This document shows positions 1 through 64,000 of a DNA stretch of 64,000 nt, piece after piece (within the stretch, counting starts at the first letter, position 1; every line of letters starts with the position of its first letter). The stretch spans positions 930,001 through 994,000 of the forward strand of contig NZ_CP141587.1 of assembly GCF_035593985.1 (NCBI RefSeq), in the 5' to 3' direction. Origin of the DNA: Sphingomonas sp. LY29 (GTDB lineage Bacteria > Pseudomonadota > Alphaproteobacteria > Sphingomonadales > Sphingomonadaceae). The position numbers and the translations under genes are program-made. The notes under the pieces were generated by a model that made no database searches, had not been told where the DNA came from, and was given only the letters and a program-made list of their open reading frames with translations.

Positions 1-623
1 CCGCGGGCGCTCCGGGCGAGACCGACGGGATCACCCTGTTCGCGGTCGAGCGTGATGCCAGCGGATTGCAGGTCGACAATGTCGCGCTTGCGGATTCGTC
101 GAAGGCGGCGCGGCTGACGTTCGAGAATGTGTCGGTCGATGCCGATGCGGTGGTGGGCGAGGTCGACGACGGCTGGACGCCGCTGTCGCGCGCGCTCCGG
201 TCGGGCCGCGCGGGTGCGGCATCGGAGCTGGTCGGGGTCGCCGCGGGGGCGTCCGACATGACGCTCGACTATCTTAAACAGCGCAAGCAGTTCGGGAAAC
301 TGATCGGCGAATATCAGGTGCTGCAGCATCGCGCCGCGCACCTGTTCGGCGAGATCGAAATCGCGCGCGCGGCAGCGCTCAAGGCGGCGCAATTGCTGGA
401 TGCGGGCGATCCGCGCGCCGACCTGTTCGTGTCGGTCGCCAAGGCCAAGGCAGGCCGGACCTCCGCGCTCGCGGTCCAGGAAGGCGTCCAGATGCACGGC
501 GGCATCGGCATGACCGACGAACATGACATCGGCCTCTACATGAAGCGCGAAGCGGTGCTGTCGGAGATGTTCGGAAGCCACCGCTTCCACGCTGCTGAAG
601 TGGCGCGGTTGAGCGGTTACTAG
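1..623 (+). CDS. Acyl-CoA dehydrogenase, C-terminal part (cut by window edge)
   Basis: The reading frame is open from base 3 with no need for an internal start, so the gene begins before the window. About 206 residues are visible. They match the end of the middle beta domain and the C-terminal four-helix domain of acyl-CoA dehydrogenases: the stretch RKQFGKLIGEYQ followed by VQMHGGIGMTDEHDIGLYMKR is typical of the FAD-binding C-terminal domain. The family oxidises acyl-CoA thioesters at the alpha-beta bond and passes electrons to ETF. Substrate chain length cannot be judged from this fragment. The stop overlaps the stop of the convergent thioesterase by four bases. Confidence 0.9.
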   Translation, partial: AGAPGETDGITLFAVERDASGLQVDNVALADSSKAARLTFENVSVDADAVVGEVDDGWTPLSRALRSGRAGAASELVGVAAGASDMTLDYLKQRKQFGKLIGEYQVLQHRAAHLFGEIEIARAAALKAAQLLDAGDPRADLFVSVAKAKAGRTSALAVQEGVQMHGGIGMTDEHDIGLYMKREAVLSEMFGSHRFHAAEVARLSGY

Positions 624-1003
624 TCGCGGTCGAGCAGAAAGGTGATCCGCGCCGAGGCGATCGGCCGGTCGCGCTCGCGCTGCCAGGCGAAGGCCTCGAC
701 ATTGGCGATACGCTTGCCCAGTCGTTCGACCACCGCTTCGGCCTGCGTGTCGCCATCGATCCCGCCGCGCATGTAGTCGACGGTGACGGTAATCGGCTTC
801 ATCGCCACGCCTTCTTCGTCGCCAAGGGCGGCGCGAAGCGCGTCGAAGGCGGTGAATTCGAGCAGGCCGGCAATCGCGCCGCCGTGGAGGAAGCCGGGCC
901 GGCCGACGACATCGTCATGGAACGGCATAACCGTGCGCAACGATCCGGACGAGGTTTCGCGGCGAAGGCGAAGCAGTTGGGCATAGGGCGGATAGTCGGT
1001 CAC
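620..1003 (-). CDS. PaaI-family acyl-CoA thioesterase (hotdog fold)
   Basis: A 127-residue protein of the normal size for a single hotdog domain. The motif GRPGFLHGGAIAGLLEFTAF (about residues 34-53) is the PaaI/4HBT signature, in which the HGG segment caps the central helix and is followed by an acidic residue. The family hydrolyses acyl- or aryl-CoA esters. It is convergent with an acyl-CoA dehydrogenase, overlapping its stop, which fits a role in acyl-CoA metabolism, but convergent genes are not co-transcribed. The natural substrate is unknown. Confidence 0.8.
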   Translation of the reverse strand: MTDYPPYAQLLRLRRETSSGSLRTVMPFHDDVVGRPGFLHGGAIAGLLEFTAFDALRAALGDEEGVAMKPITVTVDYMRGGIDGDTQAEAVVERLGKRIANVEAFAWQRERDRPIASARITFLLDRD

Positions 1004-1035
1004 CCGCCGCCCCTAGCAGGAGCGCGGGCGCCGGG

Positions 1036-1185
1036 TCACTCCTTCACTTTATACCCGCATACGATGCCCAGCGTGAACGACGCGAACAGCGCAAGCTGCA
1101 CGTCCCCGCTGGGATCGGACCAGCCGAAATAGCTTTTGCCCCACGCGATCAGCGCGACAAACATCATGGCGGCGACTGCGACCAT
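1036..1185 (-). CDS. Small membrane protein, 49 residues, unknown function
   Basis: On the minus strand an ATG at 1185 opens a 49-codon frame ending in TGA at 1036. A GGGGAC ribosome-binding sequence lies about six bases before the ATG. The translation begins MVAVAAMMFVALIAWGKSYF and ends FTLGIVCGYKVKE. It has two hydrophobic segments (residues 1-15 and 31-44) joined by a short polar loop, so a two-pass inner-membrane peptide is likely. It is divergent from purS and separated from the thioesterase by about 30 bases. I recognise no family. The good Shine-Dalgarno and the membrane pattern argue that it is real. Confidence 0.55.
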   Translation of the reverse strand: MVAVAAMMFVALIAWGKSYFGWSDPSGDVQLALFASFTLGIVCGYKVKE

Positions 1186-1324
1186 CGAAACGTCCCCAAA
1201 ACTCCCGGCCCCGCGCGGGCCCCACCCCTTGTCGCCGATACAGGGTAAAGATCGGGTAAAGCTTGCCCCGCCGCTCCCGCGGCGGCATAGGCCGCGCGGG
1301 CGTCACCAACGGAAAGGCCAAGCG

Positions 1325-1555
1325 ATGAAAGCGCGCGTGTTCGTCACCCTGAAACCGGGCGTGCTCGACCCACAGGGCAAGGCGATCCACCATGCGCTCG
1401 AGGGGCTTGGCTTCGACGGCGTCGAAGACGTCCGTGCGGGCAAGCTGATCGAGCTGGACCTGAAGGACGGCACCAGCGACGCCGACATCGAGGGCATGTG
1501 CCGCAAGCTGCTGGCCAACACGGTCATCGAGAATTTCCGGATCGAACGGCAATGA
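1325..1555 (+). CDS. purS: Phosphoribosylformylglycinamidine synthase subunit PurS
   Basis: The 76-residue product is the usual PurS size. It begins [20 protein letters not shown] and ends [12 protein letters not shown], both classic for the family. PurS bridges PurL and PurQ in the three-subunit FGAM synthase of de novo purine synthesis and helps pass ammonia from PurQ to PurL. The frame is open much further upstream, but only the ATG at 1325 gives a PurS-length protein. The stop overlaps the purQ start (ATGA), so translation is coupled. purL is not in the window. Confidence 0.95.
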
Positions 1556-2217
1556 AGTCCGCGGTCCTGGTCTTTCCCGGATCGAACTGCGACCGCGACC
1601 TCGCCGTCGCCCTTCGCCAGGCGACCGGCCGCGACCCGGCGATGGTGTGGCACCGCGAGACCGAGCTTCCCGCCGATACCGACCTGGTCGCCGTTCCCGG
1701 CGGCTTTTCCTATGGCGACTACCTCCGCTCCGGCGCGATGGCGGCACGCAGCCCGATCATGCGCAGCGTCAGCGAAGCCGCGGCAAAGGGCGTGCCGGTG
1801 CTCGGCGTCTGCAACGGCTTCCAGGTGCTGACCGAAGCCGGGCTGCTGCCCGGTGCGCTGATGCGCAACGCCGGACTGCTGTTCGTCTGCCGCCCGGTCG
1901 GGCTGACGGTTGAAAGCAGCCAGTCGATCTTCACCGCCGCCTATCGCGCGGGCGAACAGATCACGATCCCGGTCGCGCATCACGACGGCAACTTCCAGGC
2001 CGATGCCGACACGCTCGACCGGATCGAGGGCGAAGGCCGCGTCGCCTTCCGCTACACCGAGAATGTCAACGGATCGGCACGGGGGATCGCGGGCATCCTC
2101 AACGACGCCGGCAACGTGCTCGGCATGATGCCGCACCCCGAACGCGCGTTCGAGAATGCGCACGGCAACACCGACGGCCGCCGCCTGTTCGAAGGACTGC
2201 TCGAAGCCGTCGCCTAA
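1552..2217 (+). CDS. purQ: Phosphoribosylformylglycinamidine synthase, glutaminase subunit PurQ
   Basis: A 221-residue class I glutamine amidotransferase. The nucleophile cysteine is C87 in GVCNGFQ, and the catalytic H195 and E197 lie in MMPHPERAF. The N-terminus, [13 protein letters not shown], is the PurQ signature. It hydrolyses glutamine and supplies ammonia to PurL in the fourth step of purine synthesis. The start codon overlaps the purS stop. Length and all three catalytic residues are normal. Confidence 0.96.
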
Positions 2218-2259
2218 GCCTTGCGGCGCCCGCCGCCGATAGGTAGCGCAAGGGCTCGC

Positions 2260-2336
2260 GCGCCCGTAGCTCAGCTGGATAGAGCACGTGCCTTCTAAGC
2301 ATGAGGTCGCTGGTTCGAACCCAGCCGGGCGCGCCA
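2260..2336 (+). tRNA. tRNA-Arg (anticodon TCT)
   Basis: A 77-base cloverleaf including the encoded 3' end. The acceptor arms GCGCCCG and CGGGCGC pair fully. The D arm is GCTC...GAGC, the anticodon loop CTTCTAA gives anticodon TCT (reads AGA), and the T arm is GCTGG-TTCGAAC-CCAGC. The gene ends in encoded GCCA. It lies 42 bases after purQ. The DNA just downstream differs in composition from the rest of the window (see findings). Confidence 0.95.
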
Positions 2337-2464
2337 CTCAAAGGTCCTGAAGCACAAGGATTGCTCAGCAGCCCTCAGAACTTTTCAAAGATGTTTACTA
2401 TCGCGACCAGTCCGTCGAATCCGGCAATCTGGCATTCACCTACGCTGGATGATAACAGGCCTCG

Positions 2465-2524
2465 ATGACCTTCTTGATCGCCCGCGCCCGCTATTATCGC
2501 TCCTTCACGGTGGGAAGCAGCTGA
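2465..2524 (+). CDS. Possible leader peptide of phhA (19 residues)
   Basis: A short frame reads MTFLIARARYYRSFTVGSS and stops at 2522-2524. It contains two adjacent Tyr codons (2492-2497) and two Phe codons. It lies 29 bases before a strong intrinsic terminator and 77 bases before the start of phenylalanine hydroxylase. GGTGGG at 2509-2514, at the end of the frame, could pair with the terminator's left arm CCCGCC, so a ribosome stalled at the Tyr codons would free an antiterminator. The frame is short and its ribosome-binding site is weak, so it may be chance. Confidence 0.35.
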   Translation: MTFLIARARYYRSFTVGSS

Positions 2525-2553
2525 CGCGCGTCTGATTGACAAGCAACCGCCCG

Positions 2554-2583
2554 CCCGCCCGACACCGTCCGGCGGGTTTTTTT
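2554..2583 (+). terminator. Rho-independent terminator or attenuator before phhA
   Basis: CCCGCC at 2554-2559 pairs with GGCGGG at 2571-2576 and is followed directly by seven T residues (2577-2583). It lies about 220 bases after tRNA-Arg and only 18 bases before the phhA ATG. It may therefore act as an attenuator in the phhA leader rather than as the tRNA terminator. Confidence 0.75.
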
Positions 2584-2601
2584 GTGCCTGGAGAATTTGT
2601 G

Positions 2602-3345
2602 ATGCTCGCTGAAGTCAACAATGCGGCCCGTAGCTCGCACTGGCAAAGGTTCTTGGTCGATCAGTCGTGGACGACGTTCACGCCCGACGACCACGCCGTT
2701 TGGGATGAGCTCTTCGCCCGGCAGATGCAGCTTCTTCGCGGCCGTGTCGTCAGCCCCTTCTTCGAGGGGGTCGACGAATTGGGTCTTCGTGACCCTGGTG
2801 TGCCCAACCTGTCACGCTTGAACGAGCGACTTGTCGAGCGGACTGGTTGGCGCTGCGTGTCGGTCGCGGGTCTCGTCCCCGATGAAGCGTTCTTCGCCAT
2901 GCTCGCCGCACGGCTGTTCCCGATCGGCAACTTCATTCGAAGCAGGACGCAGATGGACTATCTGAAAGAGCCCGACTGCTTCCACGACATTTTCGGTCAC
3001 GTGCCCATGCTCGCGGACCCGCGGATGGCGTCGGCGATGCGGTCGGTCGGCGAGTTTGGCCTGGAGGCAATCGCTTCCGGTGAAGGTCAGGTGGTCGCGC
3101 GTCTCTATTGGCACACCGTTGAATTCGGCCTGTGCAAGGAAGACGGCGAGCTCCGCATCCTCGGTGCCGGTCTTGCGTCAAGTTTCGGAGAGGCGCGCGC
3201 AAGTCTCGAGGATCCCTCCATCGACCGTCGACCCTTCACCTTCGAGGCGGCGACGGCTTCGCCCTATCGTCATGATGCGATGCAGCCGCTTTACTTCGTA
3301 TCCGACAGTTTCGATTCCGCCATCGCCGCATTGCATCGACGCTGA
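2602..3345 (+). CDS. phhA: Phenylalanine 4-monooxygenase
   Basis: A 247-residue member of the pterin-dependent aromatic amino acid hydroxylases, which convert phenylalanine to tyrosine. The iron facial triad is visible as H128 and H133 in CFHDIFGHVP plus E174 in YWHTVEFG. The frame is open upstream to about 2536, but that extension would run through the terminator stem. I therefore chose the ATG at 2602, which has GGAG about ten bases upstream. The protein is slightly shorter than many bacterial homologues. No pterin dehydratase (phhB) is adjacent. Base composition is lower in G+C than in most neighbours, suggesting acquisition with the following genes. Confidence 0.92.
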   Translation: MLAEVNNAARSSHWQRFLVDQSWTTFTPDDHAVWDELFARQMQLLRGRVVSPFFEGVDELGLRDPGVPNLSRLNERLVERTGWRCVSVAGLVPDEAFFAMLAARLFPIGNFIRSRTQMDYLKEPDCFHDIFGHVPMLADPRMASAMRSVGEFGLEAIASGEGQVVARLYWHTVEFGLCKEDGELRILGAGLASSFGEARASLEDPSIDRRPFTFEAATASPYRHDAMQPLYFVSDSFDSAIAALHRR

Positions 3346-3439
3346 TTTGCGTCGCGGTCTGCAGCGCGCAGCTTCGGGCCGCGGCGATCCTTCCGCGCCA
3401 GGTCCGAGCATCGCGCGGAACCTGCACGCCCGCGGCCTG

Positions 3440-3799
3440 GTGGCGGGCCATGCGCCTCTCCACGAACCTGGACATGCAGTAACGCAGCTGTGGATCCAAG
3501 GTCCCGACGGGGACGGACCATTACAGACAATCCGGCAGATCGATCTCAATGCGACCGATGGCCGATGGACTTGGGCTGAAACTGGTGACGCCTTGCCGTT
3601 CGAAGAGATCGAGAAATACAAGTTGCCGCGCAAGCGCGACCGATTCACTAGGTCGATGCTATTTCGCTACCTGATAGCGCTCGGCATTCGGCTCGACGCG
3701 TTGGCAAAAGCGGATGCAATTCTACTCCAATTGATTGATGTGGCCGATTGGCCAATCCAAGAGGAGGGCTGGGAGGTAGGGAGCGCGCTGCTTCGTTGA
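3440..3799 (+). CDS. Hypothetical protein, possibly a truncated gene
   Basis: The frame is open from within phhA to 3799, but only the distal part looks protein-like, with segments such as QTIRQIDLNATDGRWTWAET and FEEIEKYKLPRKRDRFTRSM. There is no ATG after phhA. A GTG at 3440 would give 119 residues, with no clear ribosome-binding site. The 3' half has balanced, soluble composition (W, Y, K, E rich), unlike the shadow frames around it. It may be a 5'-truncated remnant or a real short gene with an unusual start. The rest of the 3346-3853 gap holds nothing else I can name. Confidence 0.4.
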   Translation: MAGHAPLHEPGHAVTQLWIQGPDGDGPLQTIRQIDLNATDGRWTWAETGDALPFEEIEKYKLPRKRDRFTRSMLFRYLIALGIRLDALAKADAILLQLIDVADWPIQEEGWEVGSALLR

Positions 3800-3853
3800 T
3801 TCTTTCCGCTCGGTCACCGGCGGCGGAGCAGGGGATCGTGACTATCCGCTATC

Positions 3854-4849
3854 ATGGCCCCACACGCACATGACTTCGCGCTTGAAGCTGATACATTGCT
3901 CTCGATGGCAACCGGATCAACTTTCACTTGGTTGGATGTATGTCCGAAGCCGGATCGCAGATCGCTCGTCATATATGCGCTTGTGCTAGCGTTGCTTCCG
4001 ATCACGTGGGCGGCGCTGCGACTTGGGGGCCTTCGCTTTGAGTCCTGGAATTGGTTTCTCGTCGGACTTGCCGGCGTTTTCGTTTTCTCTGGAATGATGC
4101 TCAGGCGAGCAGGCCGCGATCGGACCTCGGCAGCGTTAGAAACGATGGCACTTTTGGCGGCCCAAGGCACCGCCGTCATGATCCTGCAGTATCCTCTGAT
4201 CGCTTTCGGCTTTCCCTTAGCTGACGGTGCTTTGCTGAACGCTGACCGCATGCTGGGGTTCGATTTCGCGGCCTTCGTAGCGCCCTTTAAGGACGCGCGT
4301 CTGTGGGAGATCGTGTCGTTCGGATATTACTCGATGACCTGGCAGGCGCCACTCGTACTGATCGTTATGTGCGCAGCCAATTACATCGATCGGGCCTGGC
4401 ACCTGGTAACCGCCGCCATGATCGGCCTTTGCATTTCCGCGATTGGATTGATGCTTTTTCCGGCCGACGGATCTTTCGTCCTGTGCGGAGTTAGGCCGGA
4501 GGGGCTTCCTATTGTAGGTCGTGCATGCGATTACTCGGCCCTGATACGCGGGTTCCACGCCGGCGAACTGACGGTGATCGACCGCAGCATGCAACTCGGC
4601 ATGATCTCGATGCCAAGTTTCCACACGACTGCAGCGATCCTTTTCGTTTGGGGTTTGTGGCCCATTCGATTGCTTCGCGCGCCGTCGATCTTACTGAATG
4701 CATTGATGATCATCGGCACGATCGTGATCGGTTCGCATTACCTCGTCGACACCTTGGCGGGAGCGGCAAACGCCGCAGCCAGCATTTTAGCTGCGAATAA
4801 ACTTGCCCCCCGGAACGGTGAAAGCTGGTGCGATCCGCTTCAGGCTTGA
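3854..4849 (+). CDS. PAP2-superfamily integral membrane phosphatase/transferase
   Basis: A 331-residue polytopic protein with about six hydrophobic segments after residue 36. The PAP2 catalytic pattern is present: H257 in SMPSFHTTAAI and H295 with D299 in GSHYLVDTLAG. This spacing resembles the AUR1/inositol-phosphorylceramide-synthase-like branch of PAP2, whose members act on lipid phosphates or transfer phospho-head groups at the membrane. A role in lipid remodelling is therefore plausible but unproven. Two sampled sequence lines inside the gene contain about 53% and 58% G+C, against 70-80% in sampled flanking lines, so recent acquisition is possible. It is not obviously operonic with either neighbour. 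Confidence 0.75.
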   Translation: MAPHAHDFALEADTLLSMATGSTFTWLDVCPKPDRRSLVIYALVLALLPITWAALRLGGLRFESWNWFLVGLAGVFVFSGMMLRRAGRDRTSAALETMALLAAQGTAVMILQYPLIAFGFPLADGALLNADRMLGFDFAAFVAPFKDARLWEIVSFGYYSMTWQAPLVLIVMCAANYIDRAWHLVTAAMIGLCISAIGLMLFPADGSFVLCGVRPEGLPIVGRACDYSALIRGFHAGELTVIDRSMQLGMISMPSFHTTAAILFVWGLWPIRLLRAPSILLNALMIIGTIVIGSHYLVDTLAGAANAAASILAANKLAPRNGESWCDPLQA

Positions 4850-4990
4850 GCCGCTGCCGTGGATGGTCGCGGGCGGCGGGCGTGGTGCGGAGTCATGGTT
4901 CCTGTCCACCTTTCGTTTGCGGCGAGACGGTCAATGACCAGTGGGAGGTGCAGTGTCGCCACACGTGGTAGATTCTAGCGTAAACCCCTT

Positions 4991-5821
4991 CTAGCTGCCC
5001 AACCAATCGGCACTGAGGTCGCCACGATGTCCTTCGGGGGCCAGCGCGGCGCGGAGGGCTTCGAGCAGGTCCGGGAGGATTTGCGTGAAAGCGTAGGGGG
5101 GATTGACGACGAAGAGACCCGCGCCGTTGTAGATGCCGGGCTGTTCGGCGTCGAACAGCCAATGCTCGATCGTCAGGAACTTCGGGATGCCGAGCCGGCG
5201 CATCTCCTGTTTCCATCGCACATGCGTGGCGCGGTCCTTCAGCGGGTACCAGATCAGCGTGACGCCATGCGCCCATTTGCGGGTCGCCGCGGCAAGCGTC
5301 GCCGTGATCCGATCGCGCTCGTCCGTTTGTTCGTAAGGCGGGTCGACGACCACGACGCCGCGCGGTGTTCGCGTCGGCAGCATCGCCAGCCATAATTCAT
5401 AAGCGTCGCGCTGATGCACGGCGGCGGGCGTACCCCGCATGGCGGCGCGCAGGGCCATCACGTCCTGAACATGCTTTTCATTGAGGATCAGCACGTCCTG
5501 CGGCCGCAACAGCTGTGCCATGATGTGGGGCGAGCCAGGATACAGACGCCTATCGGGCGTCGAGTTCACGGCCCGGACGGCGGCACGATAATCATCCAGC
5601 AGCGGGTTGCGGTCGGCAAAGGCGCGGACCACTCCCTGCGACGCCTCGCCGGTGCGCTGGGCCGTGTCGTCATCAAGGTCGTACAATCCGCAACCGGCGT
5701 GCGTATCGATCATTGTCAGCGCACTCGGCTTTTGCTGCAAGGCGCGGACGAGCTCGATCAGCAAGCAATGCTTGACGACATCGGCGCTGTTCCCAGCGTG
5801 GAAGGAATGACGGTAGTTCAT
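4991..5821 (-). CDS. rlmJ: 23S rRNA (adenine-2030-N6)-methyltransferase RlmJ
   Basis: A 276-residue protein beginning MNYRHSFHAGNSADVVKHC, the RlmJ family signature. Other typical features are IDTHAGCGLYDL (SAM-binding region, about residues 38-49) and the N6-adenine methyltransferase motif DPPYE at D160-E164. RlmJ methylates A2030 of 23S rRNA with S-adenosylmethionine. Length is normal. It is transcribed in the same direction as the rluE gene upstream, 49 bases apart, so two rRNA-modification genes may share a transcript. Confidence 0.93.
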   Translation of the reverse strand: MNYRHSFHAGNSADVVKHCLLIELVRALQQKPSALTMIDTHAGCGLYDLDDDTAQRTGEASQGVVRAFADRNPLLDDYRAAVRAVNSTPDRRLYPGSPHIMAQLLRPQDVLILNEKHVQDVMALRAAMRGTPAAVHQRDAYELWLAMLPTRTPRGVVVVDPPYEQTDERDRITATLAAATRKWAHGVTLIWYPLKDRATHVRWKQEMRRLGIPKFLTIEHWLFDAEQPGIYNGAGLFVVNPPYAFTQILPDLLEALRAALAPEGHRGDLSADWLGS

Positions 5822-5836
5822 CGGCGTTCAGACTTT

Positions 5837-5862
5837 GCCGATCCGCCTATAGAAGGATCGGC
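5837..5862. repeat. Inverted repeat between rluE and rlmJ
   Basis: GCCGATCC (5837-5844) and GGATCGGC (5855-5862) form a perfect 8-bp stem with a 10-base loop. It lies after the rluE stop in minus-strand sense and 15 bases before the rlmJ start. There is no T-run on either side, so it may be an mRNA processing or weak termination hairpin rather than a canonical terminator. Confidence 0.35.
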
Positions 5863-5870
5863 GATCCAGC

Positions 5871-6419
5871 CTAGACTATGATTTCCCGAAATTGACCCGG
5901 CTCCAGAGTGCCGATGGACCAATCGCCAACCGACCATCGCACCAGCCTGAGCGTGGGCAAGCCGACCGCCGCCGTCATTCGACGGACCTGGCGGTTTCTT
6001 CCCTCGCGGATGGTGATCTTAAGCCAGTTATCGGGGATCGACCGGCGTTGGCGGATCGGCGGGTCGCGCGGCCACAAGGACGGTTCGTCGATACGCGCGA
6101 TATCGGCCGGCAGGGTCATGCCGTCCTTGAGTTGGACGCCCATGCGCAAGCGTTCCAGTTCCACTTCCTGCGGGTCGCCTTCGACCTGTACCAGGTACGA
6201 CTTCGGCAGTTTGAACCGCGGGTCCGCGATTTGCGCCTGAAGCCGTCCGTCGTCGCACAGCAGCAAAAGCCCCTCACTGTCCCGATCGAGCCGTCCGGCA
6301 GGGTAAACGCCCTTGACGGAAATATAGTCCGACAAGGTCGAGCGGGCGGTCGGCGAACCACGGTCGGTAAACTGCGACAGGACCCCGAACGGTTTGTTGA
6401 ACAGGAGCAGCCGGGCCAT
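5871..6419 (-). CDS. rluE: 23S rRNA pseudouridine synthase, RluE type
   Basis: A 182-residue RsuA/RluB/E/F-family enzyme from the ATG at 6419. [16 protein letters not shown] opens the catalytic domain. [18 protein letters not shown] holds the catalytic aspartate (D45), and [19 protein letters not shown] closes it. The pattern [12 protein letters not shown]...[14 protein letters not shown] closely resembles E. coli RluE (pseudouridine 2457 of 23S rRNA). In-frame ATGs at 6449 and 6470 would add 10-17 residues of unknown value, and the homologous part begins at 6419. No N-terminal S4 domain is present, as in RluE. Confidence 0.88.
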
Positions 6420-6540
6420 CGCGCGTGCATATCGCTCGATCACCGCCATGTCTCCAGCATCGTGCTGCACGGACTTACATGCGACTTTAGCGGTCGAAAT
6501 TTACGCGCCGCGCCATGGGTATTGGCGCGCCACACCCCAT

Positions 6541-7056
6541 ATGGCGGGCATGACTTTCTCCCCCTGGCCCGAGCCCGATCGCGTCGCCCCCGGACAGCGA
6601 AGTGTGTGGCACTTCCCCCGCCCCGCGGTTGCAGAACCTTGCGACGCGCGTGTCCGCATAGAGCATCGCGGGCAGGTCGTCGCCGACACCCGCGCCAGTG
6701 TCGTCACGCTCGAAACCAGCCATCCGCTCAGCTACTACATCCCACCCCACGACATCGCGCCGGGCGTCCTTCGACAGGCGGATGGATCGTCCTTCTGCGA
6801 GTGGAAGGGAACGGCACTCTATTGGGATGTCGTGTTCGGCGACCTCGTCTTGCCGCGCGTCGGCTGGAGCTATCCCTACCCGACCCGCGCCTTTGCCAGC
6901 CTGCGCGATTATGTCGCTTTCTATGCCGGCCCATTCGATCGCTGCACCGTCGATGATATGCCCGTCACGCCGCAGCCGGGCCATTTCTACGGCGGGTGGA
7001 TCACGCCCGACCTTGCCGGTCCGTTCAAGGGCATTGCCGGAAGCATGGGCTGGTGA
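6541..7056 (+). CDS. DUF427-domain protein
   Basis: A 171-residue protein with nearly the whole DUF427 pattern: RSVWHFPRP, VVADTRASVVTLETSHP, YYIPPHDI, SFCEWKGTA and PQPGHFYGGWITPDLAGPFK. The biochemical role of the family is not established. The frame is open further upstream, but similarity starts near SPWPEPDRV, so the start is at 6541 or at the ATG at 6550. The stop overlaps the GTG start of the ABC1 kinase gene (GTGA), so the two are co-translated. Confidence 0.85.
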   Translation: MAGMTFSPWPEPDRVAPGQRSVWHFPRPAVAEPCDARVRIEHRGQVVADTRASVVTLETSHPLSYYIPPHDIAPGVLRQADGSSFCEWKGTALYWDVVFGDLVLPRVGWSYPYPTRAFASLRDYVAFYAGPFDRCTVDDMPVTPQPGHFYGGWITPDLAGPFKGIAGSMGW

Positions 7057-8402
7057 GCGACGATTTCGACGAGCCGCGCCAGCGCGCGGTCCCCAGCGGC
7101 CGGACCGCGCGGATCACCCAGTTCGGGCGGCTAGCCGCCGGAGTCGGCGGCGGAATGCTGGCCGAGGGCGCGCGACGCCTTGCCGCGGGCGAGCGGCCGC
7201 GAATGGGTGACCTGTTGATGACACCCGCCAACTTCGCGCGGCTCGCCGACCGCCTGTCGCATCTTCGCGGGGCGGCGATGAAACTTGGCCAGATGATCTC
7301 GATGGACGCGGGCGACTTCCTGCCCGCCGAGCTGGCGCAATTGCTCTCGCGCCTGCGCGACAACGCGCACCACATGCCGCCGCAACAGCTTCAGCAGGTG
7401 TTGGCCGCGCAATGGGGCAAGGATTGGCGTACGCGCTTTGCCCGATTCGAGCCGCGCCCGATCGCCGCGGCGTCGATCGGACAGGTGCACCGCGCGCATA
7501 CGCATGACGGCCGGACGCTGGCGATCAAGGTCCAGTATCCGGGGGTCCGCCAGAGCATCGACAGCGACATCGACAATGTCGCGACCTTGTTGCGGGTGTC
7601 CGGCCTGCTCCCGGCCGAACTGAATATCGCGCCGTTGCTGGCGGAGGCGAAGACGCAGTTGGCCGAGGAAGCCGATTATGGCCGCGAAGGCGGGCAGATG
7701 ATGCGGTTTCACGCGCTGCTGGCCGACGATCCCGCCTTCGTCGTCCCGCGGATCGACGAGGAATTTACCACCGATACGGTGCTGGCGATGAGCTTCGTCG
7801 AGGGACGGCCGGTCGAGACTCTGGCCGATGCGCCGCAGGAAGAGCGCGACGCGGTGATGACCGGCCTGATCCGGCTGGTGCTGCGCGAATTGTTCGAGTT
7901 CGGGGTGATGCAGACGGATCCCAACTTCGCCAACTATCGCTACCAGCCCGAGACGCGAAAGCTGGTGCTGCTCGACTTCGGCGCGACGCGTGACATCGCC
8001 GCTTCCACGGCGGCGGGTTATCGGCGGCTGGTCGAGGCCGCGCTGGCTCAGGATCGCGAAGCCATTAGCACGGCAGCGCTCGACGCCGGGTTCGTCGCGC
8101 GGGGTGCGATCGACAACCATTCGGCGCGCATCGACCGGATGATCGAGGTCATCCTTGGCGAGCTTCACCGCCCCGGCCCGTTCGATTTTGGCACCCGCGC
8201 CTTCGTCGACACGTTGCGCGACCAGGGAATGGAGATCGCCGCCGACAAGGCAGCGTGGCACCTGCCCCCGGCCGACCTGTTGTTCGTCCAGCGCAAGATC
8301 AGCGGCACTGCGCTGCTTGCCGCGCGGCTGAAGGCGCGGGTCGACGTCCGAACGATCGCCCAGGACGTGCTCGGCGTGACGGAACCGGCTTCCCACCTCT
8401 AG
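7053..8402 (+). CDS. ABC1/AarF/UbiB-family atypical kinase
   Basis: A 449-residue protein from the GTG at 7053, which overlaps the DUF427 stop. The family motifs are present: MKLGQMIS (the KxGQ element that replaces the normal glycine-rich loop), IAAASIGQVHRA, the ATP-binding lysine in AIKVQYPG, the catalytic-loop-like MQTDPNFANY and the metal-binding LLDFGATRD. Members such as UbiB and COQ8 support ubiquinone synthesis as ATPases. This one lies away from ubi genes, so its target lipid pathway is not known. Length and motifs look intact. Confidence 0.88.
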   Translation: MSDDFDEPRQRAVPSGRTARITQFGRLAAGVGGGMLAEGARRLAAGERPRMGDLLMTPANFARLADRLSHLRGAAMKLGQMISMDAGDFLPAELAQLLSRLRDNAHHMPPQQLQQVLAAQWGKDWRTRFARFEPRPIAAASIGQVHRAHTHDGRTLAIKVQYPGVRQSIDSDIDNVATLLRVSGLLPAELNIAPLLAEAKTQLAEEADYGREGGQMMRFHALLADDPAFVVPRIDEEFTTDTVLAMSFVEGRPVETLADAPQEERDAVMTGLIRLVLRELFEFGVMQTDPNFANYRYQPETRKLVLLDFGATRDIAASTAAGYRRLVEAALAQDREAISTAALDAGFVARGAIDNHSARIDRMIEVILGELHRPGPFDFGTRAFVDTLRDQGMEIAADKAAWHLPPADLLFVQRKISGTALLAARLKARVDVRTIAQDVLGVTEPASHL

Positions 8403-8529
8403 GACGGACCGCCAATTTCCGGCTTCGCGGAACCAGTGCGGGGCCTCTGGCATTGCGACTAGGCGTATCGGCTTCGTGTGGCATTTGCTGTCGCCGAGCG
8501 CGCCTTTTTGCCGGACCTCCGGCAACCAC

Positions 8530-8973
8530 ATGTCGAAAGGGTCGAGTTTGCCCAGCGCCATCCACAATCGACGGGTCATCCACCCGCTCCACGCCATCCT
8601 GTTGGCATCGACCCTGCCCCTCTTCCTCGGCGCGCTGCTGAGCGACTGGGCCTACAACTCGTCGCAGCAAATCCAGTGGCTGAACTTCGCCGCGTGGCTG
8701 AACAGTGGCGCGCTGGTGTTCGCGGGCGCGGCGCTGCTGTGGGCGGTGATCGACTTCTTTCGGGCAGACGTGCGTCGCGACCGGCCGGCTGCGCTCTACC
8801 TCTTGGTCATGCTGACGACCTTCATCGTCGGCTTCATCGCCGCGCTGGTGCACAGCAAGGATGGCTGGGCGACGATGCCGGGCGGGCTGATCCTGTCGCT
8901 GATCACCTTCGTGCTTGCCGTGGTCGCGGTGTGGCTCGGCTTCTCCACCCTTCGTTCGGGAGCGCCGCGATGA
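8530..8973 (+). CDS. DUF2231-type integral membrane protein
   Basis: A 147-residue protein with four hydrophobic segments. RVIHPLHAILLASTLPLFLG after a short polar N-terminus, with LLSDWAY next, is the DUF2231 pattern. The ATG at 8530 is preferred over 8476 because similarity begins at MSKGSSLPSAIHNRRVIHP. The stop overlaps the start of the downstream sorbosone-dehydrogenase-like lipoprotein (ATGA). In other proteobacteria such membrane proteins also sit beside PQQ-type or sorbosone dehydrogenases, so it may be a partner in the cell envelope. That is inference. Confidence 0.8.
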   Translation: MSKGSSLPSAIHNRRVIHPLHAILLASTLPLFLGALLSDWAYNSSQQIQWLNFAAWLNSGALVFAGAALLWAVIDFFRADVRRDRPAALYLLVMLTTFIVGFIAALVHSKDGWATMPGGLILSLITFVLAVVAVWLGFSTLRSGAPR

Positions 8974-10259
8974 ACCGGACCCACCTGCTCACCCTTGCCG
9001 GAATGACCTTGGCGCTTGCCGCATGCGGAAGCGACCCGGCGGCCGACCAGTACGGCCCCAACCCCAACCTGCCCAAGCCGCATCGCGGGCTGTTGCCCAA
9101 CATGACGATCGCCGATCCCGCGGGTTGGGGCGACCGCCGTCCGACCGCGCCGGCGGGCTATACCGTCACCGCGATCGCCAACGACATGAAGATCCCGCGC
9201 CAGACGCTGGTGCTTCCCAATGGCGACATATTGGTCGCCGAAGGCAAGGGCGGCGGCGATGCCCCCGCGCTTCGGCCCAAGGACATGCTCGCCGGCTATT
9301 TCAAGAAGAAGGGCACCAGCTCGGTCAAGGGCGGCAACCAGTTGACGCTTCTGCGCGACGCCGATGGCGACGGCACCTACGAAGGGCGCTCGATCTTCGC
9401 CGAGAACCTCAACGCGCCTTACGGCCTCGCGCTGATCGGCAACCGCCTATTCGTCGCCAACCAGGACGAATTGGTCGAATTCGCCTACCAGCCTGGGCAG
9501 ACCCGTGCGCCGGGCCCGCCGCGGTCGGTCACCAAGCTTCCGGCCGAGATCAACCATCACTGGACCAAGGCGCTTGCCGCCAGCGCCGACGGCCGCTTCC
9601 TCTATGTCGGCAACGGCTCGAACAGCAATATCGGCGAGCGTGGCATGGCTGCGGAAGAAGAGCGCGCGATGGTGTGGGAAGTCGACGTCGCCACCGGCGC
9701 GCATCGCCGCTTCGCGACCGGGCTTCGCAACCCGACTGCGCTCGCGGTGCAGCCGGGTAGCGGGCAATTGTTCGCGGTGGTCAACGAGCGCGACGAACTG
9801 GGCGCCAACCTCGTCCCCGATTATCTGACCTCGGTTCGCGAAGGCGCTTTCTACGGCTGGCCCTACGCCTATTGGGGCCCCAACCCCGATCGGCGCGTGC
9901 AGCCGTTCAAGGAAGATATGGTCAGGAAGGCGGTTCGCCCGGACTATTCTCTGCAGTCGCATACCGCACCGCTGGGCCTGTCGTTCAGCAGCGCGGCGAT
10001 GGGTCCGCAGTTCGCCGACGGCGCGTTCGTCGGGATGCACGGCAGCTGGAACCGCGAGAAGCCGGTCGGCTACAAGGTCGTGTTCGTGCCGTTCCGCGGC
10101 GGTCGTCCCGCCGGTCCGCCGGTCGATTTCCTGGCCGGCTTCCAGGCCAACGGGAAGACGTTCGGGCGACCGGTCGGCGTGACCGTCGATCCGCGCGGCG
10201 CGCTGATCGTCGCGGACGATTTGTCCAACACCATCTGGCGCGTGACCCCGACCCGCTGA
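8970..10259 (+). CDS. L-sorbosone/PQQ-dependent sugar dehydrogenase family lipoprotein
   Basis: A 429-residue protein. A lipoprotein signal (LTLAGMTLALAAC, cysteine at 19) places it on the periplasmic side of a membrane. The rest fits the six-bladed beta-propeller of sorbosone/soluble-glucose-dehydrogenase-like proteins: PNGDILVAEGKGGG, LNAPYGLALIGNRLFVANQD, GLRNPTALAVQPG, and GAFYGWPYAYWG with MHGSWNREKPVGYKVVF. The family oxidises sugars or aldoses using PQQ in characterised members, but substrate and cofactor are not shown here. It is co-translated with the DUF2231 gene. Confidence 0.85.
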   Translation: MNRTHLLTLAGMTLALAACGSDPAADQYGPNPNLPKPHRGLLPNMTIADPAGWGDRRPTAPAGYTVTAIANDMKIPRQTLVLPNGDILVAEGKGGGDAPALRPKDMLAGYFKKKGTSSVKGGNQLTLLRDADGDGTYEGRSIFAENLNAPYGLALIGNRLFVANQDELVEFAYQPGQTRAPGPPRSVTKLPAEINHHWTKALAASADGRFLYVGNGSNSNIGERGMAAEEERAMVWEVDVATGAHRRFATGLRNPTALAVQPGSGQLFAVVNERDELGANLVPDYLTSVREGAFYGWPYAYWGPNPDRRVQPFKEDMVRKAVRPDYSLQSHTAPLGLSFSSAAMGPQFADGAFVGMHGSWNREKPVGYKVVFVPFRGGRPAGPPVDFLAGFQANGKTFGRPVGVTVDPRGALIVADDLSNTIWRVTPTR

Positions 10260-10262
10260 CGC

Positions 10263-10285
10263 ATCGCCCATTGCAGTTGGGCGAT
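10263..10285 (+). terminator. Perfect hairpin after the sorbosone-dehydrogenase-like gene
   Basis: ATCGCCCA (10263-10270) and TGGGCGAT (10278-10285) form an 8-bp perfect stem with a 7-base loop, four bases after the stop codon. No T-run follows, so it is a weak terminator, a 3'-end stabilising hairpin or a protein site ahead of the ABC ATPase gene. Confidence 0.4.
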
Positions 10286-10337
10286 AGTTGGTGAACCCTG
10301 CCATTCCTCATACCGAGTGCATGGCAGGGAGAGTGCG

Positions 10338-11420
<1,083 letters not shown>

Positions 11421-11453
11421 CCCAGTGTGACCAAAAAGTGACTTGCCGCGCTT

Positions 11454-11473
11454 CGATGTAACCGGTTACATCG
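11454..11473. promoter_or_regulatory. Perfect 20-bp palindrome: LacI-family operator
   Basis: CGATGTAACCGGTTACATCG is a perfect 20-bp palindrome with the central CG typical of LacI/GalR operators. It lies 75 bases before the LacI-family gene, so autoregulation plus control of the downstream receptor and hydrolases is likely. A weak -35-like TTGCCG at 11443 places the operator over the promoter. I found no second copy in the window by eye. Confidence 0.8.
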
Positions 11474-11547
11474 ACGGCGCCGGATGATTGGTCCGGCGTG
11501 CAGATCGACCAGCGGCAACAGATCGCGGCGATCCAGGAGAGGGCGCG

Positions 11548-12600
11548 ATGGCTACCATCCGCGATGTGGCGAGCAAGGCTGGCGTGTCGGTCGCATCGGC
11601 GTCGCGTGCGCTCAACGATCATGACAATGTCACGCCCGCCACGCGTGCGAAGGTTCGGGCGGCCGCGGCCGCGCTTCGCTACGTCCCCCATTCAGGCGCG
11701 CGCAGCCTGACTCGGCAAAAGGCCGATGCGGTCGGCGTTGTACTGCCCGACCTGTTCGGCGAATTCTTCAGCGAGCTTATCCGCGGCATCGACCGCGTCG
11801 CGCATGCCAGCGGATTGCAACTGTTGCTCAGCAACATGCACGGCAACCCGCTCGAGGCGGCGAATGCGGTGCGCACGATGCGCGGACGTGTCGACGGCCT
11901 GCTGGTGATGACCCCCGACCTCGATCGCGCGAACCTGTTCGATGCGCTCGGGCCCGGACAGCCGGCGGTGATGATCAACAGCCACTTGCCCTCGCCCGGC
12001 ATTGCCTCGGTCGGAATCGACAATCGCGGCGCCGCCAAGACGATGACCGGCCATCTGGTCGAGCGCGGCTATCGCCGCATCGCCTTCGTGTCGGGGCCGC
12101 GGCACAATCGCGATTCGATGGACCGCCAAGCCGGGTTTCGCGAGGCGATGGCCGCGCTGACCGGCGAGCGCGATCCGATCGTCATCCCTGGCGACTTCAG
12201 CGAAAGCAGCGGCGCCGAGGCGGCGCGCCTGCTGATCGCGGGGCGGCTTCCGGTCGATGCGATCTTCTGCGCCAACGACATGATGGCCGTCGGCTGTGCG
12301 GCGGTGCTCGCCGACGCGGGCATCGCGATTGGCGAGACCGTTGGGGTCGCGGGCTTCGACGATATTCCGATCGCGCATTATGTCGCGCCTTCGTTGACGA
12401 CGATGAACGCGCGCATTGCCCAGCTTGGCGCCGCGGCGATGACCAAGCTGATCGCGCTGATGAACGGCGACGACGACGCGCGGGCGCCGACGATTTTGTC
12501 ACCCACCCTGGTCACGCGCCATTCGACGCTGCGCGAGCCAGCCACCACTCCAAGTCACGATCAATCAGAACATAATTTCAAAGAGGGGATGCCGTCATGA
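11548..12600 (+). CDS. LacI-family transcriptional regulator
   Basis: A 350-residue regulator. The N-terminal helix-turn-helix reads TIRDVASKAGVSVASASRAL, with the hinge LRYVPHSGARSL. A periplasmic-binding-protein-like sugar-sensing domain follows (ADAVGVVLPDLFGEFFSELI to IPIAHYVAPSLTTM). The ATG at 11548 follows AGGAGAGGG, and an earlier in-frame start at 11488 would add unrelated sequence. The end is unusual: the C-terminus extends as TPSHDQSEHNFKEGMPS so that its TGA overlaps the ATG of the TonB receptor. Regulator and receptor are therefore translationally coupled. Confidence 0.92.
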   Translation: MATIRDVASKAGVSVASASRALNDHDNVTPATRAKVRAAAAALRYVPHSGARSLTRQKADAVGVVLPDLFGEFFSELIRGIDRVAHASGLQLLLSNMHGNPLEAANAVRTMRGRVDGLLVMTPDLDRANLFDALGPGQPAVMINSHLPSPGIASVGIDNRGAAKTMTGHLVERGYRRIAFVSGPRHNRDSMDRQAGFREAMAALTGERDPIVIPGDFSESSGAEAARLLIAGRLPVDAIFCANDMMAVGCAAVLADAGIAIGETVGVAGFDDIPIAHYVAPSLTTMNARIAQLGAAAMTKLIALMNGDDDARAPTILSPTLVTRHSTLREPATTPSHDQSEHNFKEGMPS

Positions 12601-15560
12601 CGACTTCACATCGACCGGCGCTGATGCGCGCACTGCTGCTCGGCGTCTCCGCCGTCACCATGACCACGATGGTCGCGGCTCCTGCCGCCGCGCAGACCAG
12701 CACCGGCACCATCGCCGGCCGGGTCACCGACGCATCGGGCGCACCGGTCGCGGGCGCGGTGGTGTCGGCGGTCAATGCGGGCACGGGGCAGACGTCGAAC
12801 ACCACTACCGACGCCAATGGCAGCTACGTGCTCGCCGGTCTTCGTCCGGCCAACTACACGATCCGCACGACGGTCGGCGGCGCCACCGTCGAGCGCCAGT
12901 TCGCAGCGGAAATCGGTCGGCGTTCGACGCTCGACCTGTCGCCGGACGCAGTCGTCGCCGCCGATCCCGCCGCGCCGGCGGGGGCCGTGTCGTCGGGCGG
13001 CGAAGTCGTCGTGACGGGACGCCGCCTCGCCGAAGTGAAAACCAGCGAAGTCGCAACCAACGTCAGCCAGGAGCAGATCCGCTCGCTGCCGCAGACCGAC
13101 CGCAACTTCCTGAGCTTTGCCAAGCTGGCGCCGGGCGTCACCTACAACGACAGCGAAACCGACAAGGAAGTGCGTTCGGGCGCATCGACCGCGGCGGGCG
13201 TCAACGTCTTCATCGACGGCACCAGCATCAAGAACCAGATCCTCGACAGCGGTGTCGCGGGCCAGGAAAATTCGCGCGGCAACCCGTTCGGCCAGATCGC
13301 TGTGCAGGAATTCCGCGTCCTCACGCAGAACTTCAAGGCCGAATATGAGCAGGCGTCGGCGGCCGTCATCGTCGCCGCGACCAAGTCGGGCACCAACGAA
13401 TTCCATGGCGAGGTCTTCGGCCAGTACACCGGGAAGGGATTGTCCAAGCAGGACGTGTTCACTGAGCGGCGCGGACAGCCCGAGCCGGAGTTCAAGCGCA
13501 AGCAATATGGCGTCGCGCTCGGCGGCCCGATCATCAAGGACCGCCTGTTCTTCTTCGGCGCTTACGAAGGCAACGACCAGAACCGCGCGTTCAACGTCGC
13601 GCTCGGCAATCGCTCGCCCGAGAATCTCGCGCGCTTCGGTGAATATGAAGGGTCGTTCGTCAGCCCGTTCCGCGGCGACTTCTACTTCGGCAAGCTGACC
13701 GGGATCGCCGGCGATCACACGATCGACCTCAGCTATTCGCGCCGCAAGGAAAGCGACATCCAGGGCTTTGGCGGCCAGACCGCCTTCACCGCCGCCGAGA
13801 ACAAGATCAACATCGTCGACACCTACAACGGCAAGTGGACGTGGCGCGGCGACAGCTTCATCAACGAATTCGACGTCAACTATCTGAAATATGCGTTCAA
13901 TCCGACCTCGCTGAACCCCGACGATCCCAGCTTCGACTACCAGGGCGTCATTACGTTCGGCGGCAAGGATTCGACCCAGCGCCTCGTCCAGAAAAGCTTT
14001 ACCGCGCGCAACGACTTCACCTTTACCGGCGTCGAGGGTCACACGATCAAGGCCGGCGTGAAGCTTGCCAACCACAGCTACGACTTCAACAAGTCGTTCT
14101 TCGCCCAACCGCGCTACTTCTTCCGCAACGATACGCGCAACACCCCCGGCACCGGCGACGACCTTACCTTCGACTTCCCGGCCGAGGCACGCCTTGGCAC
14201 CGGCGATCCGAACATCCGCGCGCTGAACACCGCGATCGGCCTGTACATCCAGGACGACTGGCAGGTGACCGACAAGCTGGAGCTCAATCTCGGCCTGCGC
14301 TGGGATTACGAGAGCAACATGTTCAACAACAATTACCGCACGCCCGACGCCGCCGTGGCGGCGCTACGCGGCCTTACGCCGACCGACTATTTCGATCCCG
14401 ACGACTACATCACCGACGGAAATGATCGCAAACCGTTCCTGGGCATGTTCCAGCCGCGCATCGGCTTCAGCTATGACCTGTTCGGCAATCGCGACACGGT
14501 GATCTTCGGCGGTTACGGCCGCTATTTCGATCGTAATGTGTTCAACAACACGCTCGATGAGCGTTTCCGCCTGCAGTATGACACCGGCGTCTTCTACTTC
14601 TCGCAGGACGGCCAGCCGCGTGATGGCAATCCGACCGTGCGGTGGGATCCGCGCTACCTGACGCGCGAGGGACTGCTCGAGCTTCGGGCGACCGACGCGA
14701 CCGGCCTTCCCGAATTGTTCGCGGTCAAGAACGACGCGCGTCCGCCGCGTACCGACCAGTTCAGCCTGGGCGTTCGCCAGCGCTTCGGCGAGTGGCAGGC
14801 CTCGGCCACCGGAAGCTATATCCGCGGCAAGAACGGCTACACGCACCTGTTCGCGACGCGGCGTGCGGACAATGGCGATTGCTGCGACACGGCGGTCGCG
14901 CGTGCCAACGGCTTCGGCAACGTCCTGATCGGAGCGGACGAACTCGATACCCGCTACAAGGCGATCTACCTGACGCTCGACAAGCCCTACACGCGGACGT
15001 CGGGTTGGGGCTTCGGGGTCGCCTACACGCTGGCGGAATCGGAGCAGAACGGAAACGACCTGTTCAGCCTCGATAAGGCGACGCCGGACGAATACGGCTT
15101 CCGGCCCAAGCCCGGCGACGAACGTCACCGGCTGGTCCTGAACGGCATTCTCGACCTTCCGGCGGGATTCAAGATTTCGACCTTGAGCCAGTTCGGAAGC
15201 GGCGCGGCGTTCCAGGTGTTCGACGCCCGCAACGGCGGCGGGATCAACGAGCGCGAGATCACGTCCTTCTACCCGGTCAAGAATTGCATCAAGGGCGTCT
15301 TCGCCTTCTGCGAAGTCAACGTGACGGTGGAAAACAACATCCGCGTCTTCGGCGATGCGACCATCAACGTCGCGGTCGATTTCCTGAACGTCTTCAACAA
15401 CAAGAACTACGGCGGATGGGACGGTTATCTGGGCAATCGCAACTATGCGATCACCACCGACTTCCTTGCCCCGGAAGACGGTTCGATCGAGTTGCTGAAG
15501 CCGAACAACCTGCAGACCCTGCCGCGCCGCATTCAGCTGCGCGCAGGCTTCCGCTTCTAG
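12597..15560 (+). CDS. TonB-dependent receptor, Oar-like with carboxypeptidase-regulatory-like domain
   Basis: A 987-residue outer-membrane protein. Residues 1-33 are a signal peptide ending APAAAQ. TSTGTIAGRVTDASGAPVAGA begins a carboxypeptidase-regulatory-like domain (about 35-115). A plug follows (about 140-260, VVVTGRRLAEVKTSEVATNV), then a long beta-barrel ending RIQLRAGFRF with the terminal phenylalanine expected of barrel proteins. Oar-like receptors import or bind large substrates. Position between a sugar-type LacI regulator and glycoside hydrolases suggests an oligosaccharide. A strong terminator follows, so the receptor may be expressed more than the downstream genes. Confidence 0.9.
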   Translation: MTTSHRPALMRALLLGVSAVTMTTMVAAPAAAQTSTGTIAGRVTDASGAPVAGAVVSAVNAGTGQTSNTTTDANGSYVLAGLRPANYTIRTTVGGATVERQFAAEIGRRSTLDLSPDAVVAADPAAPAGAVSSGGEVVVTGRRLAEVKTSEVATNVSQEQIRSLPQTDRNFLSFAKLAPGVTYNDSETDKEVRSGASTAAGVNVFIDGTSIKNQILDSGVAGQENSRGNPFGQIAVQEFRVLTQNFKAEYEQASAAVIVAATKSGTNEFHGEVFGQYTGKGLSKQDVFTERRGQPEPEFKRKQYGVALGGPIIKDRLFFFGAYEGNDQNRAFNVALGNRSPENLARFGEYEGSFVSPFRGDFYFGKLTGIAGDHTIDLSYSRRKESDIQGFGGQTAFTAAENKINIVDTYNGKWTWRGDSFINEFDVNYLKYAFNPTSLNPDDPSFDYQGVITFGGKDSTQRLVQKSFTARNDFTFTGVEGHTIKAGVKLANHSYDFNKSFFAQPRYFFRNDTRNTPGTGDDLTFDFPAEARLGTGDPNIRALNTAIGLYIQDDWQVTDKLELNLGLRWDYESNMFNNNYRTPDAAVAALRGLTPTDYFDPDDYITDGNDRKPFLGMFQPRIGFSYDLFGNRDTVIFGGYGRYFDRNVFNNTLDERFRLQYDTGVFYFSQDGQPRDGNPTVRWDPRYLTREGLLELRATDATGLPELFAVKNDARPPRTDQFSLGVRQRFGEWQASATGSYIRGKNGYTHLFATRRADNGDCCDTAVARANGFGNVLIGADELDTRYKAIYLTLDKPYTRTSGWGFGVAYTLAESEQNGNDLFSLDKATPDEYGFRPKPGDERHRLVLNGILDLPAGFKISTLSQFGSGAAFQVFDARNGGGINEREITSFYPVKNCIKGVFAFCEVNVTVENNIRVFGDATINVAVDFLNVFNNKNYGGWDGYLGNRNYAITTDFLAPEDGSIELLKPNNLQTLPRRIQLRAGFRF

Positions 15561-15572
15561 CATCCCCCTTGT

Positions 15573-15610
15573 CCCCGCGCCGCCACCACGGGCGGCGCGG
15601 GGATTGTTTC
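15573..15610 (+). terminator. GC-rich terminator after the TonB receptor
   Basis: CCCCGCGCCGCC (15573-15584) and GGCGGCGCGGGG (15591-15602) form a perfect 12-bp stem with a 6-base loop, followed by ATTGTTT. It sits between the receptor and the glucoamylase-like gene 35 bases later, so it probably attenuates rather than isolates the downstream genes. Confidence 0.8.
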
Positions 15611-15637
15611 ACCGGGGGGTGTCGGAGCGTATGATCA

Positions 15638-17062
15638 ATGTGGACAAGACGAGAATTCCAAGCGGGCGTCGCCGCGGCCGGACTGGGCGCGTTCGCGTCA
15701 GGCTGCGCAACGGTGGGTTCGACCGGAACGCCGGTCGGCGGCTTTTCGCTCGACGACCTTGAGCGGCGGACGTTTCAGTGGTTCTGGGACACCGCCAACC
15801 CGGTCAACGGGCTCGTGCCAGACCGCTGGCCGACCAAGAGCTTTTCGTCGATCGCCGCAGTCGGCTTCGGGCTGACCGCTTATCCGATCGGCGTCGAGCG
15901 CGGATGGGTGTCGCGGGGGGACGCGCGCGCTCGCACGCTGACGACGCTGCGCTTCTTCGCCGGCCTGCCGCAAGGGCCGCAGGCGGCGGGCGTCGCGGGG
16001 CACAAAGGCTTCTTCTACCACTTCCTCGACATGGACACCGGCCACCGGTTCAAGACGACCGAGCTGTCGTCGATCGACACGGTTCTGTTCCTGGGCGGCG
16101 CGCTGTTCGCCGCGCAATATTTCGACGGCGCCGACCGCGAGGAGGCTGAAATTCGCCGGCTCGCGAACCAGCTCAACGATGCGGTCGATTGGCGCTGGAT
16201 GCTCGGCAAGGGCCCGTTCGTATCGATGGGCTGGAAGCCCGAGGACGATTTCATCGCCAGCCAGTGGGACCAGTATAACGAAGCCACCCTGCTCTACGTC
16301 CTCGCGCTGGGAAGCCGCACCCACGCGATCTCGCCCGACATCTGGACGCGCTACACCGCCCAGTTCGACAAGAGCTGGGGCGACAAGTGGGGCGAGCGGC
16401 ACCTGTTCTTCCCGCCGCACTTCGGTCACCAGTACAGTCACGTCTGGGTCGACTTCCGCGGCATTCGCGACCCGTGGCTGCGATCAACGGGCCTCGACCT
16501 GTTCGAGAACAGCCGCCGCGCGACGCGGGCGCAGCGCAACTACGCCATCGCCAATCCCAAGCGCTGGGCGGGTTATGATGGCGAGGTTTGGGGCCTGACC
16601 GCCTGCGACGGCCCCGGCGATTTCAAGCTGACCATCGACGGCACCGAACGAGAATTCTTTAGCTATTCCGCGCGCGGTCCCGACGACCGCGACGACGGGA
16701 CGATCGCCCCGACCGCAATGGCTGCGTCGATCGCGTTCGAGCCCGAACTGGTGCGCGCCGGACTGGCGGCGATGCAGCGGCGCTATGGCCCAGCCATTTA
16801 CGGGCAATACGGTTTCCTCGACAGCTTCAATCCGACACTGCGCGATCCGGCGCAGGTACCGACGTTGCTGCACGGGCGGGTCATTGCCGGCACCTGCTGG
16901 GTCGATGGCGACTACCTTGGCATCGACCAGGGCCCGATCATCGCCATGATCGCCAACGAGCGCGACAGTTTCGTGTGGGAGCGGATGAAGCGCTGCCGCC
17001 CGATCGTCGACGGGCTGAAGCGCGCGGGCTTTGCCGGCGGCTGGCTGGACCGGGCTGCATGA
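15638..17062 (+). CDS. Glucoamylase-like (PF10091/GH144-type) exported lipoprotein, probable beta-glucanase
   Basis: A 474-residue protein. The N-terminus TRREFQAGVAAAGLGAFASGC carries a twin-arginine motif and a lipobox with Cys at about 23. The rest resembles the glucoamylase-domain family, an (alpha/alpha)6 toroid: LERRTFQWFWDTANPVNGLV, FFYHFLDMDTGHRF, ELSSIDTVLFLGGALFA, SQWDQYNEATLLYVLALGS and the end region RVIAGTCWVDGDYLGIDQGP. Characterised members of GH144 hydrolyse beta-1,2-glucan, but related proteins differ in specificity. It is co-translated with the next gene, a sugar-binding lipoprotein, so products likely feed the ABC importer. Confidence 0.82.
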   Translation: MWTRREFQAGVAAAGLGAFASGCATVGSTGTPVGGFSLDDLERRTFQWFWDTANPVNGLVPDRWPTKSFSSIAAVGFGLTAYPIGVERGWVSRGDARARTLTTLRFFAGLPQGPQAAGVAGHKGFFYHFLDMDTGHRFKTTELSSIDTVLFLGGALFAAQYFDGADREEAEIRRLANQLNDAVDWRWMLGKGPFVSMGWKPEDDFIASQWDQYNEATLLYVLALGSRTHAISPDIWTRYTAQFDKSWGDKWGERHLFFPPHFGHQYSHVWVDFRGIRDPWLRSTGLDLFENSRRATRAQRNYAIANPKRWAGYDGEVWGLTACDGPGDFKLTIDGTEREFFSYSARGPDDRDDGTIAPTAMAASIAFEPELVRAGLAAMQRRYGPAIYGQYGFLDSFNPTLRDPAQVPTLLHGRVIAGTCWVDGDYLGIDQGPIIAMIANERDSFVWERMKRCRPIVDGLKRAGFAGGWLDRAA

Positions 17063-18321
17063 GCCTTTCCCGGCGCGAGTGGATGACGGCGGCGGCGGGC
17101 GTTCCGCTGATGCTTTCGGCTTGCGGCCGGGGCCGAGGGGACGGCAACGCGATCGACATGTGGGCGATGGGCGCCGAGGCGGAAAAGCTGCCCGACCTGC
17201 TCGCGGGACTGGCGCGGACCGGACAGCCGGCGGTGCGCGTCCAGCCGCTGCCGTGGAGCGCGGCACATGAGAAGTTGCTGACCAGCTTCGCGGGCAATTC
17301 GCTCCCCGACGTCGGGCAGATCGGGAATAGCTGGCTGTCGGAGCTTGCCGCCATCGGCGCGATCCTGCCGGTGCCGGCGGCGATGACGTCGCTCGTCGAC
17401 GGGCAATTCGAAGGCGTGGTCGACACCAACCGCATCGGCAATCGCCTGATGGGCCTGCCGTGGTACGTCGACACGCGGCTGCAATTCTATCGCAAGGATC
17501 TGTTCGCCGACGCCGGCTACAACGCCCCGCCCGAGCGGTGGGACGCGTGGAAGGCGGCGCTGCACAAGGTCAAGCGCACCAAGCGCGACGGCTATGCGGT
17601 CCTGATCCCGATCAACGAATATGAGCATCTAACGACGATGGCGCTGTCGGCGGGTGCGACTCTCCTCAACTCCGAAGGCACGCGCGGCGCGTTCAATTCG
17701 CCCGCGTTTCGCGAGGCGCTGTCCTTCTACAAGTCGCTTTATGCCGAGGGCCTCGCCCCGATCGCGGGCGCGGCGCAGATCAGCAACGTCTGGAACGAGT
17801 TCGCGCGCGGATATTTCGCGATCTACCCGTCGGGCCCATGGACGATCGGCGACATGAAGACGCGGCTTCCCGCCGACCTGCAGGACAGCTGGGCGACCGC
17901 CCCCTTCCCCGGCCCTGACGGTCCCGGTCGGTCGACCCCCGGCGGATCGAGCCTCGTCGTCTTCTCCCGCGCCAAGGACCCGGCCGCCGCGTGGCTCCTG
18001 GTCGGCCAGCTGCTGGCGCCTGCCACCCAAGCGCGGTTGCAGGTTCTGACCGGAAGCCTGCCACCGACGCGAAGCGTGTGGGCATCGGCCAAACTGCTCG
18101 ACGATCCAATCACCGACGCGTTCGCGCGCCAGCTCGACCGCACCACCGCGCTGCCCAAGGTGCCCGAGTGGGAGCGGATCGTGACCGAGATGCAGACCGT
18201 CGCCGAGCTGTTCGTGCGCGGCCGCACCTCGATCGACGAGGCGGTGCGCGATATGGACCGACGCGCCGATCGCCTGCTCGAGAAGCGGCGCTGGATGATT
18301 TCGCGGGATCGCGCGGCGTGA
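17059..18321 (+). CDS. Sugar ABC transporter substrate-binding lipoprotein
   Basis: A 420-residue family-1 extracellular binding protein. SLSRREWMTAAAGVPLMLSAC gives a twin-arginine-like motif and lipobox. Typical binding-protein segments are NSLPDVGQIGNSWLSELAAI, GLPWYVDTRLQFYRKDLFADAGY, GYFAIYPSGPWTIGDMKTRLP and a C-terminal region near EWERIVTEMQTV. The start overlaps the preceding stop (ATGA) and its own stop overlaps the permease start (GTGA). It captures the sugar in the periplasm for the two permeases that follow. Confidence 0.9.
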   Translation: MSLSRREWMTAAAGVPLMLSACGRGRGDGNAIDMWAMGAEAEKLPDLLAGLARTGQPAVRVQPLPWSAAHEKLLTSFAGNSLPDVGQIGNSWLSELAAIGAILPVPAAMTSLVDGQFEGVVDTNRIGNRLMGLPWYVDTRLQFYRKDLFADAGYNAPPERWDAWKAALHKVKRTKRDGYAVLIPINEYEHLTTMALSAGATLLNSEGTRGAFNSPAFREALSFYKSLYAEGLAPIAGAAQISNVWNEFARGYFAIYPSGPWTIGDMKTRLPADLQDSWATAPFPGPDGPGRSTPGGSSLVVFSRAKDPAAAWLLVGQLLAPATQARLQVLTGSLPPTRSVWASAKLLDDPITDAFARQLDRTTALPKVPEWERIVTEMQTVAELFVRGRTSIDEAVRDMDRRADRLLEKRRWMISRDRAA

Positions 18322-19214
18322 CGGCCGCGCACGTTGGCGCCGAGGCGCGCGCGGGCTGGGCGATGACCGCGCCCGCGCTCACCGCGATCGGCCTGTTCTT
18401 CGCGCTTCCCGCGCTGGCATCGCTGGTGCTGAGCTTCACCGACTTCGACATTTACGCGCTCGCCAACCTCAACAACCTGCGCTTCATCGGGCTGGAGAAT
18501 TACGAGCGGCTGATCGGCAATCCGCTGTTCTGGCAGGCAATGGGCAACACGATGTGGTTCGTCGTGTTCGGCGTCCCGCTGGTGGTCGCGGCGTCGCTTG
18601 GCGCGGCGCTGCTGGTCAATGCGCGCACGCTGAAGTGGCGCGGGGTGTGGCGCGTTGCACTGTTCGCGCCGTTCGTGACGACGTTGGTGGCGACGGCGGT
18701 GGTGTGGAATTATCTGCTCCACACCCGCTACGGACTGATCAACTATGCGCTGGGCGGGCTCGGCATCGCGCCGGTCGATTGGCTCGGCAATCCGAGCACC
18801 GCCCTGCCCGCGATCCTGCTGTTCGTCGCATGGAAGAGCTTTGGCTACAACATGATCATCTTCCTCGCCGCGCTGCAGGCGGTGTCGCGCGACCTGGAGG
18901 ATGCCGCTCGGGTCGATGGCGCGGGGGCATGGATGCGGTTCCGCCATGTCACGCTGCCCGCGATCGCGCCGACCGTGCTACTGGTCGCGATCCTGACCGT
19001 GGCGGGCATGTTCCAGCTGTTCGCCGAACCCTATGTGATGACGCAGGGTGGCCCCGCCCGGTCGACCGTCACGGTCCTTTATTTCATGTTCGAAGAGGGC
19101 TTCAAATGGTGGAATCTGGGATCGGGCGCGGCGGTCGCGTTCATCCTGTTCCTGTGCATCCTCGCCGTCACGCTGGTGCAGTTGAAGGTCGCCAAGAAGG
19201 TGGGCGCGATATGA
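18318..19214 (+). CDS. Sugar ABC transporter permease (MalF type)
   Basis: A 298-residue inner-membrane protein with six hydrophobic segments. The EAA loop that contacts the ATPase reads RDLEDAARVDGAGAWMRFRH. The GTG at 18318 overlaps the binding-protein stop, and the frame upstream is a shadow of that gene. It pairs with the next permease to form the translocation pore. Confidence 0.92.
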   Translation: MTAAHVGAEARAGWAMTAPALTAIGLFFALPALASLVLSFTDFDIYALANLNNLRFIGLENYERLIGNPLFWQAMGNTMWFVVFGVPLVVAASLGAALLVNARTLKWRGVWRVALFAPFVTTLVATAVVWNYLLHTRYGLINYALGGLGIAPVDWLGNPSTALPAILLFVAWKSFGYNMIIFLAALQAVSRDLEDAARVDGAGAWMRFRHVTLPAIAPTVLLVAILTVAGMFQLFAEPYVMTQGGPARSTVTVLYFMFEEGFKWWNLGSGAAVAFILFLCILAVTLVQLKVAKKVGAI

Positions 19215-20023
19215 TCCGCCGTTACGCCCTGACCGCCTTCACCGCGCTGGTCGCGCTGCTGGTGCTGATGCCGCTGGTGTGGATGGTGTCGGTCAGCTTC
19301 ATGGCGCCGGGCGAGGCCGCCGCCTTCCCGCCGCCGCTGTTCCCCTCGTCACCGACGCTGGAGAATTACCGCACCCTGTTTGGTAGCTATGGCGTCGGGC
19401 GCTACCTGCTCAACAGCGTGATCGTGTCGAGCCTCGCGACGTTGCTCGCGCTGCTGTTCACCGTTCCCGCGGGCTATGCATTCGCCAAGCTGCGCTTCAG
19501 CGGGCGCGACGCGGTGTTTCAGGCGCTCGTCGCCGCGCTCGTCATCCCGGGTCAGATCGGGATGCTGCCGCTGTTCCTGGAGCTGAAGGCGATGGGGATC
19601 GTCAATAGCTACGCCGGCGCGCTGGTACCGTGGCTCGCAGGGATCTTCGGCATTTTCCTGGTGAGGCAATTCTGCCTGTCGATCCCGACCGAACTGCTCG
19701 AGGCGGCACGCATCGACGGCGCGACCGAGGGGCAGATCCTGCGGAGGATCGTGTTGCCCGCGCTGAAGCCGATCCTGATCACGTTGGCGCTGTTCGTCTT
19801 CCTCGGCAGCTGGAACGACTTCATGTGGCCGCTGATCGTGCTGGCCGACCAGAACCTCTACACGCTGCCCGTCGCGCTCGCCGCCTTGGCGCGTGAGCAT
19901 GTGCAGGACAACGAACTGATGATGGCGGGGTCGGTGGTCACCGTGCTGCCCGTGCTGCTGCTGTTCCTGGTGCTTCAGCGCCATTATCTGAGTGGCCTGT
20001 TGGCCGGGAGCGTCAAGGGATGA
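19211..20023 (+). CDS. Sugar ABC transporter permease (MalG type)
   Basis: A 270-residue inner-membrane protein. It starts MIRRYALTAFTALVALLVLM and carries the EAA loop IPTELLEAARIDGATEGQIL, followed by the MalG-type stretch FLGSWNDFMWPLIVL. The start overlaps the first permease's stop (ATGA), and its stop overlaps the next gene. It is the second pore subunit of the CUT1-type importer. Confidence 0.93.
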   Translation: MIRRYALTAFTALVALLVLMPLVWMVSVSFMAPGEAAAFPPPLFPSSPTLENYRTLFGSYGVGRYLLNSVIVSSLATLLALLFTVPAGYAFAKLRFSGRDAVFQALVAALVIPGQIGMLPLFLELKAMGIVNSYAGALVPWLAGIFGIFLVRQFCLSIPTELLEAARIDGATEGQILRRIVLPALKPILITLALFVFLGSWNDFMWPLIVLADQNLYTLPVALAALAREHVQDNELMMAGSVVTVLPVLLLFLVLQRHYLSGLLAGSVKG

Positions 20024-22716
20024 ACCGCCTGCTGATCCTGCCCGCTCTGTTGCTGGTCGGCGCCGCCCCGCCGATCTTCCGCGATGCGATGGAAGCCCCC
20101 GCCGTGTGGCCCGCCGAAGCGTCGGACGGAGTGACGGCGCGCGGCGCTGCAGTACCCGGAACGAGCGGGCGCGCGGTCGAGATGCGCTACGATTACGGCC
20201 GCGTGTCGGGCTATGCCTTCATGCGGCGCAAGGCGGCGGTGACGTTGCCGCGCAACTTCGAGATCCGCTTCAAGGCGCGCGGGACCGGCGGGCGCAACGA
20301 TTTCCAGGTCAAGCTGACGCAGGGCGACAACGTCTGGTGGAAGGTGTGGCGCAACTATCGCCCGACCGCCGACTGGCAGGAAATCGTCATTCCTGCGGGC
20401 GAGGTCGACTTCGCGTGGGGACCGACCGCTGACAAGACGCTCCGTCGCGCCGACGGGATCGAGTTCGTCGTCGCTCGCGGCCGTGATGGCGGCGCGGGAA
20501 GCCTCGCGATCGACGACCTTCGCATCGTCCCACTCCCTGGCCTGCAGACCAAGCCGCCGGCGGCCGAGAATAAGGCGAACGATGCGCTGTCTGCGCTTGC
20601 GAAGCGGAGCCCGCGCGGCGCCTTCCCGCGCGCGTTCGTCGGTGAGCAACCGTACTGGACGCTCGCCGCCGCCGACGGCGGCGGCGTGTCGGCGCTGATC
20701 AGCGAGGACGGCGCGGTCGAGCCCGCCAAGGGCAGCTATTCGATCGATCCGGTCGTGGTCGACGGGAGCCGCCGCTACACCTGGGCCGACGTAGGGCTGC
20801 GCCAGTCGCTCGCCGACGACAAATTGCCGATCCCGACCGTTCATTGGGCGTCGCAGGGCTTTGCGCTCGACACAACCCTGCTCGCGGACGCCGACGGGCG
20901 CGCGGTGCTGGCAGGCTATCGCCTCACCAATCGCGGAACGACGCGGCGGACGATCGAGCTTCGCCTCGGCATCCGTCCGTGGCAGGTCAATCCACCCGCG
21001 CAATTCCTCGCGCAACAGGGCGGCCACAGCCCGATCCGTCAGATCGTCCGGCAGGGTCGCACCTTCCTGATCACCCAGCCGCAGGGCGAAGGCGATCCCG
21101 ACATCGTCCGGGCGCTCCAGTCGTCGCGCGATCCGCAGGCGGTGATCGTCGGCGCGGTCCCGGCGGGCAAGGACATGGCGCAGGCCGACCTCGTCTATCG
21201 CCTCGATCTCAAGCCGGGGGCGAGCGAGCAGATCGTGCTGACGATGCCCGGACCCGCCGGCGCGACGCCGTCGTGGGACCGCGTGTACAAGGATACACAA
21301 AAGCATTGGCGCGACGTGCTTGGCCGGGTCACGATCACCGTGCCGCCGGCGAAGCAGGCCTTTGCCGACACCGTCGCGACAACCTTTTCGCAAGTGCTGA
21401 CCAGCCGCGACGGCGCGATGCTGAAGCCCGGAACGCGCAGCTATGACCGCGCGTGGATTCGCGACGGGGCGATGATGTCGGAAGCGCTGCTGCGCATGGG
21501 CCGCGCCGACGTCGCGCGCTCCTTCGCCGACTATTACCGCCAACACCTGTTCGCCAACGGCAAGGTGCCGTGCTGCGTCGATTTCCGCGGGGCCGATCCG
21601 GTGCCGGAGAACGACAGCCAGGGCGAATATGTCTTCATGCTGTCGCAGCTGTACCGCTTTACCGGCGATCGCGCCGCGCTGGAGCGTGACTGGCCGTCGA
21701 TGCTGGGCGCGGTGCGCTACATGGACACGCTGCGCCGGTCGGAGCGCACCGCCGCCAACCGCGCGCCGGGCAAGAGGATGCTTTATGGACTGATGCCGCC
21801 GTCGATCAGTCACGAAGGCTATTCGGCCAAGGCGCAGTACAGCCTGTGGGACGATTTCTGGGCGCTGCGCGGCTATCGCGATGCCGCCGAGGTGGCGGTG
21901 TTGCTGGGCAAGCCCGAGGCCGCCGAGATTGCCGCGTCGCGTGACCAGTTTGCCGGCGACCTGCACGCCGCGATTCTCGCCGCGCGCGATCATTGGAAGA
22001 TCGACTATATCCCCGGTGCGACCAGCCTTGGCGATTTCGACGCGACTTCGACCACGATCGCGCTTGATCCCGGCAACGAGCAATCGCGGCTCGACCAGAA
22101 GATGCTTCGCGCCACGTTCGAGCGTTACTGGAGCGATTTCCGCCAGCGCGCGGCGGGCACGAAGGCGTGGAAGGATTATACGCCGTACGAGACGCGCACG
22201 ATCGGGACGTTCGTGCGGCTCGGCTGGCGCGATCGGCTCGACGGGCTGATTGCTTTCTTCATGGCCGACCGCCGCCCGGGGACGTGGAATCAGTGGGCCG
22301 AAGTCGTCGGCCGCGATCCGCGCGAGATCCGCTTCATCGGCGACATGCCGCATGCGTGGGTGGCGTCGGATTTCCTTCGCGGCGCGCTCGACATGTTTGC
22401 ATGGGACCGGCGCGACGATCATGCGCTCGTGCTCGGTGGTGGCATGTCGCAGGGTTGGCTGGTGGGCGAAGGATCGGCAATCCGAGGGCTGGCCACGCCG
22501 TACGGACCGCTCGATTTCTCGATGCGGGGGACGCCGGCTCGGCTGAGCGCGACCATCGACTGCAGGGCGCGGCCGCAGGGCGGCTTTGTGATCGCCTGGC
22601 CGTTCGCGGGAAGCCCTCCGCCGGCGACGGTCGATGGCCGACCCGTCGCGTGGCAGGGTGGCGAACTGCGCATCGCCCCCACCGGCCGGACGATCCGGGT
22701 GGAGGTCGGGCAATGA
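20020..22716 (+). CDS. Large exported carbohydrate-active protein: beta-sandwich module plus six-hairpin toroid
   Basis: An 898-residue protein with a signal peptide (about 1-19). Residues ~20-170 look like a carbohydrate-binding beta-sandwich, with NFEIRFKARGTGGRNDFQVK and LAIDDLRIVPLPG. The second half looks like an (alpha/alpha)6 glycosidase-type toroid: RSYDRAWIRDGAMMSEALLR, CCVDFRGADPVPENDSQGEY, SLWDDFWALRGYRDAAEVAV and RPGTWNQWAEVVGRDPREIR. I do not recognise a named glycoside hydrolase family. Its place between the importer and the esterase/GH1 genes, with overlapping start and stop codons, argues for a role in processing the same polysaccharide. Catalytic residues cannot be named with confidence. 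Confidence 0.75.
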   Translation: MNRLLILPALLLVGAAPPIFRDAMEAPAVWPAEASDGVTARGAAVPGTSGRAVEMRYDYGRVSGYAFMRRKAAVTLPRNFEIRFKARGTGGRNDFQVKLTQGDNVWWKVWRNYRPTADWQEIVIPAGEVDFAWGPTADKTLRRADGIEFVVARGRDGGAGSLAIDDLRIVPLPGLQTKPPAAENKANDALSALAKRSPRGAFPRAFVGEQPYWTLAAADGGGVSALISEDGAVEPAKGSYSIDPVVVDGSRRYTWADVGLRQSLADDKLPIPTVHWASQGFALDTTLLADADGRAVLAGYRLTNRGTTRRTIELRLGIRPWQVNPPAQFLAQQGGHSPIRQIVRQGRTFLITQPQGEGDPDIVRALQSSRDPQAVIVGAVPAGKDMAQADLVYRLDLKPGASEQIVLTMPGPAGATPSWDRVYKDTQKHWRDVLGRVTITVPPAKQAFADTVATTFSQVLTSRDGAMLKPGTRSYDRAWIRDGAMMSEALLRMGRADVARSFADYYRQHLFANGKVPCCVDFRGADPVPENDSQGEYVFMLSQLYRFTGDRAALERDWPSMLGAVRYMDTLRRSERTAANRAPGKRMLYGLMPPSISHEGYSAKAQYSLWDDFWALRGYRDAAEVAVLLGKPEAAEIAASRDQFAGDLHAAILAARDHWKIDYIPGATSLGDFDATSTTIALDPGNEQSRLDQKMLRATFERYWSDFRQRAAGTKAWKDYTPYETRTIGTFVRLGWRDRLDGLIAFFMADRRPGTWNQWAEVVGRDPREIRFIGDMPHAWVASDFLRGALDMFAWDRRDDHALVLGGGMSQGWLVGEGSAIRGLATPYGPLDFSMRGTPARLSATIDCRARPQGGFVIAWPFAGSPPPATVDGRPVAWQGGELRIAPTGRTIRVEVGQ

Positions 22717-23426
22717 TCGGCGTCGCCCTTGCCGCCGCCGCCCTCGCCGCCATGCCCGCGCCCGTCGAAGGACAGCATCCGCATGCACCGATCGCCAAGG
22801 ACGGTTACGAATTCCAATTGCACCTGCCGCCCGGTTCGGCGCGGCCTGCGAAAGGCACGCGCCTTCCGCTGATGATCTTTCTCCACGGCTCTGGCGAGCG
22901 CGGCAGCGACGTCGCGCAGGTCAAGGTCCACGGCCCGCCCAAGATCGCCGACCGCGACAAGAATTTCCCTTTCCTGCTGGTGTCGCCCCAGCTTCCTGCC
23001 GAGCAGGATTGGGACCTCGACAAGCTGCGCGCGATCCTGACGTGGGCGCTCAAGACGCTCCCCGCCGATCCCGACCGGGTGATCCTCACGGGGCTAAGCC
23101 GCGGCGGACATGCGACGTGGCGCTGGGGCGCGGCCGAACCGTGGCGCTTCGCCGCGATCGCCGCCGTCGCCGGACGCGGCGATCCCGCCACCGCCTGCGC
23201 GCTGAAGGACATGCCGGTGTGGGCCTTCCATGGCGATCGCGACGACGTGGTGACGCCCGAAGGCAGTTTCGCTATGGCCCGCGCCATTCGTGCCTGCGGC
23301 GGAAGTCCGCGGCTCACCATCTACCCCGATCTCGGCCACAACAGCTGGGACCCGGCGTATGACGACCCCGCCCTTTACTACTGGCTGCTTGCCCAGCGGC
23401 GACCCCTGAACAAGGACAAGAAATGA
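22713..23426 (+). CDS. Exported alpha/beta-hydrolase (esterase-like)
   Basis: A 237-residue protein with a short signal peptide (MIGVALAAAALAAMPAPVEG). It has the oxyanion region LPLMIFLHGSGERGSD, nucleophile elbow GLSRGG, a candidate acid in FHGDRDDVV, and the catalytic histidine in YPDLGHNSWD. These match the dienelactone hydrolase/esterase D-like branch often found in polysaccharide-degradation loci, where such enzymes remove acyl groups from the glycan. Both ends overlap neighbours (ATGA). Confidence 0.82.
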   Translation: MIGVALAAAALAAMPAPVEGQHPHAPIAKDGYEFQLHLPPGSARPAKGTRLPLMIFLHGSGERGSDVAQVKVHGPPKIADRDKNFPFLLVSPQLPAEQDWDLDKLRAILTWALKTLPADPDRVILTGLSRGGHATWRWGAAEPWRFAAIAAVAGRGDPATACALKDMPVWAFHGDRDDVVTPEGSFAMARAIRACGGSPRLTIYPDLGHNSWDPAYDDPALYYWLLAQRRPLNKDKK

Positions 23427-24766
23427 CTCGTTTTCCCGACAACTTCCTGTGGGGCGCCGCGACCGCGGCTTATCAGATCGAAGGATCGCCGCTGGCCGAC
23501 GGCGCCGGCGCCAGCATCTGGCAGCGGTTCAGCCACGATCCGCGATTGATGGCGGCCAAGGGCGATACCGGGGACGTTGCATGCGACCATTACAATCGCA
23601 TGGAGAGCGATGTCGCGCTGATGAAGGAACTTGGGCTTCAGGCCTATCGCTTCTCGGTCGCGTGGGGACGCGTGCTTCCCGATGGCACCGGCCGGGTCAA
23701 CGAAGCGGGCCTCGGCTTCTACGAGCGGCTGGTCGACACGCTGCTCGAGAACGGCATTGAACCGCTGTGCACGCTCTATCACTGGGACCTGCCCGCGGCG
23801 CTCGACGATCGCGGCGGCTGGCTCAACCGCGACATCGCCGAATGGTTCGCCGATTATGGCCGCGTGCTGTTCGAGCGACTCGACGGGCGCGTGAAAAAGT
23901 GGGTGACGCTCAACGAGCCGTGGGTCGTGACCGACGGAGGCTACCTGCACGGCGCGCTTGCCCCCGGGCACCGCAACATGTTCGAAACCCCGATCGCCAG
24001 CCATAATTTGATGCGCGCGCACGGCGCGGCGGTGAAGGCCTATCGCGAGGTCGGCGCCCACCAGATCGGCTTGGTCGTCAACATCGAGCCCAAATATCCC
24101 GCCAGCGACAGCGCCGAGGACATCGCCGCCACCGCGCGCGCCGACGCCTATATGAATCGCCAGTATCTCGATCCGGCGATGAAGGGGTCCTACCCCGAGG
24201 AAATGGCCGAGATTTTCGGCGAGGCGTGGCCCGAATGGTCGGCCGAGGACTTGGCCGACATCAAGCAGCCGGTCGATTTCATCGGCATCAATTACTACAC
24301 CCGCAACGTCGTGAAGCACGACGAGACCAGCTGGCCGCTGAAGGCGTCACCGGTGCTGCAGAAGGGCAAGACGCATACCGAGACCGGCTGGGAAGTGCAT
24401 TCGCCCGCGCTCAAGGACATGCTGCTGTGGTTCAAGGACCTCTACGGCGATACCCCGCTCTACATCACCGAGAATGGCGCGGCCTTCTACGATCCGCCCG
24501 TCGCCGCGCCTGACGGCGTCCACGACCCGCTGCGCGTCGCCTATCTTCGCGACCATATCGGCGCAATCGGGCAGGCGATCGAGGCGGGCGTCGACGTGCG
24601 CGGCTACATGCTGTGGTCGCTGTTCGACAATCTCGAATGGTCGCTAGGCTATTCCAAGCGCTTCGGAATGGTTCACGTCGATTTCGAAAGCCAGAAGCGC
24701 ACGCCGAAGGACAGCGCGCGCTTCTTTAGCGAGGTGATTGCCAGCAACGGCGCCAACCTGCCCTAA
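23423..24766 (+). CDS. GH1 beta-glucosidase
   Basis: A 447-residue glycoside hydrolase family 1 enzyme of standard length. The acid/base Glu is E165 in TLNEPW and the nucleophile is E350 in YITENGAAF. FLWGAATAAYQIEGS opens the protein and WSLFDNLEWSLGYSKRFGM closes the barrel, all family signatures. No signal peptide is seen, so it should hydrolyse imported oligosaccharides in the cytoplasm, releasing glucose from beta-linked glucosides. It is the last gene of the locus. Its stop overlaps the convergent DUF2141 gene's end. Confidence 0.95.
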   Translation: MTRFPDNFLWGAATAAYQIEGSPLADGAGASIWQRFSHDPRLMAAKGDTGDVACDHYNRMESDVALMKELGLQAYRFSVAWGRVLPDGTGRVNEAGLGFYERLVDTLLENGIEPLCTLYHWDLPAALDDRGGWLNRDIAEWFADYGRVLFERLDGRVKKWVTLNEPWVVTDGGYLHGALAPGHRNMFETPIASHNLMRAHGAAVKAYREVGAHQIGLVVNIEPKYPASDSAEDIAATARADAYMNRQYLDPAMKGSYPEEMAEIFGEAWPEWSAEDLADIKQPVDFIGINYYTRNVVKHDETSWPLKASPVLQKGKTHTETGWEVHSPALKDMLLWFKDLYGDTPLYITENGAAFYDPPVAAPDGVHDPLRVAYLRDHIGAIGQAIEAGVDVRGYMLWSLFDNLEWSLGYSKRFGMVHVDFESQKRTPKDSARFFSEVIASNGANLP

Positions 24767-25266
24767 AGCAGGTAGCGCAGCTTGATGGTCTGGGCGCTGT
24801 GTCCGGCGGGCACGGCGAAGTGGACCTGGTCGTACTTCGGCGGGCCCATGCGGATCGCGGGATTGCGCGAGAAGCCGAAGCCTTCGCGCGGGATACCCAT
24901 CATCTTGTCGAGCTTGCCGTTGCGATTCTCGTCGTGGATCACCAGCAGGCTGTAGTCGCCCGGGCGAAGCCCATCGACCTCGATGCGCCGCGCCGCGTTC
25001 GACGCGACGACGCGGGTGATTCGCGCGGGGTCGCTGCGGCATTGCAGGAACTGGTCCTGCGTCCTGCGGGTCAGGCACAGCATCACTGCGCCCTTGTCGT
25101 TGCGAAGCCCATCGATGGCGATGGCGAGGTCAGCCCCGGGCGTGGACGCCCCGGTCGTCGCGAGCAGAATTAGCGGCAGCGCGAGCAGCGACGCGCGACG
25201 GCGCGAATTGCCCGAGGCCGCGGTCGGTGCCGCACAGTCGATCCCAGTGCCGGAAATAGAGGCCAT
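24763..25266 (-). CDS. DUF2141-domain exported protein
   Basis: From the ATG at 25266 this gives 167 residues. A signal-like hydrophobic stretch (RRRASLLALPLILLATTG) is followed by the DUF2141 domain: IDGLRNDKGAVMLCL, GLRPGDYSLLVIHDENRNGKLD and GIPREGFGFSRNP. The beta-sandwich domain has no established function. The N-terminus overlaps the last 137 bases of the desaturase-family gene in another frame, which is unusually long. The true start may lie nearer RRRAS with a non-standard codon. The neighbouring gene order suggests co-transcription. Confidence 0.75.
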   Translation of the reverse strand: MASISGTGIDCAAPTAASGNSRRRASLLALPLILLATTGASTPGADLAIAIDGLRNDKGAVMLCLTRRTQDQFLQCRSDPARITRVVASNAARRIEVDGLRPGDYSLLVIHDENRNGKLDKMMGIPREGFGFSRNPAIRMGPPKYDQVHFAVPAGHSAQTIKLRYLL

Positions 25267-25921
25267 AGTTGCAGCGGTATTTCTGATGATGAAGTTCATG
25301 ATGGCTCGCCGTTATCAGCCACTTCCCTAACGGCCCATTGACGAGCCCCCGCGGAAACATCTCCCATCCCATGTGATTTGTCACTCCCATCACCGTCATG
25401 ATCGCCAGAACGGTGCCCAGCATCGCCGGGTGGATGGGAATGACGAACACCAGCAGCGGGATGACCAGCGCCCCGGTAATCGCTTCCCACGGGTGAAAGC
25501 TCATCGCCGCCCAGGCGGTCGGCGGGCGGCTGTCGTGATGGACCGCGTGCATCCGCTTGAACCACCACGGCCGGTGCATCAGCCGGTGGGTCCAGTAGAA
25601 CCAGGTGTCGTGAAGCAGCAGGTAGGCGAGGACCGAGACGGGCATCCACCACAAGGGATAGGCCGATGCGTCGGTGTAGATGCGGGTCCAACCCCGTTCC
25701 TGCCATCCCCAGGCGACGATACCCGCCGGAATGCCGTAGATGGCGGCGGAGGCGAGGCTCCAGCCGATCTCGCGGCGGATCTGCACGCCCTGCCCGGCCA
25801 ATCGCCCGGGAAAACGCCGCGCGGTCAAGCCGGCGAAGATGCCCGAGGTGATCAGATACCGGACTCCGACGATCAGGGTCATGGCCAGTGCCGACAGGAT
25901 GATCGCAAGCGTCATGCGCAC
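25130..25921 (-). CDS. Sterol desaturase / fatty-acid hydroxylase superfamily enzyme
   Basis: A 263-residue membrane protein with the eight-histidine di-iron pattern: HDTWFYWTHRLMH, KRMHAVHHDS and ASHHELHHQKY. Four to five hydrophobic segments surround them. The superfamily hydroxylates or desaturates lipids using O2. The window places it divergently next to crtY with 40 bases between, so it could act on carotenoids or on sphingolipid/fatty acid chains. The sequence does not decide. The last ~35 residues (GQFAPSRVAARAAAN...) are low complexity and overlap DUF2141. Confidence 0.82.
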   Translation of the reverse strand: MRMTLAIILSALAMTLIVGVRYLITSGIFAGLTARRFPGRLAGQGVQIRREIGWSLASAAIYGIPAGIVAWGWQERGWTRIYTDASAYPLWWMPVSVLAYLLLHDTWFYWTHRLMHRPWWFKRMHAVHHDSRPPTAWAAMSFHPWEAITGALVIPLLVFVIPIHPAMLGTVLAIMTVMGVTNHMGWEMFPRGLVNGPLGKWLITASHHELHHQKYRCNYGLYFRHWDRLCGTDRGLGQFAPSRVAARAAANSARDDRGVHARG

Positions 25922-25961
25922 AGACTAGGCGCAGGCGGCGCGGACGGCTAGGGCGAACGCG

Positions 25962-27110
25962 ATGGCCACCGCCCGTTTCGACCTGTTGATCCTCGGCGGC
26001 GGCCTGGCCGGAGGGCTGGCGGCGTTGGCGGTCACGGCAAGGCGGCCCGAGCTTCGCGTGGGGATCGTCGAAGCGGGCGAAACGCTGGGCGGCAATCACG
26101 TCTGGTCCTTTTTCGCCAGCGACCTCGTCCCAGCCGACCGCGAACTGATCGAGCCGTTGATCGTCCATCGCTGGGGCGGGTACGACGTCCACTTTCCGGC
26201 GCACCGGCGATCGATCGACGAGCCCTATCACTCGATGACCAGCGAACGGCTGGACGCGGTGGTTCGGGCGGCACTCCCGGCGGACTCGATCGTGCGCGGC
26301 GTGGTGGCCGAGGTCACTACCACTGTCGTCACGCTCGACGACGACCGGCGGATCGAAGCGGTGGCGGTGCTCGACACGCGCGGTGCGGGCGACTTGTCGG
26401 TGCTGTCATGTGGATGGCAGAAATTTGTCGGCCAGGTGCTGACCACCGACCAGCCGCACGGCATCGACCGCCCCACGGTGATGGATGCGACCGTCGACCA
26501 GGCCGAGGGCTATCGCTTCGTCTACGTGCTCCCGTTCGGGTTGAACGAATTGTTCGTCGAAGACACCTACTACAGCGACACGCCCGACCTCGACGTGGCG
26601 GCGTTGAGGTCGAGGATCGCCGACTACGCCTCCGCACGCGGATGGAAGATGAAGCCGACCAACCACGTCGAAACCGGCGTCCTTCCGGTCGTGATGAGCG
26701 GCAATTTCGACGATTATTGGCCCGCGTCCGACGGAGTCGCGCGCGGCGGGGTTCGGGCGGGACTGTTCCATCCGCTCACCAGCTATTCGCTGCCAGACGC
26801 AGTCCGCTTCGCGTCGTGGTTGTCGCGGGAGGCGCCGATCGACGGGCGACTGGCGAAGGCCACCCGCCAGCTTGCCCGGCGGTACTGGTCGCGCGGGTGG
26901 TTCGATCGCCTGCTCACCCGCATGTTGTTCAAGGCGGCGGCCCCGAGGGAACGCTATCGCATCCTCGAGCGCTTCTATCGCCTCCCCGCGCCGTTGATCG
27001 CCCGCTTCTATGCGGGCCGGTCGACCGTGGGCGATCGTATGCGCATCCTCGCGGGCAAGCCGCCCGTACCCATCCTGAAAGCCCTTCGCGCCATGATCGG
27101 ACAGCCATGA
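25962..27110 (+). CDS. crtY: Lycopene beta-cyclase
   Basis: A 382-residue FAD-dependent CrtY-type cyclase. The dinucleotide fold is FDLLILGGGLAGGLAALAV. Other family marks are GETLGGNHVWSFFASDL, FVYVLPFGLNELFVEDTYYS, and a C-terminal LERFYRLPAPLIARFYAGRS. It forms beta rings at both ends of lycopene to give beta-carotene. The stop overlaps the crtI start (ATGA), so crtY-crtI-crtB form one operon. Confidence 0.95.
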   Translation: MATARFDLLILGGGLAGGLAALAVTARRPELRVGIVEAGETLGGNHVWSFFASDLVPADRELIEPLIVHRWGGYDVHFPAHRRSIDEPYHSMTSERLDAVVRAALPADSIVRGVVAEVTTTVVTLDDDRRIEAVAVLDTRGAGDLSVLSCGWQKFVGQVLTTDQPHGIDRPTVMDATVDQAEGYRFVYVLPFGLNELFVEDTYYSDTPDLDVAALRSRIADYASARGWKMKPTNHVETGVLPVVMSGNFDDYWPASDGVARGGVRAGLFHPLTSYSLPDAVRFASWLSREAPIDGRLAKATRQLARRYWSRGWFDRLLTRMLFKAAAPRERYRILERFYRLPAPLIARFYAGRSTVGDRMRILAGKPPVPILKALRAMIGQP

Positions 27111-28573
27111 AGAATGCCATCGTTATCGGATCGGGCTTCGGCGGGCTCGCGCTTGCGATCCGGCTGCAGTCGGCCGGGATCCAGACCACCATCGTCGAGG
27201 CCCGCGACAAGCCGGGCGGGCGCGCCTATCACTGGGAACGCGACGGCCACATGTTCGACGCCGGCCCGACCGTCATCACCGACCCCGACTGCCTGAAATC
27301 GCTGTGGGCGCTGAGCGGCCAGGACATGGCGCGCGACGTCACGCTGGTCCCGGTCAGCCCCTTCTACGCGCTTGATTGGCCCGATGGCACGCGCTTCGAC
27401 TATTCGAACGACGACGAGAAATTGTTTGCTCAGATCGAGGCGCTCAATCCCGCCGACGTCGAGGGCTACAAGCGCTTCCTGGCTTACTCGGCGGGCGTGT
27501 TCGAGGAAGGCTATCTCAAGCTCGGCACCAAGGCGTTCGAAAGCTTCGGCGAAATGCTGAAGGCCGCGCCGGCGCTGGCCAAGTATCAGGCGTGGCGTTC
27601 GGTTTATTCGATCGTGTCAAAGTTTGTCGCCGAAGAACATTTGCGACAGGCATTGTCGTTCCACACGCTGCTGGTCGGCGGCAATCCGATGACCTGCTCG
27701 TCGATCTACGCGCTGATTCACAAGCTGGAGCGCGACGGCGGGGTATGGTTCGCGATGGGCGGCACCAACAAGCTGATCGCGGGCATGGTCGCACTGTTCG
27801 AGCGGATTGGCGGCGTCCTTCGCCTTAACGATCCTGCGGTCGCGATCGAAGTCGAGAATGGCAAGGCCAGGGCGGTGCGGACCAAGAGCGGCTGGCGCGG
27901 TGAGGCCGATGCTGTGGCCAGCAACGGCGACGTCGTCGCAAGCTATGGCCTGATCGAAGGCGACGCGCGCGGGCCGGCGCAGGTGAAGGCGCTTAAGCGC
28001 AAGCGCTACTCGCCGTCACTGTTCGTGCTTCACTTCGGGCTGGAAGGCACCTTCCCCGACATCCCGCACCACATGATCCTGTTCGGCCCGCGCTATCGCG
28101 AGCTGCTCGGCGACATCTACGATCGCGGCGTGGTCGCCGACGATCCCGCGCTTTACCTTCACCACCCGACCCGCACCGATCCGTCGATGGCGCCCGAGGG
28201 CTGCTCGACCTTCTACGCGCTCGCGCCCGTGCCGCACCTTGGCAAGGCCAAGGTCGATTGGGAAAAGGAAGGCGAGGCCTATGCCGACACGATCATCGAC
28301 ACGATCGCGGAGCGGCTGATCCCCGACATTCGCGGCCGGATCCGCACGCGCTTCCATTATGCGCCGAACGATTTCCAGTCGGACCTGTTCGCGCATCTCG
28401 GCAGCGCCTTCAGCCTGGAGCCGGTGCTGTGGCAGTCGGCGTGGTTCCGCACGCACAATCGGGACGACAAGATCTCCAACCTCTACTTCGTCGGCGCGGG
28501 CACGCATCCGGGCGCCGGCATCCCCGGCGTCGTGGGATCGGCGGAGGCGACCGCGGGACTGATGCTGGCGTGA
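27107..28573 (+). CDS. crtI: Phytoene desaturase
   Basis: A 488-residue CrtI. It begins MKNAIVIGSGFGGLALAIRL (FAD-binding), with VEARDKPGGRAY. The carotenoid desaturase C-terminal signature reads NLYFVGAGTHPGAGIPGVVG. The enzyme introduces four double bases of conjugation in phytoene to give lycopene. It is coupled to crtY before and crtB after by overlapping codons. Length and motifs are normal. Confidence 0.96.
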   Translation: MKNAIVIGSGFGGLALAIRLQSAGIQTTIVEARDKPGGRAYHWERDGHMFDAGPTVITDPDCLKSLWALSGQDMARDVTLVPVSPFYALDWPDGTRFDYSNDDEKLFAQIEALNPADVEGYKRFLAYSAGVFEEGYLKLGTKAFESFGEMLKAAPALAKYQAWRSVYSIVSKFVAEEHLRQALSFHTLLVGGNPMTCSSIYALIHKLERDGGVWFAMGGTNKLIAGMVALFERIGGVLRLNDPAVAIEVENGKARAVRTKSGWRGEADAVASNGDVVASYGLIEGDARGPAQVKALKRKRYSPSLFVLHFGLEGTFPDIPHHMILFGPRYRELLGDIYDRGVVADDPALYLHHPTRTDPSMAPEGCSTFYALAPVPHLGKAKVDWEKEGEAYADTIIDTIAERLIPDIRGRIRTRFHYAPNDFQSDLFAHLGSAFSLEPVLWQSAWFRTHNRDDKISNLYFVGAGTHPGAGIPGVVGSAEATAGLMLA

Positions 28574-29463
28574 ACGAGGAGCGGGCCAACCTCGTCGAGG
28601 CGGCGGGCAAGACAATTGCGGTGGGATCGAAGAGCTTCCGCTTCGCCAGCCAGATCTTCGACCTGCCGACGCGTGAGCGGAGTTGGCTACTCTACGCCTG
28701 GTGCCGTGCCTGCGACGACATCACCGATGGCCAGACGCTGGGCCACGACGCCAAGGCGCCAGACAATCCCGCCGAGCGGATCGCCTTCCTGCGCGACCGC
28801 ACCGACACGGCGCTGGCGGGCAAGCCGACTGGGCTGGTCCCGTTCGACGCGCTGGCGACGGTCGCGGCGGAGTGCGCGATCCCTGCCAACCTGCCGCACG
28901 ATCACCTTGCCGGCTTCGCGCGGGACTCGGTCGGCTGGTCCCCGACGACCGAAGAGGATTTGCTGTCCTATTGCTACCAGGTCGCGGGCGCGGTCGGGGT
29001 GATGATGGGGCATGTCATGGGCGTCGATTCCGGGGACCGCGACACGCTCGACCGCGCATCGGACCTCGGCATCGCCTTCCAGCTGGCGAACATCGCGCGC
29101 GACCTTGCCGACGATGCGGAGGTGGGACGCAACTACATCCCGACCGAGTGGAAGCTCGACCCCGCCAAGGCCGCCGATCGTCCCGAGATCGCACGGCGGC
29201 TGGCGGATTTGGCGGAGCGGTATCGCCGATCGAGCAAGGTCGGCGCGGCGCGGCTTCCGTTCCGAAGCCGCTGGGCGGTGCTGAGCGCGGCCGGGATCTA
29301 TGGCGAAGTCGCAACGCGCGCGGTCGCGCTTGGCCCCCGCGCCTGGGACAAGCGGCTGAGCATTTCGAAGGCGGAAAAGTTCGCGCTGGTGATCGAGGCG
29401 TTTGGCGAGGCGCTGATGCCCGCGCCGAAGGTCAGCCGCGAAGGGCTGTGGACTCGCCCGTAG
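28570..29463 (+). CDS. crtB: Phytoene synthase
   Basis: A 297-residue squalene/phytoene synthase family member starting at a GTG that overlaps the crtI stop. The aspartate-rich region AWCRACDDITDG and the second motif LANIARDLADDAEVGRNYIP bind Mg-diphosphate. It condenses two GGPP molecules into phytoene. The 3' end overlaps the convergent crtZ by 32 bases. The GGPP synthase gene (crtE) is not in this window. Confidence 0.95.
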   Translation: MNEERANLVEAAGKTIAVGSKSFRFASQIFDLPTRERSWLLYAWCRACDDITDGQTLGHDAKAPDNPAERIAFLRDRTDTALAGKPTGLVPFDALATVAAECAIPANLPHDHLAGFARDSVGWSPTTEEDLLSYCYQVAGAVGVMMGHVMGVDSGDRDTLDRASDLGIAFQLANIARDLADDAEVGRNYIPTEWKLDPAKAADRPEIARRLADLAERYRRSSKVGAARLPFRSRWAVLSAAGIYGEVATRAVALGPRAWDKRLSISKAEKFALVIEAFGEALMPAPKVSREGLWTRP

Positions 29464-29962
29464 ACGCCCGCGGCGCCCTGACCCGCGCTTCATCGTTGGT
29501 TGCAAGTTCGGCCTTCAGCGCCTCGATCGTCGGGGCGTAGAGAAAGCCGAAGCTGACGGTGCCTTCGCGGCTTTCCACGATATGGTGCATCCGGTGCGCC
29601 TGGACGATCCGCTTGAAGTACGTCGAGCGGGGAACGACGCGATGCTCGACGCGGCGGTGGACGATGACGTCGTGGAAGCCGAAGTAGATCGCGCCATAGG
29701 CGGCGATGCCCGCTCCGACCCATGCGGCCCAATCGCCCCAGCCGCCCTGCACGCCGCCATAGAGCAACGCGATCGACGGAAGCGCGAAGATGACGCCGTA
29801 GAGGTCGTTGAGCTCGAAACGGCCGGTCCGCGGCCGGTGATGGCTCTTGTGAAGCACCCAGCCGAGGCGCCCGTGCATCACCCAGCGATGCATGACGTAA
29901 GCGAAGCCTTCCATGAAGGCGACGGTGCCGACGAGCAGCAAGAGACCCGAAATCAACGACAT
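29432..29962 (-). CDS. crtZ: Beta-carotene hydroxylase
   Basis: A 176-residue di-iron hydroxylase. The histidine motifs are AYVMHRWVMHG, HKSHHRP, FHDVIVHRR and AHRMHHIVES, the CrtZ pattern, with membrane segments near residues 5-20 and 60-95. It adds 3-hydroxyl groups to beta-carotene, giving zeaxanthin. It is convergent with crtB, so it has its own promoter upstream near 29970. The C-terminus (ARVRAPRASTGESTALRG) is a low-complexity tail. Confidence 0.93.
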   Translation of the reverse strand: MSLISGLLLLVGTVAFMEGFAYVMHRWVMHGRLGWVLHKSHHRPRTGRFELNDLYGVIFALPSIALLYGGVQGGWGDWAAWVGAGIAAYGAIYFGFHDVIVHRRVEHRVVPRSTYFKRIVQAHRMHHIVESREGTVSFGFLYAPTIEALKAELATNDEARVRAPRASTGESTALRG

Positions 29963-29981
29963 GGCGGAGCCATTACACCTA

Positions 29982-30278
29982 TTACGCGGGCTTGTCGGCG
30001 ATAAAGCTCATCAGCTGCGCCAGCGTCGCTTCCATCTGGTCCTGCATCTGGCTGATCAGCTCGTTCTCGCGCATGTTCTCGTGGTCAAGCGGCTTGGAAT
30101 AGCTGTCCGAAAAGGCCTGCAGGTCCTCGGCGTCGAAAATGCCCTTGGCGACGAGCTTGGCGAGAATCACGAGCAGGCCGTTGGTGTTGGCGATATTCCC
30201 CGCGACCAGCGCCTCGTCGACCATCGACATCGTCGACTCGACCTCGTCCTCTTCCGTATCCTCGATGATGTCGTTCAT
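29982..30278 (-). CDS. Hypothetical acidic protein, 98 residues
   Basis: From the ATG at 30278 the protein reads MNDIIEDTEEDEVESTMSMV and continues as a helical, acidic, soluble sequence ending QMEATLAQLMSFIADKPA. No family is recognised. The start overlaps the stop of the upstream DNA glycosylase (ATGA), so it is the second gene of that transcript. The repeated E/D/M/Q content suggests an alpha-helical bundle. It could be a small regulatory or assembly protein, but nothing shows this. Confidence 0.65.
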   Translation of the reverse strand: MNDIIEDTEEDEVESTMSMVDEALVAGNIANTNGLLVILAKLVAKGIFDAEDLQAFSDSYSKPLDHENMRENELISQMQDQMEATLAQLMSFIADKPA

Positions 30279-30799
30279 CGGCCCAATGTGGCATCTTCGC
30301 GAGCGAGTGCAAGGCGGCCGAGCGTCCGCCATGCGTCGGCCTTGATAGCGTAGTTGAGCGTGTAGGCCGGACTCGACGACGGCAAGTCGATCAGCTCAAT
30401 GGCCTCGAGGGCGCCCAGCGCACGCCGCCCGATCCTCGCGGCGGTCTTGCCGTTGAAGGCGATCGCCGCGAGGCGCGGATGAGTCGTGACATAATCGATC
30501 AGCGGGTTGGCCCGAACGTCTCTCATCGCGCCGTCGAGACTGCCGGTCCGCCGAGCCTCCCCAACCACGTCCCATAGCGCGATGCCGCGAGCGCTTAGCC
30601 GGTCGAGGCGATCGTGATAGTCGGCCTGAGCGAGCGGTTCGCCGATGGCATCGCCTAGGAGGCGCCAGAACTGATTTTGCGGATGGGCGTAGTAACGCTG
30701 CGCGCCGAGCGACGCCTCCCCCGGCAGGCTGCCGAGTATCAGCAGCACCGCATCTGTCGACCCGACCGGCGCCATCGACTGCTTGAGCGCGGAATCCAT
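30275..30799 (-). CDS. Uracil-DNA glycosylase superfamily, DNA-deoxyinosine glycosylase type
   Basis: About 174 residues from the ATG at 30799 (an earlier ATG at 30835 would add 12). The opening LLILGSLPGEASLGAQRYYAHPQNQFWRLL and the later LPSSSPAYTL match the family-6 (hypoxanthine-DNA glycosylase) branch of the UDG superfamily, which removes deaminated bases from DNA. The role is base-excision repair. It is the first gene of a two-gene unit with the 98-residue protein. Confidence 0.82.
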   Translation of the reverse strand: MDSALKQSMAPVGSTDAVLLILGSLPGEASLGAQRYYAHPQNQFWRLLGDAIGEPLAQADYHDRLDRLSARGIALWDVVGEARRTGSLDGAMRDVRANPLIDYVTTHPRLAAIAFNGKTAARIGRRALGALEAIELIDLPSSSPAYTLNYAIKADAWRTLGRLALAREDATLGR

Positions 30800-30870
30800 C
30801 CGTCCGACATAGCGGCAAGGCTTCCGCGCGGCCATTGCCCCGACCCCGTCGCAGCCGCTAAGTCGCGGCG

Positions 30871-32025
30871 ATGGAGCCCGCCGACCTGCGCATCGCCCTC
30901 TTTTCGGGCAATTATAATTACGTTCGCGACGGGGCGAATCAGGCGCTCAATCGCCTGGTGGGATACCTGCTTCGGCGCGGCGCGCAGGTGCGGGTTTATT
31001 CCCCGGTGGTCGAGGATCCGGCGTTTCCGCCGACCGGCGACCTGGTCAACGTGCCGTCGATCGCGATCCCGGGGCGCAAGGAATATCGCCTGCCGATCGC
31101 GCTGCCCGCATCGGTGAAGGCCGACCTGGCCGCGTTCGACCCCAATGTCATCCATATCGCCAGCCCCGACATCGTCGCCCATCGCGCGGTCAGTTGGGCA
31201 CGGCGGCGAAATGTCCCGGCGGTGGCGTCGGTCCACACGCGGTTCGACACCTATCTTCAATATTATCATCTCGCGATGCTCGAGCCGGTGGTGCGCGGAC
31301 TTCTTCGCCGCCTTTACCAGCGCTGCGACGCGATCGTCGCCCCGGCGCTGTCGACCGCGTCGATCCTTCGTGCGCAACGGATGAACAAGGATATCTCGAT
31401 CTGGGCACGCGGCGTCGATCGCAGCCAGTTCAATCCGAAGCGGCGCAGCATGGAATGGCGCCGCGAAATGGGGCTCGCCGACGACGACTTCGTCATCGGC
31501 TACCTTGGCCGGGTCGTCATGGAAAAAGGACTCGATGTGTTCGCCGACGCGATCCGCGCCGCGCGCGAGGCGGGGATCGAGCACCGTGTCCTCGTCATCG
31601 GCGAGGGCCCCGCGCGCGAATGGTTCGCGGCGCAACTGCCAGAGGATACGGTCTTCACCGGCGAACTGGCGGGGAACGAGCTGGCGCGGGCGCTGGCGTC
31701 GACCGACCTGTTCCTCAACCCCTCGATCACCGAGTCCTTCGGTAATGTCACGCTGGAGGCAATGGCGTGCGGGCTTCCCGTGATCGCGGCATCGGCGTCG
31801 GGCGCGACCAACCTCGTCCGCCACAAGCAGACCGGGATGCTGGTTACCCCTCAGGACACCGAAAGCTTCGTCGAGGCGATTGCCGCCTATCGCGACCCCG
31901 CGCTTCGGGCGAAGCACGGACGCGCGGGCCTGGCCTTCGCCAAGACGATGGACTGGGACGAGATCAACGCCGCGGTGCTTCGCGTCTATACGCGGGTCAT
32001 CGCGCGGCGCCGGCCCCGCCCGTAG
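30871..32025 (+). CDS. GT4-family glycosyltransferase
   Basis: A 384-residue GT-B enzyme. N-terminal domain: LRIALFSGNYNYVRDGANQA, with a typical ASVHTRFDTYLQYYH region. C-terminal donor-binding domain: IGYLGRVVMEKGLDVFADAI, VLVIGEGPAREWF and NPSITESFGNVTLEAMACGL. The overall pattern resembles alpha-mannosyl or glucuronosyl/galactosyl transferases that act on lipid acceptors. In sphingomonads a role in glycosphingolipid or other glycolipid synthesis is possible, but donor and acceptor are unknown. Confidence 0.85.
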   Translation: MEPADLRIALFSGNYNYVRDGANQALNRLVGYLLRRGAQVRVYSPVVEDPAFPPTGDLVNVPSIAIPGRKEYRLPIALPASVKADLAAFDPNVIHIASPDIVAHRAVSWARRRNVPAVASVHTRFDTYLQYYHLAMLEPVVRGLLRRLYQRCDAIVAPALSTASILRAQRMNKDISIWARGVDRSQFNPKRRSMEWRREMGLADDDFVIGYLGRVVMEKGLDVFADAIRAAREAGIEHRVLVIGEGPAREWFAAQLPEDTVFTGELAGNELARALASTDLFLNPSITESFGNVTLEAMACGLPVIAASASGATNLVRHKQTGMLVTPQDTESFVEAIAAYRDPALRAKHGRAGLAFAKTMDWDEINAAVLRVYTRVIARRRPRP

Positions 32026-32029
32026 CCGC

Positions 32030-32680
32030 TTACTTCACGCGCTCGATCCGCCGGGCGGCGTCGTCGAGGATCTCGGTGATCTCGTGGACCAGCGCCTCGT
32101 CGAAGCCGCTCTGTTGCACGCGGTGGCGCAGCGCATTCATCAAATTGCCGATGGCCCGACCGATCGGCGGGTGATTGCCCGCCTCCCGCGACGGCTTGAC
32201 CTCGTCGAGCCGCTCGAACAGCGCGTCGACCTCATCGCTATTCTCGTCGAGATGCGCCTTGCCTTCGTCGGTGACCGCGAATGCCTTGCGCGATCCTTCG
32301 GCCGCCTGCTCCTCGATCAGCCCCATGTCGGTCAGCATGGTCAGCGTTGGATAGACCACGCCCGGACTGGGCGCATAATCGCCGCCGGTTAGTTCCTCGA
32401 TCGCCTTGATCAGGTCGTAGCCGTGGCGTGGTTCGTCGGCGATCAGCTTGAGCAGGACGAGGCGAAGCTCGCCCGATCCGAACATCCGCTTACGGCCGCG
32501 CGGGCCACGTGGACCGCCCCCGCCACCGCGAAAGCCGCGATCGCCGCGATCGCCGGGCATGTCGCCGAAGTCAAAGTGGAAGCCGCCGGGTCCGAAGTTC
32601 ATGCCGAACCCCCGCCGTCCGCCGAAGACGAAGCGAGCACCACGCTCACGCGGACCGCATCCATGTTCATGTCTAAGCAT
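32030..32680 (-). CDS. PadR-family transcriptional regulator with Gly/Arg-rich N-terminus
   Basis: A 216-residue protein from the ATG at 32680, which follows a strong GGAAGG site. Residues ~1-65 are low complexity (FGMNFGPGGFHFDFGDMPGD, then FRGGGGGPRGPRGRKRMFGS). The PadR winged helix follows: ELRLVLLKLIADEPRHGYDL, GDYAPSPGVVYPTLTMLTDM and GSRKAFAVTDEGKAHLDEN. The C-terminus is helical. The AAGATATATCTT palindrome upstream suggests autoregulation. Ligand and targets are unknown. It is convergent with the glycosyltransferase, whose stop lies four bases away. Confidence 0.88.
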   Translation of the reverse strand: MLRHEHGCGPRERGARFVFGGRRGFGMNFGPGGFHFDFGDMPGDRGDRGFRGGGGGPRGPRGRKRMFGSGELRLVLLKLIADEPRHGYDLIKAIEELTGGDYAPSPGVVYPTLTMLTDMGLIEEQAAEGSRKAFAVTDEGKAHLDENSDEVDALFERLDEVKPSREAGNHPPIGRAIGNLMNALRHRVQQSGFDEALVHEITEILDDAARRIERVK

Positions 32681-32704
32681 CTTAATTCCTTCCAAGATGC
32701 GTCT

Positions 32705-32716
32705 AAGATATATCTT
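32705..32716. promoter_or_regulatory. Palindrome AAGATATATCTT, candidate PadR operator
   Basis: A perfect 12-bp palindrome, AAGATATATCTT, lies 25 bases upstream of the PadR gene start in AT-rich sequence that stands out from its surroundings. It is between the PadR and rarA starts. A PadR dimer would fit such a site. It could regulate either divergent gene. Confidence 0.55.
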
Positions 32717-32779
32717 CGATAGGTCTTCGACAAGGGACGTCGTGGAAATTTTTGGGAGGCCCCCTATGTCGGGTCTCGC

Positions 32780-34099
32780 ATGGCCGACCTGTTCCTCTCC
32801 GACGCTCCCAACGACACCGCCACCGATCCCGCTGCGCCGCTCGCCGACCGTCTGCGTCCCGCTTCGCTTGCCGACGTCGTCGGGCAAGATCATGTCACCG
32901 GCCCGGAAGGCGCGATCGGGCGAATGGTCGAGGCGGGCAAATTGTCGTCGATCATCCTGTGGGGCCCACCGGGCACGGGCAAGACAAGCATTGCGCGGTT
33001 GCTCGCCGACGCGGTCGGATTGCGCTTCGTGTCGCTCTCCGCCGTCTTCTCGGGCGTGGCAGACCTGAAAAAGGTCTTCGCCGAAGCGAAGGTCGCCGCG
33101 CGCGCGGGCCAGCGCACCTTACTATTCGTGGACGAAATCCACCGTTTCAATCGCGCGCAGCAGGACGGCTTCCTGCCGTTCGTCGAGGACGGGACGATCA
33201 CGCTGGTCGGTGCGACGACCGAGAACCCCAGCTTCGAGCTTAACGCCGCGCTCTTGTCCCGCTGCCAGGTGCTGATCCTCCAGCGGCTCGACCGCGAAGC
33301 GCTCGGCCAGTTGCTCGACCGCGCCGAAGCAGAGATGGGCCGCCCGTTGCCGGTAACCGACGAGGCGCGTGATGCGCTGCTCGCGAGTGCCGACGGTGAC
33401 GGGCGCTTCCTGCTCAACCAGGTCGAGACCTTATTCGATGTCGGATTGGAAGCCCCGCTCGATTCCGCCGGGCTCGCCTCGTTCCTGCAGCGCCGCGTCG
33501 CGGTCTACGACAAGGACCGCGAGGGGCATTACAACCTGATCTCGGCGCTGCATAAGTCGATCCGCGGGTCCGACCCGCAGGCAGCGCTTTACTATATGGC
33601 GCGGATGCTGGTTGCCGGGGAAGAACCGTTGTTCGTGCTTCGCCGGCTCGTCCGCGCAGCAGTCGAGGATGTCGGTCTCGCCGATCCGCAGGCCCTCGTG
33701 CAATGCCTTGCCGCCAAGGATGCCTACGATTTCCTCGGGTCGCCCGAAGGCGAACTGGCGATCGTTCAGGCGTGCCTGTACCTCGCCACCGCGCCCAAAT
33801 CGAACGCGACCTACACCGCGATGAAGTCGTCGTGGCGATCGGCCAAGGAAACCGGGTCGCTGATGCCGCCGATGAACATCGTCAACGCGCCGACGCGGCT
33901 GATGAAGGACGCGGGCTATGGCAAGGGCTATGCCTATGATCATGATGCCGAGGACGGCTTTTCGGGCGCCAATTACTGGCCCGACGAAATGACTCCGCAG
34001 GATTATTATCGGCCGACCCCACGCGGTTTCGAGGCGAAGATCGCGGAGCGGCTTGCGTTCTGGGCGCAAAAGCGGAGAGAGTTGCGCGACGACATTTAA
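32780..34099 (+). CDS. rarA: Replication-associated recombination protein A
   Basis: A 439-residue AAA+ protein of the RarA/MgsA/WRNIP1 family. Walker A is LWGPPGTGKTSIARL and Walker B is LLFVDEIHRFNRAQQD. ATTENPSFELNAALLSRCQV carries sensor 1 and the arginine-finger region. The C-terminal tetramerisation part includes IRGSDPQAALYYMARMLVAG and NAPTRLMKDAGYGKGYAYDH. RarA acts at stalled replication forks. Length and domain order are normal. It is followed 17 bases later by the mechanosensitive-channel-like gene. Confidence 0.95.
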   Translation: MADLFLSDAPNDTATDPAAPLADRLRPASLADVVGQDHVTGPEGAIGRMVEAGKLSSIILWGPPGTGKTSIARLLADAVGLRFVSLSAVFSGVADLKKVFAEAKVAARAGQRTLLFVDEIHRFNRAQQDGFLPFVEDGTITLVGATTENPSFELNAALLSRCQVLILQRLDREALGQLLDRAEAEMGRPLPVTDEARDALLASADGDGRFLLNQVETLFDVGLEAPLDSAGLASFLQRRVAVYDKDREGHYNLISALHKSIRGSDPQAALYYMARMLVAGEEPLFVLRRLVRAAVEDVGLADPQALVQCLAAKDAYDFLGSPEGELAIVQACLYLATAPKSNATYTAMKSSWRSAKETGSLMPPMNIVNAPTRLMKDAGYGKGYAYDHDAEDGFSGANYWPDEMTPQDYYRPTPRGFEAKIAERLAFWAQKRRELRDDI

Positions 34100-34116
34100 G
34101 CGACGCGAGGAACGCC

Positions 34117-35421
34117 ATGTACCAGACCACCGAGCCCGCCGTGTACTGGCAACAGCAACTCGTCGAATGGGGTCCCAAGGTCCTGTTCGCGATCCTGATC
34201 CTCGTCGCGACGCATTTCATCGCCAAGGCGGTTCAGTGGGGCCTTGCCAAGCTGGTCGATCGGATGCCCGTCCTGAAGCGGCATCCCGGCACCGGCGGCG
34301 ACAGCATCGGCACCGAGCTTGGCCGCCTTGCCTATTGGCTGGTTTGGCTGGTCGGCCTGATCGCGGCGCTCCAGCCGCTCGGCCTGTCGGGCGTGCTGAC
34401 CCCGGTCACCAGCCTGACCAACGAAGTATTCGCCTTCCTGCCCCGCCTGCTGGGCGCAGGGCTGTTCTTCTTCGCCGGCCTGATCCTTGCCCGCGTCGTT
34501 CGCCACATCGTCGAGGCGGCGCTGGGCGCACTCAACCTCGAACGGCTCGCGGGTCGCGCGGGGCTGAAGCTGGGCGATTCCCCGGTCGCGGTCGACACGA
34601 CCGGCGTTGCCAGCGAAGGCGCCGCGCCGGCGCGAAGCTCGATCGCGCGTGCGGTCGGCGTGACCGTCAGCGCCACGATCATCATCTTCGCCGCCATCGG
34701 CGCGCTGCAGATCCTCCAGATTTCGGCGATTTCCGATCCGGCGACGGCAATGCTTCAATCGATTGCGCTCGCCATTCCGCGCGTGCTTGCCGCGCTGGTG
34801 TGGCTGGCGATCGCCTTTCTGATCGGCCGCTGGGTCAAGACGCTGATCGAGACCGTCCTTCCCAGCCTTGGCTTCGACAATAGCGTCCGCGCGCTCGGCA
34901 TCATGCCCGCCAGCGCCAACCCGTCGCGCCTGGTCGGCGCGGTCGCGATGACCGCGATCCTGCTGGCGGCAGCGATCGAGGCGGCGCGGCAGCTTGGCGG
35001 CGATACGCTCGCGGCGCTGCTGTTCCAGATCACCGAGCTTGGCGGCAAGGTCATCTTCGGCACGGTCATCATCGTCGTCGGCCTGTTCCTGGCGCGCATC
35101 CTCGCGGGTCTGGTCGGATCGTCGACCGGTGAGGGCAATTACGCCGGCACGATCGTCAAATACGCAATCGTCGCGCTGTTCACCGCGATCGGGCTAACCT
35201 TCATGGGGCTGGCCGACCTGATCGTGCAGATGGCGTTCGGCCTGATCCTGGGCAGCGCCGCCATCGCCACCGCGATTGCCTTCGGGCTCGGCGGGCGCGA
35301 ATTCGCGGCGCGGCTGCTCGACGACTGGTATCGCGGTGCGGGCCCGGTCGCCCCGCCGCCCCCGCCGAGGCTGAAGCGCGCGGTCCCGCCGACCGACGAC
35401 AGCCAGCCGCCGCTGGTGTGA
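34117..35421 (+). CDS. Mechanosensitive-channel-like membrane protein (conserved TM-helix repeats)
   Basis: A 434-residue protein with about ten hydrophobic segments in repeat-like pairs. Repeated patterns such as FLPRLLGAGLFFFAGLILAR, AIPRVLAALVWLAIAFLIGR and LGGKVIFGTVIIVVGLFLAR are the conserved TM-helix repeat (PF05552) typical of CmpX-like channels. The last repeat ends AIAFGLGGREFAARLLDDWY, similar to the MscS pore region, but no full MscS beta domain follows. The C-terminus is Pro-rich. Its stop overlaps the DUF429 start (GTGA). Confidence 0.82.
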   Translation: MYQTTEPAVYWQQQLVEWGPKVLFAILILVATHFIAKAVQWGLAKLVDRMPVLKRHPGTGGDSIGTELGRLAYWLVWLVGLIAALQPLGLSGVLTPVTSLTNEVFAFLPRLLGAGLFFFAGLILARVVRHIVEAALGALNLERLAGRAGLKLGDSPVAVDTTGVASEGAAPARSSIARAVGVTVSATIIIFAAIGALQILQISAISDPATAMLQSIALAIPRVLAALVWLAIAFLIGRWVKTLIETVLPSLGFDNSVRALGIMPASANPSRLVGAVAMTAILLAAAIEAARQLGGDTLAALLFQITELGGKVIFGTVIIVVGLFLARILAGLVGSSTGEGNYAGTIVKYAIVALFTAIGLTFMGLADLIVQMAFGLILGSAAIATAIAFGLGGREFAARLLDDWYRGAGPVAPPPPPRLKRAVPPTDDSQPPLV

Positions 35422-36266
35422 GGCACTTCGCGTCGACGGTCGCGATCGACTGGTCGGGCGCGAAGGGAAAGAAGCACAAGGGCATCGCGGTGGCCGAGGC
35501 GCGCGGCGACGAGGCGCCGATCCTCGTTCGCCCGGGTCATGTCTGGTCTCGAAGCGAAGTGCTCGACTGGCTGCTCGACCGAGCCGCAGCGGAGCCGACA
35601 TTGTTCGGCTTCGACTTCAGCTTCGCCCCTCCATACGTCGAGCGCGGCGCCTATCTGCCCGGCGAAGACGGCATTCCCGACACGGCGCGCGACTTCTGGG
35701 CCTATGTCGACCGAGTGAGCGACGACGAGGATCTGGGTGCGGCCTCGTTTCTGGAGCAGGCGCACCGACGCCATTTCTACTTCGGCATCGCCGACGGGCG
35801 GAAGGCCGACTTCGTCCACTTCCGCCGCTGTGACGCCGCGCTCAACGCGCAGGGCGGGCGCAAGACCGCGAGCGCCTATGACGCGATCGGCGCGGCGCAG
35901 GTCGCGAAGGCGAGTTTCTCGGGCATGCGCCTGCTCCACCGCATCGACGGACAGGTCGCGATCTGGCCAATGGACGAGCTCGGCGCCGGGCAGAGCGCGG
36001 TGGTGGAGATCTACACGCGCATCTACATTCGCAATGCGGGCCTGCCGGGGAAGAAAATCCGGTCGGCGGAAGAATTGGACGAAGCGCTGATCGCGCTCGG
36101 CTCACCCCCTGCCCGTCTCGACCGCGACCCCAGCGACCATGAGAGCGACGCGCTGATCACCGCCGCGGGAATGCGCGCGCACTTGGCGCACCCCGAGGCC
36201 TTTGCGCCTGTCGCGATGACCGAGGCGATTGCGCGAAGCGAGGGATGGACGTTCGGGGTGACCTGA
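35418..36266 (+). CDS. DUF429-like protein (predicted RNase H fold)
   Basis: A 282-residue protein starting at a GTG that overlaps the upstream stop. TVAIDWSGAKGKKHKGIAVA near the N-terminus has the aspartate expected at the first RNase H-like strand. The central LFGFDFSFAPPY and the late DHESDALITAAGMRAHL supply further conserved acidic residues typical of DUF429. No activity is established for the family. Co-translation with a membrane channel gives no clear clue. The gene ends just before tRNA-Thr. Confidence 0.7.
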   Translation: MRHFASTVAIDWSGAKGKKHKGIAVAEARGDEAPILVRPGHVWSRSEVLDWLLDRAAAEPTLFGFDFSFAPPYVERGAYLPGEDGIPDTARDFWAYVDRVSDDEDLGAASFLEQAHRRHFYFGIADGRKADFVHFRRCDAALNAQGGRKTASAYDAIGAAQVAKASFSGMRLLHRIDGQVAIWPMDELGAGQSAVVEIYTRIYIRNAGLPGKKIRSAEELDEALIALGSPPARLDRDPSDHESDALITAAGMRAHLAHPEAFAPVAMTEAIARSEGWTFGVT

Positions 36267-36286
36267 CGCTAATGGCGGCCCCGCGT

Positions 36287-36362
36287 GCCGGTTTAGCTCA
36301 GTTGGTAGAGCAGCGGTTTTGTAAACCGAAGGTCGCGGGTTCGACTCCTGCAACCGGCACCA
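36287..36362 (+). tRNA. tRNA-Thr (anticodon TGT)
   Basis: A 76-base cloverleaf: acceptor GCCGGTT...AACCGGC, D arm GCTC...GAGC, anticodon loop TTTGTAA with anticodon TGT (reads ACA), T arm GCGGG-TTCGACT-CCTGC, and encoded ACCA at 36359-36362. The outermost anticodon-stem pair is a mismatch (G-A), but the rest is regular. It is convergent with the end of the six-gene minus-strand operon. Confidence 0.93.
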
Positions 36363-36426
36363 TCAATTTACTCGCGCTGACCGTTCCTTTGGCCAAGGGT
36401 AGGACAAGTCGCCGATCGCCATCCGA

Positions 36427-37764
36427 TCAGTCCGGTTCGGCGAGGTCGCTCGTATATTGCTGCGCCTTATGCCCGTCGGGCAAGGTGTCGACTGCGATTG
36501 CGACAGTGCCAAGCAAATGTTCGAGCGCGGCGCGTGCCGGACCGGCATGGCGCATCGACCCGCGTGACAGCGACAGCAGGATGGTGCCGTCGACGCGCTG
36601 GTGAAGCGCATATTGTGCGATTGGCAGTGGCCGGAGGGCGTGGGTCACCTCGATGTTGTTGCGCCATGCGCCGGCCGCGTCTCGGAAGCGCACCGGTCGC
36701 CGCCCGACCAGGTCGATGATCACCCGCTCCCCCCTAACGGTTGCGAGCGCGCCCTGGTCGCCGGTGCGATAGCGCAGCAGCGGCAGGCAGAAATTGAAGC
36801 CGCCGGTGACGGTCAGCTCGCCGCGCTCTCCGTCGGGAAGCGCGCGTCCTTGCTCGTCAATGACCTCGACCCACAGCCGATCCTGCAGCAGGACATGCGC
36901 GCCCAGCGAAGGGTCGAACACCGCGATCGGCCCGACCTCGTTCATCGAATAAAGGTCGAGCACGGGGCAGCCGAACCTTTCTTCCAGCGCCGACCGGAGA
37001 CCGTCGCTCAGCATCATCGAGACCGACAGCAGTGCCCTGGGACGGCTGGTGACGCCGAGGTCCAGCAGCACTTCGAACGACAGGGGATCGCCAGCGATAA
37101 ACTCGGGCGCGAGTGCATCGATGTAGGCGGCTCGGTCGTCGGGGGAATGCCAATCGTCGGGGTGGAGGTTGATCTTGGCGAGGCCGGACTCGCCCATTTG
37201 CGGAGTCACCGACGTATAGGTGAAACAGGTTTGCTGATGTCCTATCAGCACCACGCCAACCTGCCCCGCGCCATGCTTCGGCACGATCCCGAACAGTGCC
37301 AGCGCCCGCTTGTGGAAGCTGAGGTAGCGGCCCGCGACCTGCGGGTGCGAGGGGACCAGCAGGCTGTGGCCCGTGGTGCCGGTCGTCTGGAAATTGATCA
37401 GGCGCGAAAGATCGACCGGGTCGGGGACGAAGCGGGCAATGTCCTGGGCAAGATCGGCGCGCGATACGGGTTGGACATCCGCCAAGGTCGCCGGCACCGG
37501 GCCGAGCGCGCGATAATGAGGGATGTCGTCAAAGCATTGCCGAATGAAGTCCGGCAGCCATGGTGGCTGGCTCTGTCCGGTCACTGCGGGACCGAGTTCC
37601 GCCTCGAACAAGGCAAGCGCGGACAGATCATCACTGGTCAGGCGGTTGCCGCTTTGATTGCGGTAACGCGGCGCTTTCTGATGTTCGCGCATGAAGGTCA
37701 GGATTGCCCGACCCTGCGCGGTCAAGGTCGGATAGCGGTCGTCGTCGTCGGCATCTCGGGTCAT
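36427..37764 (-). CDS. PaaK/CapK-like adenylate-forming enzyme (operon gene 6)
   Basis: A 445-residue protein. TTGTTG (residues 127-132, in NFQTTGTTGHSLLVPS) is the phosphate-binding motif of AMP-forming ligases. LDLYSMNEVGPIAVFDPS resembles the A5-type region, and LPLLRYRTGDQGAL is the Y-R-T-G-D motif of this superfamily. The spacing resembles phenylacetate-CoA ligase and CapK-like proteins. These activate a carboxylic acid as an acyl-AMP. The C-terminus is short. Start: ATG 37764 overlaps the preceding stop (ATGA), and an ATG 12 bases earlier (37776) is less likely. Substrate unknown. Confidence 0.78.
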   Translation of the reverse strand: MTRDADDDDRYPTLTAQGRAILTFMREHQKAPRYRNQSGNRLTSDDLSALALFEAELGPAVTGQSQPPWLPDFIRQCFDDIPHYRALGPVPATLADVQPVSRADLAQDIARFVPDPVDLSRLINFQTTGTTGHSLLVPSHPQVAGRYLSFHKRALALFGIVPKHGAGQVGVVLIGHQQTCFTYTSVTPQMGESGLAKINLHPDDWHSPDDRAAYIDALAPEFIAGDPLSFEVLLDLGVTSRPRALLSVSMMLSDGLRSALEERFGCPVLDLYSMNEVGPIAVFDPSLGAHVLLQDRLWVEVIDEQGRALPDGERGELTVTGGFNFCLPLLRYRTGDQGALATVRGERVIIDLVGRRPVRFRDAAGAWRNNIEVTHALRPLPIAQYALHQRVDGTILLSLSRGSMRHAGPARAALEHLLGTVAIAVDTLPDGHKAQQYTSDLAEPD

Positions 37765-38345
37765 TCGCGCGTCCATTTATCGGCCGACTCATGTGCCGCC
37801 TTGCGCGCCAGCGCGTCGCGAACCTCGCGGGCGCGCTGCTCGGCGAGACGGCTGGCGTCGAGCAGCCGCGCTCGTTCCAGCGCGCTGACCGCGGACAGCC
37901 GGTCGCGGGCCTGTTCGGCGCTCTCGCCTGCCGGTCGCAGCCCCAGCCGCGCCAGCATGGTGCGCGCCAGTTCCTCGCGCCGGTCGGCTTGCTCGACATA
38001 AGCGTGCGCGCTCGCCTGCCCGGCCAGCTCGCCGAGCGACGTCAACAGGAAGTCCGACAGGCGGGACGGGGCGGGCGGCCGGTCGCGCAGCCAGTCGTCG
38101 GCCAGGAGCCAGGCGGCGATTGAACCGAGCATCAATCGGTTGCGCTGGTCGCCTGGCTGACCGGCCGCGAAGGCGCGCCGGATGGTACCATCGACGCCAA
38201 GGCCCAGGTCGTGGATGACGTCGCCCAGAAGGGCCGCGACCGCCACGCCGTCGCGCTGGGCAAGCGCGGGCTCGCCAAGGAAATCGGCGGGGGTTTCGGC
38301 AATCCTGCGCAGGATCGCTTCGAGGGGCGGGCCAAGATCGTTCAT
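37761..38345 (-). CDS. Unknown helical protein, 194 residues (operon gene 5)
   Basis: From the ATG at 38345, four bases after the radical SAM stop. The sequence is predicted helical throughout: MNDLGPPLEAILRRIAETPA, SIAAWLLADDWLRDRPPAP, and a long charged C-terminal segment (RARLLDASRLAEQRAREVRD) that could be a coiled coil. No family is recognised and no signal peptide is seen. Its place between a radical SAM enzyme and an adenylating enzyme suggests an accessory or substrate-carrier role. That is only inference. Confidence 0.7.
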   Translation of the reverse strand: MNDLGPPLEAILRRIAETPADFLGEPALAQRDGVAVAALLGDVIHDLGLGVDGTIRRAFAAGQPGDQRNRLMLGSIAAWLLADDWLRDRPPAPSRLSDFLLTSLGELAGQASAHAYVEQADRREELARTMLARLGLRPAGESAEQARDRLSAVSALERARLLDASRLAEQRAREVRDALARKAAHESADKWTRE

Positions 38346-38349
38346 TCGT

Positions 38350-39318
38350 TCACGCCGCAAACTTCCCGAAAAACTGGGTCGATGGACAGTCGTCGCACAC
38401 TGCCGCCCTATGCCGTTGCCGGGACTGGCGGAAGCGCGCCGCAAGGCTGTCCACGTCGGCCACGGTCCGCAGCTGGTCGATGGCCACCCCATGGTCATCG
38501 AGCGTGAAGCTGCACGGACCGATCCGGCCAAGCTCATCGACGAATAGGAATTGCTCGCCGGGGCCGCAGTCGTGCACCGCGAGCGGGTGACCGCGCGTGC
38601 TGGCGTCGATCCGCGCGAGATAGTCCGGGCTGGCGCACAGCCGAACACCGCGCGCGCCAAGCTCGTCCTTTAGCGCGGGAATCGTGTCGGAAAGCCGTCG
38701 GCTATCGTCTGGACGCAGCGCCTGTGCGGGAAAGAAGTCGGGCCTGTCCCGGCCGCCAAGCTGGTTGAAGGTGATGTCGTCGATTCCCCAGTCGGCAAGC
38801 GTTCGGCAAAGGTCGGCAAAAGACGGCAGCGTCGCCTGCATCAGCACGATATTGGCGCGAAGTTTCAGCCGAGCGCCCTCCCGGGCCCGCTCAGAGGCAA
38901 GCGCCACAATCGCAGATCGAACCCGGTCGTAAGCCCCGGGCGCACCCCGCAGTCCGTCATGGACAGACGCAGGCCCGTCGAGGCTGAAGGTCACTTCCGC
39001 GAAATGATCGAGCAGGTGGCGACGCACCTCCAGATTGTCCATTCGCGTGCCATTACTGGTCATGCTGAGGGCGACGGCCGCATGACGCGCGAGGCGGGCA
39101 GAGAGCCCGAACAACGGTCGCCAGAGCATCGGCTCGCCGCCGAGCCAACTGACGAGCAGGGGCTCGCCCCGCATCCGGGCGGCATCGGCGACAAGGCCGA
39201 TCACCCGCTCGACCTCGTCAGGATCGGCGGCATGGCGGGCAATCGGCAGCCGCCGGTCGTAGGCGCAAAAACCGCACGAGAAATTGCAGTGGGTGGTGAT
39301 GCGCCAAAGCAGGATCAT
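38350..39318 (-). CDS. Radical SAM enzyme with C-terminal auxiliary-cluster cysteines (operon gene 4)
   Basis: A 322-residue protein. C11, C15 and C18 (HCNFSCGFCAY) form the CX3CX2C motif that binds the SAM-reducing iron-sulfur cluster. GGEP at 60-63 is the usual SAM-binding element, and TSNGT and FSLDGP follow in the barrel. C-terminal C251, C269, C308 and C311 (HDCGPGEQF, GPCSF, CDDCP) are arranged like a SPASM/twitch auxiliary cluster. Such enzymes commonly modify peptide or protein side chains. The start overlaps the VWA gene's stop (ATGA). Confidence 0.88.
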   Translation of the reverse strand: MILLWRITTHCNFSCGFCAYDRRLPIARHAADPDEVERVIGLVADAARMRGEPLLVSWLGGEPMLWRPLFGLSARLARHAAVALSMTSNGTRMDNLEVRRHLLDHFAEVTFSLDGPASVHDGLRGAPGAYDRVRSAIVALASERAREGARLKLRANIVLMQATLPSFADLCRTLADWGIDDITFNQLGGRDRPDFFPAQALRPDDSRRLSDTIPALKDELGARGVRLCASPDYLARIDASTRGHPLAVHDCGPGEQFLFVDELGRIGPCSFTLDDHGVAIDQLRTVADVDSLAARFRQSRQRHRAAVCDDCPSTQFFGKFAA

Positions 39319-41063
39319 GCGGCAACCCTGTCTGAAGCCTGCTGATAATGGCGCTTGGCGAAGCGGCGCGCGAAGTCGAGCAAATCTTCGAACGTGAGGA
39401 CGCGCTCGATTTCCCAACCTTGCTCCCGCGCGCGGGTCATCCACGCGAGATCGTCCCGAACCATATTGAGCGCCATCATCCCGCCGCCGCGCGCCGCCTT
39501 CAACGCCATGGCCGACACGTCCCAGCCGCTGTTCCCGCGTTCGTCGGCGTCGAACATGGTCGAAATGCCGTCGTCGCTGATCTGGACGATGCGAACCGCC
39601 CGTGCGTCTTCTTTTCGGTTGGCGTAAGTGTCGCGCAGCTTGTGGATGGGAAAGGCGGTCGCACCGCCGAAATAGCCCGTCAGAATGGCCAGGATCGCAT
39701 CCTCCTGGTTCGAAAAGCCGTCGGTCGACATCATCTGCTGCTTGCCGCTCCACAGCGTGACTTGCACCTTGGCGCCGGTACGCAGGGCCGACAGCGCGAT
39801 GATGGCACCGGCGAGCGTGAGGAAGGAGATGCGTCGGCGGGGGTCGGGCATCGACCCGCTGCTGTCGACGTAGAGGTCGAGATCCACCGGTTGGGTGCGG
39901 ACTTCCTCGCCCGCGACCTCACCGTACGTCCGGCGCACCGTGGTCAGTCCGGGGATAGGATGCGGGGATTGGGCAAGCGTCGACAGCCAGTCGATCTCGT
40001 CGAACGAATCGCCAAATTCCCACGGCTCGAGCCCCTCCATCTGAGGCTCGGTCGCGCCCGGCTGTCGAAGCGTGGGGAACGGGACGAGGTGGGGAATGGC
40101 CTGTTCGCGATAGTAGAGCGCCGCGATCTGCTCGTCCGTCAGGTCGATCCCACCTGCGCGGAGGATCTCGCCATATTCCCACGTCTCGCGCCGCTGGCCG
40201 GCGCCGCTGCCCTTCGATGGCTCGATCGGCTTATTGGTATCCGCACCTTCCGTGTCCTGGCCGGTGATGCGCGGATCCTGCGACGGGTGCAGGCTCGGCC
40301 CGCCCTCCCCCTCCTCCATGTCGCTAAGGCCCACCGCGTCGCCGCCAAGCGCCGCGTCGCGCGTGTCGAACAGGGCATCGGCCGGGCCGAGCGCATTCTG
40401 GTCTTCAACCAGGTACGGCAGCACCAGCGCGGTAAAGCGGCTCGCCCCGACCAGCCAGTCGCGGGCATAGACGCGGACGATCCGCGCGCCGAGCCACGCA
40501 TCGCCGAGCAGGCGCGCGTCCTCCGTCTCCCCGCCGATCGATCCGCGGTCGAGCGACCAGAGCGATTCGTAAATGCCCATGTAAAAACGCCACAGCCGGC
40601 TCGACGACGCGCCGCTGACGGCGGCCAGCGCGCGGTAGATGTCGCCGATCCGCAGCCCTTCTTGCCGTTGCAGCCGGTCGTTGATCAGCAGGTCGGTGAA
40701 TAGGTTGGCGACCATCGGGGCATGCGCTTCGAGGGTCGGGAGTTCCTTGCGGATGCGGGCGATCAGCCGGAGGTGATCGGTCGGCGTCGCGGGGGCGAGG
40801 ACATGGTGGCCAATTTCATGCGCAAGCACTTCGACACCATAGTCTTCGAGCGCGAAGCGGCGTACCTGCGGCAGATCGATGACCACGCTTTTGTCGGCAA
40901 GCCGGATCATCGCGAAGCTGCCCTGCAATCCTTCGCGCGCTGCGTCGGGCGAGCTGACGCAAAGAAGGGGATCGTGGAGCCGCGTATACTTGCTCCAATG
41001 GGCAAGCGCGGCGGGCCAGTCGGCGCGCCAGCGCGCGACCAACTCCTCGTCGGTCATGCTCAT
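39315..41063 (-). CDS. Metallopeptidase-like plus VWA-domain protein (operon gene 3)
   Basis: A 582-residue protein. HEIGHH at 82-87 is a zinc-peptidase type motif, and D124 in NLFTDLLIND could be the third metal ligand, as in DUF2201-type N-terminal domains. Residues ~230-300 form a polar linker (EEGEGGPSLHPSQDP). The C-terminal VWA domain has the MIDAS residues D400, S402 and S404 in LYVDSSGSM, T469 in GGATAF, and D497/D498 in ISDDGIS. VWA proteins of this kind pair with MoxR ATPases, as here. The stop overlaps the radical SAM start. Confidence 0.85.
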   Translation of the reverse strand: MSMTDEELVARWRADWPAALAHWSKYTRLHDPLLCVSSPDAAREGLQGSFAMIRLADKSVVIDLPQVRRFALEDYGVEVLAHEIGHHVLAPATPTDHLRLIARIRKELPTLEAHAPMVANLFTDLLINDRLQRQEGLRIGDIYRALAAVSGASSSRLWRFYMGIYESLWSLDRGSIGGETEDARLLGDAWLGARIVRVYARDWLVGASRFTALVLPYLVEDQNALGPADALFDTRDAALGGDAVGLSDMEEGEGGPSLHPSQDPRITGQDTEGADTNKPIEPSKGSGAGQRRETWEYGEILRAGGIDLTDEQIAALYYREQAIPHLVPFPTLRQPGATEPQMEGLEPWEFGDSFDEIDWLSTLAQSPHPIPGLTTVRRTYGEVAGEEVRTQPVDLDLYVDSSGSMPDPRRRISFLTLAGAIIALSALRTGAKVQVTLWSGKQQMMSTDGFSNQEDAILAILTGYFGGATAFPIHKLRDTYANRKEDARAVRIVQISDDGISTMFDADERGNSGWDVSAMALKAARGGGMMALNMVRDDLAWMTRAREQGWEIERVLTFEDLLDFARRFAKRHYQQASDRVAA

Positions 41064-42049
41064 GGCCGCCGCCGCGAATAGACCCTGAGCTGGTAGGACC
41101 AGGGCGAGGCGAGCGCGATGCTGTCGTCAGTGAGCGCCATGGCCAGCCCGTTCGCGGGCAAGTCGCACTCCAGCGGGTGACCGTCGACCTCGACGCCCCG
41201 GTCAAGCGTGACCGGCGCGGGGTTGGCGGCCTTGGCGCCGGTGAGCGCTTCGGCGAAAACCGGACGCAGGGTCGCTCCATAGGTATCGGCGTCGAGCAGA
41301 AAGTGCTGATCACCCGAGCGTGCGAAGAATGCGTTGCCGAACGCGAACAGCACCGGAGGCACGGGAAAGCGACCGCCGAGCCCGGTGAAGCTGCCGACGC
41401 GATGGCCTTCGCTTGGCGTACTGCCATCGGGACGCCACCAGCGCGACGATCGGAACGAGGCGACGATCTCGTCCCACGAGGCGTCGGGTTGCGCGCTCAC
41501 CGCCTGGAGCGCCAGCGCGGGGTTGATTGCTACCCCGAGCGCGGCATCGCGAAGATGCGCCGCTCCCGCGCGCCAACCGGCAAGGATGACCAGCGCGCGA
41601 AGATCGGGCACCGAACGCACCTCGCCGCCAAGCCGCGCCAGAATATCCATCCACTCGTCGATCCGCACTCCCGGCACGGCGGCCAGGTTGATCGCGGCGT
41701 TGGTCAGCGCGCCGAGCGTATCGCGCGGATTGATGGCGACGAGAGGGGCGAGTGCCGGGGCGACCTCGCGCCACAGCTTCAGCACCATCGCCGAGCGCGG
41801 GGTGTCGCCTGCACGCCCATGCTCGACCAGCGACAGCGCCATGTCGAACACTGTGTCGATAAACGCCGCGCCGCCGTCGGGTCGCTCGCGCAGGACATGG
41901 CCAAGCAACGGATCGACCGGATCGCGCAGGAAGGCGGACAGCGCGGCGGTGTCGAGGTTCGGCTGCCGCGAGCGAGCCATCGCGACGCGCGCGTTAAGGC
42001 CGGCCCGCCGGTCCGCCAGCAGATCGGCGAGCGGCGCGCTGACCGGCAT
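41060..42049 (-). CDS. Unknown protein, 329 residues (operon gene 2)
   Basis: From the ATG at 42049, which overlaps the AAA gene's stop (TGATG). A GTG at 42067 is an alternative. The first two thirds are helical with repeat-like hydrophobic heptads (DTVFDMALSLVEHGRAGDT, TLGALTNAAINLAAVPGVRI), perhaps HEAT-like. The last ~70 residues look beta-rich (VEVDGHPLECDLPANGLAMA). No family is recognised. The stop overlaps the VWA gene's start by four bases, so it is probably a subunit or adaptor of the MoxR-VWA pair. Confidence 0.75.
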   Translation of the reverse strand: MPVSAPLADLLADRRAGLNARVAMARSRQPNLDTAALSAFLRDPVDPLLGHVLRERPDGGAAFIDTVFDMALSLVEHGRAGDTPRSAMVLKLWREVAPALAPLVAINPRDTLGALTNAAINLAAVPGVRIDEWMDILARLGGEVRSVPDLRALVILAGWRAGAAHLRDAALGVAINPALALQAVSAQPDASWDEIVASFRSSRWWRPDGSTPSEGHRVGSFTGLGGRFPVPPVLFAFGNAFFARSGDQHFLLDADTYGATLRPVFAEALTGAKAANPAPVTLDRGVEVDGHPLECDLPANGLAMALTDDSIALASPWSYQLRVYSRRRP

Positions 42050-43641
42050 CAGCGGGTTTCGAGCCACGCGAGATAGTTCGTGTAGCGCTGGTGCAGATAT
42101 TTCAGCTTGAGCAAGTCGTCGTAGAGCGGGCCGTAGAGCTTGCGCCCCTTGCCGAGCTCCGTCACCAGCCGTTCGATGCGGGTCAGCCGGCTTCGCACGG
42201 TCCGCGCTTCCAGCCCGTGAAGCCCTTGATCGAACTCGGTCGACAGCGCCCCGACCGGATCGTCGCGATCGAGATCGAGCCGGTCGTATTCGGCGTTCGA
42301 GGAATCGAACAAGGCGCGCAGCCAGCTTAGTCGGTCGGCGCGATAGGCGGCATTCTCGGGTCGGGCGAAGAAAGGCGCGTCGACGTCGGGATGAAGCTTG
42401 TCGTTGAGGACGAACGGCAGCACCTGGCGCACGTCTTCGAGGTCGACCTCGGCTGAGCCGCGGAACCAGCTCATCGCCTTGGCGAAGGTGAGCAGCGTCA
42501 TCAGGTTGCGAACCGACAGGCCATTCATCGTCTGGCAGCCCAAGTCCTTGAGCCGGTCGCGCCCTTGGTCCGCAGCAACCGCCGCCGCCCAGTCGACCCG
42601 CGACAGACGCGCGGTGTCCTTGGTCATATATTCGAACTGCTCGCCGGCCGATTCGAACAGCTCGAACTGGCTGCTGAAGAATTCGATGCGACGGCGGACG
42701 TGCTCGGGAACGGGAATGGCGCGAATGGCGCGGGTCATCCGGTCGAGCTCTTCGGTCGTGAAAACGATCTGCGACGGGACGACATCCTCGGGCCGGACAT
42801 TGGCCTCGATCCGCATCAGCAGGTCGTTGAGGAAGCGCGGATTGAACGACAGCGCCTGGACGATAACGTCGATGCGGTCGCGCAGCGCCTCGATCACCTG
42901 ATAGGTGCCGCCGCCCGCATCGTCATTGGCGGTCAGGTACCATGCGGCATCGGGACATTCGTAGATGTGGCCCAGCACCTCGGCATAATTGTCGCCCATC
43001 ACCGTCAGCAACGCGCTCTGCGTGCGGGTCGGGATGCGATTATATTCGTCGATGATCCTGACCCGCATCGACAGCCAAGGGCGCCAAGCGATGCGGATTT
43101 CTTCCATCGACTGCGCGCCGACGAGATCGGCGGGGAGTGGATTGCCGAGCAGGTCGGCGATTGTCATCTGCGGATGGCCATGCTGCATCGAGCGACGAAC
43201 CTCGCGCGGGCTGTAGCCGGCAAGGACGCCCATCAAGATCGCGCTGGCGGTCTTGCCGCGCCCGGGGCCGCCGACGAACAGGCACTTGCTGCGCGTGGCG
43301 AAGGTCAGCAGCGGCAGGAGGACGTAAGACGAATAGCTCTGGGCCGAGGGGAGCACCAGTTCGGACCCGCTGTCACCGATCGGAAAGGCGGCGGGCGGAC
43401 CGTCATTATATTCAATGTCGTAATGCGGGCTGATGATCGCGTGATTGACGATCCAGAAATAGGCCTGGCGCAGCTTCTCGTCGAGCGGCAGCGCCCCGTC
43501 CGCCTCGGCGTCGGACACCGCCAGCGGCCCTTCGAACAGTTCGGCGACATCATACGCCGTCGATTGGCGCGCGGCAGCTGGATTGGTCGGCGACTTGGAA
43601 ATCGAAGAGAAGATGTTCAGCAGATCCGACCCAAACGCCAT
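42049..43641 (-). CDS. MoxR-type AAA+ ATPase (operon gene 1)
   Basis: A 530-residue ATPase from the ATG at 43641, which follows GAGGG with a seven-base gap. Walker A is GGPGRGKT (124-131), Walker B RIIDEYN (195-201, in RVRIIDEYNRIP), sensor 1 YLTAND (N239), with EALRDRIDV holding the arginine finger region. The helix-2 insert (MQHGHPQMTIADLLGNPLP) is typical of MoxR proteins. A ~100-residue N-terminal and a long helical C-terminal extension make it larger than MoxR (about 330). MoxR ATPases remodel protein complexes with a VWA partner. Confidence 0.9.
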   Translation of the reverse strand: MAFGSDLLNIFSSISKSPTNPAAARQSTAYDVAELFEGPLAVSDAEADGALPLDEKLRQAYFWIVNHAIISPHYDIEYNDGPPAAFPIGDSGSELVLPSAQSYSSYVLLPLLTFATRSKCLFVGGPGRGKTASAILMGVLAGYSPREVRRSMQHGHPQMTIADLLGNPLPADLVGAQSMEEIRIAWRPWLSMRVRIIDEYNRIPTRTQSALLTVMGDNYAEVLGHIYECPDAAWYLTANDDAGGGTYQVIEALRDRIDVIVQALSFNPRFLNDLLMRIEANVRPEDVVPSQIVFTTEELDRMTRAIRAIPVPEHVRRRIEFFSSQFELFESAGEQFEYMTKDTARLSRVDWAAAVAADQGRDRLKDLGCQTMNGLSVRNLMTLLTFAKAMSWFRGSAEVDLEDVRQVLPFVLNDKLHPDVDAPFFARPENAAYRADRLSWLRALFDSSNAEYDRLDLDRDDPVGALSTEFDQGLHGLEARTVRSRLTRIERLVTELGKGRKLYGPLYDDLLKLKYLHQRYTNYLAWLETR

Positions 43642-43670
43642 TCGACAACCCTCAATTTCCGGTATCGGAA

Positions 43671-43698
43671 TTTGTAGTGTCGGGACCCGCTTTGGCAA
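43671..43698 (-). promoter_or_regulatory. Candidate promoter of the MoxR-VWA-radical SAM operon
   Basis: Reading the minus strand, TTGCCA (43698-43693) and TACAAA (43676-43671) are separated by 16 bases, close to a housekeeping -35/-10 pair. It would start the transcript about 25 bases before the ATPase ATG. It matches the consensus only in part. Confidence 0.35.
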
Positions 43699-43867
43699 TT
43701 GCTTTCACCGATGCGAAATTCGGCTCGAATAGAAAAATCAGTCGGCCCGCCGAAAGCAGATGTGCCGCTGTTCGGCGCTGCTGAAAAAAATTTTCGGTGG
43801 CCGTGGAACCCGAACCCGCGACCGACGTTTTGCTATCGTGGTTCAATTCTTCGGAAGCGAACCATGG

Positions 43868-43896
43868 AACCCCGGCAACTTCGGTTGCCGGGGTTT
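43868..43896. terminator. Strong hairpin with TTCG tetraloop, end of the threonine-synthase-like gene
   Basis: AACCCCGGCAAC (43868-43879), loop TTCG, GTTGCCGGGGTT (43884-43895): a perfect 12-bp stem with a very stable loop. It lies 16 bases after the stop of the minus-strand threonine-synthase-like gene and separates it from the next operon. No T-run follows on either strand. Confidence 0.7.
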
Positions 43897-43911
43897 ACTC
43901 GTTTCTGGGGC

Positions 43912-45114
43912 CTAGAGGCTTCCCGCATCCAGTTCCGCCAGCCGCATCCGCCGCGCCCGATCGGGCAGCGGATATTTGTTGCCGTTGGCGCAATTGAACA
44001 GCACTACCCGCTCGTTGCGATCGACCAGACCCCGGTCGAGCGCCGCGCGCCATCCCGCGACGACGGCGCCGCCTTCGGGGCAAAGCAGCATTCCTTCGTC
44101 GCCCGCGACATCCTCGACCGCTCGGGCGATCGCTTCCTCCTCGACCGCGATGGCGGCGCCGCCGCTTTCGCGCACCGCGCGCAGGATCAGGAAGTCGCCG
44201 ACCGCCTTGGGAACGCGAATGCCGGTGGCCATCGTGGCCGCCCCTTCCCAGCGTTCCGCAAACTCCTCGCCCGCCTCGAACGCGCGGACCATCGGCGCGC
44301 AGCCGGTCGCCTGCACCGCGATCATGCGCGGGCGCTTCGATCCGATCAGGCCGATCTTCTCCAGTTCGTCGAAGCCCTTCCACATGCCGATCAGGCCGGT
44401 GCCGCCGCCGGTGGGATAGAAGATCGCGTCGGGAAGCTCCCAGCCAAGCTGCTCGGCGAGTTCGAGCCCCATGACCTTTTTGCCCTCCAGTCGATAGGGC
44501 TCCTTCAGCGTCGAGCAGTCGAACCAGCGCCCCGCCGCCGCGCCTTCGCCGACGATGCGACCGCATTCGTCGATCTGGCCGTCGGCGACGATCACCTCGG
44601 CGCCGAGCGCGGCGGTCTCGCGGATGTTGAGTTCGGGGGTCTCCTGCGGACAAATCACCAGCGTGTCGATGCCAGCGCGGGCGCCATACGCGGCGAGCGC
44701 GGCGCCGGCATTGCCGTTGGTCGGCATGGCGATGCGAGTCACGCCGAAGTGCCGCGCCATGCTCACCGCCGCCGCCAGCCCGCGGGCCTTGAACGAACCG
44801 GTCGGCAAGCGTCCTTCGTCCTTCACCAGCGGCGGCCGGGCTCCGTGATTGGTGCCGGTCTGGACGAGTTCGATCAGCGGCGTTTCCGGTTCGCCCAGGC
44901 TTACGGGCTCCGACCCAGCGGGAAGCGGAAGCAGTTCGCGCCACTTCCACATGCCCGCGGGGCGCTTCGCCAATTCTTCGCGGGTCAGGACGGCGGCGAC
45001 CTTGTCGAGATCGTAGCGCGCCAGCAGCGGTCTTCCTGCGCGCGACAGATTTTGGAGACGGTCGGAGTCGTAGCGCTCACCGGTCAGCGAGCATTCGAGG
45101 TGGGTCATGAACAT
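43912..45114 (-). CDS. Threonine-synthase-like PLP enzyme
   Basis: About 400 residues. The start at 45114 (MFMTHLECSLTGERYDSDRL) or the ATG two codons later fits the family. A longer open frame upstream overlaps the divergent receptor gene. LPTGSFKARGLAAAV holds the PLP-binding lysine, IAMPTNGNAGAALAAYG the substrate loop, and IFYPTGGGTGLIGMW the phosphate-binding glycines. Threonine synthase converts O-phosphohomoserine to threonine. Fold-type II relatives (threonine dehydratase, diaminopropionate lyase) are possible, but the N-terminal LECSLTGE pattern supports threonine synthase. A classical thrC could also lie elsewhere in the genome. Confidence 0.78.
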   Translation of the reverse strand: MFMTHLECSLTGERYDSDRLQNLSRAGRPLLARYDLDKVAAVLTREELAKRPAGMWKWRELLPLPAGSEPVSLGEPETPLIELVQTGTNHGARPPLVKDEGRLPTGSFKARGLAAAVSMARHFGVTRIAMPTNGNAGAALAAYGARAGIDTLVICPQETPELNIRETAALGAEVIVADGQIDECGRIVGEGAAAGRWFDCSTLKEPYRLEGKKVMGLELAEQLGWELPDAIFYPTGGGTGLIGMWKGFDELEKIGLIGSKRPRMIAVQATGCAPMVRAFEAGEEFAERWEGAATMATGIRVPKAVGDFLILRAVRESGGAAIAVEEEAIARAVEDVAGDEGMLLCPEGGAVVAGWRAALDRGLVDRNERVVLFNCANGNKYPLPDRARRMRLAELDAGSL

Positions 45115-45241
45115 GGGCAAGCGCCTAGCGCAGCGATGCCCACTCCGCGACCCTTCGCTTTCGACGAAGTGACGAAGAGCAGCGACGAACAGTCCGCGCG
45201 GCCATTTGTCATGTTGTATCATCCTGTCCTACAAGTCCGAC

Positions 45242-47329
45242 ATGCAAAAGATCTCCACATCGCTTCTCGCGCTCTCGCTCGCTCTTCTCCCTGCCAACGC
45301 CTTCGCGCAGACGACCACGGCCCCCGCCGCGCAGCCCGACCATGTCGACGATCACCACGACCACGCCAACGACGTGATCGTGACCGGCACCCGCAAGAGC
45401 ATCGACGATGTGCTTGGCGGCGTGTCGGTCGTCGATGGCGCCGATCTCGCGCGCGAGGTCCGGCCCAGCATCGGCGAGACGCTCGCGAAGCAGCCGGGCG
45501 TCAGCGCGACCAGCTTCGGACCCGCCGCGTCGCGCCCGATCCTGCGCGGCCTTGGCGGTGACCGCATCCGCATCCTGACCGACGGCATCGGCAGCCTCGA
45601 CCTGTCGTCGTCGAGCGCGGACCATGCGGTCGCGATCAACCCGCTGACCGCCGACCGCGTCGAAATCCTGCGCGGCCCTTCGGCGCTTCTGTTCGGATCG
45701 TCGGCGATCGGCGGTGTCGTCAACGTCATCGACTCGCGTATTCCGCGCCGCGATCCCGAACGGCCGCTTCATGCCGAGGGCATGGCCGGTTACGGCTCGG
45801 CCGCCAACGAACGCTCCGCCAGCCTGTCGGTCGACGTTCCGCTCGGCGCGGGCTTCGTCCTTCATGGCGACGGCAGCTGGTCGAAGAGCGACGATCTCGA
45901 CACCGGCGGCTACGTCCTCTCGCGGCCACTGCGCGAGGAGGCACGCGCGAGCGCCGACCCGGACGTCCGCGCGCTTGCCGACCTGAAGGGCGAACTGCCC
46001 AACAGCGCGGCGCGATCCAAGGAATTCGCGGGCGGAATCGCCTACGTCGATGGCGGCTTGAATGCGGGCCTGTCGATCACGCGCCACACCGCGCTTTATG
46101 GAATCCCGTTGCGCTACTCGCTCGAGCCCGGCGCCGAGGTCGAGGCGCCGACGCTAGACGTTCGCTCGACACGATATGACGGGCGCATCGAAGTGCCGAT
46201 CGGCGGCGCGTTCGAGGCGATCAAGCTCCGCGGCGGCTATTCGCGCTATCGCCACGACGAGCTCGAAGAGAGCGGCGAGATCGGCACCAGCTTTTTCACC
46301 AACGGCGGCGAACTTCGCGCCGAGGCAGTGCAGAACGAGCGTGGCGGTTGGGGCGGCACCAGCGGCCTTCAATATGTCGACAAGTCGGTCCGCATCCGTG
46401 GTGAGGAAAAATACCTCCCCGACGCGCGGCAGAAGCAGGCCGGCCTCTTCACCCTGCAAAGCTATCGCGCGGGTGACTGGCGGTTCGAGGCGGGGGCGCG
46501 GATCGAGCGTTCGACGCTGACCGCCGAGGCCGACGATCAGCTTGGCACCGACGCCGGACGCCGCCGCTTCACCACCGTCTCGCTGTCGGGCGGCGCGCTC
46601 TACGAGTTCGCGCCGGGATGGCGCGCCGGGATCAACCTTGCCCGCTCCTCACGCGCGCCGGCGGTCGACGAGCTGTTCGCCAACGGTCCGCACGCGGGCA
46701 CGCAGGCGTTCGAGATCGGCGATCCTGATTTGAAGGCCGAACGCAGCCTGGGCGGCGAACTGACGCTGCGCCGGACGGCGGGCCCCGTCCGGCTCGGCCT
46801 GACCGCCTTCCACAGCCGCTTCACCAACTTCATCTACCAGTCGCCGACCGGCGAGATCGAGGACGACCTGCCCGTCTACCTCTATTCTCAGGGCAAGGCG
46901 CGTTACTCGGGGATCGAGGTCGAACTGACCTCGCCGCTCGGGACGGCCGCGGGGATCGATTGGGGAATGGAAGCGCAGGCCGATGCGGTTCGCGCGACGA
47001 TCAAGGGCTATGGTCCTGCGCCGCAGATCCCGCCGGTGCGCCTGCTCGGTGCGCTGACCGCAAGCCGCGGGCCGATCGATGGGCGGGTCGAGGTCGAGCG
47101 GGCGTTCAAGCAGTCGCGGACCGCGCCGCTGGAGACCGAAACGCCGGGCTACACCCTGCTCAACGCGTCGGTCGAATGGCATCCGCTGACCAGTCGTCCC
47201 GACCTGGTACTCGGTCTGGCCGCGAACAACATCTTCGATGTCACCGCGCGTCGCCACTCCAGCTTGCTGAAGGATTACGCCCCGTTGGCGGGGCGCGACA
47301 TCCGCCTGACCGCGCGGTTCGACTTCTAA
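45242..47329 (+). CDS. TonB-dependent receptor with His-rich N-terminus (ZnuD-like)
   Basis: A 695-residue outer-membrane receptor from the ATG at 45242. Signal peptide MQKISTSLLALSLALLPANA. Just after it lies a His/Asp-rich stretch (DHVDDHHDHAND), then plug motifs DVIVTGTRKSIDDV and GDRIRILTDGIGSLDLSSSS, a barrel, and a terminal phenylalanine (RDIRLTARFDF). The His-rich segment and plug resemble zinc receptors of the ZnuD group. No zinc-uptake or zur gene is near, and I see no convincing Zur site, so zinc is only a guess. It is divergent from the threonine-synthase-like gene. Confidence 0.85.
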   Translation: MQKISTSLLALSLALLPANAFAQTTTAPAAQPDHVDDHHDHANDVIVTGTRKSIDDVLGGVSVVDGADLAREVRPSIGETLAKQPGVSATSFGPAASRPILRGLGGDRIRILTDGIGSLDLSSSSADHAVAINPLTADRVEILRGPSALLFGSSAIGGVVNVIDSRIPRRDPERPLHAEGMAGYGSAANERSASLSVDVPLGAGFVLHGDGSWSKSDDLDTGGYVLSRPLREEARASADPDVRALADLKGELPNSAARSKEFAGGIAYVDGGLNAGLSITRHTALYGIPLRYSLEPGAEVEAPTLDVRSTRYDGRIEVPIGGAFEAIKLRGGYSRYRHDELEESGEIGTSFFTNGGELRAEAVQNERGGWGGTSGLQYVDKSVRIRGEEKYLPDARQKQAGLFTLQSYRAGDWRFEAGARIERSTLTAEADDQLGTDAGRRRFTTVSLSGGALYEFAPGWRAGINLARSSRAPAVDELFANGPHAGTQAFEIGDPDLKAERSLGGELTLRRTAGPVRLGLTAFHSRFTNFIYQSPTGEIEDDLPVYLYSQGKARYSGIEVELTSPLGTAAGIDWGMEAQADAVRATIKGYGPAPQIPPVRLLGALTASRGPIDGRVEVERAFKQSRTAPLETETPGYTLLNASVEWHPLTSRPDLVLGLAANNIFDVTARRHSSLLKDYAPLAGRDIRLTARFDF

Positions 47330-47562
47330 AGGTCGATCCCGCTGGCGATCGCCTCGAGCTTGCGGACCCGTTCCTTGAGGTCCGCAATTTCGATGCGTCC
47401 GCCGGCGGGGGGCAGGTCGGGTTCGCCCATGCGGCTGGCAAGTTCCAGCCGCTTGAAGTCGAGCCACCCCTGCCATCCCTTGAGCGCGGCCATCGCGGCG
47501 CCGCCCAGGGCAACGATCGAGGTTCCCCCGATCAGGCCAATCGATAGCGCGTCCATGGTCAT
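47326..47562 (-). CDS. PspB-like small membrane protein
   Basis: A 78-residue protein. One N-terminal hydrophobic segment (DALSIGLIGGTSIVALGGAA) is followed by a charged helix ending ADLKERVRKLEAIASGIDL, the layout and C-terminal pattern of PspB (membrane anchor plus short coiled coil). The start overlaps the pspC stop (ATGA). PspB works with PspC in sensing envelope stress. The similarity is weak apart from the C-terminus, so the name is a proposal. Confidence 0.65.
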   Translation of the reverse strand: MTMDALSIGLIGGTSIVALGGAAMAALKGWQGWLDFKRLELASRMGEPDLPPAGGRIEIADLKERVRKLEAIASGIDL

Positions 47563-47948
47563 TTCTCCGACCGGAGGGCTTCGATCTCGCGAGCCAGTTC
47601 GTCGTTCTGGCTGTTGAGGTGGTGGTCGATCGCCATCATGCGGCGGTCGTTCTCGTCCAGCTCGGTACGGAGCGCGTGGATCGAGGTGCGGCCTTCGCCA
47701 ACCTTGCCCATCTTGTCATATTCGCTGACGCGTTCGCTGCTTCCGGCCTTCTTCTTTTGCGCGAAGAAGTAGATCGCCATCGCGGCATAGGCGACGACTG
47801 CAATCTCCCATTCGGTGAACAGCGCGAGGGCGACGAAGCCGATGCGAAGGAAGGTCGGGTCGACGCTGAAGCGGCGGCCGAGCTCGGAGCAGACCCCGGC
47901 GATCTTGCGATCGTGGCGATCCAGCGAATAATTGGTTTTCAACGACAT
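47559..47948 (-). CDS. pspC: PspC-domain envelope-stress protein
   Basis: A 129-residue protein. YSLDRHDRKIAGVCSELGRR and VDPTFLRIGFVALALFTE are the PspC domain signature, with a second hydrophobic segment (EIAVVAYAAMAIYFFAQKKK). A polar C-terminal helix follows (ELDENDRRMMAIDHHLNSQN). PspC senses or transmits inner-membrane stress. It lies 19 bases after pspA and overlaps the PspB-like gene. Confidence 0.9.
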   Translation of the reverse strand: MSLKTNYSLDRHDRKIAGVCSELGRRFSVDPTFLRIGFVALALFTEWEIAVVAYAAMAIYFFAQKKKAGSSERVSEYDKMGKVGEGRTSIHALRTELDENDRRMMAIDHHLNSQNDELAREIEALRSEK

Positions 47949-47967
47949 TCCCCTTTGTCCTTCCCGA

Positions 47968-48744
47968 TTATTTGGCCGCGTTCAGCGCGGCTTTGAGTTC
48001 TTCGAGTTCTGCATCGACCGCCGTGGCGGCGCGAAGCTCCGAAATCTCTTCCTCCAGGCTCTTCGGCCCGGTGAGGCCGAGTGCGTCGGCGCGTCCTTCG
48101 GCAAAGTCCGCGCGGCGTTCGAGCAGCTCGAACTTGGCGAACGCTTCCTCGGTGCGGCTGCCGTGCAGCATCTCGCTGGTGCGGGCGCGGGTCATCGCGC
48201 TCTCGAACCGGCTGTTGATCGCGGCCTGGCGTGCGCGGGCCTCGGCAAGCTTTGCCTGAAGCCGCTGGATGTCGGCTTCGTAGCCCTTGAGCACCGTTTC
48301 GATCTGCGCGATCTCGGCATGAATTCCTTCGGCCATTTCGGCCGCCTTCTGCTTTTCGACCAGCGCGGCGCGGGCCAGGTCTTCGCGACCCTTTTCCAGC
48401 GCGAGGCCGGCTTTTTCGGTCCACCCATTGGCCAGGTCGTCGAGCCGGTTGCAGGAGCGGCGAAGCTCCTTGATGTCGGCGATCGACCGGGCGGCGGTGG
48501 CCCGCACCTCGACCAGCGTCTCTTCCATCTCGACGATGATCATGCGGATCATTCGGGCCGGGTCTTCCGACCGGTCGAGCAATTCCGTCATGTTCGCCGC
48601 GATGATGTCGCGGGTCCGGGTGAAGATCGGGCCCGACAGGATGCCGGCAAGCGGCGCGAAACGGCTAACCGTTTCCGTCTGCTGTTCGGCAACCCGCGGA
48701 ATGCGGATGGCCGGACGGGCCACGATCGGTTCGAATTCAGGCAT
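47968..48744 (-). CDS. pspA: Phage-shock protein A, with unusual N-terminal extension
   Basis: A PspA/IM30-family coiled-coil protein, 258 residues from the ATG at 48744 (a TTG at 48753 adds three). IFTRTRDIIAANMTELLDRS and DPARMIRMIIVEMEETLVEV are the family's start. A long coiled coil ends LEELKAALNAAK. PspA binds stressed inner membrane and restrains the sigma-54 activator PspF in enterobacteria. Here about 40 residues (MPEFEPIVARPAIRIPRVAE...) precede the usual MGIFSR-like beginning. No internal ATG or GTG fits the normal start. It overlaps the stop of a 44-residue secreted peptide. Confidence 0.9.
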   Translation of the reverse strand: MPEFEPIVARPAIRIPRVAEQQTETVSRFAPLAGILSGPIFTRTRDIIAANMTELLDRSEDPARMIRMIIVEMEETLVEVRATAARSIADIKELRRSCNRLDDLANGWTEKAGLALEKGREDLARAALVEKQKAAEMAEGIHAEIAQIETVLKGYEADIQRLQAKLAEARARQAAINSRFESAMTRARTSEMLHGSRTEEAFAKFELLERRADFAEGRADALGLTGPKSLEEEISELRAATAVDAELEELKAALNAAK

Positions 48745-48871
48745 AGGTGACAACTTCCACGTTGGCGGCCGAAACGGGGGCCGGAGAAATCGCGGCGCTG
48801 ACCGCGATCGAGCTCATCAGGAGCGACGCGAAGGCCGCGACCAGATGACGATGAAACTTCAGACCGGACAT
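48737..48871 (-). CDS. 44-residue secreted peptide, first gene of the psp operon
   Basis: The minus strand carries ATG at 48871 after AGGGAG (seven bases), giving MSGLKFHRHLVAAFASLLMS and then SIAVSAAISPAPVSAANVEVVTYA, stop 48739-48737. Residues 1-35 form a good signal peptide with a likely cut after PVSA, leaving only about nine residues. Its stop overlaps the pspA ATG, so it is co-translated. The frame is too short to be called routinely. It lies just after the sigma-54 promoter. Function is unknown; it may be a secreted stress signal or simply drive coupling. Confidence 0.6.
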   Translation of the reverse strand: MSGLKFHRHLVAAFASLLMSSIAVSAAISPAPVSAANVEVVTYA

Positions 48872-48930
48872 TTTATTCTCCCTTTTTCATGGCCCTCGGC
48901 TTGGTGCGTCGGGTCCATGCCTCAACTGTT

Positions 48931-48946
48931 TCAAGTGCCGTGCCAA
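48931..48946 (-). promoter_or_regulatory. Sigma-54 promoter of the psp operon
   Basis: Minus-strand sequence TTGGCACGGCACTTGA: the -24 element TGGCACG is exact. It is separated by the correct four bases from the -12 element TTGA (consensus TTGC, one difference). Transcription would begin near 48920, about 50 bases before the 44-residue gene. Sigma-54 control is normal for psp operons in enterobacteria. Confidence 0.7.
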
Positions 48947-49003
48947 TTCGAGTTTTCCGCCAAAAATGGGATATTCGGCGGCGGAATGGGGAGGAGTTGG
49001 CGT

Positions 49004-49032
49004 GAATTCCCACCAGCAGTTGGGAATTCCCA
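49004..49032. promoter_or_regulatory. Inverted repeats GAATTCCCA / TGGGAATTCCCA, candidate activator site
   Basis: GAATTCCCA at 49004-49012 and TGGGAATTC at 49021-49029 form a 9-bp inverted repeat with an 8-base gap. The right arm itself extends into a 12-bp palindrome TGGGAATTCCCA (49021-49032). It lies about 60-85 bases upstream of the sigma-54 promoter, the usual place for a PspF-type enhancer-binding protein, between two divergent genes. Confidence 0.55.
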
Positions 49033-49109
49033 CGACTTTGCCGCGCGGGAACCGTGGCGTGCGTCGTTCGCTGGTGCCGCAATCAGATTTTCACCTGAAA
49101 GGGACCATC

Positions 49110-49334
49110 ATGTTTGCCAAGATTTTGGGCGCGATCGCCGGAGAGAAGCTCGCTGGACGCAACAACAAGGCCGCGGGCGCGCTGCTGGGCGCCGCGGTGC
49201 CGGTCATCGCTCGTCGCGGGCTCGGCCCGCTCGGCTTCGCGCTAGCCGCCGGTTACGGCGCCAAGAAGCTGATCGACTATTCGCGTGGTCGCAAGGCAGC
49301 GGAATCGCGCCGCCGGAACAGCCGCGCCGTCTAA
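49110..49334 (+). CDS. Small hypothetical protein divergent from psp
   Basis: A 74-residue protein from the ATG at 49110 with GAAAGGGAC upstream. The middle is hydrophobic, glycine/alanine rich (AAGALLGAAVPVIARRGLGP, then LGFALAAGYGAKKLIDYS) and the ends are basic (SRGRKAAESRRRNSRAV). A membrane-associated or membrane-inserting peptide is likely. No family is recognised. The shared intergenic region with the psp operon, including the inverted repeats, suggests joint regulation under envelope stress. Confidence 0.7.
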   Translation: MFAKILGAIAGEKLAGRNNKAAGALLGAAVPVIARRGLGPLGFALAAGYGAKKLIDYSRGRKAAESRRRNSRAV

Positions 49335-49348
49335 GCCGGCACGGTAAG

Positions 49349-49633
49349 TCAGTAAGGATCAGGCCTCGGCGCCTCGCCGGGGCCTTTTTCTTCGCCTTCG
49401 TAGTAAGGTTCGACGGTGCCCTTGAGCTTGACCGTCATCGGATTGCCGAAGCGATCGCGGCTCTTGCCCGCGGCGACGCGGATCCAGCCTTCGGAAATCG
49501 AATATTCCTCGACATTGGTCTTTTCGACACCGTTGAAGCGGATGCCGACGCCATGCTTCAGCACGTCCTGGTCGAAGTGCTCGTTGCGCGGGTCGAGGCT
49601 GAGGCGGTCGGGGAGGTCTGGCTTGTCGGTCAT
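49349..49633 (-). CDS. DUF3297-family protein
   Basis: A 94-residue protein. LPDRLSLDPRNEHFDQDVLK, GVGIRFNGVEKTNVEEYSIS and GWIRVAAGKSRDRFGNPMTV cover nearly the whole DUF3297 domain. Function is not established. The C-terminus EEKGPGEAPRPDPY is Pro/Gly rich and coded over the terminator of the convergent gene. It appears to be a single-gene unit. Confidence 0.88.
   Translation of the reverse strand: MTDKPDLPDRLSLDPRNEHFDQDVLKHGVGIRFNGVEKTNVEEYSISEGWIRVAAGKSRDRFGNPMTVKLKGTVEPYYEGEEKGPGEAPRPDPY
49361..49389 (+). terminator. Terminator of the small psp-divergent gene, inside DUF3297
   Basis: AGGCCTCGGCG (49361-49371) pairs with CGCCGGGGCCT (49375-49385) across a three-base loop (one G-U pair) and runs into TTTTT (49385-49389). 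It lies 27 bases after the stop at 49334. It overlaps the 3' end of the convergent DUF3297 coding sequence, whose last residues (GEEKGPGEAPRP) it encodes. Confidence 0.75.
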
Positions 49634-49755
49634 GCCGACCGCCTAGCCGCTGGCACGCGGCCCCGTCAATTCGACGAACGGCGGGGCGACACGCGTTGCC
49701 TTGCACGCCGCCCATCGCCAAGGTCCCGCGCGAACCAACACCTCGGGGGACTCTC

Positions 49756-52700
49756 ATGCGTCATATTTCGCTGCTGCTCGGCTGCTCTCTGTTCGCGGTC
49801 GCCGTGCCGACCCTTGCCGCCCAGCAGCCGACGCCCGCCCCCACCCCGCCGGTCGCGCCGCCGATCCCGCAGCCGGGCCAGGCCGAACCAATCCAGCAGG
49901 ACGTGCCGCCTGGGATCGCCCCCGCGCCGGGGACCGCCGGTCTCAAGGGTCCGAAGTGGAACGTCAACGTCCCCCACGGCCCCGGTCGCACCGTGCCGAT
50001 CGACACGCGCAAGGGCACGTGGATGAGCCTCGACGTGTCGCCCGACGGACGCGAGATCGCGTTCGACCTGTTGGGCGACATCTATACCGTGCCGATCGGC
50101 GGCGGCGAAGCACGCGCGATCTCGACCGGCCATTCGTGGGACATGCAGCCGCGCTATTCGCCCGATGGGCAGGAGATCGCGATCACGTCCGACCGCGGCG
50201 GCGGCGATAATATCTGGACGATCCGCCGCGACGGCTCCGCCCCGCGCCAGATCACCAAGGAAGATTTCCGCCTGCTCAACCAGGCCGACTGGTCGCCCGA
50301 CGGCAGCTTCATCGTCGCGCGCAAGCATTTCACCTCGTCGCGCTCGCTCGGCGCGGGCGAGATGTGGCTCTACCACCGCAGCGGCGGGGACAAGGGCTCT
50401 GGCGTGCAGATGACCAAGGCGCGCACCAAGCAGAAGGACACCAACGAACCCGCCTTCTCGCCCGATGGCCGCTATCTCTATTTCTCCGACGACGCGACTC
50501 CCGGCGACACGTTCGAATATTCGAAGGATCCGAACGGGCAGATCTACGTCATCCAGCGGCTCGACCGGCAGACCGGCACGATCGAAACCTATGTCGACGG
50601 TCCCGGTGGCGCGATCCGTCCGACCCCGTCGCCGGACGGCAAGACCTTGGCCTTCATCCGCCGCGTCCGGTACAAATCGACGCTGATGACGATGGACATC
50701 GCGTCCGGACGCATCACGCCGGTCACCGACATCCTCGACCGCGACATGCAGGAAACTTGGGCGGTCCACGGCGTCTATCCGGGGATGAGCTGGACCCCTG
50801 ACAGCAAGTCGATCGTGTTCTGGGCGAAGGGCGGGATCCACCGCGTCGACGTGGCCAGCCGCGCCATCTTCGAAATCCCCTTCCACGTCACCGGATCGCG
50901 CTTCGTCGAGGATGCGGTTCGCCAGCAGAAGGAAGTCGCGCCCGCCAGCTTCAAAACGAAAATGGTCCGCTTCGCCACCAAGAGCCCCGACGGGTCGCGC
51001 ACCGTCTATGAAGCGCTTGGCAATTTGTGGATCGCCGACGGCAACGGCGCCAACCCGCGGCGGCTGACCCGCGGCGCGGAAATGGAAAGCTACCCGACCT
51101 TCTCGCGCGATGGGCGGCAGATCGCCTATGTCGGCTGGACCGATGACAAGGCGGCACGGATCAAGGTGGTGTCGGCGGGCGGCGGCGAGGGTCGCGTCGT
51201 CACCAGCGAGCCGGGCCATTACGTCGAGCCCGCATTCTCGCCCGACGGCAGCATGATCACCTATCGCAAGACCAGCGACGGCTTCCTGACGACGCCGCTC
51301 TACGGCCGCGATCCCGGTCTCTACGTCGTCCCCGCGCGCGGCGGGGCGGCCAAGCGCGTCGCGAAAAGCGGCGGCCAGCCGATGTTCGGCGCGGCCAACG
51401 ACCGCATTTTCTTCACCGCGTCGGGACCTGAGGGCAAGCGGCTGCTGAAGTCGGTGTCGCTCGCCGGGACCGACGAAGTCACGCACCTCGTCTCGCAGAA
51501 CGCAGCGCGGTTCGCGCTGTCGCCCGATGAGCAGTATGTCGCCTGGACCGAGCGCTACCAGGCCTATGTGACGCCGTTCGTTCGTTCGGGCCGGGAAATC
51601 GAAATCGCGCCCGAGGGCAAGGCGCTGCCGCAGTCGCGGCTCAGCGTCGATGCGGGCGACTGGATCCACTGGTCGGGCAACGGGCGCACGCTCTACTGGA
51701 GCCAGGGTCCGAACCTCTACGGCCAGAATGTCGGCGCCTCGAACGCCTTCACTGGCGGCAAGCAGGCGCCCGCGCCTCTGGTCGCGCAACTCGGTATCGT
51801 TGCCGAACAGGTCAAGCCATCGGGCCGCATCGCGCTGACCGGGGCGCGGATCGTGACGATGCGCGGCGACGAAGTGATCGAGGGCGGGACGGTGGTGATC
51901 GAAGGCGATCGCATCATCTCCGTCGGGCCGACCGCCGCGGTGTCGGTACCGGCGGGCACGCGCACGATCGACGTCACCGGAAAGACGATCATCCCCGGCC
52001 TGATCGACGCGCACTGGCACGGGCCGATGGGCAGCGACCTGATCGTGCCGCAGCAGAATTGGGTCCACGCCGCTGCGCTCGCTTATGGCGTGACCACGGT
52101 GCACGACCCGTCGAACGACACCGCCGAGATCTTCGCCGCGGCGGAATATCAGAAGGCGGGCAAGATCCTCGGGCCCCGCATCTTCTCGACCGGCACCATC
52201 CTTTACGGCGCGACGACGCCATTCACGGTGGAGGTGAACAGCCTGGACGACGCGCTGTCGCACCTGCGGCGCCTGCAGGCATCGGGCGCCTGGTCGGTGA
52301 AGAGCTACAACCAGCCGCGGCGCGAACAGCGGCAGATGGTGATCCAGGCCGCGCGCCAACTGGGGATGGAAGTTGTTCCCGAAGGCGGTTCGCTGTTCGA
52401 GCACAACATGACGATGATCGCCGACGGTCACACGACGATCGAACATTCGCTGCCCGTCGCCAATGTTTACGACGACGTGCTTCAATTCTGGCGCGGCAGC
52501 GGCACCGCCTACACGCCCACGCTGATCGTCGCGTACGGCGGCGCGTTCGGCGAAAATTGGTGGTACCAGAAAACCAAGGTGTGGGAGGAGCCGATCCTGT
52601 CGCGCTGGGTCCCCCGCCCCCTGCTCGATGCGCGCTCGCGCCGACCGGTGATGTATCCCGACGAAGAGAATAATCTGCAGTCGATCGCCAACGTCGCACG

Positions 52701-53118
52701 ACAGGTCAGCGAGCTTGGCGTGCCGGTGTCGATCGGCGCGCACGGGCAGCGCGAAGGCCTTGGCGCGCACTGGGACCTGTGGAGCTTCGCCCTCGGCGGA
52801 ATGACTCCGCTGCAGTCGCTCAAGACCGGCACGATCAACCCGGCGCGCGCGCTCGGCCTCGACAAGGACCTTGGCAGCGTCGAGCCTGGCAAGCTGGCCG
52901 ACCTCGTCATCCTCGACGCCAACCCGCTGGAGAACATCCGAAACTCGACTAGCGTCTCGATGACGATGGTCGGCGGCCGCCTGCTCGACCGTAATCTTCA
53001 GGTGGTTGCGGGCAATGTCCCGGGCAGCGCGTCGGGCTTCAAGCCCTTCTGGTTCCACGAGCAAGCCGGCGGAAGCTTCACTGCCGGCGCGAGCGTCGGA
53101 GTGCCACACCAAGACTGA
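49756..53118 (+). CDS. Exported beta-propeller (PD40) plus amidohydrolase protein
   Basis: A 1120-residue protein. Signal peptide ends near PTLAAQQ (about 22), followed by a Pro-rich linker. PD40/TolB-like repeats fill about residues 85-680: DVSPDGREIAFDLLGDIYTV, RYSPDGQEIAITSDRGGGDN, PAFSPDGRYLYFSDD. The last ~430 residues are an amidohydrolase: GKTIIPGLIDAHWHGPMGSD with the metal-binding DxHxH (here DAHWH), TIEHS and a late KLADLVILDANPLENIRN. The domain pair is a known architecture of metal-dependent hydrolases, usually assigned to peptides or cyclic amides. The substrate is unknown. The start at 49756 has the signal peptide immediately after. Confidence 0.85.
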   Translation: MRHISLLLGCSLFAVAVPTLAAQQPTPAPTPPVAPPIPQPGQAEPIQQDVPPGIAPAPGTAGLKGPKWNVNVPHGPGRTVPIDTRKGTWMSLDVSPDGREIAFDLLGDIYTVPIGGGEARAISTGHSWDMQPRYSPDGQEIAITSDRGGGDNIWTIRRDGSAPRQITKEDFRLLNQADWSPDGSFIVARKHFTSSRSLGAGEMWLYHRSGGDKGSGVQMTKARTKQKDTNEPAFSPDGRYLYFSDDATPGDTFEYSKDPNGQIYVIQRLDRQTGTIETYVDGPGGAIRPTPSPDGKTLAFIRRVRYKSTLMTMDIASGRITPVTDILDRDMQETWAVHGVYPGMSWTPDSKSIVFWAKGGIHRVDVASRAIFEIPFHVTGSRFVEDAVRQQKEVAPASFKTKMVRFATKSPDGSRTVYEALGNLWIADGNGANPRRLTRGAEMESYPTFSRDGRQIAYVGWTDDKAARIKVVSAGGGEGRVVTSEPGHYVEPAFSPDGSMITYRKTSDGFLTTPLYGRDPGLYVVPARGGAAKRVAKSGGQPMFGAANDRIFFTASGPEGKRLLKSVSLAGTDEVTHLVSQNAARFALSPDEQYVAWTERYQAYVTPFVRSGREIEIAPEGKALPQSRLSVDAGDWIHWSGNGRTLYWSQGPNLYGQNVGASNAFTGGKQAPAPLVAQLGIVAEQVKPSGRIALTGARIVTMRGDEVIEGGTVVIEGDRIISVGPTAAVSVPAGTRTIDVTGKTIIPGLIDAHWHGPMGSDLIVPQQNWVHAAALAYGVTTVHDPSNDTAEIFAAAEYQKAGKILGPRIFSTGTILYGATTPFTVEVNSLDDALSHLRRLQASGAWSVKSYNQPRREQRQMVIQAARQLGMEVVPEGGSLFEHNMTMIADGHTTIEHSLPVANVYDDVLQFWRGSGTAYTPTLIVAYGGAFGENWWYQKTKVWEEPILSRWVPRPLLDARSRRPVMYPDEENNLQSIANVARQVSELGVPVSIGAHGQREGLGAHWDLWSFALGGMTPLQSLKTGTINPARALGLDKDLGSVEPGKLADLVILDANPLENIRNSTSVSMTMVGGRLLDRNLQVVAGNVPGSASGFKPFWFHEQAGGSFTAGASVGVPHQD

Positions 53119-53126
53119 TCATTATC

Positions 53127-53184
53127 GTTTTTCGATATTGTCGATTGACAATAAGCGCAGATTGCATATTGTTTTTCGATATTG
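53127..53184 (+). promoter_or_regulatory. Promoter flanked by two GTTTTTCGATATTG direct repeats
   Basis: GTTTTTCGATATTG occurs at 53127-53140 and again at 53171-53184, 44 bases apart, about four helical turns. Between them lie TTGACA (53145-53150) and TATTGT (53167-53172), a promoter with a 16-base spacer. ATTGTC and GACAAT (53137-53152) form an inverted repeat across the -35. The layout fits autoregulation by the HTH protein of the next pair. Confidence 0.65.
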
Positions 53185-53200
53185 AGGATATCGGAGAACG

Positions 53201-53740
53201 ATGATGACCATCACCAGATCGAATTCGGACCCGTTGCTCACCACCGCGCGATACGTCCTTGGTGGGGCAATGGGTCTTTGCGCCTTTGCAACGACGATGA
53301 CCGCGATCGGTCTCGGCGCCGTGCTGACCGTCCAGCGGCAGGAGATGAACGACAAGCTGGCGCTCGAGGGCGTAGCGGACGGCGGCTATCTCGCGGTGGT
53401 CGCGGGTATGCTCCTGATCGGCGCGCTGCTTGCGCTGACGTTTCTCTTCCTGCGCGAACTCTTCCGCATCGTCGGGTCGGTGCGAATGGGCGACCCGTTC
53501 GTTCCGATCAATGCCGACCGGCTGCAGCGCATGGCGTGGATGAATCTCGTGATCCAGTTCCTCTTGGTTGCCGTGGCCTCGATTGCGGTCTGGTTCCGCA
53601 AGATGAGCACTGCCCTCCTCGCCGAGGACGCGCTTAACCTGGCCGTCGGCGCGACTCTGCTGACGCTGGTGCTCTTCATTCTGGCGCGGGTGTTCCGGGT
53701 CGGCGCGGCGATGCGCGAAGAGCTGGAAGGGACGATCTGA
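53201..53740 (+). CDS. DUF2975-family membrane protein
   Basis: A 179-residue protein with four hydrophobic segments, matching DUF2975: the segment LFRIVGSVRMGDPFVPINAD followed by RLQRMAWMNLVIQFL is characteristic. It overlaps the HTH gene by one base (TGATG). Such pairs are widespread; the membrane protein and its HTH partner are thought to act together in signalling, but the function is not established. The upstream repeats support autoregulation. Confidence 0.85.
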   Translation: MMTITRSNSDPLLTTARYVLGGAMGLCAFATTMTAIGLGAVLTVQRQEMNDKLALEGVADGGYLAVVAGMLLIGALLALTFLFLRELFRIVGSVRMGDPFVPINADRLQRMAWMNLVIQFLLVAVASIAVWFRKMSTALLAEDALNLAVGATLLTLVLFILARVFRVGAAMREELEGTI

Positions 53741-53949
53741 TGGCGATCATCGTCAAGCTCGACGACCGGCTTCACGAGCGGCGGATGACCCTCACCGAAC
53801 TTGCGGAGCGGGTCGACATCACGCTGGCCAACCTGTCGATCCTGAAGACCGGCAAGGCGCGCGCGATCCGCTTCTCCACGCTCGAGGCGATCTGCCGCGA
53901 ACTCGATTGTCAACCTGGCGACATATTGGCGTTCGACGCCACCGGTTGA
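53740..53949 (+). CDS. Small XRE-type HTH regulator (YozG-like)
   Basis: A 69-residue single-domain regulator. MAIIVKLDDRLHERRMTLTE and LAERVDITLANLSILKTGKA form the helix-turn-helix, and RFSTLEAICRELDCQPGDIL is the rest of the Cro/CI-type domain with the usual QPGDIL ending. It is the second gene of the DUF2975 pair, co-translated by TGATG. Expected to bind the repeats around the promoter at 53127-53184. Confidence 0.9.
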   Translation: MAIIVKLDDRLHERRMTLTELAERVDITLANLSILKTGKARAIRFSTLEAICRELDCQPGDILAFDATG

Positions 53950-54026
53950 GGCACGAGGCGGAACAATCTAGGGGGTTCGCGACTCTAAAATATCGATCGC
54001 CGGCCATCGGCGGCGGAAAGGTGAGG

Positions 54027-55289
54027 ATGAGCGAACCCCAAGCGCGCCCCAATCGGCCGGCGCTGGCCCTGCATGTGCCCGAGCCGGCGTATCGGCCGGG
54101 CGACGCGCCCGACTTCTCGTCGATCGTCGTCCCCGCTGCTGGCGAAGCGCCGCGGCCCGACGTCGGTGCCGACGCGAAGGAAACGCATCCGCTGACCAAC
54201 CACCTGGTGCGCGTGCTCGATGACGAAGGTCGCGCGACGGGGCCATGGGATCCGCGCCTCGACCCCGATACCCTGCGCAAGATGCTGACCGACATGAAGA
54301 CGGTCCGCGTGTTCGACGACCGAATGTATCGCGCGCAGCGGCAGGGGAAGACCAGTTTCTACATGAAGTGCACGGGTGAGGAGGCGATTGCGGTCGCCGC
54401 CGCCACCGCGATGGACCCCGAGGACATGCACTTCCCGACCTATCGCCAGCAGGGCCTGCTGGTCGCGCGCGGCTATCCGCTGCGCCAGATGATGTGCCAG
54501 ATTTACTCGAACGCGGGCGATACGCTGAAGGGTCGCCAGCTACCGATCATGTATTCGGACAAGAAGCACGGCTTCTTTTCCATCTCGGGCAACCTCGGCA
54601 CCCAATATCCGCAGGCGGTCGGCTGGGCGATGGCGAGCGCGATCAAGGGCGACAGCCGCATCGCGATGGGCTGGATCGGCGACGGCGCGACCGCGGAAGG
54701 CGACTTCCATTCAGCGCTGACCTTCGCCGCGGTCTACCAGGCGCCGGTGATCCTGGCGGTGGTCAACAACCAGTGGGCGATCTCCAGCTTCTCCGGAATC
54801 GCGGGCGCCGAGCAGGCGACCTTCGCTGCGCGCGCGGTCGGCTATGGCATCGCCGGCCTTCGCGTCGACGGCAATGATGCGCTCGCGGTCTATGCGGCAG
54901 TGCGCTGGGCATCGGAGCGGGCGCGGACCAACAGCGGACCGACGCTGATCGAGTTCTTCACCTATCGCGCCGAGGGGCATTCCACCTCCGACGATCCGAC
55001 CGGATATCGACCCGCCGGCGAAGCGCAGGCGTGGCCGCTGGGCGATCCGATCGCGCGGCTGAAGGCGCATCTGGTCGCGCTGGGCGAGTGGGACGACGAG
55101 CGCGACGCAGCGCTCGACAAGGAAATCGACGCCACGGTCCGCGCCGCGCAAAAGGATGCGGAAAAACAGGGCATCCTTCCCGAACAGGGCCGCGACAACA
55201 TCGCGGGCATGTTCGACGACGTTTATGCCGAGGTGCCGTGGCACATCGCCGAGCAGCGCGAAGAAATCCTGGAAGAGGCGCGCGGCTGA
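54027..55289 (+). CDS. bkdA1: Branched-chain 2-oxoacid dehydrogenase E1 alpha subunit
   Basis: A 420-residue thiamine-diphosphate subunit. The TPP motif starts at IGDGATAEGDFHSALTFAAV and ends with NNQWAIS. MKCTGEEAIAVAAATAMDPE and the phosphorylation-loop-like EGHSTSDDPTGYRP are typical of BCKDH E1alpha. It decarboxylates the keto acids from Val, Leu and Ile. The ATG at 54027 gives the expected N-terminus (MSEPQARPNRPALALHVPEP). The stop overlaps the E1beta start (TGATG). Confidence 0.94.
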   Translation: MSEPQARPNRPALALHVPEPAYRPGDAPDFSSIVVPAAGEAPRPDVGADAKETHPLTNHLVRVLDDEGRATGPWDPRLDPDTLRKMLTDMKTVRVFDDRMYRAQRQGKTSFYMKCTGEEAIAVAAATAMDPEDMHFPTYRQQGLLVARGYPLRQMMCQIYSNAGDTLKGRQLPIMYSDKKHGFFSISGNLGTQYPQAVGWAMASAIKGDSRIAMGWIGDGATAEGDFHSALTFAAVYQAPVILAVVNNQWAISSFSGIAGAEQATFAARAVGYGIAGLRVDGNDALAVYAAVRWASERARTNSGPTLIEFFTYRAEGHSTSDDPTGYRPAGEAQAWPLGDPIARLKAHLVALGEWDDERDAALDKEIDATVRAAQKDAEKQGILPEQGRDNIAGMFDDVYAEVPWHIAEQREEILEEARG

Positions 55290-56302
55290 TGGCGACGATG
55301 AACATGATCCAGGCGATCAACGACGCTCACCGCGTGATGATGGCCAAGGACGAGAGCGTCGTCGTCTATGGCGAAGACGTCGGCTATTTCGGCGGCGTGT
55401 TTCGCGCGACGGAAGGCCTGCAAAAGCAGTTCGGCAAGACCCGCGCCTTCGACGCGCCGATTTCCGAGGGCGGGATCGTCGGCACTGCGGTGGGCATGGC
55501 GGCCTATGGCCTGAAGCCCGTGATCGAGATCCAGTTCGCCGACTACATCTACCCCGGCTACGACCAGATCGTCAGCGAGGTCGCCAAGATGCGCTATCGC
55601 ACCGCGGGCGAATGGACTATGCCGATGGTCATCCGCTCCCCCTACGGCGGCGGCATTTTCGGCGGGCAGACGCACAGCCAGAGCCCCGAAGCGCTGTTCA
55701 CCCACGTCGCCGGCCTGAAAACGGTGATCCCGTCGAACCCGCACGACGCGAAGGGCCTGCTGATCGCGGCGATCGAGGATCCCGATCCGGTGATCTTCTT
55801 CGAGCCCAAGCGCATCTACAACGGCCCGTTCGACGGACATCACGACCGCCCGGTCACGCCGTGGGCGAAGCGCGAGGAAGCGCAGGTCCCTGACGGCCAC
55901 TTCACCGTGCCGCTCGGCAAGGCCGCGATCGTCCGCCCGGGCGAGGCGCTGACCGTGCTGACCTATGGCACCATGGTCCACGTCGCGCGTGCCGCTGTCG
56001 AGGAGAATGGCATCGACGCCGAGGTCATCGACCTGCGCACGTTGCTTCCGCTCGATATCGAAGCGATCGAGGAAAGCGTGAAGAAGACCGGCCGCTGCCT
56101 CGTGGTGCAGGAAGCGACGCGCACCTGCGGTTACGGCGCCGAGCTTGCCGCGCTGGTGCAGGAGCGCTGCTTCTATCACCTCGAGGCGCCGGTGATCCGC
56201 GTGGCGGGTCCCGATACCCCTTATCCGCATGCCTACGAATGGGCCTATTTCCCGGGGCCGAAGCGCCTCAAGGCCGCTCTCAAGAAAGTGATGGAGTCCT
56301 AA
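55289..56302 (+). CDS. bkdA2: Branched-chain 2-oxoacid dehydrogenase E1 beta subunit
   Basis: A 337-residue transketolase-type beta subunit. VVVYGEDVGYFGGVFRATEG and FDAPISEGGIVGTAVGMAAY contain the conserved glutamate that activates TPP. IEIQFADYIYPGYDQIVSEV follows. It completes the E1 alpha2-beta2 heterotetramer. It overlaps both neighbours by start/stop codons, so the three subunits are translated in order. Confidence 0.95.
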   Translation: MATMNMIQAINDAHRVMMAKDESVVVYGEDVGYFGGVFRATEGLQKQFGKTRAFDAPISEGGIVGTAVGMAAYGLKPVIEIQFADYIYPGYDQIVSEVAKMRYRTAGEWTMPMVIRSPYGGGIFGGQTHSQSPEALFTHVAGLKTVIPSNPHDAKGLLIAAIEDPDPVIFFEPKRIYNGPFDGHHDRPVTPWAKREEAQVPDGHFTVPLGKAAIVRPGEALTVLTYGTMVHVARAAVEENGIDAEVIDLRTLLPLDIEAIEESVKKTGRCLVVQEATRTCGYGAELAALVQERCFYHLEAPVIRVAGPDTPYPHAYEWAYFPGPKRLKAALKKVMES

Positions 56303-57603
56303 TGGCGACCTATCAGTTCAAGCTCCCCGACATCGGCGAAGGCATTGCCGAGGCCGAGATCGTCGCATGGCACATCGCGGTCGGCGACCGGGTCGAAGAA
56401 GACCAGCAGCTCGCCGATATGATGACCGACAAGGCGACGGTCGAAATGGAAAGCCCGGTCGCGGGCACCGTGACCAAGTTGGCCGGCGAAGTCGGCGACC
56501 AGATCGCGATCGGGTCGGTGCTGGTCGAGATCGAGACCGAAGGCACCGCCGCCGCGCCCGAAAGCCGCGACGAGCAGCCGCTTGGTGACGGTGCGGTCGT
56601 CGCTACCGAGGCGCAGGAGGAAGCGATTCCGACCAGCGCGACGGAGGAAGCGCCTACCCCGCCGGCACCAGCGCCTGCAACCGCGCCTGCACCGGTCGCA
56701 CCTCGCGCCGAATCTGCGCCGACGCCTGTGACCGATCATGCCGAAGCAGCGAAGGTGCTCGCCTCGCCGGCAGTGCGCCAGCGTGCGCGCGACCTGGGCA
56801 TCGACCTGGGCGACGTGAAGATCGCAAGCGATCGCATCCGCCACGCCGACCTCGATGCGTATTTGCTCTATCATGGCGGTGGCGTCAGCCACGGCGGCGG
56901 CGCCAAGCGCGCCGACGAGACGATCAAGGTCGTCGGGCTTCGTCGCAAGATCGCGGAGAATATGCAGGAGGCCAAGCGCCGCATACCCCACTTCACGCTG
57001 GTCGAAGAGTTTGACGTCACCGACCTGGAAGAGACTCGCGCGATGATGAATCGCGATCGCGGCGACAATCCCAAGCTGACGTTGCTCCCATTCCTCATCA
57101 CCGCGATGGGCAAGGCGCTGGTCGATTGGCCGATGCTCAACGCGACCTTCGACGACGATGCCATGCAGCTGACCCGTCACGGGTCGATGCACCTTGGCAT
57201 GGCGACGCAGACTCCCGGCGGCCTGATGGTCCCCGTCATTCGCGACGCGCAATCCAGGAACGTGTGGCAACTCGCACGCGAGGTCGCGCGGCTTGCCGAT
57301 GCGGCCAAGTCGGGCAAGGCCTCACGCGACGAACTCAGCGGATCGACGATCACTTTGTCGAGCCTCGGCCCGATGGGCGGCGTCACCTCGACCCCGGTCA
57401 TCAACCGGCCCGAAGTCGCGATCATCGCGGTCAACAAGCTGCGCGAAATGCCGGTGATCGTCGATGGCGACCTGGAAGCGCGCAAGCTGATGAACCTCAG
57501 CCTCAGCTGCGACCATCGCGTCGTCGATGGCTGGGACGCGGCGAACTTCCTGCAGACGATGAAGTCCTACATCGAAAACCCGCTGCGGTTGCTGAGCGCC
57601 TGA
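56302..57603 (+). CDS. bkdB: Branched-chain 2-oxoacid dehydrogenase E2 (dihydrolipoyl acyltransferase)
   Basis: A 433-residue E2. A single lipoyl domain opens the protein, with lipoylated K44 in MTDKATVEME. An Ala/Pro linker (about 90-150) precedes the E3/E1-binding domain (VLASPAVRQRARDLGIDLGD). The catalytic acyltransferase domain ends with the active-site His in LSLSCDHRVVDGWDAANF. It transfers branched acyl groups from lipoate to CoA. No E3 gene (lpd) follows, so E3 must be shared from another locus. Confidence 0.95.
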   Translation: MATYQFKLPDIGEGIAEAEIVAWHIAVGDRVEEDQQLADMMTDKATVEMESPVAGTVTKLAGEVGDQIAIGSVLVEIETEGTAAAPESRDEQPLGDGAVVATEAQEEAIPTSATEEAPTPPAPAPATAPAPVAPRAESAPTPVTDHAEAAKVLASPAVRQRARDLGIDLGDVKIASDRIRHADLDAYLLYHGGGVSHGGGAKRADETIKVVGLRRKIAENMQEAKRRIPHFTLVEEFDVTDLEETRAMMNRDRGDNPKLTLLPFLITAMGKALVDWPMLNATFDDDAMQLTRHGSMHLGMATQTPGGLMVPVIRDAQSRNVWQLAREVARLADAAKSGKASRDELSGSTITLSSLGPMGGVTSTPVINRPEVAIIAVNKLREMPVIVDGDLEARKLMNLSLSCDHRVVDGWDAANFLQTMKSYIENPLRLLSA

Positions 57604-58457
57604 TGTCCCGCGCGGGGTCGGCGTCGCTGGCGCTCGGCACCTGCGCGGTCGCCGCCGGCGCGGCGTTCCTGTGGGACGTCGGCGCCCTGCCCGGCATGGC
57701 CAGCAGAAACGCCGCGGCCTTTGTCGTCGGGTTGGCTCTCGGGTGGGGCTCTCACGCTCTTGCTCGCCGGCATTGGGGCGCCGCGGCGCTGTTCGCGCTT
57801 GGCACCGTCGTCCTTGCGCTGGTTCTGTTGGTCGGGGCCGAGGTCGACGGCGTTCGCCGCTGGCTCCCGCTCGGCCCGTTCGATGTCCAGCCCGCGCTGA
57901 TGCTGGTGCCGCTGCTGCTGGCGATCGCTGCCAGCCGCGAAGGCCGCCACTGGCGTGCGCTGATCCTGCTGCCGATGGCGCTGGTGGCTCTGCAGCCGGA
58001 CGCGGCGACCTTGTCCGCGCTGGCCGCCGGAATGGTCGCGCTGATGGTCCACGCCAGTGTCCATTCGCGTCGCGGCTGGTCGCGGCGGCGCACCTCGATC
58101 GCGGTCGGCGCTTTGTTCGTGACTGTCGTCGGGATTGTCGTTGCAGGGATCCGCACCCCGCCCCCGGTCGCGTTTGTCGAAGGGACGATCGAGATTGCGC
58201 GGTTGAGCGGGACGCCCGCCATCCTGCTGCATCTTGCCGCGGTCGCGCTGATGATCGCCGCGCTCGCGGCGAGCGGCGATGCGGACGGCATCGCGCTTGC
58301 GGCTTATTTCACCGTCGCGGCGGTCGTCGCGGCATTCTGGGCGTTCCCGATGCCCGTCGCCGGCGCCGCGCCTAGCCACCTGGTCGGCTTCGGCCTGGCG
58401 CTTGGGTGGGTCGCGACGGGACGGCGACGCGCCGCCCCGTTCGGCCCTCCGTCCTAG
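57603..58457 (+). CDS. SEDS-like (FtsW/RodA-related) truncated membrane protein
   Basis: A 284-residue protein with about eight hydrophobic segments. VDGVRRWLPLGPFDVQPALM is close to the SEDS pattern G-x-x-R-W-x-x-L-G-x-x-x-x-Q-P. LPMALVALQPDAATLSALAA resembles the second SEDS motif Q-P-D-x-G-T. The usual glycine-threonine and the downstream catalytic-loop residues of FtsW/RodA are missing or changed, and the protein is shorter (usual about 370-400). It overlaps bkdB by TGATG, so it is expressed with the dehydrogenase. Whether it is a functional glycosyltransferase is doubtful. Confidence 0.65.
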   Translation: MSRAGSASLALGTCAVAAGAAFLWDVGALPGMASRNAAAFVVGLALGWGSHALARRHWGAAALFALGTVVLALVLLVGAEVDGVRRWLPLGPFDVQPALMLVPLLLAIAASREGRHWRALILLPMALVALQPDAATLSALAAGMVALMVHASVHSRRGWSRRRTSIAVGALFVTVVGIVVAGIRTPPPVAFVEGTIEIARLSGTPAILLHLAAVALMIAALAASGDADGIALAAYFTVAAVVAAFWAFPMPVAGAAPSHLVGFGLALGWVATGRRRAAPFGPPS

Positions 58458-59002
58458 GCGGCTAGCCGCTCGACTTCGAGGAGGCCGTTGGCGATCCCGG
58501 CGTCGCGCTGTTCGGGTCCGACCGCGATCCCGTCGGCGTGGACGAATTCGGGCACGATACCGATGAAGCCGAACGCCGCCTGAAGGTAGCTCTTCACATG
58601 TTCGAAAGCGTTGCCGTCATCGTAGAAACCGCCGCGCGAGATGGCGACGATGACGCGCTTGTCGCCGACGAGGCCTTCGGGCTTGCCTTCGGCGCTGTAC
58701 TGGAAAGTCGTGCCCGCGACGAGGATCCGGTCGATCCACGCCTTGAGCTGGCTGGGAACGGTGAAATTGTACATCGGCGCACCGACCACGATCGTGTCGG
58801 CGTCCATGAACTCGGCGAGGATGTCGGCATCGCCCGATCCGCCCAGCGTGAAGTGCGCCAGCGGCGTCGCGACGAGATCGCGCTGGACGACGCGCTGATC
58901 GAGGTTCTGCGAGACGAGTTGGTCGGTGATGGCACCGGTCAACTGGCGGCTGACGCTGACGTCGCCGGTAATGCTGCTGTCGATCTTGAGGATGGTCATC
59001 AT
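58454..59002 (-). CDS. FMN-dependent NADH-azoreductase family flavoprotein
   Basis: A 182-residue flavodoxin-like protein. ILKIDSSITGDVSVSRQLT begins the FMN-binding fold. ADTIVVGAPMYNFTVPSQLK and WIDRILVAGTTFQYSAEGKP carry the AzoR signatures. It reduces quinones and azo compounds with NAD(P)H. It is divergent from the HxlR regulator, which probably controls it. The start is one of two adjacent ATGs (59002 or 58999). The 3' end overlaps the SEDS-like gene's end by four bases. Confidence 0.9.
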   Translation of the reverse strand: MMTILKIDSSITGDVSVSRQLTGAITDQLVSQNLDQRVVQRDLVATPLAHFTLGGSGDADILAEFMDADTIVVGAPMYNFTVPSQLKAWIDRILVAGTTFQYSAEGKPEGLVGDKRVIVAISRGGFYDDGNAFEHVKSYLQAAFGFIGIVPEFVHADGIAVGPEQRDAGIANGLLEVERLAA

Positions 59003-59050
59003 CTGGTCCTTGGTATTGATTTGTGCCTGAGACGCTTTAAGTAACCGGGC

Positions 59051-59494
59051 ATGGACCAGCTACAAGACGGCATTAATTTGTTCGCTAGGCACAGCGATGT
59101 GCCTGCCCCCGCCGAGGCCAAGGATGCGAATATTTCGCACGACAGCAGCGCTTGTCGGCGCGTCACCCCCGTGCTCAACCGGGTAGGCGACAAGTGGAGC
59201 ATGCAGATCGTGATGGCACTGGCCAACGGACCGCAGCGTTTTTCCGAACTGAAGCGCGCCATCGATGGCGTGTCGCAGCGGATGCTGACGCTGTCGCTGC
59301 GCGGGCTTGAGCGCGACGGACTGATCTCGCGCCACGTGACGCCGACGATTCCGCCGCGGGTCGATTACGAACTCACCGACTTGGGAGTCTCGCTTCGCGA
59401 GCCGGTCAACGCACTCGGCCAGTGGGCGACCGAACATATCGACTGCATCCGCGCCGCACAGGCGCGGTTCGACGCCAAGGCCGATTCGGACTGA
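59051..59494 (+). CDS. HxlR-family transcriptional regulator
   Basis: A 147-residue winged-helix protein with an N-terminal extension. SSACRRVTPVLNRVGDKWSM holds C35, the cysteine often used to sense quinones or electrophiles, followed by RFSELKRAIDGVSQRMLTLS and LRGLERDGLISRHVTPTIPP. It is divergent from azoreductase with a 48-base gap, the usual regulator-target arrangement for detoxification of reactive electrophiles. Confidence 0.9.
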   Translation: MDQLQDGINLFARHSDVPAPAEAKDANISHDSSACRRVTPVLNRVGDKWSMQIVMALANGPQRFSELKRAIDGVSQRMLTLSLRGLERDGLISRHVTPTIPPRVDYELTDLGVSLREPVNALGQWATEHIDCIRAAQARFDAKADSD

Positions 59495-59532
59495 CCGGGA
59501 CGCCGCCACTCGATCGCACGGCCGCCGAAGAG

Positions 59533-60666
59533 GTGGCGCGTCGAGGTGTGGCGGCCCTTGAGGGCGGAGATGGCGCGGCGGCCCGTGAGGCATTTTCGTC
59601 GCTGATCGATGCAGGCTTCGGCACCGTCCCGATGCGGCTGATGCTGGTTCGCGCCTGCAAGTTCGAAGGTAATCTGGAGTGCGAGGCGGCGGCGCTCGAT
59701 GCGCTGCTGGAGGCCAGCCCCGACAATTTGAGCGGCCTGCTCCTTCGCGCCGATTGCCACCGTCGATCCGAAAACCCCCGTGCGACCGCTGCCTTTTTCC
59801 AGCGCGCCCTCGATCGCGCCCGATCGCTCGGGCCACAGTCGCCGGAGATCGTTGCCGACCTTCGCTCCGCACAAGATTATATCAATGCCCAGGCGCGCGA
59901 ATTCAGCCAGTCGATCCGCGATGCCGTCGCGACGCTCGATCGGGCGGATGGCCTACGGCTTTCGCACACGGTCGAAATATTGAATGGCGAACGCGACATT
60001 CATCCTCAGCAACCCAGCGTTCTCTACGTCCCCTACCTGCTTCAGCGGCAATATTTCGAGCGCGACGAATTTGAATGGGCTGCCGCCTTGGAAGACGAAA
60101 CCACGGCGATACATGACGAGCTGGCTGCGCTGCTCGAAGCGGACGCCGAGTTCCGGCCCTACGTCGAGGCCGAGGCGGACCGGCCGCGCAAGGACTTTGC
60201 CGGTCTGCTCGACGATCCCAGCTGGAGCGCTTTCTATCTGTGGAAGGATGGCGCGCTGGTCGAGGAGAATGCCGCGCGATGCCCCCGGACCGTGGCCGCG
60301 CTGGGAATAGTCCCGCTGAGCCGCATCGGCTCGCGGACCCCGTCGGTGCTCTTTTCGATGCTCCGACCGGGCGCGCATATTCCGCCGCATCATGGCATGC
60401 TCAACAGCCGCCTCATCTGCCACCTGCCGCTGATCGTGCCTGCCGGCTGCTGGCTGCGGGTCGGCAACGAACGCCGCGAAGTCGAGGCCGGGCGGATGAT
60501 GATCTTCGACGACAGCATCGAACATGAAGCGAAGAACGAGAGCGACCAGACGCGCATCATCCTGTTGTTCGACATCTGGCGGCCCGAACTCAGCGAGCAT
60601 GAGCGCACCGGTATCTCCGCCATCTTCGACGCGATCGACCGCTTCAGCGGCCTGCCCGACGCCTAG
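59533..60666 (+). CDS. Aspartyl/asparaginyl beta-hydroxylase family protein with TPR-like N-terminus
   Basis: About 377 residues from a GTG at 59533. The frame is open from 59422, overlapping HxlR, and a CTG at 59491 overlapping its stop is another option, so the start is uncertain. Residues 1-110 look TPR-like (AAREAFSSLIDAGFGTVPMR, LLLRADCHRRSENPRATAAF). The C-terminal AspH domain has the iron-binding histidines in HIPPHHGMLNSRLICHLPL and in DDSIEHEAKNESDQTRI. The family hydroxylates Asp/Asn or lipid-linked substrates with 2-oxoglutarate, and in bacteria some members act on lipid A. Confidence 0.78.
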   Translation: MARRGVAALEGGDGAAAREAFSSLIDAGFGTVPMRLMLVRACKFEGNLECEAAALDALLEASPDNLSGLLLRADCHRRSENPRATAAFFQRALDRARSLGPQSPEIVADLRSAQDYINAQAREFSQSIRDAVATLDRADGLRLSHTVEILNGERDIHPQQPSVLYVPYLLQRQYFERDEFEWAAALEDETTAIHDELAALLEADAEFRPYVEAEADRPRKDFAGLLDDPSWSAFYLWKDGALVEENAARCPRTVAALGIVPLSRIGSRTPSVLFSMLRPGAHIPPHHGMLNSRLICHLPLIVPAGCWLRVGNERREVEAGRMMIFDDSIEHEAKNESDQTRIILLFDIWRPELSEHERTGISAIFDAIDRFSGLPDA

Positions 60667-60705
60667 GCGCTTGCACCCGCGCGGCGAGGCTTTACGGCAG
60701 CGGGA

Positions 60706-63021
60706 ATGAGTATCGACCTCGACGCGCTGAAGGCCCTCGACGACAAGCTTCGCTTCCTCAGTGCGTGGACGATCCACCACGCGAACCACGTCCGCGAATC
60801 CGGCGACGGGCTGAAGGTCGGCGGACACCAGGCAAGCTGCGCGTCGATGACCGCGATCATGGCCGCGCTTTACTTCCACGCGCTGGGCCCCAACGACCGC
60901 GTCGCTGTGAAACCGCATGCCGGTCCGGTGCTTCACGCCATCCACTATCTGCTCGGGTCGCAGTCGCTCGACCAGCTGAAGAACTTCCGCGGGTTCGGCG
61001 GCATGCAAAGCTATCCCAGCCGGACCAAGGACCAGATTCCGGTCGACTTCTCCACCGGATCGGTCGGACTTGGCGTCGCGATCACCGCCTTTGCCAGCCT
61101 GGTGCAGGATTATCTGACCGCGCACGGCCTGATGGACGAGGCCGATCGCGGCCGCTTCGTCGCGCTGATCGGCGATGCCGAACTCGACGAAGGCAATATC
61201 TACGAGTGCCTGATCGAGGCGTACAAGCACGACATCCGCAATTGCTGGTGGATCGTCGACTATAACCGCCAGAGTCTCGACGCGACCTCGACCGACCGCA
61301 TGTTCGAACGCTTCGACGAGATTTTCGCGTCGTGCGGATGGCGCACGGTCGAGCTGCGTCATGGCAAGCGACTGGCGGCGGCGCTGGCCGCGAACAAGCC
61401 GGTCGCCGACTGGCTCGACGCGCTGCCCAACGCCGACCATTCGGCGCTGCTTTACCAAGGCGGCGCGGCATGGCGTTCGCGGATCGAAGGCGATGCAGGC
61501 AAGGCCGCGTCGGGTTTCCTCAAGGGCCTCGATGATGATGCGCTGGCCGCGCTGATGAGCGACCTTGGCGGACATTGTCTCGAAACGCTGACCGAGGCGT
61601 TCGACGCGGCGCAGGATGATGTCCCGACGCTGTTCGTCGCATGGACGGTCAAAGGCTTCGGCCTGCCCTTTGCAGGACACAAGGACAATCATTCGGGCCT
61701 GATGAATCCGACGCAGGCGCATGCGATGCGCGACGCGATGGGAATATCGGAGGGCGATGAATGGACGCCGCTCGCCGGGATCGGCGACAACCAGCGTCCG
61801 GCGGTCGAAGCACTGGTCGAACGGAGCCGCATCGTTCGCGAGAAGCGGCCGCGCGACTTCGGGCGGATCGACATTCCCGCCCTGCCCGCCCCGACCGGCG
61901 AGGAGCAGTCGACCCAGGCCGCTTTCGGTCGCGTACTGCTCGACCTCGCGAAGACTGGCGCGCCGATCGCCGAACGCATCGTCACGACCTCGCCCGACGT
62001 GACCGTGTCGACCAACCTTGGAGCGTGGGTCAACCAGCGAGGACTATTCCGGCGCGAGGCGGCAAAGGACGTTTTCGCTGCGGCAAAGATTCCGTCAGCG
62101 CAAAAATGGGCGGCGACAAGGGACGGCCAGCACATCGAACTCGGCATTGCCGAATCCAACCTGTTCCTGATGCTGGCGGCGCTCGGACTGTCGGGCGATT
62201 TGTTCGGTGAGCGCCTGGTGCCAATCGGGACGCTCTACGATCCTTTCATCGCGCGCGGCCTCGATAGCCTCAACTACGGTTGCTACCAGGACGCGCGCTT
62301 CTTGCTAGTCGCGACGCCGTCGGGCGTTACGCTCGGGCCGGAGGGCGGTGCGCACCAGTCGATCAATCCCCCGCTGATCGCGCTCGGCCAGCCGGGGCTA
62401 CGCCATTACGAACCAGCCTACGCCGACGAGCTCGCGGCGATGATGGAGGAGGCATTTCGGCTGATCGACGATCCGGCCGGCGAGTCCACTTATCTCCGCC
62501 TGTCGACGCGGTCGATCGCCCAGGTCGAGCGCACCGACGACCGGTGGAAGGCCGACGCGCTGAAGGGCGGGTACTGGCTTCGTGAACCCGGTGAGGGCTC
62601 CGAGGCCGCGATCGTCGCGATGGGCGCGATCATGCCCGAGGCGCTGGCGGCGTGGGGGGAACTCAGCGCCGATCTTCCCGGTCTCGGCTTGCTCAGCATC
62701 ACATCGCCCGATTTGCTCCACCGCGGCTGGACCGCTGCGCAGGCGGCGCGCTGGAATGGCGAGCATCGGCCGAGCCATGTCGAGACGTTGCTGTCGGCGC
62801 TGGCGCCCGGTGCCGGCCTCGTCACGCTATGCGATGCCGCACCGGCCTCGCTGTCGTGGCTGGGCGGCGTGATCGGCCAGCGCGTGGCGCCGCTCGGCGT
62901 CGAGAAATTCGGGCAGACGGGAAGCCTCGTCGACCTCTACGCCGCCTATCGCCTCGACGGCGACGCGGTGACTCAGGGGATCGCCGAATTGCTGTTGCCC
63001 CGCACGCCCGTCACCGCCTGA
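60706..63021 (+). CDS. Transketolase-superfamily enzyme, AceE-like 2-oxoacid dehydrogenase E1
   Basis: A 771-residue single-chain TPP enzyme. [20 protein letters not shown] and the helix [19 protein letters not shown] plus [10 protein letters not shown] form the TPP-binding region. [20 protein letters not shown] lies in the hinge. The pyrimidine domain has [20 protein letters not shown]. The layout is like homodimeric pyruvate dehydrogenase E1 (AceE), though shorter (usual about 890). No E2/E3 genes are adjacent. It probably decarboxylates a 2-oxoacid or acts as a transketolase. It precedes a MaoC dehydratase and a CitE-type lyase by 11 bases, which suggests acyl-CoA metabolism. Confidence 0.8.
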
Positions 63022-63032
63022 AGGAGAGCCGC

Positions 63033-63485
63033 ATGGCCGGACGATATTTCGACGAGTGGCAGGTCGGCGACACGGTCGATCACGCGGTCACGCGCACGGT
63101 CACCGAAACCGATAATGTGCTGGTGTCCGCGCTGACCCACAATCCACAGCCGATGCACCTCGACCACGAAGCCGCGGCCGCGTCCGAATTCGGCAAGCCG
63201 CTGGTCAATTCGATCTACACCTTCGGCCTGATGGTCGGCGTATCGGTCGCGGACACGACACTGGGTACGCTGGTCGCCAACCTTGGGTACGACAAGCTGG
63301 TCTTCCCCGCTCCCGTGTTCGTCGGGGATACCCTGCGATCGAGCAGCGAATGCACCGGCGTCCGCGAGTCCAAGTCTCGGCCCAACGCCGGGATCGTGAC
63401 GTGGCAGCACCGCAGCTTCAACCAGCGCGGCGAACTGGTGTGCGAATGCAGCCGCTCGGCGCTGCTACTGAAGAAGCCCGCATGA
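63033..63485 (+). CDS. MaoC-family (R)-specific dehydratase
   Basis: A 150-residue hotdog-fold protein from the ATG at 63033 after [28 protein letters not shown] is the MaoC catalytic segment (Asp/His replaced in part: N-P-x-P-x-H), with [19 protein letters not shown] helices after. The family hydrates enoyl-CoA or dehydrates hydroxyacyl-CoA. Adjacent to a citrate-lyase-beta/malyl-CoA lyase gene, a role like mesaconyl-CoA hydratase is possible. The stop overlaps the next start (ATGA). Confidence 0.82.
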
Positions 63486-64000
63486 CCGCGCATCCCGATC
63501 CGCGCAGTTGGCTGTTCGTCCCTGCCGACAGCGAGAAGAAGATCGAAAAGGCGATTGCCAGCGAAGCCGATGCGATCATCTTCGACCTGGAAGACAGCGT
63601 CGCGATCGACCGCAAGCCGGCGGCTCGCGCCATTCTGAAAGCGCTGTCGGCGCGCGAAGGCGGGCCGCGCTGGTGGGTGCGGATCAATCCGCTGCGGACC
63701 GATCACCACAAAAAGGATCTGGAGGTATTTGCCTCCGCCGACTTCGAAGGCGTCGTGCTGCCCAAGGCGGAAAGCGGGGCCGACGTGGCCGAACTGGCGC
63801 ACCGCACGGGGCATTTGCCCGTCCACGCGATCGTCACCGAAACCGCTGCTAGCCTGTTCGGGCTGTTCAGCTACCGCGATTGCAAGGCGCCGCTCGCCGC
63901 GATGAGCTGGGGCGCGGAAGACCTTTCCGCCGCGCTCGGCGCGAGCGCCAAGACCGACGCCGACGGAGGTCTGTCCTTCACCTATCGGATGGCGCGCTCC
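63482..64000 (+). CDS. HpcH/CitE-family CoA lyase, N-terminal part (cut by window edge)
   Basis: The frame runs to the end of the window, 173 codons. [20 protein letters not shown] and [20 protein letters not shown] are the classic CitE/malyl-CoA lyase start, with the metal-binding region beginning in [27 protein letters not shown] and [19 protein letters not shown] continue the barrel. Members cleave or form hydroxyacyl-CoA such as malyl-CoA, beta-methylmalyl-CoA or citramalyl-CoA. Together with the MaoC gene it suggests a small acyl-CoA pathway. The rest lies outside the window. Confidence 0.88.

What the first reader, a model, noticed from the sequence alone, without database searches (positions are those of the whole stretch)
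36427..43641. Six-gene operon joining a MoxR ATPase, a VWA/metallopeptidase protein, a radical SAM enzyme and an adenylating enzyme
Seen: six minus-strand genes over 7.2 kb, joined by TGATG or ATGA overlaps or a 4-base gap. The order is MoxR AAA+, unknown 329-aa protein, HEIGHH plus MIDAS VWA protein, radical SAM with auxiliary cysteines, unknown 194-aa protein, PaaK/CapK-like ligase. Known: MoxR-VWA pairs remodel or activate enzymes, radical SAM-SPASM enzymes modify peptides, and AMP-ligases activate acids. Inference: the ATPase-VWA pair may present or proof a protein that is modified by the radical SAM enzyme and acylated or ligated by the adenylating enzyme. I know of no described system with this set.
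Basis: partly seen in the sequence, partly recalled or inferred. Interest (0 to 1): 0.85.

Follow-up and report, generated by a model that had tools for sequence, protein, structure and literature searches.

The report
MoxR-VWA cassette tied to NAD salvage
A block of six bacterial genes turns out to be one copy of a rarely carried but very widespread gene cassette, in which a protein-remodelling motor, a carboxyl-activating enzyme and usually the genes for recycling vitamin B3 into NAD travel together, and I found no description of its job.

Summary
The six-gene operon is real, with the stated order and overlaps. The usual core is MoxR, gene 2, metallopeptidase-VWA, gene 5 and ligase. The radical SAM gene is in 9 of 24. 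A partner invisible from the window recurs: the nicotinamide riboside (NR) importer PnuC and NR kinase/NMN adenylyltransferase NadR adjoin the cassette in 16 of 21 assessable copies (NadR alone in one) and share the core's divergence (r 0.88-0.96, 18 loci). The window copy lacks them; a Sphingomonadaceae relative has them. Gene 5 ends in a fixed tail: of the best 120 homologues, 116 end Arg-Glu and all in an acid. Carriers are few (2 of 397 Sphingomonadaceae genomes); the window copy adjoins tRNA-Thr at a site without it in six congeners.

Best explanation: MoxR-VWA is a dedicated activase, docking on gene 5's acidic tail, for the gene 5-ligase pair, which works in NR/NAD-linked chemistry. Architecture and linkage are shown; mechanism and product are inferred. 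Rivals: conflict system, protein tagging, nicotinamide-derived metal cofactor, peptide maturation.

The parts
42049..43641 (-). MoxR-type AAA+ ATPase, 530 aa; core gene 1
   Evidence: Pfam AAA_3 31.6 bits and AAA_lid_2 25.1 bits, both over cut-off; Walker A GGPGRGKT and IIDEYN read from the translation; median identity 64% among 18 cassette copies
41060..42049 (-). Gene 2, 329 aa: helical N-terminal part and beta-rich C-terminal part (about 210-329); core gene 2
39315..41063 (-). Metallopeptidase-VWA protein, 582 aa: HEIGHH with downstream N-x3-D-x2-IND, C-terminal VWA with MIDAS; core gene 3
   Evidence: H82, E83, H86, D124, N128, D129, D400, S402, S404, D497 invariant in 26; weak M48 (5 members) and VWA_2 (4 members) matches among 24 relatives
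38350..39318 (-). Radical SAM enzyme with a four-cysteine C-terminal region; accessory gene
   Evidence: Radical_SAM 44.4 bits; cysteines invariant in 6 of 6; present in 9 of 24 cassettes
37761..38345 (-). Gene 5, 194 aa helical protein with a long C-terminal helix ending in Arg-Glu; core gene 4
   Evidence: of the best 120 homologues 116 end RE, 2 RD, 2 HE; model pLDDT 89.5, helix 155-193
36427..37776 (-). PaaK/CapK-like adenylate-forming ligase, 449 aa; core gene 5
   Evidence: AMP-binding 33.6 bits; best NCBIfam DVU_1553 family AMP-dependent CoA ligase 71.1 bits against a cut-off of 300; YRTGD and R359 invariant in 15
36287..36362 (+). tRNA-Thr(TGT) next to the cassette; probable insertion point
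   Evidence: ARAGORN and Rfam; no cassette DNA matched after this tRNA in 6 of 6 same-genus stretches of 12.5 kb examined

Best explanation
This is a horizontally spread MoxR-VWA activase cassette dedicated to a gene 5-ligase enzyme pair that works in chemistry linked to nicotinamide riboside/NAD. Shown: a five-gene core (MoxR, gene 2, metallopeptidase-VWA, gene 5, PaaK-like ligase) is inherited together across phyla, usually with pnuC-nadR and in some lineages with the radical SAM gene. Inferred: MoxR hexamers drive the metallopeptidase-VWA co-chaperone; its MIDAS metal site captures the near-invariant acidic C-terminal tail (usually aromatic-x-Arg-Glu) at the end of gene 5's long helix; gene 2 is a scaffold or adaptor; ATP turnover remodels the gene 5-ligase complex, or trims it through the zinc peptidase site, to switch the ligase on or release it. 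The ligase then activates a carboxylate as an acyl-adenylate, which a radical SAM step modifies further in some lineages. PnuC-NadR supply or recover NR, NMN and NAD that the reaction uses or depletes. The ligase's acid, the final product and the direction of the NAD link are unknown.
For: Gene order moxR-gene2-vwa in all 24 cassettes; gene 5 in 22 of 23 assessable, ligase in 20 of 22. Pairwise divergences of the eight genes over 18 loci (14 with pnuC, 15 with nadR, 6 with the radical SAM gene) correlate at r 0.88-0.98. pnuC and/or nadR adjacent in 16 of 21 assessable, in two arrangements (before moxR in L016-L019 and L021, after the ligase elsewhere). PnuC present somewhere in 20 of 21 searched genomes with the orthologous cassette, against 19 of 99 over the cut-off in Sphingomonadaceae. 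Cassette NadR keeps its HxGH and Walker A motifs in 9 of 9 aligned (motifs named from recall). In L012's genome the radical SAM orthologue lies divergent to an unlinked pnuC-nadR pair. In L005 nrtR precedes moxR, beside NAD synthetase, NAPRTase and NadM-type genes. Gene 5 and ligase are duplicated together in L009, which points to a functional pair. Gene 5's C-terminus is fixed, and the positional counterparts in two diverged myxobacteria end GWRE. MIDAS metal sites take a ligand from the target protein (passages of PMC13036017). That MoxR-VWA operons often carry their client's genes is recalled.
Against: The window copy has no linked pnuC-nadR (an unlinked pair lies at 477 kb in its genome), and L011-L014 have none linked either. 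Gene 5 and ligase are missing in L014, and the ligase in L015. The two diverged myxobacterial genomes have no PnuC. L011's gene 5 ends in QV rather than an acid. nrtR adjoins the cassette in one locus only. No complex was modelled, so MIDAS-tail docking is untested. PnuC-NadR could serve cell NAD homeostasis without chemical coupling to the ligase. The divergence correlation has no control gene from the same genomes, and cannot separate functional coupling from joint inheritance.
Confidence: 0.38

Rival explanations
1. It is a biological-conflict (anti-phage or anti-competitor) system of the MoxR-vWA kind: the motor senses or thresholds an attack, the ligase, radical SAM and peptidase act as effectors, and PnuC-NadR restore NAD after NAD-depleting warfare.
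For: Sporadic presence (2 of 397 Sphingomonadaceae; 4 of 198 genomes of G228's family) and an insertion site beside a tRNA that lacks the cassette in 6 congeners. In L037 an Avs3a/Avs3b pair lies directly next to the cassette. Other strong PADLOC matches among flanking proteins (mad6, C3a189, PDC-S48, HEC-05, MkoA and kinase models, E 1e-38 or better for the best of each) were not traced to loci. L013's cassette carries a nucleoside 2-deoxyribosyltransferase-like gene (28.0 bits, just under the Pfam cut-off) with a homologue in L012. The radical SAM protein matches two viperin models (E 1e-11, 1e-10). Aravind and colleagues describe MoxR-vWA ternary systems as conflict systems (PMC7159879, sections 8 and 22 read).
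Against: PADLOC finds nothing in MoxR, gene 2, gene 5 or ligase and only an E 0.04 match in the VWA protein; 0 of 26 VWA relatives match. The viperin similarity is below NCBI's cut-off (41.2 of 180 bits) and no better than to several other radical SAM families. No hypervariable effector seen: MoxR is 57-75% identical to the window copy in the six loci outside its family that were compared. No VWA match in plasmids, phages or viral contigs.
Confidence: 0.26
2. Gene 5 is a protein modifier: the ligase adenylates its C-terminal glutamate and attaches it to a target, and the metallopeptidase-VWA/MoxR complex unfolds or deconjugates the product, in the manner of Pup or ubiquitin-like systems but with an unrelated activating enzyme.
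For: Fixed -RE terminus in 116 of 120 and near-fixed length (104 of 120 are 194 or 195 aa); gene 5 and ligase duplicated together in L009; a AAA+ motor and a peptidase in the same cassette.
Against: No adenylate-forming enzyme of this fold is known to me to activate a protein C-terminus; L011's gene 5 ends QV; gene 5 is a 194-residue helical protein with no PDB relative found.
Confidence: 0.1
3. The cassette makes a nicotinamide-nucleotide-derived metal cofactor, by analogy with the nickel-pincer nucleotide (recalled): NR/NMN is the precursor, the ligase activates a carboxylate, the radical SAM enzyme functionalises it, and the MoxR-VWA motor inserts metal.
For: PnuC-NadR linkage; MoxR-VWA pairs such as NorQD insert metal (abstract and passages of PMC13036017); radical SAM gene next to pnuC-nadR in L012's genome.
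Against: Lar-type genes were not searched for; among neighbours clustered I recognised no recurrent client metalloenzyme; the radical SAM gene is absent from most cassettes.
Confidence: 0.07
4. The radical SAM enzyme matures a peptide (RiPP-like) presented by the MoxR-VWA pair.
For: Its best NCBIfam match is a peptide maturase (PapB 59.6 bits, cut-off 340; mycofactocin maturase 52.2, cut-off 265), but heme-pathway NirJ scores alike (57.4 bits).
Against: Radical SAM gene in only 9 of 24 cassettes; no gap for a precursor gene inside the operon; gene 5's tail looks the same where the enzyme is present or absent.
Confidence: 0.05

Closest known systems
MoxR-vWA activases/chaperones (NorQ-NorD, RavA-ViaA, CoxD-CoxE; CbbQ-CbbO from recall)
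   Same: MoxR AAA+ partner plus VWA protein with an intact MIDAS, next to a probable client
   Different: VWA is fused to an N-terminal metallopeptidase; partners are an adenylate-forming ligase, gene 5, gene 2 and NR-salvage genes; I recognised no client metalloenzyme beside it
MoxR-vWA ternary conflict systems of Kaur et al. 2020 (FtsH and beta-propeller types; PMC7159879)
   Same: MoxR-vWA couple with a third component; the FtsH type can carry a radical SAM gene; gene 2 ends in a sheet that weakly resembles propeller blades
   Different: No FtsH, no propeller after the VWA domain, no variable effector seen, and the words acyl-CoA and AMP-ligase do not occur in that paper
Jumbo-phage MoxR with metallopeptidase-vWA pair (PMC7824862)
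   Same: vWA co-chaperone fused to an N-terminal metallopeptidase, beside MoxR (passage)
   Different: No match of the window VWA protein in the phage collection at E<=0.01; proposed there for virion assembly
PaaK/CapK-like adenylate-forming enzymes
   Same: AMP-binding fold with conserved motifs; phenylacetate-CoA ligases 2y4o and 2y27 are the nearest solved sequences
   Different: Only 71.1 bits to the best NCBIfam model (cut-off 300), so outside named families; paired with gene 5 in each of the 20 cassettes that have it
PnuC-NadR nicotinamide riboside salvage
   Same: Importer plus bifunctional NR kinase/NMN adenylyltransferase with intact motifs in cassette copies
   Different: Here co-inherited with a MoxR-VWA machine; missing from the window copy itself

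Membership tests
MoxR-VWA two-component AAA+ machine | MoxR AAA+ ATPase with Walker motifs beside a MIDAS-bearing VWA protein | tested here: met
   AAA_3 over cut-off; MIDAS residues D400, S402, S404, D497 invariant in 26; same operon in all 24 cassettes
MoxR-VWA two-component AAA+ machine | Physical MoxR-VWA complex with ATP-driven remodelling of a client | not testable with these tools
   no complex prediction or assay available
Kaur et al. [quoted passage not shown]
   the VWA region (MIDAS D400 to D497) is followed by only about 85 residues to the C-terminus; a propeller-like sheet is in gene 2 instead, at weak Z
Kaur et al. beta-propeller ternary system | MoxR P-loop variant GXXXTAKS (reported as frequent) | tested here: not met
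   window P-loop reads GGPGRGKT
Kaur et al. FtsH ternary system | FtsH AAA+ protease component | tested here: not met
   no FtsH-type match among the six operon proteins
Known anti-phage defence systems (PADLOC-DB 2.0.0) | Match to a defence protein model | tested here: inconclusive
   radical SAM protein matches viperin models at E 1e-11 and 1e-10 but is under NCBI's viperin cut-off (41.2 of 180 bits); no match in MoxR, gene 2, gene 5, ligase; E 0.04 in the VWA protein; 0 of 26 VWA relatives
Radical SAM peptide (RiPP) maturation system | Radical SAM enzyme with CxxxCxxC and auxiliary-cluster cysteines | tested here: met
   invariant in 6 of 6; that the extra cysteines hold a cluster is inferred
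Radical SAM peptide (RiPP) maturation system | Precursor-peptide gene beside the enzyme | tested here: not met
   operon gaps of at most 4 bases; only four short ORFs of 31-64 aa upstream of moxR, not tested for conservation
PaaK phenylacetate-CoA ligase | Curated NCBIfam score for PaaK | tested here: not met
   38.3 bits against 646.3
Adenylate-forming (ANL) superfamily | AMP-binding domain with conserved motifs | tested here: met
   Pfam AMP-binding over cut-off; G133, G136, E280, YRTGD, R359 invariant in 15
PnuC-NadR NR salvage module | pnuC and nadR beside the cassette | tested here: inconclusive
   16 of 21 assessable copies (one with nadR alone); not in the window copy
DUF2201-type metallopeptidase-VWA proteins | Pfam match to the DUF2201 models | tested here: inconclusive
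   not among the families matched by 24 relatives; similar motif order only from recall

The most novel reading that the evidence does not exclude
A protein-tagging system of a new kind: gene 5 is a modifier whose near-invariant C-terminal glutamate is adenylated by a PaaK-like ligase (a fold not known to me to act on protein C-termini), conjugates are handled by a MoxR-driven metallopeptidase-VWA machine, and the cycle is wired to nicotinamide riboside/NAD supply.
Probability: 0.1. Interest if true: 0.93.

Novelty: new variant of a known kind. Interest (0 to 1): 0.7.

Why it matters
MoxR-VWA machines are widespread, but few clients are known (recalled). Here is a phylum-crossing cassette with a largely fixed set of partners, one obvious docking candidate (the -RE tail) and a metabolic handle (NR/NAD), so the client problem becomes directly testable. 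If the NAD link is causal, it would reveal an unsuspected process that uses or protects the NAD pool in environmental bacteria. Gene 2 and gene 5, which match no Pfam model in the window copy, would gain a function together with the rest.

Tried and rejected
Gene 2 as one of the described Pfam families: only chance-level matches in 15 homologues. Its C-terminal sheet only weakly resembles propeller blades, and its helical part was barely tested by that search. Gene 5: no PDB relative found; absence from these lists excludes nothing; one of the 120 listed homologues (P0223) carries a precomputed PF13700, not followed. A phage or plasmid origin: no VWA match in plasmids, phages or viral contigs; no gene 5 match on plasmids; MoxR gave only partial matches below 60% identity in 8 plasmid records and 1 phage record; the ligase gave 32 partial matches on plasmids, of which two were followed: an Embleya replicon and a Deinococcus CapK are not in cassettes. 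NrtR as a general regulator: its domain is in 11 of 23 genomes, but inside a fetched cassette locus only in L005. Weak VWA matches (L004, L025, L026, L030, L040-L043) lack the other genes, except that L030 has weak MoxR and VWA matches together; they were dropped from the 24. L023 and L024 are counted apart as diverged: gene 2 has no profile match there, gene 5 scores 17 bits in L023 and nothing in L024. L008, L010 and L015 were left out of the pnuC-nadR count because their contigs are short; L008 and L010 out of the ligase count; L008 out of the gene 5 count. On checking this report against the calls I raised the conflict rival from 0.24 to 0.26, because strong but untraced PADLOC matches near cassettes had been left out.
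Full report
Observation. The six minus-strand ORFs, their order and their tight junctions are as described. Pfam recognises MoxR, radical SAM and the AMP-binding ligase; genes 2, 3 and 5 of the window match no Pfam family at E<=1. In gene 3 the HEIGHH motif and MIDAS residues can be read directly and are invariant in an alignment of 26. The radical SAM protein has its CxxxCxxC and four further invariant cysteines (6 sequences).

Distribution. With the window, four genomes of one family (G286, G228, G724, G731) and one further Sphingomonadaceae genome (G1217) this gives 24 copies. Hosts of the named loci include Proteobacteria, Acidobacteria, Anaerolineae, Kibdelosporangium, Planctomycetes, Flavobacterium and Ozemobacter. 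Two myxobacterial loci (L023, L024) carry a diverged version: with the window proteins as queries MoxR scores 482 and 478 bits and VWA 119 and 118; genes 2 and 5 are counterparts mainly by position. Frequency is low. Full-length VWA matches, the window's own genome included where sampled, occur in 2 of 397 Sphingomonadaceae, 4 of 198 in G228's family, 3 of 398 in the phylum sample (a fourth match is partial) and 2 of 369 in a class sample (four further matches are partial). None of the ten other same-genus genomes listed has it, but a protein 95% identical to gene 2 is on record from Sphingomonas sp. LY160, so at least one close relative outside that sample carries at least that gene. The protein collection gave 2811 VWA relatives at E<=0.001 among the 7994 candidates scored; not all need be cassette members.

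Core and accessory genes. moxR-gene2-vwa is in all 24. Gene 5 is in 22 of 23 assessable (missing in L014). The ligase is in 20 of 22 (missing in L014 and L015). The radical SAM gene is in 9 of 24: window, L005, L006, L008, L009, G228, G724, G731 and G1217. A genome-wide search found its orthologue at E<=1e-40 in 9 of 23 genomes: eight in cassettes, and one, in L012's planctomycete genome, away from the cassette but divergent to a pnuC-nadR pair. L008's genome was not in that search.

The NAD link. Clustering of neighbours showed a recurrent pair: PnuC, the NMN_transporter family, and NadR, with cytidylyltransferase-like and kinase (AAA_28) parts. They flank the cassette in 16 of 21 assessable copies (L022 with nadR alone): L005, L006, L007, L009, L016-L022, G286, G228, G724, G731 and G1217. 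In G1217 one contig ends in the radical SAM gene and another starts with gene 5-ligase-pnuC-nadR; that they are one cassette is inference. The pair stands before moxR in L016-L019 and L021 and after the ligase in the others. Cassette NadR proteins keep GK(F/Y)xPxHxGH and a GxxSxGKT Walker A in 9 of 9 aligned. Over 18 loci their divergences track those of the core (r 0.88-0.96 with the five core genes; no control gene was run). PnuC occurs somewhere in 20 of the 21 orthologous-cassette genomes searched, not in L013's, and in neither diverged myxobacterial genome; in Sphingomonadaceae at large it is over cut-off in 19 of 99. The window's genome has an unlinked pnuC-nadR pair at 477 kb, whose NadR scores 232 bits with the cassette NadR profile against at least 359 for cassette copies, several of which built the profile. 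In L005, nrtR stands between the cassette and a divergent set of NAPRTase, NAD synthetase, NadM-type and ADP-ribosylglycohydrolase genes, but nrtR adjoins the cassette in that locus alone among 23 genomes.

Gene 5 and ligase. Of the best 120 of 892 gene 5 homologues, 116 end RE, 2 RD and 2 HE; 102 of 120 have an aromatic residue at position -4 (counted from the tabulated tetrapeptides). Outside that list, L011's copy ends QV and L012's ends YGE, and the diverged myxobacterial counterparts end GWRE. The tail is conserved also where gene 5 and ligase do not overlap (L009, L013, L016), so overlapping reading frames do not explain it. The model puts the tail at the end of a 39-residue helix (pLDDT about 61 over the last residues). 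In L009 gene 5 and ligase are duplicated together around the radical SAM gene, which suggests that they form a pair. The ligase keeps conserved ANL motifs but reaches no named NCBIfam family's cut-off; its best is DVU_1553 at 71.1 of 300 bits.

Mobility. A tRNA-Thr gene ends 64 bases before the ligase stop. In six same-genus genomes the sequence up to and including this tRNA is present and no cassette DNA is matched in the 12.5 kb stretches read; the next window gene (threonine synthase-like, label from reading the translation) follows 1.9 and 2.6 kb after the tRNA in two of the six. No integrase was sought. Together with the sporadic presence this points to horizontal gain.

Mechanism. In studied MoxR-VWA pairs the ATPase acts through the VWA partner on a client, and the MIDAS metal takes a ligand from the target protein (passages of PMC13036017; section 8 of PMC7159879). 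By that rule the near-constant neighbours, gene 5 and ligase, are the best client candidates, and the fixed acidic tail is the best docking candidate. This is inference: no complex could be modelled here. The zinc-peptidase residues are invariant, so limited proteolysis may be part of the cycle. The NR/NAD genes suggest that the ligase reaction uses, makes or depletes a nicotinamide nucleotide, or that the cassette is deployed when NAD is short.

Defence context. One locus (L037) has an Avs3a/b pair beside the cassette. A scan of 94 of 169 listed flanking proteins gave 54 PADLOC families, 25 of them shown, including strong matches that were not traced. The conflict reading therefore stays open.

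Known or new. Kaur et al. 2020 describe MoxR-vWA ternary systems, including one with FtsH and radical SAM and one with beta-propellers (outline, passages, and sections 8 and 22 read); the defining features tested here are not met. A jumbo-phage survey reports MoxR with a metallopeptidase-vWA fusion (passages of PMC7824862). No held paper combines MoxR with PnuC; only that survey holds both MoxR and NadR, its MoxR and nicotinamide riboside passages being in different sections. Searches combining MoxR with radical SAM, ligase and related terms gave no description of this set (listings; 20 of 99, 20 of 46 and 12 of 38 papers listed). Many subscription papers and all bioRxiv preprints are outside the library, so novelty is stated for these searches only.

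Verdict. The locus is a real, conserved, apparently horizontally spread cassette of unknown function: a new variant of the MoxR-VWA kind with unexpected partners.

Noticed in passing
L005:610-7308: nrtR upstream of moxR and a divergent NAD gene set (NAPRTase, NAD synthetase, NMN adenylyltransferase-Nudix, ADP-ribosylglycohydrolase) beside the cassette
   Followed up: yes
L037:14811-19842: Avs3a/Avs3b defence pair directly next to the cassette, convergent with nadR
   Followed up: partly
L009:11743-16753: gene 5-ligase pair duplicated around the radical SAM gene in an acidobacterium
   Followed up: partly
L012:7901-8923 and L013:7888-8901: extra gene between moxR and gene 2 in planctomycetes; L013's copy resembles nucleoside 2-deoxyribosyltransferase (28.0 bits, just under cut-off), and L013 has two other radical SAM genes downstream
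   Followed up: no
L023:4066-9953 and L024:7606-13502: diverged myxobacterial five-gene version; the gene 5 counterpart ends GWRE; no PnuC in either genome
   Followed up: partly
L069:7521-10240: nadR-pnuC divergent to the radical SAM orthologue, unlinked to that genome's cassette (L012)
   Followed up: yes
L014: cassette with only moxR-gene2-vwa; gene 5 and ligase absent from the next 10 kb
   Followed up: no
L030: weak MoxR and VWA matches side by side in a distant proteobacterial genome (G399), without the other genes in the 3.2 kb held
   Followed up: no
window:36287-36362: tRNA-Thr(TGT) site is variable between congeners and may be an integration hot spot
   Followed up: partly
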